A stretch of DNA of 32,181 bases from Treponema sp. (lineage in GTDB: Bacteria > Spirochaetota > Spirochaetia > Treponematales > Breznakiellaceae). The stretch lies in the NCBI GenBank assembly GCA_031256445.1, contig JAIRQN010000037.1, positions 1 through 32,181 of the forward strand. Direction: 5' to 3'. This document shows, piece by piece, positions 1 through 32,181 of this stretch (its first letter is position 1; every line of letters starts with the position of its first letter). The notes under the pieces were generated by a model. It was not told where the DNA came from, did no database searches, and saw only the letters and a program-made list of their open reading frames with translations. The position numbers and the translations under genes are program-made.

Positions 1-97
1 AACCGGCAATTATTTCGTCCAGCGAGGCGCTGCCTCTCTGCCCGTGAACAGACAGCGCGATAAAGAAAAGAACAATTGCCGCAAGCTTTTTTTTCAT
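1..97 (-). CDS. N-terminus of an exported protein of unknown function (runs off the left edge)
   Basis: An ATG at 95-97 (read on the minus strand) opens a frame that continues to the window edge, giving 32 residues. The start is MKKKLAAIVLFFIALS followed by VHGQRGSASLDEIIAG: three lysines, a hydrophobic core, then a plausible signal-peptidase site near VHG-Q. A Shine-Dalgarno-like AGGGAG lies about 6 bases upstream. The protein is therefore probably periplasmic or outer-membrane. Too little is present to assign a family. No lipobox cysteine is visible in the part seen. Confidence 0.6.
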   Translation of the reverse strand, partial: MKKKLAAIVLFFIALSVHGQRGSASLDEIIAG

Positions 98-127
98 TTT
101 ATGTCTCCCTGATTTTAAATATCTTAT

Positions 128-157
128 GCTTAATTTAAACGGCCGTTTTAATTAAGC
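128..157. repeat. 30-bp near-perfect palindrome, copy 1
   Basis: The two 15-base arms are GCTTAATTTAAACGG and CCGTTTTAATTAAGC, complementary at 14 of 15 positions, meeting at a central CGGCCG with no loop. It lies 31 bases upstream of the ATG of the leftward exported-protein gene, so an operator for a dimeric regulator is possible. A related copy sits at 404-437. A loopless palindrome favours a protein-binding site over a transcription terminator, but this is inference. Confidence 0.6.
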
Positions 158-360
158 GTTTTTCTGGTATTTTTTCTCACGGGGGCGCGGAGATCGCAGA
201 GGGTATGGAAGAACGCGTTTTGTCCGGTATATGGCCTTTTAAAATTATGATTCTCAGTTAAATTCGGGTTTTTTCAAGGTAAAATACGTCTTTTTACAAT
301 AACCCCGCGAGTTTTGCGCCTTTGCGGCTCTGCGCGAACCTCTTTTTGGAGTATGTTTTA

Positions 361-389
361 TTGACTAAAAAACCATTTTATAATATAAG
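361..389 (+). promoter_or_regulatory. Possible sigma70-type promoter
   Basis: TTGACT at 361-366 and TATAAG at 384-389 are separated by 17 bases. If used, transcription would start near 396 and run through the palindrome at 404-437 toward the phosphatase gene, leaving a leader of about 225 bases. The promoter at 551-580 is closer and stronger, so this one may be secondary or spurious. Confidence 0.35.
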
Positions 390-403
390 ATACATATCTA
401 CTG

Positions 404-437
404 TTGCTTAATTTATATGGCCGTTTATTATAAGCAA
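404..437. repeat. 34-bp imperfect palindrome, copy 2
   Basis: This palindrome is centred on GG|CC like copy 1, and its left part, TTGCTTAATTTATATGG, shares the GCTTAATTTA core with copy 1. The arms match at the ends (TTGCTTA/TAAGCAA) and centre (GG/CC), with mismatches between. It starts about 15 bases downstream of the -10 of the possible promoter at 361-389, a position suited to an operator. Confidence 0.5.
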
Positions 438-550
438 TAAAATCAGAAATCAGTTAACGGTTTGAACGCACGGGTTAACAATAAAATAATTTTAAGAGAA
501 TATATAATAAACTAATTCTCTATTTTATATATTGCGCGATACACCCGGAA

Positions 551-580
551 TTGTCACCCGGGCAGCAAATACGTTATAAT
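551..580 (+). promoter_or_regulatory. Promoter of the histidine phosphatase gene
   Basis: TTGTCA at 551-556 and a consensus TATAAT at 575-580 are separated by 18 bases. The predicted start is near 587, which leaves a leader of about 35 bases containing AAGGGG at 607-612, ten bases before the ATG at 622. Confidence 0.7.
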
Positions 581-621
581 TAATCTGTAAATAAATTCAA
601 AATTATAAGGGGTAAAATTAT

Positions 622-1194
622 ATGTATATATGTCTGTTCCGGCACGGGGAGACTGACTGGAATAATATCGGCAAGCTGCAGGGCAGAGAAGATGTGCCGT
701 TAAATGATCAGGGTATCAGGCAGGTTAAAGAAGCGGTTAAATATTTAAAAAATACTGACTGGAAGGCAATCATTGCAAGTCCTTTGTTACGCGCCAAAGT
801 ATCGGCGGAAATTATTTCAAAAGAAACAGGCAATGTAAAAATTTATGAAGAGCCGGATTTTACGGAAAAAGATTATGGACAGGCTTCGGGAATGACTCCG
901 GATGAAAGACGGAAAAACTTTCCGGACGGGAAGTGGGCGGGAGAGGAACCGCAGGAAAAATTACAGGAAAGAACGTTAAACGCATTATCAAGATATATAA
1001 AAGAATACGATGGTTATAACATTTTAATTGTTTCGCACGGCGGGGTAATAAATTCAATTCTGGCGCATCTGACAGGCAATGAAACAGGCACGGGAGAAAA
1101 TAAATTAAGGAACGCCTGCATTACGCTGCTGGAAAAAACAGCGGATAAAATAAAAATAATTTTTTATAATAAAACGGCGGACGAACTGGTATAA
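622..1194 (+). CDS. Histidine phosphatase superfamily protein (phosphoglycerate mutase-like)
   Basis: This 190-residue protein has the hallmarks of the histidine phosphatase superfamily. The phosphorylated His is H8 in the RHGET motif (residues 7-11); the second histidine is H139 in VSHGG; the SPLLRA segment (53-58) supplies a conserved arginine, R57; and E82 in DFTEKDYG is in the position of the usual acidic proton donor. Length fits the small GpmB/CobC/PhoE-type phosphatases, so it probably hydrolyses a small phosphorylated metabolite. Substrate cannot be told from sequence; true cofactor-dependent phosphoglycerate mutases are longer, so mutase activity is unlikely. The ATG has an AAGGGG ribosome site and a good promoter. 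It is a lone cytoplasmic gene ending 2 bases before the convergent kinase gene. Confidence 0.9.
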   Translation: MYICLFRHGETDWNNIGKLQGREDVPLNDQGIRQVKEAVKYLKNTDWKAIIASPLLRAKVSAEIISKETGNVKIYEEPDFTEKDYGQASGMTPDERRKNFPDGKWAGEEPQEKLQERTLNALSRYIKEYDGYNILIVSHGGVINSILAHLTGNETGTGENKLRNACITLLEKTADKIKIIFYNKTADELV

Positions 1195-1196
1195 CT

Positions 1197-3473
1197 CTAT
1201 TTAGCGGGTTTTTGACCGGCTACAGGAATTGTAACAAAGAACACTATTCCCTTGTCGGTTTCCGAGCGCAGCTTAATGGCGCCGTTCACTTCCTTGACGC
1301 GGTCACGGACAAGATTTAATCCGATACCACGGCCGGCGTGCATTCCTTCCGCATCATCTGCTGTGCTGAATCCCGGCGCGAAAATGGCTTTTAACAGAAC
1401 ATCCTTGTTACCGGCGTCTTCCTTTTTAATCAATTTGCTGGCAAGAGCTTTTTTGCTGATTTTTTTATAATCAAGGCCTCTTCCGTCATCGGTAAGCTTC
1501 ATCTGAATTTGATTATTAACAAGTTTAATCGAAAGTTTAATAATGCCTGTTTCGTTCTTTCCTTTCGCTTTGCGTTCCGCGGGCGATTCAATTCCATGCA
1601 CGACAGAGTTGCGGATTAGCTGCATAAGTATCTCTTTCATGACGCGGCGCGGGCCTTTATCAATCGCCTCAGGCTCAACTTCGCTGGAGGAAAACCTGAT
1701 TTTTTTCTCTATATCCGCGGCTGCCCTGCTCGCTGTTTTGGCAAGCGACTCGATCATAACTTTTACATTCTGCCTTTCTCCGCCGGTTTCTTTGGACGAG
1801 CCGCGGCTGTACGACTGAAGCTTGCCAATTATTACCTTGAAAGTTTCCCTTTCTTCGGAAATCTTTTCAATATCCATCGCAAGGTTAAGCATATCGCTGA
1901 ACGGAACTTCGCCTTCCATTTCGCGTAACTTCTTGATTCTCGATTCAAGGTTATGCACTTTGCCGCCAAAAATGCTTAAGCCAAGAATTACAGCGTTGGA
2001 TTTAATGGCATGCACAGACTGATACACCTTAACAAGCGCCTCGTGGGTTGTAAGAGAGTGGGTTTTTAACACCTTGTCAATGTTCCCGAACTCATATTCC
2101 ATGTCTTCGGTAAAATCGCTGAACACGTCAGGCTCAACCTGAATGAGCTCAAATACAGACTGCATTTCTTCCTGACGCTTGGTTTCTTCTTCAGCAAGGC
2201 GCTGCGCCAGTTCTACCCTGGTAGTTATATCGTAAACCGTTACCAGAAGAAAAACCTCTCCGCGATCCCGTTCTACAGTGGCAAAGGCGCACTGAAACAC
2301 CTTTTTTTCTCCGGTTCTGGCGTTTACATAATGCAGCTCATTCAGGGGATTAATGTCGTCCAGCATCTCCTGATCGTATGAGCGTTCCATTACCATTCCA
2401 AAATAATCTTTTATCGCTTCCAGTTCGTTCGGCGTAACAGATTTTGAAATAATGTCGGTAAACAGTTTCCCGAAAAGATCATTTTCAGATAACATTACCT
2501 CCAGATAGCGCGAATAGTGATCCTGTATCACAAAATTCCTGTCCATAAAGAAAAGGCCAATCTGCATGCTGTCCTTCATGACAGCTATTTCATCGCGCTC
2601 GGCAAGATGGGTCATATCATACAAGCTGATAAGAGTGCCGCCGGAGCCTCCGGGAAGACTGTGCGAGACCGCTTTAAAATACCGTTTTTGCCCCTGAAGG
2701 GAAAATTCCCAGTCTTCGGCGTAACTGTCTTTTTCTTTCAGCATGTTTCCGGCGTAAAGTTTCAGGCTTCTGCCGGGGAAAAGATCGATAAGGGGCCGCC
2801 CCTGTACAAGCGCAGGCTCTTCAATATCGCTGAGCATGGACAGAGCCTTGCTTGCGTAGACAACTTCGTTTCTAGAGTCCACCATGGCGACATAATTTTC
2901 TGTAGTGGACAAAAGATCCCTGAACGAATTCTGGTGTTCAAGAGCTTCATTCAGTGAAATTGTAGCCGCTCTGGTAAGAAAAAGAAGAATTATTTCAGCG
3001 ACAATGTTGATGCCCCATGTTACCAGAACGGCGATCAGCGTAGCGTCATGCCCGAGCAGCGGGGCGCCCCTGAAAATCAGAAAACCGATAACAAGATTCT
3101 GCACGATTATATACGTTACCGATCTATAAAAACCTGAATAAATGCAGCTGATGGCGCAAAGCGCAAGGCAGACAACAAAGTAGTAGGAAGAATTCCAGTG
3201 GCTGAACATCATCAGCGATGTGTAAAAAATCAATAAAATGAAAGGTACGTTAAATGCAAGTTTATAATAATTAATCGCGTTTCTTATCATCGCGATGAGT
3301 ATCACAAGCGTCAGCAGTATAATTAACCCGGCAAAGCCGTCGTTAATTGTCCCGCCCGCCTGCCTGGTCTCCAGAATAAATACAGAACCCAAAACAAGAA
3401 CCAAAAGGATAGAGATAAAATTCGCTACTTGCCTGTTTCTTTTACCCAGAGTCTTGCTGCTTTTTTCAGCCAT
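1197..3473 (-). CDS. Membrane-bound PAS/Hpt/HATPase histidine kinase, CheA-like
   Basis: This 758-residue protein starts with about six hydrophobic segments (roughly residues 17-36, 45-63, 74-90, 97-115, 119-140, 144-168). Two PAS-like regions follow (about 185-290 and 300-420), then a short linker that may be coiled. A histidine phosphotransfer (Hpt) domain covers about 450-545, with the phospho-accepting H488 in HAIKSNA, a CheA P1-type motif. A HATPase domain covers about 605-752: N-box LIRNSVVHGIE (619-629), G1 box DDGRGLD (662-668), GFST (701-704), G2 box GRGIGL (714-719). There is no CheW-like or receiver domain, so it differs from chemotaxis CheA and probably signals from the membrane to the CheY-like protein of the same operon. 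AAGGAAGG precedes the ATG, which follows the upstream gene by 13 bases. It is the last gene of the operon. The ligand is unknown. Confidence 0.88.
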   Translation of the reverse strand: MAEKSSKTLGKRNRQVANFISILLVLVLGSVFILETRQAGGTINDGFAGLIILLTLVILIAMIRNAINYYKLAFNVPFILLIFYTSLMMFSHWNSSYYFVVCLALCAISCIYSGFYRSVTYIIVQNLVIGFLIFRGAPLLGHDATLIAVLVTWGINIVAEIILLFLTRAATISLNEALEHQNSFRDLLSTTENYVAMVDSRNEVVYASKALSMLSDIEEPALVQGRPLIDLFPGRSLKLYAGNMLKEKDSYAEDWEFSLQGQKRYFKAVSHSLPGGSGGTLISLYDMTHLAERDEIAVMKDSMQIGLFFMDRNFVIQDHYSRYLEVMLSENDLFGKLFTDIISKSVTPNELEAIKDYFGMVMERSYDQEMLDDINPLNELHYVNARTGEKKVFQCAFATVERDRGEVFLLVTVYDITTRVELAQRLAEEETKRQEEMQSVFELIQVEPDVFSDFTEDMEYEFGNIDKVLKTHSLTTHEALVKVYQSVHAIKSNAVILGLSIFGGKVHNLESRIKKLREMEGEVPFSDMLNLAMDIEKISEERETFKVIIGKLQSYSRGSSKETGGERQNVKVMIESLAKTASRAAADIEKKIRFSSSEVEPEAIDKGPRRVMKEILMQLIRNSVVHGIESPAERKAKGKNETGIIKLSIKLVNNQIQMKLTDDGRGLDYKKISKKALASKLIKKEDAGNKDVLLKAIFAPGFSTADDAEGMHAGRGIGLNLVRDRVKEVNGAIKLRSETDKGIVFFVTIPVAGQKPAK

Positions 3474-3486
3474 GTTTAAGCCTTCC

Positions 3487-4449
3487 TTAAGCCTTTGCCA
3501 GTACGGCTAACGGGTAAGATAGATCATTTAACGCAACCATCTGCACAGCGCCGGAAACCACGCTTAAACTGATATCGGTATCACGGATATATTCATTATC
3601 CAGCTGAATCCACATCTGCCTGTTTGAATGAATTTTAATTTTCTGCGCCTGAAGAATAACGCAGTTTCTTGGACGCTTTCCGTTTGAATACCGCCTCATG
3701 GTAACCATTGTCCTTAAGGGGTTAGACGCTTTCAAAAGCGCTATATCAAGCATTCCGTCATCAGGAGTGGCGGCCGAGGCTCCTGTCATTTTTCCGTTAT
3801 GATAGGGGCCGTTTGCGATATGGATAAGGCTGTAATTGCCGCTGTAGTCCTGATCATCAATGGTAATAATATAATCCTGTGAAGCGATTTCACTGTCAAA
3901 CGCAGACGCGAAATAGTTAAAAAATGTTACAAACTTTGAAAATAAAATAAAACTGAGCTTGTTCAGGCTGGATTTAATCGCTTTTAATTTTACGGCAGCG
4001 GCGGAATTCACTCCTATGTAACAGGAGTTAAGCGCGTAATTAATTCCCCACTTGATAACGTCAGTAGAAATTGACTGCGCAGGCACAAGAGAAGGTATAT
4101 CCTGAAATAATTGAACGTTTTCTTCCCCAAAAATTCTGAGAAAATTATTGGTCTCGCCATACGGAACCACGGCAAGCTCGGTATTCGGAAAATGCGAAAT
4201 GGCGTTCAGGCAGTCAAACAGAATTTCTTCCCCGCCGACAGCGTAAATCCTGACAATATCGCCGGGTTTCGCTTTATCAACTTCTTCCTGAATAATAACA
4301 ATCGCTTCTCTGCGGTAACGGGAAAACTGAATGGAAAAATCCGGCTTGTCCTGCGTTCTGAAAAACTGCCCTATATTGTCAAGAATGCCGTCCATTTTCC
4401 ACTGTTGACCATAAAAAGATTTAGGATCGAACACGAATACATGTTTCAT
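3487..4449 (-). CDS. Diacylglycerol-kinase-like lipid kinase family protein with degenerate active-site motif
   Basis: This 320-residue protein has the two-domain layout of the diacylglycerol/sphingosine kinase superfamily. The N-terminal half has a nucleotide-loop position at residues 70-84 (AVGGEEILFDCLNAI) and a second loop VPYGETNNFLRIFGE at 95-109. The C-terminal beta-rich half contains NGPYHNGKM and ATPDDGMLDIALL (about 213-239), the usual place of the catalytic acidic residues. The canonical GGDGT is replaced by GGEEI, and the canonical GTxND of the second loop reads GETNN, so catalysis is doubtful. Active members phosphorylate diacylglycerol or related lipids with ATP at the membrane. 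A good AGGAG precedes the ATG, 13 bases after the cheX-like gene. Its place between CheX and a membrane sensor kinase points to a regulatory or lipid-sensing role, which is inference. Confidence 0.75.
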   Translation of the reverse strand: MKHVFVFDPKSFYGQQWKMDGILDNIGQFFRTQDKPDFSIQFSRYRREAIVIIQEEVDKAKPGDIVRIYAVGGEEILFDCLNAISHFPNTELAVVPYGETNNFLRIFGEENVQLFQDIPSLVPAQSISTDVIKWGINYALNSCYIGVNSAAAVKLKAIKSSLNKLSFILFSKFVTFFNYFASAFDSEIASQDYIITIDDQDYSGNYSLIHIANGPYHNGKMTGASAATPDDGMLDIALLKASNPLRTMVTMRRYSNGKRPRNCVILQAQKIKIHSNRQMWIQLDNEYIRDTDISLSVVSGAVQMVALNDLSYPLAVLAKA

Positions 4450-4462
4450 TTATTCTCCTAAT

Positions 4463-4954
4463 CTATTTTTCGTTCTCCAGCTCAATAGCCACCATCAGGT
4501 GAAAGATATCATTTTCATATGCTTTATGCGGAATACATAAAATACGCGTCTGTTTACTGGGCCAGGCGATGGAATGTTCCTTTCCCTTGATAATCGTGGG
4601 AATGGAAATTACAATTCTGTCTCCGTTTGGCACCTTTGGCTTGATGTTTCCGGCGATAATATTGTTTATCTCTCCAATGGCATCAACAACATCAGCGTCA
4701 ATTTCCGTATGCCCTTCGCCGGCAAGCAAATCAGTCAGCTTAATGGCCAGTTCCGCTTTCATGGAAATAATAACAGCCCCGCGGACAATACCGGAAAGCC
4801 CGATAACTGCTGAAATATCCCATTCGAATCCTTTTTCCGGATCGATGAAGTGAGGGTGCCTTGGACTGATCTCCACGCCCACAAACTCCTTAAAGGTATT
4901 AACAGTTACTTCTACAAACGGCTCTACATAATTAGTCAGCTCTACCATATTCAC
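4463..4954 (-). CDS. cheX: CheX-like CheY-phosphate phosphatase
   Basis: This 163-residue protein matches the CheC/CheX/FliY phosphatase fold by its characteristic ExxN signature. E95 and N98 lie in DAIGEINNIIAGN (91-103), the helix that in CheX removes the phosphoryl group from CheY. The surrounding pattern GIVRGAVIISM (55-65) is also typical. CheX family proteins are cytoplasmic and often homodimeric, and have a single ExxN motif, as here. The gene overlaps the stop of the upstream response regulator by 4 bases (ATGA), which implies translational coupling. The natural substrate is the phosphorylated regulator encoded immediately upstream. It could be an accessory CheX not used for chemotaxis, since no cheA, cheW or receptor genes are nearby. 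Confidence 0.85.
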   Translation of the reverse strand: MNMVELTNYVEPFVEVTVNTFKEFVGVEISPRHPHFIDPEKGFEWDISAVIGLSGIVRGAVIISMKAELAIKLTDLLAGEGHTEIDADVVDAIGEINNIIAGNIKPKVPNGDRIVISIPTIIKGKEHSIAWPSKQTRILCIPHKAYENDIFHLMVAIELENEK

Positions 4955-5337
4955 ATCCTGAATAAACGAAGTTTTGCCAATTTCTGCTTGAAAAGATCAA
5001 GCTTAATCGGCTTTGTAATATAATCAGTGGCTCCATTTTTTAACGCTTCAATAACGTTAAATTTTGCAGCTTCGCTGGTTACCATAATTATAGGCAAATC
5101 TCTGTATTGTTCCATTGCTCTGATTTGTTTAAGGAATTCTATACCTGATAATCTGGGCATATTCCAATCAAGAAGGATAAGATCTACTACCTGGGTCTCC
5201 AGAAGCGCAAGCGCCTCTTCCCCATCCTTTGCTTCTATGAAGTTACAGGCGGCTTCTACTCCGGCAAAAACACCTTTTACGGTATTTCTCATAATTCTGG
5301 AATCATCAACAATCATAATTGTGACACCGGCGGGCAT
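4951..5337 (-). CDS. CheY-like single-domain response regulator
   Basis: This 128-residue protein is a stand-alone receiver domain. Phosphorylation-site residues are all present: D11 and D12 (metal binding), D57 in LLDWNMP (phospho-acceptor), T87 in VTSEA, and K109 in ITKP. There is no output domain, so it acts by protein-protein contact, as CheY does. It is the first gene of a four-gene operon; AGGAGGT at 5341-5348 precedes the ATG. The likely phosphodonor is the Hpt/ATPase kinase at the end of the operon and the likely phosphatase is the CheX-like neighbour. Whether it reaches the flagellar motor or a different target cannot be told from sequence. Confidence 0.92.
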   Translation of the reverse strand: MPAGVTIMIVDDSRIMRNTVKGVFAGVEAACNFIEAKDGEEALALLETQVVDLILLDWNMPRLSGIEFLKQIRAMEQYRDLPIIMVTSEAAKFNVIEALKNGATDYITKPIKLDLFKQKLAKLRLFRM

Positions 5338-5456
5338 AATACCTCCTTTATATCCTATTCTTTTATTTGGTTCAATACATATTATCGTATAAATAATGAA
5401 AAAAATTCATCTTTTTCGGTAATATACAACCAACATATTAACCTTGTCTTTCAATT

Positions 5457-7040
5457 TTAATTCATTTCCAGCCTCCAGTAAACAGAAAAATTCCATTTTT
5501 CGGGAAAATCTGCTGAATTTACCTTGAAATTAAACCTTCCATATTTAAAACGAACCGCTGTACTTAACGAGAAACTCCATTTATCATCTTTTTCAGCAAA
5601 CGCGGTATACCCAAATTTGAATTTTAACAGGAAAACTGCGGGCGACCAGGTTAACTCGCATGTTGTATCAGCGTTATGAAAAACCCATCCGCCGTTTTCC
5701 CCTGATTTTTCCGGAACAGGATAGGGAAACGGTACGCCGTCCGCCATTGTCAGAACATTAACTGAACCTGTCATGTTAATCCCAATCGGACATTTAACAG
5801 GCCATATGGTTGAAATTCCCAAATTCACGGAAAACTCATCGTTTATTTTCGAGGGATTTACGGCATCCCTGCCTGCTGAAAAACCAGTCTTTATAAAGCG
5901 GACAGGGAATGAGGACTGTTTCTTGTTAACCGCCGGAAACCTGTAATAAATGCCCGAAGAACTGCGGTTAAAAGGTTCGCCGGGCGCCGGTCCCCGTAAC
6001 ACAGTGTTCATTCTGAACAATGAGCTGCGTCCTCCTTTCCATTCAACCTTTCCGGCGCTTCTGAAACCTTCGCCGTGATCAGCTCCGTCCCTGTAAACAA
6101 ACCGCTCTCCGGCGCTGTCCGCAGCAAATGAAATGGAAAGCGGTCTTTGAATACGCGCCTTTTTTTTAAATGGCAATAACGGCGTAAAGCAAATGCCAAA
6201 ATTTCCGTAAATATCCATTCCCCAGGCAAAGGTTTCAGACCATGCCCAGTCCGAGCTGACAGACAGGAACGGACTGTAAAAAAGAACTCCAAACGAGTAA
6301 AGATCGAAATCACGTTCAGGAAGCGGCGGCGGATATGAAAACCAGGAGCCGCTGCTTTTTGCGGGAAGCGCCGCGCCGGTGTAGAATGTTTCCAGAAGCA
6401 GGCCGGTTTTCTTTTTTGAAACAATATCAAACCCTCCGGATAAAGAAGGCTTCAGCTCATGCCAGCCGCCGGTATCCGAAAAAGAAACCTGAGCGGACGA
6501 AAAACCTCTCAATTTAGCGTTACGGAAAATATTCATAAAAGGGGTGGACAGGTACAAATACATCTCGTCATCTTTTGAACCGGATGCGGCGGTTTTCAAA
6601 TCGGCCATCAGCGGCTTGTGATTTTCCGCGTAGGGAGGCGAGCGTATCCAGGGATTGCGTATTCGCGCTGAAAGACCGTATTCGTCAAGCACTCCGTAAA
6701 GCAGCCGGGAGCCTGTGGGCTTATGGTAAAACCCGCCGGTGCAGTTAGTGACAGCTTTTTCAGTATCTGCCCACAGTTCATCCCATTTGAACTCATCCTG
6801 CCGGAAAGCGTCAAAGTCAATTTTGCGCCTGTCCAGAACCTGCCCCCGCAGCGTAAGGCCCGGCTGCGGCAGGCTGAACCTTGCCTCAGCGCGGTTATTC
6901 AGAGTAAAAACCGATTCATCGGAGCCGCTTTCCTCCATAGAACCGCTCCATAGCAGCGACCAGTCAGGAAAAGGCTGCTTTTCCGCAAAGAGAAACACGC
7001 CGCCCAAAATTCCGGCGGCAAAAAACAAAAAGTATTTCAT
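5457..7040 (-). CDS. Predicted exported beta-rich protein, possible outer-membrane barrel, unknown family
   Basis: This 527-residue protein begins with a signal peptide (MKYFLFFAAGILGGVFLFA, cleavage probably near FA-EK). The rest is rich in aromatic residues and in short alternating hydrophobic/polar stretches with no long hydrophobic helices, and it ends in strand-like FNFSVYWRLEMN. That pattern suggests an outer-membrane beta-barrel or a large periplasmic beta protein. I do not recognise the family, and the terminal residue is N rather than the usual aromatic. No clear Shine-Dalgarno sequence precedes the ATG, which is preceded by an AT run (CATATATATGT). It lies 119 bases upstream of the CheY operon on the same strand, with a separate ribosome site for that operon, so it is probably a separate transcription unit. 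Confidence 0.6.
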   Translation of the reverse strand: MKYFLFFAAGILGGVFLFAEKQPFPDWSLLWSGSMEESGSDESVFTLNNRAEARFSLPQPGLTLRGQVLDRRKIDFDAFRQDEFKWDELWADTEKAVTNCTGGFYHKPTGSRLLYGVLDEYGLSARIRNPWIRSPPYAENHKPLMADLKTAASGSKDDEMYLYLSTPFMNIFRNAKLRGFSSAQVSFSDTGGWHELKPSLSGGFDIVSKKKTGLLLETFYTGAALPAKSSGSWFSYPPPLPERDFDLYSFGVLFYSPFLSVSSDWAWSETFAWGMDIYGNFGICFTPLLPFKKKARIQRPLSISFAADSAGERFVYRDGADHGEGFRSAGKVEWKGGRSSLFRMNTVLRGPAPGEPFNRSSSGIYYRFPAVNKKQSSFPVRFIKTGFSAGRDAVNPSKINDEFSVNLGISTIWPVKCPIGINMTGSVNVLTMADGVPFPYPVPEKSGENGGWVFHNADTTCELTWSPAVFLLKFKFGYTAFAEKDDKWSFSLSTAVRFKYGRFNFKVNSADFPEKWNFSVYWRLEMN

Positions 7041-7228
7041 ACATATATATGGGATCGGGCGTGCATATTGCTTTAGTCCGGCAGAGAAAAATTATCCGGC
7101 ACAGAACGCCGCATGGTACGGCAATAATTATTAAAAAATATTTTATTGGAGTGCATTATGAATGATATTTAAAAAGGCTTGTTTTAAAATTGAATTATGC
7201 CAATAGAAGGAACAGATGAAGAATTGAA

Positions 7229-7324
7229 AGCGCAGCCAATCGCCTGACAAAATTTGGCCCAGGGTCAATGCTTCGCATTTCCCCATTGTCTGTCCCGAAC
7301 GTCAGTTGCCTTGAACGTTATACG
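7229..7324. repeat. Long imperfect inverted repeat, attC-like or REP-like structure
   Basis: The left arm contains GCCAAT (7235-7240), CTGAC (7244-7248) and GTCAATG (7264-7270). The right arm contains the partners CATTGTC (7284-7290), GTCAG (7301-7305) and TTGCC (7306-7310), so an imperfect stem with internal bulges can form. An inner AATG-CTTCG-CATT hairpin and an outer AACGTCA/TGAACGTT pair (7299-7319) add structure. It ends with AACGTTATAC, which resembles the simple recombination sites of integron attC elements. No integrase gene is in the window, so the attC reading is only a possibility. Confidence 0.35.
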
Positions 7325-7372
7325 CCATATATTTAAGAAACCAAAACTGTTAAAACTACAGGCAAAAATCTC

Positions 7373-7401
7373 TTGACAGATAATGAAACGCATGATATTA
7401 T
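7373..7401 (+). promoter_or_regulatory. Promoter of corA
   Basis: A perfect TTGACA at 7373-7378 and TATTAT at 7396-7401 are separated by 17 bases. Predicted start is near 7408, giving a leader of about 30 bases with AGGAG at 7430-7434. Confidence 0.8.
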
Positions 7402-7441
7402 ATAAAAGTATAGAACATTTTTTAACAACAGGAGAAACATG

Positions 7442-7990
7442 ATGGCATTAAAATATATGCAGGTTGTTAATCCCGTTTATGCAGGAGACATACCTGCTTC
7501 AGAAATGAAGCTGTCTTTTATAAATTATGATTCCGATTCAGCAGAGACAAAAGATATCTCCTCTATTGATGAAGTAATAAAACTTAAAAACGATTCAAAA
7601 ATGTTATGGATAAATGTCAGCGGATTAAAAGACACCGATTCAATCAAGCGTTTGGGTGAATTACTGGATATTCACCCTTTAACGATAGAAGACATTCTGC
7701 AAACAGAACAGCAGGCCAAAATGGAAGTTTTTGACAAATACAGATTTTTATTGGTTAAAACAATTATGCAGAAAAAGAATACTTTTTACCGTTCAAATAC
7801 AGCAAAGAAAAAATTCTTCCTGCCTTTAGGGAAGAACAGGCGCTTTACAACTACGAACGTAAATACAGATGAATTGGTTATTACTCAAGTTGGAATAGTT
7901 ATCATGAAAAACGTTCTTTTGACTTTTCAGGAACTGTCAAGGGGCGCGTTTGAAGGCATAAGAAAAAAAAATAATGGAAAATACCGGTGA
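7442..7990 (+). CDS. corA: CorA-type magnesium/cobalt channel, N-terminal cytoplasmic part (frameshifted)
   Basis: This frame encodes the cytoplasmic funnel domain of a CorA channel: LWINVSGLKDTDSIKRLGELLDIHPLTIEDILQTEQQAKMEVFDKYRFLL and, near its end, VGIVIMKNVLLTFQE are typical. Two adjacent ATGs exist (7439 and 7442); the second is 7 bases from AGGAG and is preferred. The frame leaves the family pattern at FEGIRKKNN and stops at 7990, while the CorA sequence continues in another frame from 7974. The switch coincides with a run of nine adenines at 7963-7971; eight would make the gene continuous. The stretch around residues 112-143 (rich in K, T, N) is also unlike CorA and may be a second, compensated frame disturbance. 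A pseudogene, a sequencing error or slippage-dependent expression are all possible. Confidence 0.75.
   Translation: MALKYMQVVNPVYAGDIPASEMKLSFINYDSDSAETKDISSIDEVIKLKNDSKMLWINVSGLKDTDSIKRLGELLDIHPLTIEDILQTEQQAKMEVFDKYRFLLVKTIMQKKNTFYRSNTAKKKFFLPLGKNRRFTTTNVNTDELVITQVGIVIMKNVLLTFQELSRGAFEGIRKKNNGKYR
7963..7971 (+). other. Nine-adenine run at the corA frame break
   Basis: The run follows ATAAG and precedes TAATGG. Reading across nine As ends in NNGKYR and a stop at 7988-7990; reading across eight As joins IRKK directly to the family sequence IMENTGEIRKMETDYLAY-. Runs of this length are known sites of polymerase slippage, of phase variation, and of sequencing or assembly error. Confidence 0.8.
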
Positions 7991-8567
7991 AATCCGCAAA
8001 ATGGAAACCGATTATCTTGCCTATTTAATCATCGATAAAATCGTCGGCGAATATTTTGACTCTATAAACAATTTGGAAGAACACATAGAAAATCTTGAGG
8101 AGCGCGCAACAAGAACCAGCGATGATACATATATTGAGGAGATACAGAAAACAAAAAAATACCTGCTGTTTGTCAAGAAAGCGATTTTGCCGCTAAAAGA
8201 TAATCTATTGCTTATCTCCCGGCAAGAATCATTTTTCCAAACCGGGGAAATAAAACCATTCTTACAGGACTTAATTGAAAATTTGAATCATGCGGTAACA
8301 CAGGTAGAACATTACCGCGAATGGCTGTCGAGCGTCATGGAAGTAAACTTGTCTGTTTTATCGTATCAGTTAAACAAGGTAATGAAAGTATTGGCGATGA
8401 TTTCCGCCATCTTTATTCCCTTGTCCTTTATCGCTGGAATATACGGCATGAATTTTGAAAATATGCCTGAATTAAGTACCAGCTTTGGGTATTTCATTGT
8501 TCTTGGCATAATGTTTTTGGTCGCGTCTGTTATGATTGTTTTCTTTAAAATTCGCAAGTGGTTCTAA
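7974..8567 (+). CDS. corA: CorA-type channel, C-terminal coiled stalk and pore part (frameshifted)
   Basis: This frame carries the remaining CorA body: IRKMETDYLAYLIIDKIV, the long helical stalk, then two C-terminal transmembrane helices (about residues 138-157 and 170-190) separated by the signature YGMNF (residues 158-162), where GMN is the ion-selectivity motif. The end is short and basic (FFKIRKWF), as usual for the family. An in-frame ATG at 7974 overlaps the upstream frame by 17 bases, but no ribosome site precedes it, so this piece is probably the displaced 3' half of one gene. CorA functions as a pentamer needing both halves in one chain. The stop codon overlaps that of the convergent amrS-like gene. 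Confidence 0.8.
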   Translation: MENTGEIRKMETDYLAYLIIDKIVGEYFDSINNLEEHIENLEERATRTSDDTYIEEIQKTKKYLLFVKKAILPLKDNLLLISRQESFFQTGEIKPFLQDLIENLNHAVTQVEHYREWLSSVMEVNLSVLSYQLNKVMKVLAMISAIFIPLSFIAGIYGMNFENMPELSTSFGYFIVLGIMFLVASVMIVFFKIRKWF

Positions 8568-9607
8568 CAAAGAATATAGGACGGCTGCGAGCACTTCGCG
8601 CATTTAAACACTTTCTCTCCAACATTAAGGAGGCCTGTAATTTCCGTTTTGTAGCCCTGCCGCCTTACCAGAACCGCGCCGCAGTTAAGGCAATGGGTGT
8701 CATTGTCAGAACTGGAATTCCCTGTGTAAACAAAAGCCAGTTTATTCCTTGCTTCTTCGGCAGCCTGTTTCAGAAATGATTTTTCTGTAGGCGGCGCGTT
8801 CCAGCGGTACTCGGGATGATACGCGGATAAAAACCAGGGTATTTTACGATCAATTCCGGCGATAAAATCCGCGGCGCCGTTCAGTTCTTTTTCTGAGTCG
8901 TTCATCTGGGGTACAACAAGGGTGGTAATTTCAACATGGACGCCCGTTTTATGCGCCAGCTTGATAAAATTCTGCACGGCCTGCAAATGGGTTCCTTCGG
9001 AACCATAGCCCAGCGTTTTGCTGTAGGTTTCCGCGCAGAATGATTTAAGATCAATATTGGCGGCATCGGCAAGTTCAAGAATTTCGGCGGCCGCATGTAA
9101 ATTAACGCAGCCGTTTGTCACAAGCACATTCGCGATGCCGTACCTTCGTGCAAGCGTCATGCAGTCCAGAATATACTCTGCATGAACAAGCGGCTCTGAG
9201 TAAGTGTAGGCAATGGACGGGGTGTCCTGCCTTAACGCGGCGGAAATAATCTCGCCGGGTTTCATCCACTTGCCTGGAATGTCGGTATTCTGGGAAATCT
9301 GCCAATTCTGGCAGAATGGGCAGCGGAGGTTGCAGCCGGCAAAGCCCAGCGAAAGTATTTGAGTGCCGGGTTTAAAATGATAGAGGGGCTTTTTTTCGAT
9401 TGGGTCAACTGCCAGCGAGGAGATAAATCCGTAAAAGGGAATTATGCCCACGCCGTTCTTGCTGCCCCTGACGCGGCAGAGGCCGAAATGGCCGTTTTTT
9501 ATGCGGCAGTTAGCGGGACAAAGATTACATGTGACGCATCCGCCTTCCGTCTCTGTCAAATACATTGGAGAACGTTTAAATTGTGAAAAAGCGGAAGCAG
9601 CTAACAC
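8564..9607 (-). CDS. amrS: AmrS-type radical SAM protein (AmmeMemoRadiSam family, PflA-like)
   Basis: This 347-residue protein has the radical SAM CxxxCxxC cluster motif at C92, C96, C99 (CNLRCPFC), preceded by GTQILSLGFAG. It carries the N-terminal cysteine-rich CNLCPANC and GLCRVR (residues 27-46) and the YTYSEP/VTNGCVN segments that mark the AmrS group, relatives of pyruvate formate-lyase activases. Two C-terminal cysteine pairs (CLNCG and CAKC) suggest an additional metal-binding tail. The reaction of this family is not settled. Usual partners AmmeMemo (MEMO1-like and AMMECR1-like) are not in the window. The annotated GTG at 9607 overlaps the upstream stop by one base, with only weak ribosome-site potential; an internal ATG at residue 15 is an alternative. 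The gene overlaps corA's stop codon convergently. Confidence 0.85.
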   Translation of the reverse strand: MLAASAFSQFKRSPMYLTETEGGCVTCNLCPANCRIKNGHFGLCRVRGSKNGVGIIPFYGFISSLAVDPIEKKPLYHFKPGTQILSLGFAGCNLRCPFCQNWQISQNTDIPGKWMKPGEIISAALRQDTPSIAYTYSEPLVHAEYILDCMTLARRYGIANVLVTNGCVNLHAAAEILELADAANIDLKSFCAETYSKTLGYGSEGTHLQAVQNFIKLAHKTGVHVEITTLVVPQMNDSEKELNGAADFIAGIDRKIPWFLSAYHPEYRWNAPPTEKSFLKQAAEEARNKLAFVYTGNSSSDNDTHCLNCGAVLVRRQGYKTEITGLLNVGEKVFKCAKCSQPSYILC

Positions 9608-9975
9608 TAACCGGCCTGCTGCCTGTTTACTGCGGAATTTTTATTTTCGGAAAAAGGCGCGTCATCATTCACTTCGAATGGTTCCAGAATCACGCCAACC
9701 GCTCCGCGGCGTATCCACAGTTTAACAAGAGGCACGCCCTCTCCGGCTTCGGTTACAGCGGAGGGAATTTCTTCGACAAACATGATATCTTCCAGCATGA
9801 ATTCCAAAACTTTCGGATTTGGGCCTACCGGATCATTCACAAGAATAAGCTTATTTTTCTCTGATGAGTGAACTCTGGGGAACCCGGTAAAGGGAACGCT
9901 GTCACCAGGCTGGCCTTTCGCATATTTGGCAATGCTGCTTAAAGGCAGCATCTCAAGACAGTTAGTAACATTCAT
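9607..9975 (-). CDS. Small protein of unknown function upstream of amrS
   Basis: A 122-residue protein starts at the ATG at 9975, chosen because GGGAGG lies 5 bases upstream; a longer in-frame extension to 10053 has hydrophobic low-complexity residues that are really promoter DNA. It begins MNVTNCLEMLPLSSIAKYAKG and has a compact beta-rich middle (LILVNDP, FMLEDIMFVEEIP, VPLVKLWIRRGAVGVILEPFEV). It ends in a polar tail. No signal peptide or membrane segment is visible, so it is probably cytoplasmic. I do not recognise the family. It shares a promoter and overlaps the amrS-like gene by one base, so the two may work together. Confidence 0.65.
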   Translation of the reverse strand: MNVTNCLEMLPLSSIAKYAKGQPGDSVPFTGFPRVHSSEKNKLILVNDPVGPNPKVLEFMLEDIMFVEEIPSAVTEAGEGVPLVKLWIRRGAVGVILEPFEVNDDAPFSENKNSAVNRQQAG

Positions 9976-9992
9976 AATAGCCTCCCATGTAA

Positions 9993-10021
9993 ATAATATG
10001 ATATAATAAAATAAATAACAA
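9993..10021 (-). promoter_or_regulatory. Leftward promoter for the small protein and amrS
   Basis: On the minus strand TTGTTA (10016-10021) and TATTAT (9993-9998) are 17 bases apart. The predicted start falls about 10 bases before the GGGAGG ribosome site of the 9975 start. This supports the shorter gene model. Confidence 0.6.
9999..10007 (+). promoter_or_regulatory. Extended -10 promoter for nudC
   Basis: TGA followed by TATAAT (10002-10007) forms an extended -10 element; no good -35 is visible. It overlaps the leftward promoter of the divergent gene, so the two may compete for polymerase. Confidence 0.5.
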
Positions 10022-10053
10022 TAAATTAACTGGCAGGTAAGCGGGAGCGGCAT

Positions 10054-10863
10054 GTGATTGACGGCAGGGCGTGTTTTTTTCAGGGTGATTCTTTGCTCTT
10101 GCCGCGGGATTTTCCGGATTCGAATATAGCAGCCGGGCTTCCCGTAAATTTATCCCATGAATTCAAAAATTACGACCTTTTCAGGATACCGTCCATAAAA
10201 GATTCTTCTTCCGTAATTAACGTGTTATCTGTTCCACGGGAAACCGTTCTGCCTGATTATTGGAGAACATTCCCTGTCCGGCAGGCGCTTGCCTTGTTTT
10301 CGGCGGAAAATAACAATCAAACGCAGGAGCTGGACGATATCCTGCGCGCCTGCCACATTGCCCAGTGGCGGCGGGATTCAGTTTTTTGCGGAACCTGCGG
10401 AGCGGAAAACGGCGATGCGAACGACGGGATACACCGGCTTTGCCCCAGGTGCGGAAGGATTGAGTTTCCAAGAATTTGCCCCGCGGTAATCATTATCATT
10501 ACCGATAACGAAAACAGGATTCTTCTTGCGCATAACAAAAATTTCAAAGCCGGAGTATACAGCCACATTTCCGGTTACAGCGAAGCGGGAGAAACGCTGG
10601 AATCCGCCGTATTACGCGAAATCCGCGAAGAAGTGAACATAGAAGTAACAGACATTGAATATGTAAAATCACAGCCGTGGCCTTTTCCGAATACGCTGAT
10701 GGTTGGATTTAAAGCGCGTTATTTATCGGGAACAGTCAAGGCTGACGGAGTTGAGATAGAAGACGCAAAATGGTTTTCCAGAGATAATATGCCGCCGAAA
10801 CTGCCCGGAGAAGGTTCGCTCTCCAGGCATTTCATCGACCGCTGGATGGAAGGCGCTTTATAG
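10054..10863 (+). CDS. nudC: NAD(H) pyrophosphatase / RNA-deNADding Nudix hydrolase NudC
   Basis: This 269-residue protein has the full NudC layout: a variable N-terminal domain (1-105), a four-cysteine zinc ribbon (C112, C115, C130, C133) and a Nudix domain. The Nudix box runs from G174 through E180 to REIREE (188-193); the usual glycine near its end is N195. The NudC-specific SQPWPFP motif is at 206-212. Family members cleave NAD(H) to NMN(H) and AMP and can remove NAD caps from RNA. Translation starts at GTG 10054, six bases after GGGAG; an ATG two bases earlier is out of frame and meets a stop at once. The gene is divergent from the small-protein/amrS unit and ends 10 bases before the convergent pseudokinase-like gene. 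Confidence 0.93.
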   Translation: MIDGRACFFQGDSLLLPRDFPDSNIAAGLPVNLSHEFKNYDLFRIPSIKDSSSVINVLSVPRETVLPDYWRTFPVRQALALFSAENNNQTQELDDILRACHIAQWRRDSVFCGTCGAENGDANDGIHRLCPRCGRIEFPRICPAVIIIITDNENRILLAHNKNFKAGVYSHISGYSEAGETLESAVLREIREEVNIEVTDIEYVKSQPWPFPNTLMVGFKARYLSGTVKADGVEIEDAKWFSRDNMPPKLPGEGSLSRHFIDRWMEGAL

Positions 10864-10873
10864 ACAAACTACC

Positions 10874-12352
10874 TTAAAACTGGCCAACTGTCCGCTTTAT
10901 TTCTGTTATGCGCCAGTTTTTCTTTTTGTCGCGGTTCAGTTTAAGGTTATCGGTGCGAACGCTGCTGTTTAACTCATTCGGGTACCACAGAATGTAATCG
11001 GCGCGGTAATGTATCCAGTCCTGATCTTCGCTGCCGGAAGTGTTTGTAATGACCAAATCCGTTACGCCGAAAACATCAGGCGCCGGAAGTTCTCCTCCGT
11101 TTTCTTTCCATATCCTTGCCGAAATTATGGAGCCCGATCTTACCTCATGGGCGGCTCTTACCTTGTTAATAACAAATAAATTTGTAGCTGTGTCAATGTC
11201 GCTTTTATCGGCTCCATTAATGCACGCTTCCATAAAAACATGATTGAGCATACTGAACGACTCATAATAAGTTAATATGACCGTAGCGGAATCCATCCCC
11301 GCCGTTGTAGGCATTTCATTGCGGCTTCTTATCATGGTAACAGCGACAAAAACAACAAAGATCAAAGCGATAGCCGCTCCCGCCAAAACAGGCTTATGGC
11401 TCTGGGCAAAACGGGTTGTTTTTACAGAAAAATTCAGGCGTTTCAGGTATCTTTTTTTCTCTTTTTCGAGCTGTCTGGTCTCTTCGGCGGACAATGTATA
11501 AAAAAGCGATGAAACGGCGACTGCCCTGCCTTCTTTATTCATCAGGATTTTTAAAAGGGAACCAAGAATATCCACTCCGCTTTGACTTGTTCTTTTTTTT
11601 GCGACAGGCAGAAGAAGAGCGTTTTGAATCAGCTCGCATATATTCGCGTTAAGCCCCGGAGAGGCAAGGCTCGGAGGCAGAAAGACGCCTTCCCTCATAT
11701 CTTCGTAAATTGTCGCGAGATCGGGATACGGATTCGTTTTATTCAGTATCTTGTACAGCATCGCGCCGGCGCAGAAAGCGGCTGCGTCCATTCCCTTTAA
11801 ATCAGGACATACATAACAGCTGGGGTCGTCATTTTCAGCTATCAGGCAGCGATTGGATAAATTATCAGGTGTAAAGAAAACGCTGCCTTTTGGGTAATCA
11901 GACTCGCTACCACCGGATGCGTCGCTCCTGCCGGATGCGCCGCTTACTGTAACGGAGGTTTCATCAAAATTGGATATAAACGCGGCGCCGGGATGAAGGG
12001 CAGTTTCAGTATCGCCAAGAAGCAGTTTCGCCCTAATCCAGTAAACCACCGACTGCAGCGAATTTTGCAGGGTCTCCTGCAACGACGCCAGGGGCGAACT
12101 ATCCCGCCCGGCTTCGATTAATAGATCGAGCCGGTCTCCTTTAAAAGGCGGCCCCCATACTGTCATGAGGCCTGCGGTATCAGTTACACCAACAGCTTTC
12201 CATTGGGTATTTGAGCCGTCGGGATTAACAATATAACCGGGCTCGGCAAAGCAAGAACCCATTTTTGTCCGCGCGAAAGAACGCGGATCCAGCCCTGTTT
12301 CAAAACAAATTACAGGTTTTCCGTCCAGTTCAGAAAGATGTATTCGTTGCAT
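10874..12352 (-). CDS. Single-pass membrane protein with degenerate kinase-like region, linked to hflKC
   Basis: This 492-residue model starts at the ATG at 12352, preceded by AGAGG and 16 bases from hflC; an in-frame extension into hflC to 12562 is rejected. The cytoplasmic part (1-320) begins MQRIHLSELDGKPVICFETG. The segment at about 188-250 (MDAAAFCAGAMLYKILNKTNPYPD, then MREGVFLPP, then ICELIQNALL) resembles the lower part of a eukaryotic-type Ser/Thr kinase C-lobe. HRD and DFG catalytic motifs are not visible, so it looks like a pseudokinase remnant. One transmembrane helix spans about 321-341. The C-terminal part (342-492) has a mixed alpha/beta look and would lie outside the cytoplasm. 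Function is unknown. Co-transcription with HflK/HflC suggests membrane-protein quality control or signalling. Confidence 0.65.
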   Translation of the reverse strand: MQRIHLSELDGKPVICFETGLDPRSFARTKMGSCFAEPGYIVNPDGSNTQWKAVGVTDTAGLMTVWGPPFKGDRLDLLIEAGRDSSPLASLQETLQNSLQSVVYWIRAKLLLGDTETALHPGAAFISNFDETSVTVSGASGRSDASGGSESDYPKGSVFFTPDNLSNRCLIAENDDPSCYVCPDLKGMDAAAFCAGAMLYKILNKTNPYPDLATIYEDMREGVFLPPSLASPGLNANICELIQNALLLPVAKKRTSQSGVDILGSLLKILMNKEGRAVAVSSLFYTLSAEETRQLEKEKKRYLKRLNFSVKTTRFAQSHKPVLAGAAIALIFVVFVAVTMIRSRNEMPTTAGMDSATVILTYYESFSMLNHVFMEACINGADKSDIDTATNLFVINKVRAAHEVRSGSIISARIWKENGGELPAPDVFGVTDLVITNTSGSEDQDWIHYRADYILWYPNELNSSVRTDNLKLNRDKKKNWRITEIKRTVGQF

Positions 12353-12368
12353 GATCAACCTCTGTGCA

Positions 12369-13343
12369 TTACCTTGGTGAATACAGATAACGGAAATATT
12401 CCATATCCGTAGTAAGGGTCTTTTCAAATTTGGGCATGGTTTGCCGGTACGATTCAATCGCTCTCCAGAAATCAAAGAAACCCCTGTCGCGGTTATACGC
12501 GTCTGCATAAACCCTTGTAGCTTCGGCATCGGCCCTTCCGCGGATGGTCTCCGCCTGCTCATAAGCGGCTGACAATATGGAGCGTTTGTCGTTATCCATT
12601 TTACCGAGCCATTCCGCCTTGCGGCCTTCGCCCTGTGAACGGAACGCCATCGCTATCTGATTGCGTTCCCTGATCATACGGGCATAGACGCTCGGCGTAA
12701 GTTCGTTGGAGTAACTGATCTGCCGGGTAACAACGTCAATAAGCACAATGCCGTATTCGGGAACCATACGCGCCGAGCGGGCAAGTATCTCTTCGGCAAG
12801 CCTGCGCCGGCCGCGCGTAATCGGCTCATGATTCGAAACAGTCTGCACTGTCGAAGTGATTATATCGGTGTCAATTTCTCCAAGACCGAGAGTGTCTATG
12901 TCTGTGGAACGTTCCATAATGATATTTGAATTGCGCACCGATTCAATCAGCGGATTTTCGGCTACTACAGTGCGGACTTCCGAGTCGATAATTTCGGCAA
13001 GTTTTGAATAAGCCGCGTCTACTGTATTAATGGACTCGTAAAATTTCTGCGGATCGGCAATGCGCCAGCGCGCCACAACATCGACAAAGATGAACTGCCT
13101 TTCGGCCGTTGGCACAATACGCGCCTCTCCGTCCCATGACATGATTTTTTTCGGATAACGGATAACTTCATCAATAAAGGGTATTTTCAATTTAAGACCG
13201 GCGGTGGTGATAACTCTTGTTATCCGTCCGAACTGCACGATTACAGCCTGCTCGCCTTCGTTAACGACATACAGGGGCCCTGCCACCACAACGCCGATAA
13301 AAATTACAATTATTATTACAGCGGTAGTTACTATTTTTTTCAT
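12369..13343 (-). CDS. hflC: HflC, SPFH/band-7 membrane protease modulator
   Basis: This 324-residue protein has an N-terminal membrane anchor (about residues 4-24) followed by a band-7/SPFH domain beginning YVVNEGEQAVIVQFGRITRVI and a long charged helical region near AAYEQAETIRGRADAEATRVYADAY, typical of HflC. In bacteria HflC and HflK form a large membrane cage around the FtsH protease and modulate its access to substrates. The ATG overlaps the hflK stop by one base (TAATG), which implies translational coupling. No ftsH gene is in the window. The assignment HflC versus HflK follows gene order and the QAETIRGRADAEA segment. Confidence 0.92.
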   Translation of the reverse strand: MKKIVTTAVIIIVIFIGVVVAGPLYVVNEGEQAVIVQFGRITRVITTAGLKLKIPFIDEVIRYPKKIMSWDGEARIVPTAERQFIFVDVVARWRIADPQKFYESINTVDAAYSKLAEIIDSEVRTVVAENPLIESVRNSNIIMERSTDIDTLGLGEIDTDIITSTVQTVSNHEPITRGRRRLAEEILARSARMVPEYGIVLIDVVTRQISYSNELTPSVYARMIRERNQIAMAFRSQGEGRKAEWLGKMDNDKRSILSAAYEQAETIRGRADAEATRVYADAYNRDRGFFDFWRAIESYRQTMPKFEKTLTTDMEYFRYLYSPR

Positions 13344-14317
13344 TATCTGCCTCCCTGAACGCGCTGCACGGCGCCGCCAAGATTCATCATAGGCAGGAAG
13401 TTGTTAAGGTTACGGTCAACAATTGTCATTCCCTGCTCTCCCTTGAAAACTTCTTCGACCATTTCATAGTACAGCCGCTGCCTTGTTACTTCCGGAGACC
13501 TGCGGTATTCCTCGTATACGGAATTAAAACGCGCTATGTCGCCCCTTGCCCTGTTCACGCGTTCTGTTGCGTAACCCTGCGCGATCTGAATCAAACGCTC
13601 CGCTTCGCCTCTGGCTCTGGGGATTTCTTCGTTGTAGGCCTGCTGCCCTTCGTTAATCAGCCGTTCCAGATCCTGCATCGCCTTGTTTACGTCTTCGAAG
13701 GCTTCCTGCACTCCAGAAGGAGGCGTAACATTCTGCAGCTTTACCGCGATTACATTGATGCCAAGCCCGTATTCCATGAACCTGTCGTTCATTATGGCAA
13801 GTCCCTCATTTTCAATTGCGCTGCGCTCAACGCCCATAATGTCCATGATGGCGCGGTCGCCCACCAGCATATTAATCGCCGAACGCGAGACATCGCGGAT
13901 TGTGGCGCGCCGTTCGTTCACATTAAAAGTCCACGCTCTTGGATCGACAACGCGGTACTGGATGATCCATTCAACGTCAACAATATTAAGATCGCCTGTA
14001 AGCATGACAGACTCGGACGATTGATTTGAGTAAGCCGGATAGCTCCCGCTTCTTGTGGTGCGAAAACCAAATTCTTCAGTCTGCACTGTCCTGACATTTA
14101 CAGTGTAATTTCGATCAATCCCAAAGGGCAGTTTAACATGAAGTCCCGGCTCCCTGATACCAATGAACCTGCCGAAACGGGTTATAACAGCCTGCTCGGT
14201 CTGATCCACTATAAAAACACTGGTTCCCAAAAGGATAAGCAGTATTATTCCCAAAACAATAATACTGAGCGTTGCCCTGGAGATTTTGCCTATTTTAGGC
14301 GGTGTGAAATTAGCCAT
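13343..14317 (-). CDS. hflK: HflK, SPFH/band-7 membrane protease modulator
   Basis: This 324-residue protein has a short cytoplasmic N-terminus, a transmembrane helix at about residues 16-37, and an SPFH domain starting FIVDQTEQAVITRFGRFIGIREPGLHVKLPF. Its helical tail contains YNEEIPRARGEAERLIQIAQGYATERVNRARGD, a typical HflK coiled region. It is the partner of HflC in the FtsH-associated complex. It lacks the Gly/Pro-rich N-terminal extension of E. coli HflK. GGAGG lies 5-6 bases before the ATG, and a promoter is visible at 14334-14362. It is first in the hflK-hflC-pseudokinase operon and divergent from phosphofructokinase. Confidence 0.92.
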   Translation of the reverse strand: MANFTPPKIGKISRATLSIIVLGIILLILLGTSVFIVDQTEQAVITRFGRFIGIREPGLHVKLPFGIDRNYTVNVRTVQTEEFGFRTTRSGSYPAYSNQSSESVMLTGDLNIVDVEWIIQYRVVDPRAWTFNVNERRATIRDVSRSAINMLVGDRAIMDIMGVERSAIENEGLAIMNDRFMEYGLGINVIAVKLQNVTPPSGVQEAFEDVNKAMQDLERLINEGQQAYNEEIPRARGEAERLIQIAQGYATERVNRARGDIARFNSVYEEYRRSPEVTRQRLYYEMVEEVFKGEQGMTIVDRNLNNFLPMMNLGGAVQRVQGGR

Positions 14318-14333
14318 TAATGCCTCCTACCGG

Positions 14334-14362
14334 ATTATACATTTATTATAAAACACAGGCAA
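14334..14362 (-). promoter_or_regulatory. Promoter of the hflK operon
   Basis: On the minus strand TTGCCT (14357-14362) and a consensus TATAAT (14334-14339) are 17 bases apart. The start would be near 14327, immediately before the GGAGG ribosome site, so the leader is very short. Confidence 0.6.
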
Positions 14363-14399
14363 TAGCGGAGTATAAGCCAAAGATATACTCCTGAATTGG

Positions 14400-14428
14400 T
14401 TGTATTATAATAAGAATAAGTATATAAT
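14400..14428 (+). promoter_or_regulatory. Promoter of the phosphofructokinase gene
   Basis: TTGTAT (14400-14405) and TATAAT (14423-14428) are 17 bases apart. The start would be near 14435, just upstream of AAGGAG at 14438-14443. Confidence 0.6.
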
Positions 14429-14452
14429 GAGACATTAAAGGAGATTTTGTTT

Positions 14453-15784
14453 ATGGATGAGAATTTTGATTTTACGATAGAAGAGCTTGGAAAACCGACG
14501 ATTAAGTCACCGCTTGTCATGTCAAAGGTACAGGGAGATAAAATAGCCAATTATGTTACCGATGACAGGTTTGTGCGTTTAAGCTCATTTATACTGCCCG
14601 GAGATCAGCCGGCTGTTAAAAGATCACAGATACTGGAACGGGCAGGTCCCAGAGAGAACATTTATTTCACCCCGGCTCATGTGCACGCGGGGATTGTAAC
14701 CTGCGGCGGCCTTTGTCCGGGCATGAATGACGTTATTCGCGCCATAGTCCGCTGCCTTTGGTACAGATACGGAGTTACCAGAATTACCGGCATACGCTAC
14801 GGATACCTTGGTTTCCTGCCGGAGTACCAGTACGGGGTCAGACAGCTCGATCCTGATACAGTCGATGATATACATAAAATTGGCGGCACGTTTTTGGGCA
14901 GCGCGCGCGGCGGCGGAAGGGAAGTTGAGCAAATTGTCGATACAATGGAAAAACTGAACTTTAACATGTGCTTTGTAATCGGCGGAGACGGAACCCAGAG
15001 GGGTACGCTTGATATTGCCGAAGAAATAGAAAAAAGAAATTTAAAAATCGCGATGGTTGGAATTCCCAAAACAGTTGACAATGATTTTGCCCTGATTGAC
15101 CGCTCATTCGGTTTTAATACGGCGGTAGCCAAAGCGGTAGAAGTCGTATCCGCGGCGCATGTGGAAGCCGTCTCATCGATTAACGGCATCGGCCTTGTAA
15201 AGGTAATGGGCAGGGATTCCGGTTATATCGCGGCGCATACCGCGCTGGCAAGCCACGAGGTCAATTTTGTGCTGATACCGGAAGTGCCGTTTAATCTGGA
15301 AGGCTACAACGGCTTTTTAACTCATCTGGAAGACCGCCTGAAAAAACGCAGGCACGCGGTAATAATTGTGGCGGAAGGCGCAATGCAGGATCAGCTTCTT
15401 ACGGAGAAAAAATTTGACGCGGGCGGAAATGTGAAAATGGCGGATGTGGGCGTTTATCTTCGCAGCAGAATCATCAAGTATTTTGACGAAAAGAAAATGG
15501 AAATTAACCTTAAATATATCGATCCAAGTTACGCGATTCGCTCGGCTCCGGCAAACCCCGATGATTCAATTTACTGCGAACGTCTGGGCAACGCGGCGGC
15601 GCACGCGGGGATGGCGGGAAAGACAAAAGTGATTATCGGTCTTGTAAACAACAGGTTTGTCCACCTGCCGATTAAGTCTGTTATCACCCACCGCAACAAG
15701 GTAAATCCCGAAAGCAGCCTGTGGCGCGATACGTTAGACGCAACTCATCAGCCCGCGATGATGGTAAACAGGTTCGGCGGCTGA
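14453..15784 (+). CDS. pfkA: 6-phosphofructokinase, trypanosome/plant-type group
   Basis: This 443-residue enzyme phosphorylates fructose 6-phosphate in glycolysis. The ATG at 14453 is preferred: AAGGAG lies 9 bases upstream, whereas the in-frame TTG at 14447 is only 3 bases from it. Motifs seen are VTCGGLCPGMNDVIR, GGDGTQRG (177-184), GIPKTVDNDF (203-212), FGFNTAV, VMGRDSGYIA and IPEVPF. The residue after GGD is glycine, as in ATP-using enzymes, whereas PPi-using enzymes usually have aspartate there. The lysine in PKTVDND is shared by PPi enzymes and by the ATP-using trypanosome type. ATP is therefore the more likely donor. The N-terminal extension of about 80 residues fits the long-chain group. 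The gene is monocistronic, with a hairpin after the stop. Confidence 0.93.
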   Translation: MDENFDFTIEELGKPTIKSPLVMSKVQGDKIANYVTDDRFVRLSSFILPGDQPAVKRSQILERAGPRENIYFTPAHVHAGIVTCGGLCPGMNDVIRAIVRCLWYRYGVTRITGIRYGYLGFLPEYQYGVRQLDPDTVDDIHKIGGTFLGSARGGGREVEQIVDTMEKLNFNMCFVIGGDGTQRGTLDIAEEIEKRNLKIAMVGIPKTVDNDFALIDRSFGFNTAVAKAVEVVSAAHVEAVSSINGIGLVKVMGRDSGYIAAHTALASHEVNFVLIPEVPFNLEGYNGFLTHLEDRLKKRRHAVIIVAEGAMQDQLLTEKKFDAGGNVKMADVGVYLRSRIIKYFDEKKMEINLKYIDPSYAIRSAPANPDDSIYCERLGNAAAHAGMAGKTKVIIGLVNNRFVHLPIKSVITHRNKVNPESSLWRDTLDATHQPAMMVNRFGG

Positions 15785-15796
15785 TAATGTTACCCC

Positions 15797-15834
15797 GGAA
15801 CCTTTGAAATCTTACCGGGATTTTCAGAGGTTCC
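15797..15834. terminator. Hairpin between convergent genes, possible bidirectional terminator
   Basis: GGAACCT-TTGAAATC pairs with GATTTTCA-GAGGTTCC around a loop near TTACCGG, with one or two bulges. It lies between the stop of phosphofructokinase (15784) and the end of the convergent methyltransferase gene, whose last codons form the right arm. No long T-run follows on either strand, so intrinsic termination would be imperfect. Confidence 0.5.
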
Positions 15835-16681
15835 AGATGGCGTGAAGAAAGAGAGCCGCCGCCTGTGATACATTAAGGCTTTCTATATTGCCGGTGCCGG
15901 GAATGCGCAGCAGATGCGAACATCGATCTTTTACGTTTTTGGGAAGGCCGGTCTCTTCGTTGCCCAGGACAAGCGCTATACCGGGCCTTGTTTTCACTGT
16001 TTTAAAAATACCGCCAAGATCGCCGATGCGCCGCCTTGCCCTTGTGTCCGTACCTATTGTAACAATCCGTTTTGACGCATCTTTGAGAAACGCCGCCATG
16101 TTTGTCACGCTGCGTATAGTCAGATGCTCAAACGCGCCTTCGGCGACACGGTAGGCGCTGGTTGTAAGCCGTACCGCATCATCTTTCAGATGTACATCTG
16201 CTGGAACCTCAGCCGAACGCTCAAACCGGAGGTTTGTTGCGCGAAGGTTCCCCTCTTGGTGCGCCTCAAATGAAGCGTCTTTTTCGTTTAACACAATGAA
16301 CGAAACGTCAAAAAAAGCCGCCGCTCTCGCGATTGCGCCGAGGTTATGATCATTTCCCACCGAGTAAAGAACAACGCCCGTTTTTCTTTCATCCGCCCAG
16401 ATTTCAAGATCTTCCAGGCTCAGCGGCTCAATAACCGGCTCTTCGATCATTGCAACCACGCCCTGATGATGAACGCTTTTGCAGATACGCTCCAGCTCTT
16501 CATCATCGCAGATTTTATAGGGACGCTTGCGTTCGGCAAGCTGTTTGCAAATTCCGGTAAATGACTGAAGACGGTCTTCGCGAAGGAAGAGCCGGTTAAT
16601 TGTCTGAGGATGATATTCCGCCGCGGCAAGAACGGCGTTAAAGCCGCAGACCGCAAGCTCATCGGTCAATTTATTGCGCAT
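15824..16681 (-). CDS. SPOUT-class TrmH/RlmB-like RNA 2'-O-methyltransferase
   Basis: This 285-residue protein has an N-terminal substrate-binding region (about 10-80, including FNAVLAAAEYHPQTINRLFL) and a C-terminal SPOUT knot domain. Motif 1 is NLGAIARAAAFF (113-124), motif 2 is LVLGNEETGLP (238-248), and motif 3 is IPGTGNIESLNVSQAAALFLH (260-280). Such enzymes methylate a ribose in rRNA or tRNA using S-adenosylmethionine; the exact target cannot be read off. The ATG at 16681 is preferred over an in-frame TTG at 16699 because MRNKLTDELAVCGFNAV resembles the family start. No Shine-Dalgarno sequence precedes it; a -10-like TATTTT ends 5 bases upstream, suggesting a leaderless message. It is divergent from the acyl-CoA synthetase gene. 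Confidence 0.88.
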   Translation of the reverse strand: MRNKLTDELAVCGFNAVLAAAEYHPQTINRLFLREDRLQSFTGICKQLAERKRPYKICDDEELERICKSVHHQGVVAMIEEPVIEPLSLEDLEIWADERKTGVVLYSVGNDHNLGAIARAAAFFDVSFIVLNEKDASFEAHQEGNLRATNLRFERSAEVPADVHLKDDAVRLTTSAYRVAEGAFEHLTIRSVTNMAAFLKDASKRIVTIGTDTRARRRIGDLGGIFKTVKTRPGIALVLGNEETGLPKNVKDRCSHLLRIPGTGNIESLNVSQAAALFLHAIWNL

Positions 16682-16686
16682 GGTTA

Positions 16687-16738
16687 AAAATATTAACAAA
16701 ACCCATGTTTTGCAAGTGCCTGTAATTTCGATTATATT
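16687..16738. promoter_or_regulatory. Back-to-back promoters sharing one palindromic -35 hexamer
   Basis: TTGCAA at 16710-16715 is its own reverse complement. Rightward, a 17-base spacer leads to TATATT (16733-16738), with ATGs at 16742 and 16745. Leftward, a 17-base spacer leads to TATTTT (16692 down to 16687), with ATG at 16681. Neither gene has a Shine-Dalgarno sequence. Predicted starts fall on or within a base or two of the start codons. Confidence 0.55.
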
Positions 16739-16741
16739 TAT

Positions 16742-18691
16742 ATGATGGAACAGACGCTTCCGCTGATGATAAGGTCAAGAGCGGGTAATACGCCTGATAT
16801 TATCATTCAGTATTACAAAGACAAAGAAGGAAAATACCATTCGATCACCTACCGGCAGTTTTATGAGAATGTGCGCTATACCGCGGCAGGCCTTATGGAA
16901 CTTGGCGTCAGGCGCGGCGATACAGTAGGTTTAATTTCAGATAACCGCAGGGAGTGGATGGTTACCGACTTCGGTATTCTTTCAACCGGCGCAGCGGATG
17001 TCCCGCGCGGATGTGACATAACATTGCAGGAACTGACATACATTCTGGGATTCACAGGCTGCGCGCTCGTCTTTGCGGAAAATGAAAAGCAAATCCAAAA
17101 GATTCTCTCATGCAGAAAAGAGCTCCCCGCCATTAAAACCCTGATAACATTTGAGCCGGCCGGCAGCGAAACCAAAGAAGCGGCCGCAAAAGAAGGAATA
17201 GAAATCCTGCTCTTCGGCGATGTAATGGAGCTGGGGAAAAAACGCGAAATCGCGCATCCAGGCGGAGCGGAAACAGAAATGGACAAGGGCGGCGGCGAAG
17301 ACACGGCGACAATTATTTTCACATCGGGAACAACAGGCGAGCCTAAGGGCGTTGTGCTGTCACACAGGAATTTTTTGTGCCAGATGCCCGCCTTCAGACT
17401 GTTCTTTGAAATAAAGGAAGGCGATATCTGGCTTTCCATGCTGCCCGTCTGGCATGTTTATGAACGGGTAGTAGAGTACGCGATTTTTTATTACGGGACA
17501 ACCATCGCCTATTCAAAAATAATCGCTTCGGTATTGATGGAGGATTTTCTGACCATAAAGCCTAACTGGATGGTAAGCGTCCCCCGCGCATGGGAAGCAA
17601 TTATGGACTCCATAAACAGGCAGATTAAATCCATGGGCGGATTTACAAAAAAAATGTTTGACATCGCCGTCTCTCTTTCCATGATTTACACATATTATAA
17701 AGACCTGACTTTCGGCCTAATTCCGCGTTTTCACAGACGGGCGCGCTTCCTTGATTCATTATTCGGGTTTCTGCCCTGGCTTTTGTTTTTACCTGTCAGA
17801 GGGCTTGCGCAGATTGCGGTCTTTAACAGGATAAAGAAAAAATTCGGAGGCCGCTTCAGGGCGGGAATTTCCGGCGGAGGCTCGCTGCCTGCGGAAACGG
17901 ATCTGTTTTTTAACTCGATAGGAATCCGCCTGCAGGAAGCCTACGGCCTTACGGAGACCGCCCCTCTTGTTTCCGTGCGGCAGTTTAAAAAATCGCGGCG
18001 CGGAACAATCGGGCAGCTGCTTCCCGGCACAGAAGTGAAAATTCTGGCTAACCAGGAACGGGATACGGCGGAAACCCCGCGTTACGCCGGCAACCCGCTG
18101 CCGCCCGGACATAACGGGATAATTTATGTACGGGGCGCCCAGGTAATGAAAGGTTACTACAAAAAAGAAGAAGCCACTTCCGCCGTTTTAAGCGAAGACG
18201 GCTGGTTTAACACAGGCGACATTGGAATGCTTACATACGACAATGAATTGCGCATAACAGGCCGGGCGAAAGACACAATTGTTATCCGCAGCGGCGAAAA
18301 TGTGGAGCCTGTTCCCATTGAATGTAAACTGAGGGAAAGCCCCTATATTATGCAGTGCATGGTAGCGGGTCAGGATCAAAAAAATCTGGCCGCGCTCATC
18401 GTTCCGCGACAGCAGGCTGTCATGGACTTTGCCGAAGAAAACGCAATCCCCATTGTGGATTACGATTTACTGCTTCAGCAGCCGGAAATAAACGCGATAA
18501 TCGCGTCAGAAATCGCCGATCGCGTTTGTTCAAAAGCGGGTTTTAGGCCGTATGAGAGGATATATAAATTTATACTTTTGCCGAAGCCTTTTGAGACCGG
18601 AAAGGAACTTTCGGGAAAAGGCGAACTGCTTCGCAGCAGAATCACGGCGTTATATGCAAAAGAAATTCAAAAACTCTTTAATAACGGTTAA
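16742..18691 (+). CDS. Long-chain fatty acid--CoA ligase (AMP-forming)
   Basis: This protein of 649 residues (648 if the second ATG at 16745 is used) is a member of the acyl-adenylate-forming superfamily. It shows the AMP-binding loop FTSGTTGEPKGVVLSHRNF (about 197-215), LPVWHVYER, the A5 motif YGLTETAP, GWFNTGDIG, and the hinge/A8 segment ITGRAKDTIVIRSGENVEP. A membrane-associating hydrophobic stretch (FGFLPWLLFLPVRGLAQIAVF, middle of the protein) is common in long-chain enzymes. It activates fatty acids to acyl-CoA with ATP at the membrane, for lipid synthesis in an organism that probably takes up fatty acids. There is no Shine-Dalgarno sequence; the predicted transcription start coincides with the second ATG. 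A terminator-like hairpin lies 115 bases downstream. Confidence 0.92.
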   Translation: MMEQTLPLMIRSRAGNTPDIIIQYYKDKEGKYHSITYRQFYENVRYTAAGLMELGVRRGDTVGLISDNRREWMVTDFGILSTGAADVPRGCDITLQELTYILGFTGCALVFAENEKQIQKILSCRKELPAIKTLITFEPAGSETKEAAAKEGIEILLFGDVMELGKKREIAHPGGAETEMDKGGGEDTATIIFTSGTTGEPKGVVLSHRNFLCQMPAFRLFFEIKEGDIWLSMLPVWHVYERVVEYAIFYYGTTIAYSKIIASVLMEDFLTIKPNWMVSVPRAWEAIMDSINRQIKSMGGFTKKMFDIAVSLSMIYTYYKDLTFGLIPRFHRRARFLDSLFGFLPWLLFLPVRGLAQIAVFNRIKKKFGGRFRAGISGGGSLPAETDLFFNSIGIRLQEAYGLTETAPLVSVRQFKKSRRGTIGQLLPGTEVKILANQERDTAETPRYAGNPLPPGHNGIIYVRGAQVMKGYYKKEEATSAVLSEDGWFNTGDIGMLTYDNELRITGRAKDTIVIRSGENVEPVPIECKLRESPYIMQCMVAGQDQKNLAALIVPRQQAVMDFAEENAIPIVDYDLLLQQPEINAIIASEIADRVCSKAGFRPYERIYKFILLPKPFETGKELSGKGELLRSRITALYAKEIQKLFNNG

Positions 18692-18805
18692 TTAATTGTT
18701 AATAATGTTAAAAATTCATTTAAAATATTAAATTTTAATTAATGTACTTTTCTTTTTTTAGATTCCTCTGATATTTAAGGCAGGTATTTTAAAAAAAGGA
18801 TTCAT

Positions 18806-18828
18806 GCAGCCGTAGGCTGCGCCTTTTT
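18806..18828 (+). terminator. Intrinsic terminator or leader attenuator
   Basis: GCAGCC (18806-18811), loop GTA, GGCTGC (18815-18820), then GCC and TTTTT (18824-18828). It could end the acyl-CoA synthetase transcript. It also sits only 9 bases before the AGGAGG of the next gene, so it would lie in that gene's leader if the promoter is in the AT-rich DNA upstream. Confidence 0.7.
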
Positions 18829-18851
18829 AATAAATCAGGAGGAAAATGAAA

Positions 18852-20072
18852 ATGAAGAAGTCTGTTGTAATCACAGTAATATTTATGATTATTACTGGAA
18901 CAGTCTGCGCGCCGGACAAACTGGATGCGCAGGATCTAAAGTTCGACGGCTACATTGAAAGCGGACTGGGAGTTTGGAGCACCAATGATGAAAATCAGGA
19001 TACGCTGGTTAAGGCATTCGCGGTTGATTCGGAGAGGGACGGTTATCGTTTCAGGTTTAACGGCATTTATCAGAATGAAGAGAAAAACGCCGGCGCAAGA
19101 TTCCGGTTTCAATCCCAGGGCAGAATGGATACCGCTGGATATTTCTCGCTTCCCTATGCCTATGGCTGGGTAACATTCCTGAACAATATTTTTAACCTTG
19201 CCGGCGGCATTATAGATGACAGCGCATATACAACCGCCGACTGGTGGTTCAATGATGACTCCGGCGAAGGCCTTGGATTGCTTCTTAAAATAAATCCTGT
19301 TACAGGTCTCAGTCTTGGAATTGGCTCTTATGTCATCAGTCAGCAGAGCAGCGGCAGCAACAATATTCTTCAGACCGGCAGCGGACTGCCGAATTTCGGA
19401 AATATCAGGCTGAAACCGGACGAGGTTAAATATACATTTAACGCGGCCTATACTCTTGCTGACGCTTTCCGTATTGGCGCGGGTTTCCGTCCAAAAAATA
19501 ACGCCGGCTGGAATGACGGACAGGAAACAAATACAGGAAGGGAAGAAACAAGCCAATTAACAGGTGAATTACGGTTGCTTGCGGTTAAGGATCTGACTGC
19601 GGTTATTATAGGCATACTTAACAAACTTGATGAATTCAGGGATAACGGGGATATTACCCTGTCCGAGACTTTCGCATACAGGATTAACAGGGAATTCACA
19701 CTGGGGTTTAACGCTGTGCAATTTTTTTATAACAGGCCAGCGGACAAAAACCCTGCTTTTTTGTTTTACCTGTGGGGAAGTTACGCATTTGGCAAAATCG
19801 TACCCAGATTGGATTTAGCGTATTTTATAAACGGACGAAGCAATACTACAACAAGCTCCGCCGTATATCACAGAAGAGGTTTTACGCCAGGCGATGATTT
19901 ATCGGTTTTCAGTATAAGACCATCGATTAAAATCAATCTGGACAGTAAAACATTTTTGGAAATCGGCGATGTTATCAATTTAGATTCATCAAAAAATGAT
20001 ATCTATCACAGTAATACAAAAAACTCAATGTGTTCCAATGTGTTCTACATTGATATGAAGTGGAGTTTTTAG
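18852..20072 (+). CDS. Predicted outer-membrane beta-barrel protein (porin-like), unknown family
   Basis: This 406-residue protein (ATG at 18852, 9 bases from AGGAGG; the ATG at 18846 is only 3 bases away) has a signal peptide, MKKSVVITVIFMIITGTVCA, with probable cleavage after CA or after LDA-Q. The mature part alternates polar and hydrophobic residues with many Gly/Tyr/Phe and no helical membrane segments: e.g. FDGYIESGLGVW, YRFRFNGIYQN, AGARFRFQSQG, AFRIGAGFRP. It ends in FYIDMKWSF, with the terminal phenylalanine typical of barrels folded by the Bam complex. It is thus probably a channel or surface protein. I cannot name the family or the substrate. It appears to be transcribed alone. Confidence 0.7.
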   Translation: MKKSVVITVIFMIITGTVCAPDKLDAQDLKFDGYIESGLGVWSTNDENQDTLVKAFAVDSERDGYRFRFNGIYQNEEKNAGARFRFQSQGRMDTAGYFSLPYAYGWVTFLNNIFNLAGGIIDDSAYTTADWWFNDDSGEGLGLLLKINPVTGLSLGIGSYVISQQSSGSNNILQTGSGLPNFGNIRLKPDEVKYTFNAAYTLADAFRIGAGFRPKNNAGWNDGQETNTGREETSQLTGELRLLAVKDLTAVIIGILNKLDEFRDNGDITLSETFAYRINREFTLGFNAVQFFYNRPADKNPAFLFYLWGSYAFGKIVPRLDLAYFINGRSNTTTSSAVYHRRGFTPGDDLSVFSIRPSIKINLDSKTFLEIGDVINLDSSKNDIYHSNTKNSMCSNVFYIDMKWSF

Positions 20073-20101
20073 TAATATATCAGGATCGGCCGGACTGACG
20101 C

Positions 20102-20131
20102 TTGATCGTTATCCGGTTATTGCATTAATAT
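20102..20131 (+). promoter_or_regulatory. Promoter of the SRP RNA gene
   Basis: TTGATC (20102-20107) and TAATAT (20126-20131) are 18 bases apart. The predicted start, near 20138, agrees with the first base of the terminal stem of the RNA. Confidence 0.6.
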
Positions 20132-20137
20132 AAAGTG

Positions 20138-20247
20138 TCCGCGTCAGGAACCATGCGGGCAGATGCCGCCCAATCCCGCCAGGTCCGGAAGGAAGCAACG
20201 GTAAGCGGAGGTCTGCCGCGCCGTGGCCCTCCTGATGCGGGCATTTT
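20138..20247 (+). ncRNA. ffs: Bacterial small signal recognition particle RNA (4.5S RNA)
   Basis: The conserved domain IV hairpin is present: CCAGGTCCGGAAGGAAGCA (20179-20197), with the GGAA tetraloop and the asymmetric loop that binds the Ffh M domain. The ends pair: CCGCGTCAGGA (20139-20149) with TCCTGATGCGG (20230-20240), one G-U wobble, and GGCAGA with TCTGCC further in. A T-run at 20244-20248 ends transcription. The short form lacks an Alu domain, as in most Gram-negative bacteria. The RNA works with Ffh to deliver membrane proteins co-translationally. Placement just upstream of dnaX is a common bacterial arrangement. Confidence 0.95.
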
Positions 20248-20359
20248 TCATTAGAGTTGTTCGATAACCTCAGTTATACAAGTCCATTAAACAATTTGAC
20301 TCACTTCGCGAAAACCAGTCAAGAAAATTCGGCCTCTGGTATTTTACCGGTTTTTTCTA

Positions 20360-20365
20360 TATACT
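20360..20365 (+). promoter_or_regulatory. Possible -10 element for leaderless dnaX
   Basis: TATACT ends 6 bases before the dnaX ATG at 20372, so the first transcribed base would be the A of the start codon. No Shine-Dalgarno sequence is present. The -35 region is weak (TGGTAT at 20337-20342), so a longer transcript from upstream cannot be excluded. Confidence 0.4.
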
Positions 20366-20371
20366 GATTTA

Positions 20372-21955
20372 ATGACAAAGGCGACGACTCCGGTCTATGA
20401 GGTAACCGCTGCAAAATACAGGCCAAAAACTTTTGATGAACTTGCGGGACAGGAATTTGTTGTATCCACAATAAGGAATTCATTAAAAAGCGGGCATATC
20501 GCCCACGCTTACCTGTTCTCGGGACCGAGAGGCTGCGGAAAGACCAGCGCCGCACGTATTCTGGCGCGTTCATTGAACTGCGAAAAAGCAGTAACGGACG
20601 GCGAAAAATTCAGCGGAAACCCCTGCGGCGGAGCAGGCGCGGACGGCAAAGAGGCGGAAATTTGCGATAACTGCCGCGCCATCAGCCAGGGCGCCAGCAT
20701 GGATGTGATCGAAATTGACGGCGCATCGAACAACTCAGTCAATGATGTGCGGCAAATCAAGGATGAAGTGCTTTTCCCGCCGCAGTCAGGCCGCTACAAA
20801 GTCTACATCATCGACGAAGTGCATATGCTTTCTGGCGGCGCTTTTAACGCGCTTTTAAAAACAATTGAAGAGCCGCCGCCTTATATCATTTTTATTTTCG
20901 CTACAACAGAACTGCACAAGGTTCCGGCGACTATTAAAAGCCGCTGCCAGCAGTTTAATTTCCGGCTCATACCGGTAGAGACAATTCAGGGGATACTGAA
21001 AAAAATCTGCGTCGAAATGAAAATTGAAGCTGAAGATAACGCGCTTTTCTGGATAGCAAGAGAATCTACGGGGAGCATGAGGGACGCCTTTACGCTTTTT
21101 GATCAGGTAGTCTCTTTCTCTTCCGGCAGTATCCGGGGCGGTGTAATACGCGAAAAACTCGGCATAACAGGCCTTGAAAAACTTAATGCTCTCGCGGAAA
21201 CCTGCGCGGCTAATGACGCTCCGGGCGCATTCGCGCTGACCGATGAAATAATCGGCAGCGGCGTTGCAATCGAACAGTTCATAATAGACCTTGCGGGTTA
21301 TTACAGAAGTCTGCTGTTAATAAAAAACGGCATAACAAGAGAATCTCTTTTAGGCTACCCGCCCGCTTTTTTCTCCGCGAAGGCGCTGGAAACTTACGAT
21401 TCAACCCGCCTTGAACAGGCGCTTGATATTTTGCTGGACTGCCACAGGAACACCCGCTTTACAGTGTCTCCGCGTTTTGAACTTGAAACTGCGGTTTCCA
21501 AATTGACATGGTTAAGCCGCTGGATTTCGCAGTCAGAACTAAAAGAAGCAATGGATAACGCGCAGGATGTTCTTTTACATTCAGGTTCCGCCGCGCAGCC
21601 GCGCGCTGTAAAAGATCAATCCGGTAATACCGCGTCAGAACGGCTGAAAAGCAGCACGGCGCCGGCAAATCCAAAAAGCGGCGGCGCATCAGGCGGAGAC
21701 AGATCGTTATCTGACGATCTTATGCGCGTAATCGCGGCGAAGGAAAACACCGCGCCCGCTGAATACGGAACTCCCGAAGAAGAAGATTTTCCCATGTGGG
21801 ACAGCGTAAAAAATGAAAATTCAGAACAAAAGGAAAATACGGAAACGGAAATCCCGCCGGGTCCTGAGGCGCAGTTACCAGAGCACAATGCAACGCAGTT
21901 ACCGGAACAGGTTGAGCGCGTACTTTCATTTTTTCCCGGAACAATAGTCGAGTAA
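20372..21955 (+). CDS. dnaX: DNA polymerase III subunit gamma/tau
   Basis: This 527-residue clamp-loader ATPase begins with the family pattern YEVTAAKYRPKTFDELAGQEFVV. The Walker A loop is GPRGCGKTS (51-59); zinc-module cysteines are C70, C85, C98 and C101; Walker B/DEVH is at 148-151; the SRC box is in IKSRCQQFNFR; sensor 2 lies near STGSMRDAFTLFDQ. The C-terminal 130 residues are low-complexity and shorter than tau of E. coli. I see no slippery heptamer that would make a separate gamma product. The protein loads the sliding clamp and organises the replisome. It is followed 10 bases later by ybaB, forming dnaX-ybaB-recR. The start has no ribosome site (see the -10 at 20360). Confidence 0.95.
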   Translation: MTKATTPVYEVTAAKYRPKTFDELAGQEFVVSTIRNSLKSGHIAHAYLFSGPRGCGKTSAARILARSLNCEKAVTDGEKFSGNPCGGAGADGKEAEICDNCRAISQGASMDVIEIDGASNNSVNDVRQIKDEVLFPPQSGRYKVYIIDEVHMLSGGAFNALLKTIEEPPPYIIFIFATTELHKVPATIKSRCQQFNFRLIPVETIQGILKKICVEMKIEAEDNALFWIARESTGSMRDAFTLFDQVVSFSSGSIRGGVIREKLGITGLEKLNALAETCAANDAPGAFALTDEIIGSGVAIEQFIIDLAGYYRSLLLIKNGITRESLLGYPPAFFSAKALETYDSTRLEQALDILLDCHRNTRFTVSPRFELETAVSKLTWLSRWISQSELKEAMDNAQDVLLHSGSAAQPRAVKDQSGNTASERLKSSTAPANPKSGGASGGDRSLSDDLMRVIAAKENTAPAEYGTPEEEDFPMWDSVKNENSEQKENTETEIPPGPEAQLPEHNATQLPEQVERVLSFFPGTIVE

Positions 21956-21965
21956 CGGAGCAAAT

Positions 21966-22301
21966 ATGAATATAAATCCATTTGACATTTTAAAAAACGC
22001 GCAGAAAATCCAGGAGCAGATGAGCGGCTTTCAGGAAAAGCTGGAAACCATTTCGGCTACAGGCGCTTCCGGCGGCAGTATGGTAGAAGTTGATCTTAAC
22101 GGAAAGTTTGACGTTATCGCGGTGCGTCTGTCGCCGCAGGCAATGGATTGTGACGCGGAAATGCTGCAGGATCTGATAATGGCGGCTTTTTCGGACGGGA
22201 TGGCAAAAATAAAAGAAATGATAAGCGGCCAGTTCGGCGCGCTGACCGGCGGTATGAATATTCCGGGTTTTCCGGGAGCCGGCTTTCCGGGGACAACGTG
22301 A
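21966..22301 (+). CDS. ybaB: YbaB/EbfC nucleoid-associated protein
   Basis: This 111-residue protein has the YbaB/EbfC pattern: MNINPFDILKNAQKIQEQMSGFQEKLETI, then ATGASGGSMVEVDLNGKFDVIAVRLSPQA, and a C-terminal helical part rich in M and G (GGMNIPGFPG). Family members form dimeric tweezers that bind DNA and affect nucleoid structure and gene expression. GGAG lies about 6 bases before the ATG. Its stop overlaps the GTG start of recR (GTGA), so the two genes are translationally coupled. Confidence 0.93.
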   Translation: MNINPFDILKNAQKIQEQMSGFQEKLETISATGASGGSMVEVDLNGKFDVIAVRLSPQAMDCDAEMLQDLIMAAFSDGMAKIKEMISGQFGALTGGMNIPGFPGAGFPGTT

Positions 22302-22948
22302 CGCCGCGTATGAATACGCAGCGCACGGATGCGCAGCGCATGGACGCGCAAAACGCGCTCGACCGGCTGATAATATTATTTTCCAAACTTCCCGGTATCG
22401 GGAAAAAAAGCGCCGGACGCATTGCGTATCACATACTGGATAACAATCCCGCTCTTGCGCATACTCTGGCGAAGGAACTTTCCGGACTTCATCAGGCAAT
22501 AAGGCGGTGCGGCACATGCGGCGGCTTTACGGAAACCGATCCATGCCAGGTGTGCTGCGATCCCGCCCGCGATCACTCGATCATCTGCGTAGTAGAATGC
22601 GCGCAGGATATGCGCATAATCGAAGACGCGCGCGAATTCCCCGGCGTTTATCATGTGCTTGGCGGTTTAATCGCGCCTCTGGAAGGAGTAAGCCCGGCGG
22701 ATCTTTCCATTGAAAAACTTGCCGCCCGTCTTTCCGGAAACGCATCTGCGGTGAAAGTAAAAGAACTTATACTTGCGCTCAATCCCACAATAGAAGGCGA
22801 TACCACAGCGCTTTATCTGCAAAAACTGTTCAACAGTTATGATGTCGAGATTTCACGTCTTGCGTCCGGCATGCCTGTCGGCGGAAATATCGAATATATT
22901 GATAAACTTACGCTGTCGCGAAGTTTCCGCGGCCGCGTGAAAGTCTGA
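22298..22948 (+). CDS. recR: Recombination mediator RecR
   Basis: This 216-residue protein has the RecR order: helix-hairpin-helix (LIILFSKLPGIGKKSAGRIAYHIL, about 24-47), a C4 zinc finger (C71, C74, C83, C86) and a Toprim domain (from about 94; ICVVEC, GVYHVLGG, ALNPTIEGDTTALYL). It acts with RecO (and RecF) to load RecA on single-stranded gaps. The GTG start at 22298 overlaps the ybaB stop. The first 18 residues (MTPRMNTQRTDAQRMDAQ) are an unusual repetitive extension before the family start at NALDRLI; an in-frame ATG at 22340 would remove most of it. Confidence 0.95.
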   Translation: MTPRMNTQRTDAQRMDAQNALDRLIILFSKLPGIGKKSAGRIAYHILDNNPALAHTLAKELSGLHQAIRRCGTCGGFTETDPCQVCCDPARDHSIICVVECAQDMRIIEDAREFPGVYHVLGGLIAPLEGVSPADLSIEKLAARLSGNASAVKVKELILALNPTIEGDTTALYLQKLFNSYDVEISRLASGMPVGGNIEYIDKLTLSRSFRGRVKV

Positions 22949-23003
22949 TTGTTTTTCAATCCTTTCCGCCGAAAAACATCTTTTCGCTTTTACCGAAGCA
23001 TTT

Positions 23004-23105
23004 TCAGAAATTAGCGTCTTCGATAATTGCACCCCAGGACATCTTAACTGATTCAACGTACGTCAGATAACGCGCCAAAACGGCACAATTTCCATCAGTG
23101 AACAT
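23004..23105 (-). other. Short open frame resembling a worn polA tail
   Basis: A 33-residue minus-strand frame (MFTDGNCAVLARYLTY, then VESVKMSWGAIIEDANF) lies just downstream of the polA stop. It has no ribosome site. Its VESVKMSWGA resembles the VETGKCWGA near the end of PolA here, with about six identities over 22 aligned positions by eye. It may be a decayed fragment of a duplicated polA 3' end, or chance. The rest of 22949-23166 shows no gene. Confidence 0.2.
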
Positions 23106-23166
23106 TTTAGGGAACGGGAAAAAATTGGCTTAATGCCCGGATCAAATATGTATGAAGCGAAATTTC

Positions 23167-26073
23167 TTAGTGAAAAGCGCCCCAGCACTTTCCGGTTTCT
23201 ACGCTTACGCGCAATGGTATACGCAGGGTAACCGCATTTTCCATTTCTTCCCTGATTATTTTAACAGTATCACCGGCTGCATCCCTGGGACACTCAAAGA
23301 TTAGCTCATCATGAACCTGAAGCAGAAGGCGGGCGCATCCGGCGTTTTTTGAGACAGATTGAAGACAGGAAAGCCGTCTGTCAAGATTGAGCATCGCGGT
23401 TTTTACAATGTCAGCCGCGGAACCCTGGATGGGCGTGTTAACCGCAATGCGCTCGGCGGCGAATTTCTCGGTTTTGTTACGCGAATTAATAGCGGGAATG
23501 TAGCGGCGGCGGCCGGAAATTGTAGTAACATAGCCCGTCTGTTCGGTTTTTTTAATCAGGTTTTCTATAAACTGACGGACGCCTGAGTATGTGTTAAAAT
23601 AGGCGCTTATAAAAGCCTGAGCTTCTGTACGGCTGATATTAAGTTCATTCGCGAGGCGAAAGGCGCTCATTCCGTACATAACGCCGAAATTGATTGTTTT
23701 CGCCACGCGCCGCTGATCGCTGTTCACGTCTTTTTCATCAATGCCGAAGATCATTGCCGCGGTTCGGGCGTGGACATCTTTACATTCATTAAAAGAGGAA
23801 ACAAGATTTTTATCGCCGGAAAGATGAGCCAGTATGACCAACTCTATCTGGCTGTAGTCCGCGGAAACAAGAATACAGCCCGATTTCGCGATAAAAGCTT
23901 CCCTGATGCGGCGGCCTTCTTCGGCGCGGATTGGGATATTCTGCAGATTCGGTTCGCGGCTGGAAAGGCGGCCTGTGGCGGTTCCCGTCTGAACAAAGTT
24001 TGTATGCAGCCGGCCTTCGCTGTCAGCCATTTCAGCTAACGTATCGACATATGTGGATTTTAATTTCGCCAGCGTTCTGTGGCGCAGAATAAGAGCCGGA
24101 ACAGGGTCTTCACGCGACAATTCCTCCAGGGCGGCCGCGTCGGTGGAAAAGCCGGTTTTTGTTTTCTTTCCGGGATTCAGTTTGCGCTCAACAAAAAGCA
24201 CTTCCTGAAGCTGTTTGGTAGAGGAGAGGTTAAACTCATGCCCGACTGTATCCCATGTCTGCTTTTGAATGTTATCCAGTTCCGCGGCCAGCTCAACGCC
24301 GTAACCTGTAAGCGCTTTGGGATCAATTTTAATTCCTTCGCCTTCCATCTCGGCGAGTATGGGAAGAAGCGGCATTTCCAGTTTTTCAAAAAGAGCAACA
24401 GCGTCGTTTTTTTTCAATACCGGCTCAAAGTAACAGTTGAGCCTTATGCAATAATCGGCGTCTTCGCAGGAGTAGCGGGTTGCGGTTTCAAGGGAAACAG
24501 CGTCAAAAGCGCAGCCTTTCGGCACAATATCAGCGTATTTAACGGGCGTAAAATCAAAAAAACAAGAAACAAGAGAATCCAGCGAATAGTTATTGCGTTC
24601 AGGATCGGCAAGCCACGCGGCTATCATCGTATCGCGTATTCTGCACTGCCACCTCTCCATGCCCCAGCCGCGGCTCACCTTATAGTCATATTTGGCGTTA
24701 TGCGCTACAACAGCCATTTCGTTATCTGCAAATAACGGAGCAAGCAAAGCGCGTGCCTTTTCAGGATTAATAAAAGCGGAACCCGCGCCGCCCTGCGCGT
24801 CAATCCCGTGAGGCGCAAGCGGCACATAAAATGCCTCTTTTGGCTTCAGCGCCAGCGAAATTCCAATAGGGCGCGAATTCCACGCGTCAAGGGAATCGGT
24901 TTCAAAATCTATGGCTAAAAGTTTTTGGCTTTTCGCCTGTATAAGGATTGATTTTAACTCTTCTATATCCAGAATTGTCTTATAGATGCCGTCTCCAAGC
25001 AGACGCTGATCAGGCGCGTCAAATTTTACTCCCGCGGCAGGACCTGACGCGCCGTCTTCAGCTTCATTTACAGCGCCGGATTGTGGAGGCATTTGACTGC
25101 TGAATTCCGTTTTTACTTCCGCGTCAAGCTGTTTCGCGCTCTGGCGGATACCTTCGCGCATCAGCACCTTTGCGCCGGCGGAACGATCAAGGTTTTCCGC
25201 AGAAAGCTCATCAATACCGCCTATAGGCAGCGGCACATCGTATCGAAGGCGAATCAGTGATTGTGAAAAGTAGGCGCTGTCTTTTCCTTCCGATAATTTT
25301 TTGCCTGTAGAGCCTTCTATGGCGGCGATATTTTTATAGATCGAATCAAGCGAACCGTAACGTGTCATCAATTTAACAGCGGTTTTATCGCCGATTCCCT
25401 TAACTCCGGGAACATTGTCTGAGCTGTCGCCTGTAAGGGAAAGCAGATCAAGAATTTTATCGTGTTCTATGCCCCACTCGGCTTTTACTTCATCAGGGCC
25501 GATAAGCTCCCAGGCAGGGCCCGAAGCGCCGCCGGCAGATGCGCTCTCGGTTCTGTTGACTTTAGCGGGACGCAATTCAAAAATTCCATCTCCGACAAGC
25601 TGAAGCAGATCTTTGTCCGAAGACAGAATGTAACACTGCCGTTTTTCGCCGCGGCACTTTTCCGCCAGAGCGGCTATAATATCGTCAGCTTCAAAACCTT
25701 CCGCCTTGACGCTTTTTACGCCAAGGGCGGCGAGAAATTCTTCAACTAACGGAACCTGCTCATGCAGATCGTCGGGAGCTTTTTGCCTGTTGGCTTTGTA
25801 TTCAGGATACATCCGGTGACGGAAGGTAGGAGTGCGCGAATCAAAAATGGCGGCAAGCCTTAGCGGTATTTCAGGTTTATTAAGCAGTTTGCCGTCTTTA
25901 TCAGCGGCAGGCGCACCGTAGTTAAGCAGCGATACAATCGTACGTGAAAATCCAAACAGGGCCGAAACATTCCTGCCGGAATTATTTTTTAAAGGATGAG
26001 ATAAAAAAGCAAAATATGATCGATAAATTAAACCATAAGCGTCAATCAAATAAAGGGGCGGGAGATTTTTCAT
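23167..26073 (-). CDS. polA: DNA polymerase I
   Basis: This 968-residue enzyme has all three domains. The 5'-3' nuclease is at about 1-300 (LIDAYGLIYRSYFAF, EADDIIAAL, SSDKDLLQL, LTGDSSDNVPGVKGIG). The 3'-5' exonuclease is at about 360-560 and appears active, with DFETDSLD, AHNAKYD and YSCEDADYC carrying the expected acidic residues. The polymerase fills the rest: motif A SADYSQIELVILAHLSGD, motif B RRVAKTINFGVMYG, motif C LLQVHDELIFE. It fills gaps in repair and removes RNA primers. A linker at about 300-360 is low-complexity. No Shine-Dalgarno sequence precedes the ATG; an extended -10 (TGCTATAAT) ends 6 bases before it, so the message is probably leaderless. It is divergent from the FliK-like gene. 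Confidence 0.96.
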   Translation of the reverse strand: MKNLPPLYLIDAYGLIYRSYFAFLSHPLKNNSGRNVSALFGFSRTIVSLLNYGAPAADKDGKLLNKPEIPLRLAAIFDSRTPTFRHRMYPEYKANRQKAPDDLHEQVPLVEEFLAALGVKSVKAEGFEADDIIAALAEKCRGEKRQCYILSSDKDLLQLVGDGIFELRPAKVNRTESASAGGASGPAWELIGPDEVKAEWGIEHDKILDLLSLTGDSSDNVPGVKGIGDKTAVKLMTRYGSLDSIYKNIAAIEGSTGKKLSEGKDSAYFSQSLIRLRYDVPLPIGGIDELSAENLDRSAGAKVLMREGIRQSAKQLDAEVKTEFSSQMPPQSGAVNEAEDGASGPAAGVKFDAPDQRLLGDGIYKTILDIEELKSILIQAKSQKLLAIDFETDSLDAWNSRPIGISLALKPKEAFYVPLAPHGIDAQGGAGSAFINPEKARALLAPLFADNEMAVVAHNAKYDYKVSRGWGMERWQCRIRDTMIAAWLADPERNNYSLDSLVSCFFDFTPVKYADIVPKGCAFDAVSLETATRYSCEDADYCIRLNCYFEPVLKKNDAVALFEKLEMPLLPILAEMEGEGIKIDPKALTGYGVELAAELDNIQKQTWDTVGHEFNLSSTKQLQEVLFVERKLNPGKKTKTGFSTDAAALEELSREDPVPALILRHRTLAKLKSTYVDTLAEMADSEGRLHTNFVQTGTATGRLSSREPNLQNIPIRAEEGRRIREAFIAKSGCILVSADYSQIELVILAHLSGDKNLVSSFNECKDVHARTAAMIFGIDEKDVNSDQRRVAKTINFGVMYGMSAFRLANELNISRTEAQAFISAYFNTYSGVRQFIENLIKKTEQTGYVTTISGRRRYIPAINSRNKTEKFAAERIAVNTPIQGSAADIVKTAMLNLDRRLSCLQSVSKNAGCARLLLQVHDELIFECPRDAAGDTVKIIREEMENAVTLRIPLRVSVETGKCWGAFH

Positions 26074-26079
26074 GCGTTA

Positions 26080-26115
26080 ATTATAGCATAAATTAATATA
26101 AATATGATATATAAT
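26080..26115. promoter_or_regulatory. Divergent -10 elements for polA and the FliK-like gene
   Basis: Leftward, TGC plus TATAAT (26085 down to 26080) is an extended -10 ending 6 bases before the polA ATG (26073). Rightward, TATAAT (26110-26115) ends 5 bases before the ATG at 26121. Both genes lack ribosome sites. The -35 regions are weak and AT-rich. Confidence 0.5.
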
Positions 26116-26120
26116 GCCTC

Positions 26121-27206
26121 ATGCAAGTGCATAAACCTTCTGATACGCCGGCAGGAAAAATTGCGAAAATGCCGCAGGCGGCGCAGAATATTCAGTCCAA
26201 AACACAACTGACGCAAACCATAAAATCCGCTTCATTGCATAATGCGCGGGAAATTTCATTGCATAATGCGCGTTCAATGTCCTCTCTTATTTCTTCCGCC
26301 GGGCTTCCCGCAGACAAATTATCAGCTTCCATAATTTCCTTTGCGCGCTTTTTTTCCCTGCCCATAAAGCCGGAATTAATGGCGCATATTCGCAGACAGG
26401 CTTTTACGCATCCGGCAAAAATTATGTCACAGCAGACTGCGCCATCGCCGGCTCCTGTGACCGCGCAGCCAGCAGCTTCTAAATTGACAGGAACGTCATT
26501 AAACGCTGAAACATTCCGCGAGGCGCTTTCTCTTGCCGCGGCCGCGGCTGAAAGCAAGGGAGTGGAACTTCAGCAGAAAGGGCTTGAAGCGTACGCGCAG
26601 ACCTTTGATCCGGACTGGACGGAAAGTAAAGAAAACGGAGGACGCAGGCAGCGGAATAAAGACCAAAGTGAAAAAGAAGAAGAAAAATCACCGCCTAAAA
26701 CATTTTCCATTACAGCCGCCGATCTTAAAGAAAGAGCACTTGAACATGCGCGCGGCGATTCGTTACTTGCAATACTGAACAGGCTGCCAGGCAAGAACGG
26801 GCAGCGCTGGATTGTTCTTCCTTTTCATTTCAGCGAAGGCGACGGTTATACCGGCGGCGTCTATACAGGCAGGGATTTTAGCGTCTCGCTGAGAATATTG
26901 CTTGACGCGCAATCAGTTTCCAACCGCGCCGCTTTAATGGCGATGGATATAAAAATTAACAACGAACGAAAATGGCTGTTTGTAATGGAGTCCGCAAATG
27001 AGAAACCTGCAAGGCTTACCGTTTATCTTTCCGGTGATGCGGCGCAAAATGTTCATTCAGGAATAAAGAGCGAACTATCCCGCCTTCTGGAAATAGAGCC
27101 TGAGCGCCTTTTTATAAAAAGTGGCTGCGCAGGCATCGCGGAGGCGTTCCCCTGCGAGTCAGACTGCGCCGGCGGACTGTTACGCGAAATAGACGAGGCT
27201 GTCTGA
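26121..27206 (+). CDS. Hypothetical protein, possible FliK-like flagellar hook-length control relative
   Basis: This 361-residue protein has a polar, Ala/Ser/Gln/Pro-rich N-terminal half (1-200, including a Lys/Glu-rich stretch NKDQSEKEEEKSPPK) and a compact C-terminal domain (about 205-345) with RWIVLPFHFSEGDGYTGGVYTG, SVSLRILLDAQ and ARLTVYLSG. The layout of a disordered N-terminus plus a folded C-terminus is like FliK, as is its pairing with an FhlB-like gene, but I see no decisive signature. Residues 40-52 contain SLHNAR twice, encoded by a 24-base tandem duplication. The ATG lacks a ribosome site and is 5 bases after a TATAAT. The stop overlaps the next start by one base (TGATG). Other possibility: a spirochaete-specific protein unrelated to FliK. 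Confidence 0.6.
   Translation: MQVHKPSDTPAGKIAKMPQAAQNIQSKTQLTQTIKSASLHNAREISLHNARSMSSLISSAGLPADKLSASIISFARFFSLPIKPELMAHIRRQAFTHPAKIMSQQTAPSPAPVTAQPAASKLTGTSLNAETFREALSLAAAAAESKGVELQQKGLEAYAQTFDPDWTESKENGGRRQRNKDQSEKEEEKSPPKTFSITAADLKERALEHARGDSLLAILNRLPGKNGQRWIVLPFHFSEGDGYTGGVYTGRDFSVSLRILLDAQSVSNRAALMAMDIKINNERKWLFVMESANEKPARLTVYLSGDAAQNVHSGIKSELSRLLEIEPERLFIKSGCAGIAEAFPCESDCAGGLLREIDEAV
26231..26272 (+). repeat. Tandem repeat, 24-base period, in the FliK-like gene
   Basis: TTCATTGCATAATGCGCG occurs at 26231-26248 and again, identically, at 26255-26272, with six bases between. It keeps frame and encodes SLHNAR twice. The identity at the DNA level suggests a recent duplication. Confidence 0.85.
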
Positions 27207-27454
27207 TGAAAAAGAAAAAAATGGCCTCCGCTATCGGGTACAGAAACGGCGATATCGCGCCTATGCTGCTGGCATCCGGCAGAGGCAGGGAAGCCGATCT
27301 TATAATAGCAGCGGCGCGTGAAGCGGGAATCAGCGTGATAGAAGACTCGTCTCTTGCCAGCCTGCTTGACTCAAGCGCAAAACCCGGCGATTTTATCCCG
27401 CCGTGGTGCTGGGAAGCGGCCGCTAAAATTCTTGCGTTTGTGTCAAAATATTGA
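27206..27454 (+). CDS. FhlB-like protein (FlhB C-terminal domain homologue)
   Basis: This 82-residue protein matches the isolated C-terminal cytoplasmic domain of the flagellar export switch FlhB: MASAIGYRNGDIAPMLLASGRGREADLIIAAAREAGISVIEDSSLASLL, then GDFIPPWCWEAAAKILAFV. The autocleavage NPTH motif and the membrane part of full FlhB are absent, as in the stand-alone FhlB/YlqH proteins. It is likely cytoplasmic and may interact with the export gate, helping to switch substrate class. It is translationally coupled to the FliK-like gene (TGATG), with GAGG 9 bases upstream. This pairing supports a flagellar export role for both. Confidence 0.85.
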   Translation: MKKKKMASAIGYRNGDIAPMLLASGRGREADLIIAAAREAGISVIEDSSLASLLDSSAKPGDFIPPWCWEAAAKILAFVSKY

Positions 27455-27516
27455 ATCTATCGCGTTTTGCGGGAGATCTTTATGATAAATAATATCTATA
27501 ACATTTTTGACTATAT

Positions 27517-28899
27517 TTATACTGGTTTTACTTCCAGATCTATCCCTCGGCGGGCGATTACTTTGCACTTTGTAAATGTTCCCATTTGCGGAACGGCGGC
27601 GGCTGCAATCACAGCCGTCCCGTCAATATCAGGCGCCTGACAGTAAAGCCGCCCAAGACAGAAATCTTTCCCGCCGCTGTCCCCGGCAGACTCAAGCCTC
27701 TCTTCTGTCAGCACATCAAGAGTCCTGCCAACAAAGCGATCCATATTTTTTTCTGTTATATGTATTTGTTTTTCCTCAATTATTTGTTTTCTCTTGAGCG
27801 CTGTTTTTAAAGATACGCGCTTTTTCATGTTATAAGCCTGCGTGCCTTCTTCCCTTGAGTATGTAAAACAGCCTGCCCAGTCAAGGGCCGCTTTCTCCTG
27901 AAATTCGAGCAGCGCTGAAAAATCTTCATCCGTTTCTCCGGGAAAGCCAAGTAAAAATGTTGAACGAATAACCGCGGACGGAAAACGGGAACGGATAGTT
28001 TCGAGTAACTCAAGGTATATTTGCGCGTTTCCCCGGCGATTCATTGCCGAAAGAATTTTGGGAGACGCGTGCTGAAATGGAATGTCAAAGTAGGGAAGAA
28101 TACGCATTCGTCCGGCGCGGCGCGTATCCTCTTCCATTATGTCAAGAATTTTAAGCGGGAAATGATCGGGGTGAATGTATAAAAGACGCGCCCAAAAATC
28201 CCCCTTTAACGCGGATATTGCTTCCAGCAGTTCTGGCAGTTTTGAGATAGCCGGCTCTCCCTGAGCATCTGTCCCAAAGGCGCCGATATCCTGGCCTATT
28301 ATGCAAAGCTCCCTGATACCGCGCCCCAAAAGAGCGCGGCATTCTTCCAGAATGTCAGGGATTTCCCGGCTGTAAAGATTTCCGCGAATGAGCGGAATCG
28401 CGCAGTAAGAACAGCGGTTATTGCAGCCATCGCTTATTTTTACATAAGCCGAGCCGGGGAGAGACAAAAGCGGCCTTTCCCCCGGCGGAAAAGAACCGGG
28501 ATGCTGAATTTTCAGGTCAACAGAAGAAGGAGACGGCAAAGAGGAGGCTGTCAGTTTTTCAACAGCTTCCACAATTTGCGCCGGATTTTCCACGCCGATA
28601 AAAGCGTCGGCTTCCGTTAAAATATCCGGGAGTTCTTTCGCATAACGCTGTGAAAGGCATCCTGCAAGAAGAATTTTCTTATCGGGGTAAAGTCTGCGCC
28701 ATTCAAGAACGGCGTTAATGGATTCCTGTTTCGCGCTTTCAATAAAACCGCAGGAATTAACGATAATTACATCCGCCAAATCAGCGCCCGCTAAATCAGC
28801 GCCCGCGCTTTCCCAGCCCGCGCTGTTTAAACGCGCCATCATGTTTTCGCCGTCAACCTGATTTTTAACGCATCCGAAGGGATCAAGAAAATATTTCAT
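27517..28899 (-). CDS. rimO: Ribosomal protein uS12 methylthiotransferase RimO
   Basis: This 460-residue enzyme has the three-part MiaB/RimO layout. The N-terminal UPF0004 domain holds cluster cysteines C10, C50 and C81; the radical SAM domain holds C159, C163 and C166 (CNNRCSYC); a TRAM domain forms the C-terminus. FGCVKNQVDGE, close to the LGCxKNxVDSE signature, and YVKISDGCNNRCSYCAIP with PLIRG favour RimO over MiaB. It adds a methylthio group to an aspartate of ribosomal protein S12. There is no Shine-Dalgarno sequence; the ATG follows the rodZ-like stop by 21 bases, so it is probably translated from the operon message. Residues 32-41 contain AGADL twice. Confidence 0.93.
   Translation of the reverse strand: MKYFLDPFGCVKNQVDGENMMARLNSAGWESAGADLAGADLADVIIVNSCGFIESAKQESINAVLEWRRLYPDKKILLAGCLSQRYAKELPDILTEADAFIGVENPAQIVEAVEKLTASSLPSPSSVDLKIQHPGSFPPGERPLLSLPGSAYVKISDGCNNRCSYCAIPLIRGNLYSREIPDILEECRALLGRGIRELCIIGQDIGAFGTDAQGEPAISKLPELLEAISALKGDFWARLLYIHPDHFPLKILDIMEEDTRRAGRMRILPYFDIPFQHASPKILSAMNRRGNAQIYLELLETIRSRFPSAVIRSTFLLGFPGETDEDFSALLEFQEKAALDWAGCFTYSREEGTQAYNMKKRVSLKTALKRKQIIEEKQIHITEKNMDRFVGRTLDVLTEERLESAGDSGGKDFCLGRLYCQAPDIDGTAVIAAAAVPQMGTFTKCKVIARRGIDLEVKPV
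28778..28807 (-). repeat. Tandem 15-base duplication in rimO
   Basis: AAATCAGCGCCCGCT is followed at once by AAATCAGCGCCCGCG (plus-strand reading), differing only at the last base. It keeps frame and encodes a doubled AGADL in the N-terminal domain, just before the conserved ADVIIVNSCGF strand. Confidence 0.85.
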
Positions 28900-28920
28900 T
28901 TAAGCGGACGGCTAAGTGAT

Positions 28921-30036
28921 TTATGTATTGCCGGCTTCAAGACGTATCAGCACAAGACGGTAACGGTTATCGTCATCCCTGACCCAGCGTATATCAGCTA
29001 CCACAACTTCGCCCGCCGCGCCGATTTCCAGCGGCACTGTTCTGCCGCCGCCTATAACCTGGAACTTTCCCGCCTGCGCGTTAGACGCCCAAATGCGAAT
29101 GCCGTTTTGCGCCTGGATATTGAGTTCATCCGAACGCTGAAAATATCTTTCATTCCTGCCTCTGCGATCCTGCTCCCGGAGTATTTCCCAGCGAAACATG
29201 CAAAAGCCCTGGAAACTTGACTGAAGGGTAAATGGATACGCCGAAGGAGACGAAGGAAATACAGTGGCAGTCGTCATACTTGCCGTATTAACCGTAATGG
29301 GACTGTTCTGCCCCGTACCTGACGCGGCATCGTACATTGCAACCGAGTCCATCAGCAGAAAATGAAGCAGGACGCCCATATCGGCGTTGTTCTTGGCAAA
29401 ATCAGCGACCGTTATGCGCAACTCAGGGATTCCGTCATTATTTAGATCGACATGCGCTTCCTGGCTTAAATCCAGAATTACCGAATTTGAAGGAGTGCGG
29501 ATTGTAACAGCTTCTCCAAGATTGGCAAGTTCCAGTTTATACATCTCGGAGGAAACGGAAACAAGAATCGAATCATCTCTGTAAAGACGTTTCTCCATGG
29601 AGTTTCCTTCCAGCATGTACTCTGTCGGAACGCGGCTTACAGACACAGCTTCCGCAGGTTTTCTGGGCAGCGTAGGAATAAACTTATAAAGACCCCAGCC
29701 GCCTGCGCCTACAGCAATCAGGATAAGGAATAACGGAAGGATAAATCTGGGAATACCCCTTTGCGGCTTAAGAAGCTGTTCTACAGGAATAGGCTGTTCC
29801 TGAATACGGAGCGCCCGGTAAAGTGAAATCAGTTTTTGAACATCAAGATCAAGATATGCGCCATAATTTTTTAAAAAACCGATAACATACGGCTCTCCGG
29901 GGAAAACCGAAAAATTTTCAGTCTCCAGAGCTTCAAGATAACGCAGCGATATATTTGTATCGCGGCAAATTTGATCAAAACTCAGCCCTTTTTCATTGCG
30001 GGCATCTCTTAATTTTTCACCCAGAGATTCCATCAC
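28921..30036 (-). CDS. RodZ-like helix-turn-helix membrane protein
   Basis: This 371-residue protein has an N-terminal Xre/RodZ-type helix-turn-helix (LGEKLRDARNEKGLSFDQICRDTNISLRYLEALETENF, residues 5-42, then PGEPYVIGFLKNYGAYLDLD). A basic linker leads to one transmembrane helix at about 97-120, and a C-terminal extracytoplasmic part of about 250 residues follows. That is the RodZ layout: the cytoplasmic domain contacts MreB and the outer part the cell-wall machinery. The outer part is longer than usual and beta-rich. GGGAGG precedes the start; two ATGs are adjacent (30036 and 30033). It lies 14 bases after the LolA-like gene in an operon with rimO. A DNA-binding role cannot be excluded. 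Confidence 0.85.
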   Translation of the reverse strand: MMESLGEKLRDARNEKGLSFDQICRDTNISLRYLEALETENFSVFPGEPYVIGFLKNYGAYLDLDVQKLISLYRALRIQEQPIPVEQLLKPQRGIPRFILPLFLILIAVGAGGWGLYKFIPTLPRKPAEAVSVSRVPTEYMLEGNSMEKRLYRDDSILVSVSSEMYKLELANLGEAVTIRTPSNSVILDLSQEAHVDLNNDGIPELRITVADFAKNNADMGVLLHFLLMDSVAMYDAASGTGQNSPITVNTASMTTATVFPSSPSAYPFTLQSSFQGFCMFRWEILREQDRRGRNERYFQRSDELNIQAQNGIRIWASNAQAGKFQVIGGGRTVPLEIGAAGEVVVADIRWVRDDDNRYRLVLIRLEAGNT

Positions 30037-30050
30037 GTTCCTCCCGCATT

Positions 30051-30755
30051 TTAATCAACATCCCTAAAAAGAAAATTGTTATACATACTTGCATTTGGCG
30101 GCGGATCATAAATAAACCGCTGTTCCGGAATTCCCTGATTGATCTTGATATTGGAAAAATCAAAACGAACATCGCCTTCGGCAATTGTCCTGCCCTCTAT
30201 CCTGCGAATTAATCGCGTATCAGGATTAATGCTTAAAACAATCTCCCTGAAGCCTTCGGAAATCGTTCTTCTGCCAAGGCGCAGTTTAACCACCATTTCC
30301 TGGGAATTGTTATCCAGCGGAACCGGAGCCGGCCCGACATCATAAGAAGGGATATAATTGCGTCTCAGCATGGAAAGCCCATGCGCGCTTGCTATTCCTG
30401 CGCCTGCCGCTCCTGTTCTTCTGGTTTGATTGACAGTCTGGCTTAAAACCGCCCTGAATTCCGGCAAATATATAGTAAGTAATTCACCGTTATAAACAAT
30501 TACCTGATTCGCAGGCCGGGTAAAGTCTATCCTCAGAAACGAAGGCGACAGGTGATTCACGGTTCCTGTCATATCCGTATTGCCTGAACGGATTACTATT
30601 GACGCTTCATAATCCTTTATTATGCTGTATTGATCCGATACCATTTCCAGGTATCTTTCCGCGGTAATTATATCCTGACCATAAAGAAGACCTATATTTA
30701 GAACCAGCATCAGAACAAGAAAAATCCTTGAATCTCCTGGTTTGAATTTTGACAC
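30051..30755 (-). CDS. LolA-like outer-membrane lipoprotein carrier protein
   Basis: With the GTG at 30755 the product has 234 residues; the GTG is six bases after GAGG. An upstream ATG at 30779 would add MCNFMRLT and lie 2-3 bases from the predicted transcription start. The N-terminus (SKFKPGDSRIFLVLMLVLNIGLLYGQ) is a signal peptide. The mature part has the LolA-type pattern: ITAERYLEMVSDQYSIIKDYEASIVIR, then MTGTVNHLSPSFLRIDFTRPANQVIVYNGELLTIYLPE and VLSINPDTRLIRRIEGRTIAEGDVRFDFSNIKIN. LolA carries lipoproteins across the periplasm. It heads the lolA-like, rodZ-like, rimO operon. Confidence 0.8.
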   Translation of the reverse strand: MSKFKPGDSRIFLVLMLVLNIGLLYGQDIITAERYLEMVSDQYSIIKDYEASIVIRSGNTDMTGTVNHLSPSFLRIDFTRPANQVIVYNGELLTIYLPEFRAVLSQTVNQTRRTGAAGAGIASAHGLSMLRRNYIPSYDVGPAPVPLDNNSQEMVVKLRLGRRTISEGFREIVLSINPDTRLIRRIEGRTIAEGDVRFDFSNIKINQGIPEQRFIYDPPPNASMYNNFLFRDVD

Positions 30756-30787
30756 AGTTAACCTCATAAAATTACACATTCTTTCTA

Positions 30788-30816
30788 ATCATAGAGAAAA
30801 AACAAACAATAAGCAA
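30788..30816 (-). promoter_or_regulatory. Promoter of the lolA-like operon
   Basis: On the minus strand TTGCTT (30811-30816) and TATGAT (30788-30793) are 17 bases apart. The predicted start near 30781 lies 2 bases before the ATG at 30779 and 26 bases before the GTG at 30755. Confidence 0.6.
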
Positions 30817-30874
30817 GTATACAATTTATAAGGGCACGGAAATCAATTATAGGGACTATTCACACACAATTTAA

Positions 30875-31039
30875 GGGAAAAAAGGGAGGACAGACGAGCG
30901 GCATTATTACGCCAGCAGCCTGACGGCGGAAGACCATTCCAGGCATGCCCGCCTGGAATGGTCTGTAGAAACAATGCATTGGCTGCTTGATGTGCGTTTC
31001 GATGAAGATTTCCGAGGTGGAGTTTGCAGGCAGAATTAA
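30875..31039 (+). pseudogene. Transposase relic, ISAs1-like C-terminal fragment
   Basis: Between two in-frame stops (30872-30874 and 31037-31039) the plus strand encodes TDERHYYASSLTAE followed by EWSVETMHWLLDVRFDEDFRGG. This matches the characteristic end of ISAs1-family transposases (RYYISSL, then HWSIEN.LHWVLDV.F.ED). The acidic residue of the DDE triad in this part appears as E in EWSVET. The fragment has no start, no ribosome site and no upstream catalytic domains, so it is a remnant. Terminal repeats are not visible. Confidence 0.75.
30932..30963. repeat. Perfect 13-bp inverted repeat with 6-base loop
   Basis: GACCATTCCAGGC and GCCTGGAATGGTC flank ATGCCC. It lies inside the transposase relic and no T-run follows. 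The perfect pairing is unusual for a coding sequence. Confidence 0.85.
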
Positions 31040-31067
31040 TAAAAAAAGCGCCGATTATGGTATTATT

Positions 31068-31096
31068 TTGCGTTATTCACATTATTAGTATATAAT
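31068..31096 (+). promoter_or_regulatory. Promoter of the SatP-family gene
   Basis: TTGCGT (31068-31073) and TATAAT (31091-31096) are 17 bases apart. The predicted start near 31103 gives a 72-base leader with two hairpins. Confidence 0.65.
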
Positions 31097-31110
31097 TAAA
31101 ATAAGGAGTT

Positions 31111-31161
31111 ATGACATCGCGGTGCGATGTTTCCGATATACACCGCCGCTCACGCGGCTAA
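31111..31161 (+). promoter_or_regulatory. Structured leader with two hairpins and a possible leader peptide
   Basis: ACATCGC-GGT-GCGATGT (31113-31129) and GCCGC-TCAC-GCGGC (31145-31158) are perfect stems. A 16-codon frame (MTSRCDVSDIHRRSRG) runs from ATG 31111 to TAA 31159-31161, ending 13 bases before the SatP-family ATG. AAGGAG precedes it, but only 2 bases away, which is short for initiation. Confidence 0.35.
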
Positions 31162-31174
31162 AAAAGAGGTTATT

Positions 31175-31735
31175 ATGCCAGCAAATTCATTGGAAAATAA
31201 AACTGCCAATCCCGGTCCTCTTGGACTTTTGGGTTTTGGTATGACGACTGTTTTATTGAATCTTCACAATGCGGGGATTATTGAACTTTCCATTGTTATC
31301 GTTGCCATGGGCTTTGCTCTTGGCGGAACAGCGCAGATTGTTGCAGGAATCTGCGAATTCAGAAAAGGCAATACTTTTGGAGGAACAGCATTTTCAGCTT
31401 ATGGCTTTTTCTGGTGGTCGTTATGCCTGATATGGATTAATCCTTTCGGCGTTAATCCCGCAGACGCTGTTTCCATGGGTTTCTATCTTGCACTTTGGTG
31501 TATTTTTACCTTCTTTATGTTTTTGGGAACATTAGCGCATAACGTGATTACCAGGATTGTTTTTTTATCGTTAACGGTTTTATTCTTTCTTCTTTCGATC
31601 GGCGACTTTACCGAAAAAAGTGATATAAAAGTAATTGCAGGTTACGTGGGAATATTCTGCGGATTATCGGCAATCTATTCCGCCATGGCTCAGATAGTAA
31701 ACGGAGAACATGGAAGAAAGATTTTCCCAACGTGA
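31175..31735 (+). CDS. GPR1/FUN34/YaaH (SatP) family acetate/succinate transporter
   Basis: This 186-residue inner-membrane protein has about six hydrophobic helices and the family signature NPGPLGLLGFGMTTVLLNLHNAG (from residue 12; the usual form is NPAPLGL). Members carry acetate, succinate or related small carboxylates with protons. The ATG at 31175 is chosen because GAGGT lies 4 bases upstream and the protein then starts right before the signature; an in-frame ATG at 31127 would add 16 residues encoded by the structured leader. It appears monocistronic. Acetate export or uptake would suit a fermentative spirochaete, which is inference. Confidence 0.9.
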   Translation: MPANSLENKTANPGPLGLLGFGMTTVLLNLHNAGIIELSIVIVAMGFALGGTAQIVAGICEFRKGNTFGGTAFSAYGFFWWSLCLIWINPFGVNPADAVSMGFYLALWCIFTFFMFLGTLAHNVITRIVFLSLTVLFFLLSIGDFTEKSDIKVIAGYVGIFCGLSAIYSAMAQIVNGEHGRKIFPT

Positions 31736-31788
31736 GACTTAACAAAGCGCCTTTAATTTCCTCCCGTCCGGGAAGTCTGGAGGCGACG

Positions 31789-31817
31789 TTGACAACACTC
31801 CCCCTGGGTGGTAATCT
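31789..31817 (+). promoter_or_regulatory. Promoter of the tRNA-Arg gene
   Basis: A consensus TTGACA (31789-31794) and TAATCT (31812-31817) are 17 bases apart. The predicted start near 31824 is 19 bases upstream of the mature tRNA. Confidence 0.65.
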
Positions 31818-31842
31818 TGGCGTATTGGAAGGGATTTCCCCA

Positions 31843-31915
31843 GGTCCAGTAGCTCAGGGGATAGAGCGGCCGCCTCCTAAGCGGCAGGTCGGCTGTTCGA
31901 GTCAGCCCTGGATCA
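31843..31915 (+). tRNA. tRNA-Arg, anticodon CCU
   Basis: A full cloverleaf is present. The acceptor stem GGTCCAG pairs with CTGGATC (one G-U), the D stem GCTC with GAGC, and the anticodon stem GCCGC with GCGGC around the loop CTCCTAA. The T stem GGCTG pairs with CAGCC around TTCGAGT. The anticodon CCT (31876-31878) reads AGG. The discriminator base is A; no CCA is encoded. Confidence 0.95.
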
Positions 31916-31957
31916 GCGTTTTACGCAAAACTCAGGCAAACTTGTATGCAAAGGTAC

Positions 31958-31983
31958 AAACCGGCTTCCTTGCCGGTTTTCCC
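31958..31983 (+). terminator. Intrinsic terminator after the tRNA gene
   Basis: AAACCGGC (31958-31965), loop TTCCTT, GCCGGTTT (31972-31979), then T and CCC. The stem is strong, the T tract short. It lies 42 bases after the tRNA. Confidence 0.65.
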
Positions 31984-32063
31984 TTCAGACCCTGCGCCGG
32001 CTCGGGTCTTCAGGGCCGCGGCGGAGTTTCGACTCCCGTATTTATTTCCTAATTTCTATTTAT

Positions 32064-32085
32064 AGAGTCTCTTGCAAAACTCTCA
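32064..32085. mobile_element. Probable left end of an insertion sequence
   Basis: AGAGTCTCTTGCAAAACTCTCA adjoins the stop codon of the transposase fragment that runs in from the right edge, the normal place for an insertion-sequence terminal repeat. The other end is outside the window, so the exact boundary and any target duplication cannot be seen. Confidence 0.4.
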
Positions 32086-32181
32086 AGAAACAAGAAATTG
32101 CAGATACTTGATAACCGCCAAGGAAAAAACGGAAGCCATAAGTACAAACGAAACTTTTGTATGCCCCTTAACGTAAAGTGA
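32083..32181 (-). CDS. C-terminal end of a transposase (runs in from the right edge)
   Basis: The minus strand is open from the edge to a TGA at 32083-32085, encoding SLYVKGHTKVSFVLMASV followed by FSLAVIKYLQFLVS. The VKGHxKVxFVLM pattern followed by a hydrophobic helix and a short end resembles the C-terminus of DDE transposases of the IS5/IS1182 broad group. No catalytic residue lies in the visible 32 residues, so the family is uncertain. It may be a complete element whose body is outside the window. Confidence 0.5.
   Translation of the reverse strand, partial: SLYVKGHTKVSFVLMASVFSLAVIKYLQFLVS

Follow-up and report, generated by a model that had tools for sequence, protein, structure and literature searches.

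A conserved CheY-CheX-DGK-fold-sensor kinase operon of termite-gut treponemes and a wider DGK-like family linked to two-component genes

Diacylglycerol signalling based on diacylglycerol kinases (DGKs) is a eukaryotic theme, and the bacterial YegS and DgkB enzymes are treated as agents of lipid housekeeping. The YegS/DgkB kinases are marked by a GGDG(T) nucleotide loop. In a bacterial ceramide kinase GGDG has been described as the ATP-binding motif (PMC10331486); a GGDG mutant of DGK-alpha is kinase-dead and still binds Src (PMC4259432), and the G82D form of human SphK1 is catalytically inactive (PMC7599897). Here we describe an operon in which a protein of this fold, with a degenerate loop, is encoded between chemotaxis-type genes and the gene for a membrane sensor kinase.

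The operon lies in a window of 32,181 nucleotides (the whole stretch of DNA analysed) from a Treponema sp. and reads on the minus strand, from 5337 to 1197, in the order cheY, cheX, a gene of the DGK/YegS fold and a gene for a 6TM-PAS-PAS-Hpt-HATPase kinase (Table 1). All four tightly packed genes noted in a preliminary description of the locus were recovered as open reading frames, and its naming of a receiver, a CheX phosphatase and a DGK fold was matched by Pfam. The receiver and cheX genes overlap by 4 bases, while the other two intergenic gaps are of 13 bases each. A promoter scan returned 12 matches against 9.9 expected, which is not above chance. Upstream of the receiver gene lies a gene for a 527-aa outer-membrane-like protein (window 5457-7040, minus strand) without a Pfam match. 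Elsewhere in the window, a CorA-like magnesium transporter (7439-8567, plus strand) is represented by two overlapping open reading frames in different frames (7439-7990 and 7974-8567), which suggests a frameshift or an assembly error. On the minus strand (10874-13343), the frame at 10874-12562 overlaps an HflC-like frame (12369-13343) by about 190 bases, which points to a frameshift or to a start listed too far upstream for the first of the two.

Table 1. Features of the operon, in window coordinates
Feature	Coordinates	Strand	Evidence
Stand-alone CheY-like receiver, 128 aa	4951..5337	-	Pfam Response_reg 1.3e-29; D11/D12, D57, T87, Y106, K109
CheX-type CheY-P phosphatase, 163 aa, GTG start	4463..4954	-	Pfam CheX (PF13690) 9.5e-23; ExxN in GEINN, residues 94-98
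Diacylglycerol-kinase/YegS-fold protein, 320 aa	3487..4449	-	Pfam YegS_C 6.6e-11, DAGK_cat 3.3e-5; degenerate loop G72-G73-E74-E75-I76
GGEE codons (DGK-like residues 72-75), degenerate GGDG site	4225..4236	-	Translation; alignment to DgkB and Bacillus DGK
Membrane sensor kinase, 758 aa: 6 TM, two PAS-like, Hpt (H488), CheA-like HATPase, no CheW	1197..3473	-	Pfam/NCBIfam, model

Pfam recognizes HATPase_c (2.7e-12) and PAS_4 (4.7e-5) in the kinase, and the same search found no CheW domain, the C-terminal (P5) element of CheA. The Pfam score for Hpt is only 0.026, below the family cut-off, and the assignment of this domain rests on the motif SVHAIKSNAVILG with H488, together with a structural model that places helices at residues 448-556, the Hpt region, and six TM helices at the N-terminus; the model, of low global confidence (pTM 0.33), was used for secondary structure only. 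H488 is invariant in 24 aligned kinases, as are the D662/G664/G666 (DDGxG) and G714/G716 (GxG) boxes. Taking Hpt by motif and model, the protein has both the phospho-accepting His and the ATP-binding domain of a histidine kinase. The NCBIfam family CheA_Halo gives a local match at 1.8e-33 (residues 576-752) that is far below its full-length cut-off; this local match and the Hpt motif together provide the Hpt and CheA-type HATPase of CheA. The earlier picture of a six-helix sensor with Hpt and HATPase domains and without CheW is thereby borne out by the modelled TM helices, the HATPase_c match, the invariant H488 and the absent CheW match. The small receiver has the complete phosphorylation pocket of two-component receivers (D11/D12, D57, T87 and K109), and CheX has the fold and catalytic pair of the CheX phosphatases, its ExxN motif (GEINN) being kept in nearly all homologues.

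Most of the 36 same-genus genomes searched contain a match to the DGK-like protein, and the CheY-CheX-DGK-kinase order was found in about 26 same-genus loci, with the outer-membrane-like gene again ahead of the block in most cases; the 527-aa protein is 42-57% identical across most same-genus loci. Across several genera, some 40 genomes of termite-gut treponemes share the order, at identities as low as 39%, and it recurs in further treponeme MAGs. Its retention in close and distant relatives alike indicates that the arrangement is more than chance, and the neighbourhood check showed the four genes staying together as a block, with no scattering seen in relatives. A scan of named genomes gave 80 loci, and within the family of the window genome a DGK-like match (E 1e-20 or better) occurs in 102 of 200 genomes and 34 of 57 genera. 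Two genomes of this family are, we presume, the cultured Treponema primitia ZAS-2 and T. azotonutricium ZAS-9; two apparently cultured termite treponemes have members of the DGK-like family, making it experimentally testable. The WQ... contigs lie within the accession range of 589 MAGs from the higher-termite gut and carry the sample codes of that study, where Co191, Emb289, Nc150, Nt197 and Lab288 are host codes (PMC7024585); the JAI... records also look like termite-gut MAGs. In some operons a second, tandem sensor kinase stands behind the first (751 and 756 aa at L112:7343-11883, plus strand; 757 and 800 aa in L078).

The reading that we favour, with a probability of about 0.55, is that the operon encodes a dedicated relay in which the DGK-fold protein serves the receiver and/or the sensor, as partner or output, without catalytic activity. 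Computed here are a single conserved operon with intact relay residues, a kinase-dead motif in a protein that folds well and is under selection, and linkage or fusion to receiver (REC) domains throughout the family; the route of phosphotransfer, the lack of ATP binding, the partner bound, the signal and the eventual output we infer as follows. The 6TM-PAS-PAS kinase would sense a membrane or cytoplasmic cue and autophosphorylate its Hpt at H488, from where the phosphoryl group would pass to D57 of the small receiver; CheX would dephosphorylate the receiver and thereby determine how long the signal lasts. The ancestry of the DGK-fold protein would lie in a family of lipid kinases, probably active ones, that work with receivers and 6TM kinases as their partners or output domains; in the window's genus the protein would have lost the ATP loop and act without catalysis. 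Most likely membrane-associated, it may bind the receiver and/or the 6TM sensor, and would either convert receiver phosphorylation to an output or feed back on the sensor.

A wider DGK-like family tied to two-component genes, which spans several phyla and includes REC-DGK fusions, was missed by the preliminary description. Among 61 distinct DGK-like proteins without CheX, 51 are fused to a REC, 6TM-sensor or HATPase gene or encoded no more than 300 bases from one, and several of the unlinked exceptions lie close to the end of a contig or within tandem arrays of DGK genes. As a rough control, with flanks of only about 1.5 kb, a REC gene was seen beside one of 17 ordinary YegS/DgkB-type spirochaete genes. 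The usual order in the loci without CheX is REC, DGK and then a 6TM-PAS-HisKA-HATPase-REC-Hpt hybrid kinase. All the CheX-linked DGK proteins form a single clade (SH-aLRT 99, one origin) nested among the hybrid-kinase-linked DGK proteins. In one locus labelled Deltaproteobacteria (L137:941-4615, plus strand), three tandem DGK-like genes follow the receiver gene.

The contig labels of the family comprise Treponema, Azoarcus/Betaproteobacteria, Deltaproteobacteria (placed in Myxococcota) and several Clostridia, and the MAG labels of the linked members without CheX are Spirochaetota, Bacillota, Betaproteobacteria and Deltaproteobacteria; in the proteobacterial phyla the survey covered termite bacteria. 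The Azoarcus copies and most of the Deltaproteobacteria copies form clades of their own across independent samples, which argues against simple misbinning, while single cases that fall among treponeme sequences, such as L113 or L138, may be misbinned. We also considered whether the linkage merely reflects common descent within one genus; this is ruled out by its presence in other genera and other phyla and by the fusions.

The position of the DGK domain bears on whether it lies downstream or upstream in the relay. Two fusions confirmed by Pfam, REC-DGK (L230, 545 aa) and HisKA-HATPase-REC-DGK (L229, 1106 aa), put the DGK where response regulators carry their outputs, which favours an output role. 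The DGK gene also adjoins the 6TM-kinase gene in 43 of 43 CheX loci and in 39 of the 61 others, often with overlapping ends, and this closeness would also be compatible with an input role. A 6TM profile built from the CheX-type kinases alone matches the hybrid kinases at 7e-26 to 1e-4, so that the sensor and its DGK partner are constant while the kinase core differs. Both the adjacency and the retention of the 6TM sensor where the core changes would suit a DGK-fold protein that acts as a soluble co-sensor, binding a lipid or nucleotide and regulating the 6TM kinase, with the receiver's output lying elsewhere. We consider this the less probable arrangement, at roughly one chance in four in our judgement, as in the fusions the DGK is attached to REC, where an output domain would stand, and not to the 6TM domain.

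The genome's own CheA-CheW-CheX genes lie on contig C77 (L233, G000:C77:5000-15000), and all five places with CheW are on contigs other than that of the operon. The C77 cluster has no CheY after CheX, unlike the treponemal order in which CheY stands beside CheX. The window receiver was accordingly considered as the organism's chemotaxis CheY; this is ruled out by C105, which encodes a CheY of chemotaxis type that shares 69% identity with its treponemal counterpart. Compared with the chemotaxis proteins of a treponeme, the window receiver shares about 29% identity with CheY, and the window CheX about 25% with its namesake. The chemotaxis system has its genes elsewhere, and the operon is distinct from it. 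With its conserved block, its intact phosphotransfer residues and its separation from the chemotaxis genes, it appears from sequence to be the self-contained unit that had been proposed. About 75 receiver-domain matches in the 2.8 Mb genome point to a rich signalling set.

It is nevertheless conceivable that the receiver serves as an extra CheY at the flagellar switch, with the DGK-fold protein modulating the kinase. FliM is present in the genome, CheX is a chemotaxis-type phosphatase, and the receiver retains T87, Y106 and K109 and is 86-95% identical across most same-genus genomes and species. In the same-genus comparison it is far more conserved than the DGK-like protein, so that its main target may be elsewhere, for example at the motor. 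We regard such a second motor input as improbable, given that a separate chemotaxis CheY exists, from whose treponemal form the receiver differs so widely, and that motility genes are absent from the operon.

The favoured non-catalytic role of the DGK-fold protein turns on its nucleotide loop. Its structural model is confident (pLDDT 91.8, pTM 0.87), and the closest folds, YegS (2bon, Z 27.1), DgkB (2qv7, Z 25.2) and SphK1, identify it as a two-domain DGK. In alignments, window residues 72-76 (GGEEI) fall opposite GGDGT of DgkB and opposite the matching loop of Bacillus anthracis DGK structures; the window copy thus lacks the GGDG(T) loop of the YegS/DgkB kinases. Among the CheX-linked copies, 13 of 43 have GGDGI/M, and the remaining 30, the window copy included, have lost the second Gly (GGEEI in 22, GGEEV in two, GGDEI in two, and others); in the wider family GGDGI is usual (49 of 57 readable copies). 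D231 and D284 in the active-site region are invariant and E286 nearly so, and residual binding of nucleotide or lipid, or an unusual catalysis, is therefore possible. For ten close pairs the dN/dS of the DGK gene is 0.05-0.19, similar to that of the neighbouring genes and indicative of purifying selection. These values and the intact modelled fold rule out a decaying pseudogene.

A functional lipid kinase under the control of the receiver, yielding a phospholipid second messenger or membrane remodelling, would be in keeping with the YegS/DgkB/SphK1 fold, and is plausible for the GGDG-bearing copies that make up most of the wider family and the minority of the CheX-linked clade. The window copy has Glu in place of both the acid and the second Gly, and a change of the same Gly to Asp inactivates SphK1, whose residue 82 we take to be the second glycine of its GGDG motif. 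Judged by this degenerate loop, the window copy is unlikely to be an active lipid kinase, and for it we hold this explanation to be quite improbable. Of the earlier suggestion that a lipid-binding or lipid-modifying protein takes part, the modifying half is consequently doubtful for the window copy, which may still bind lipid or have a structural role. Finally, operons can contain unrelated genes, but a housekeeping lipid kinase that simply shares a transcript with a two-component system is very hard to reconcile with linkage across genera and phyla, REC-DGK fusions and a lost kinase motif.

The dedicated relay with a non-catalytic DGK-fold partner may belong to a broader pattern. We tentatively propose, at somewhat less than even odds, that termite-gut bacteria of several phyla share an undescribed module of REC, DGK-like protein and 6TM-PAS kinase, with the DGK-fold protein as its permanent partner or output domain, and that one treponeme lineage made this protein a catalysis-free effector in a CheX-regulated relay. 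If so, a pseudo-lipid-kinase would serve as a bacterial response-regulator output. More generally, a DGK family tied to receivers and sensor kinases by operon and by fusion would represent a response-regulator output of a new kind, and its distribution suggests a signal common to unrelated termite-gut bacteria. The lineage with a decaying kinase motif in an intact operon is a natural experiment on catalytic versus binding roles. The statement that no system of this composition is known still stands within the open-licence literature, where we found no description of such a pairing of DGK and two-component genes, an absence that is itself weak evidence.

Compared with described systems, the operon has in common with the treponemal CheA-CheW-CheX-CheY operon a CheY-type receiver, CheX, and Hpt plus a CheA-like HATPase; its kinase differs from the chemotaxis CheA in being membrane-bound, in having PAS domains and in being without CheW. 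The DGK-like protein shares with the soluble lipid kinases YegS/DgkB/BmrU (PF00781 + PF19279) the full-length two-domain fold and conserved acidic residues of the C-terminal domain, yet it is only 14-23% identical to them, has GGEEI for GGDGT and sits conserved in a phosphorelay operon. Human AGK in the TIM22 complex (7cgp_B, Z 20.8 to the DGK-like model) is likewise a DGK-fold protein in a membrane complex, and its role there is independent of its kinase activity; being eukaryotic, engaged in protein import and endowed with a separate active kinase function, it provides an analogy only. The REC, DGK-like, 6TM hybrid kinase loci of termite-gut bacteria share with the window operon a homologous DGK-like protein, the 6TM-PAS sensor and an adjacent REC gene, while differing in a hybrid HisKA-HATPase-REC-Hpt kinase in place of Hpt-HATPase, in the absence of CheX and in a mostly intact GGDG.
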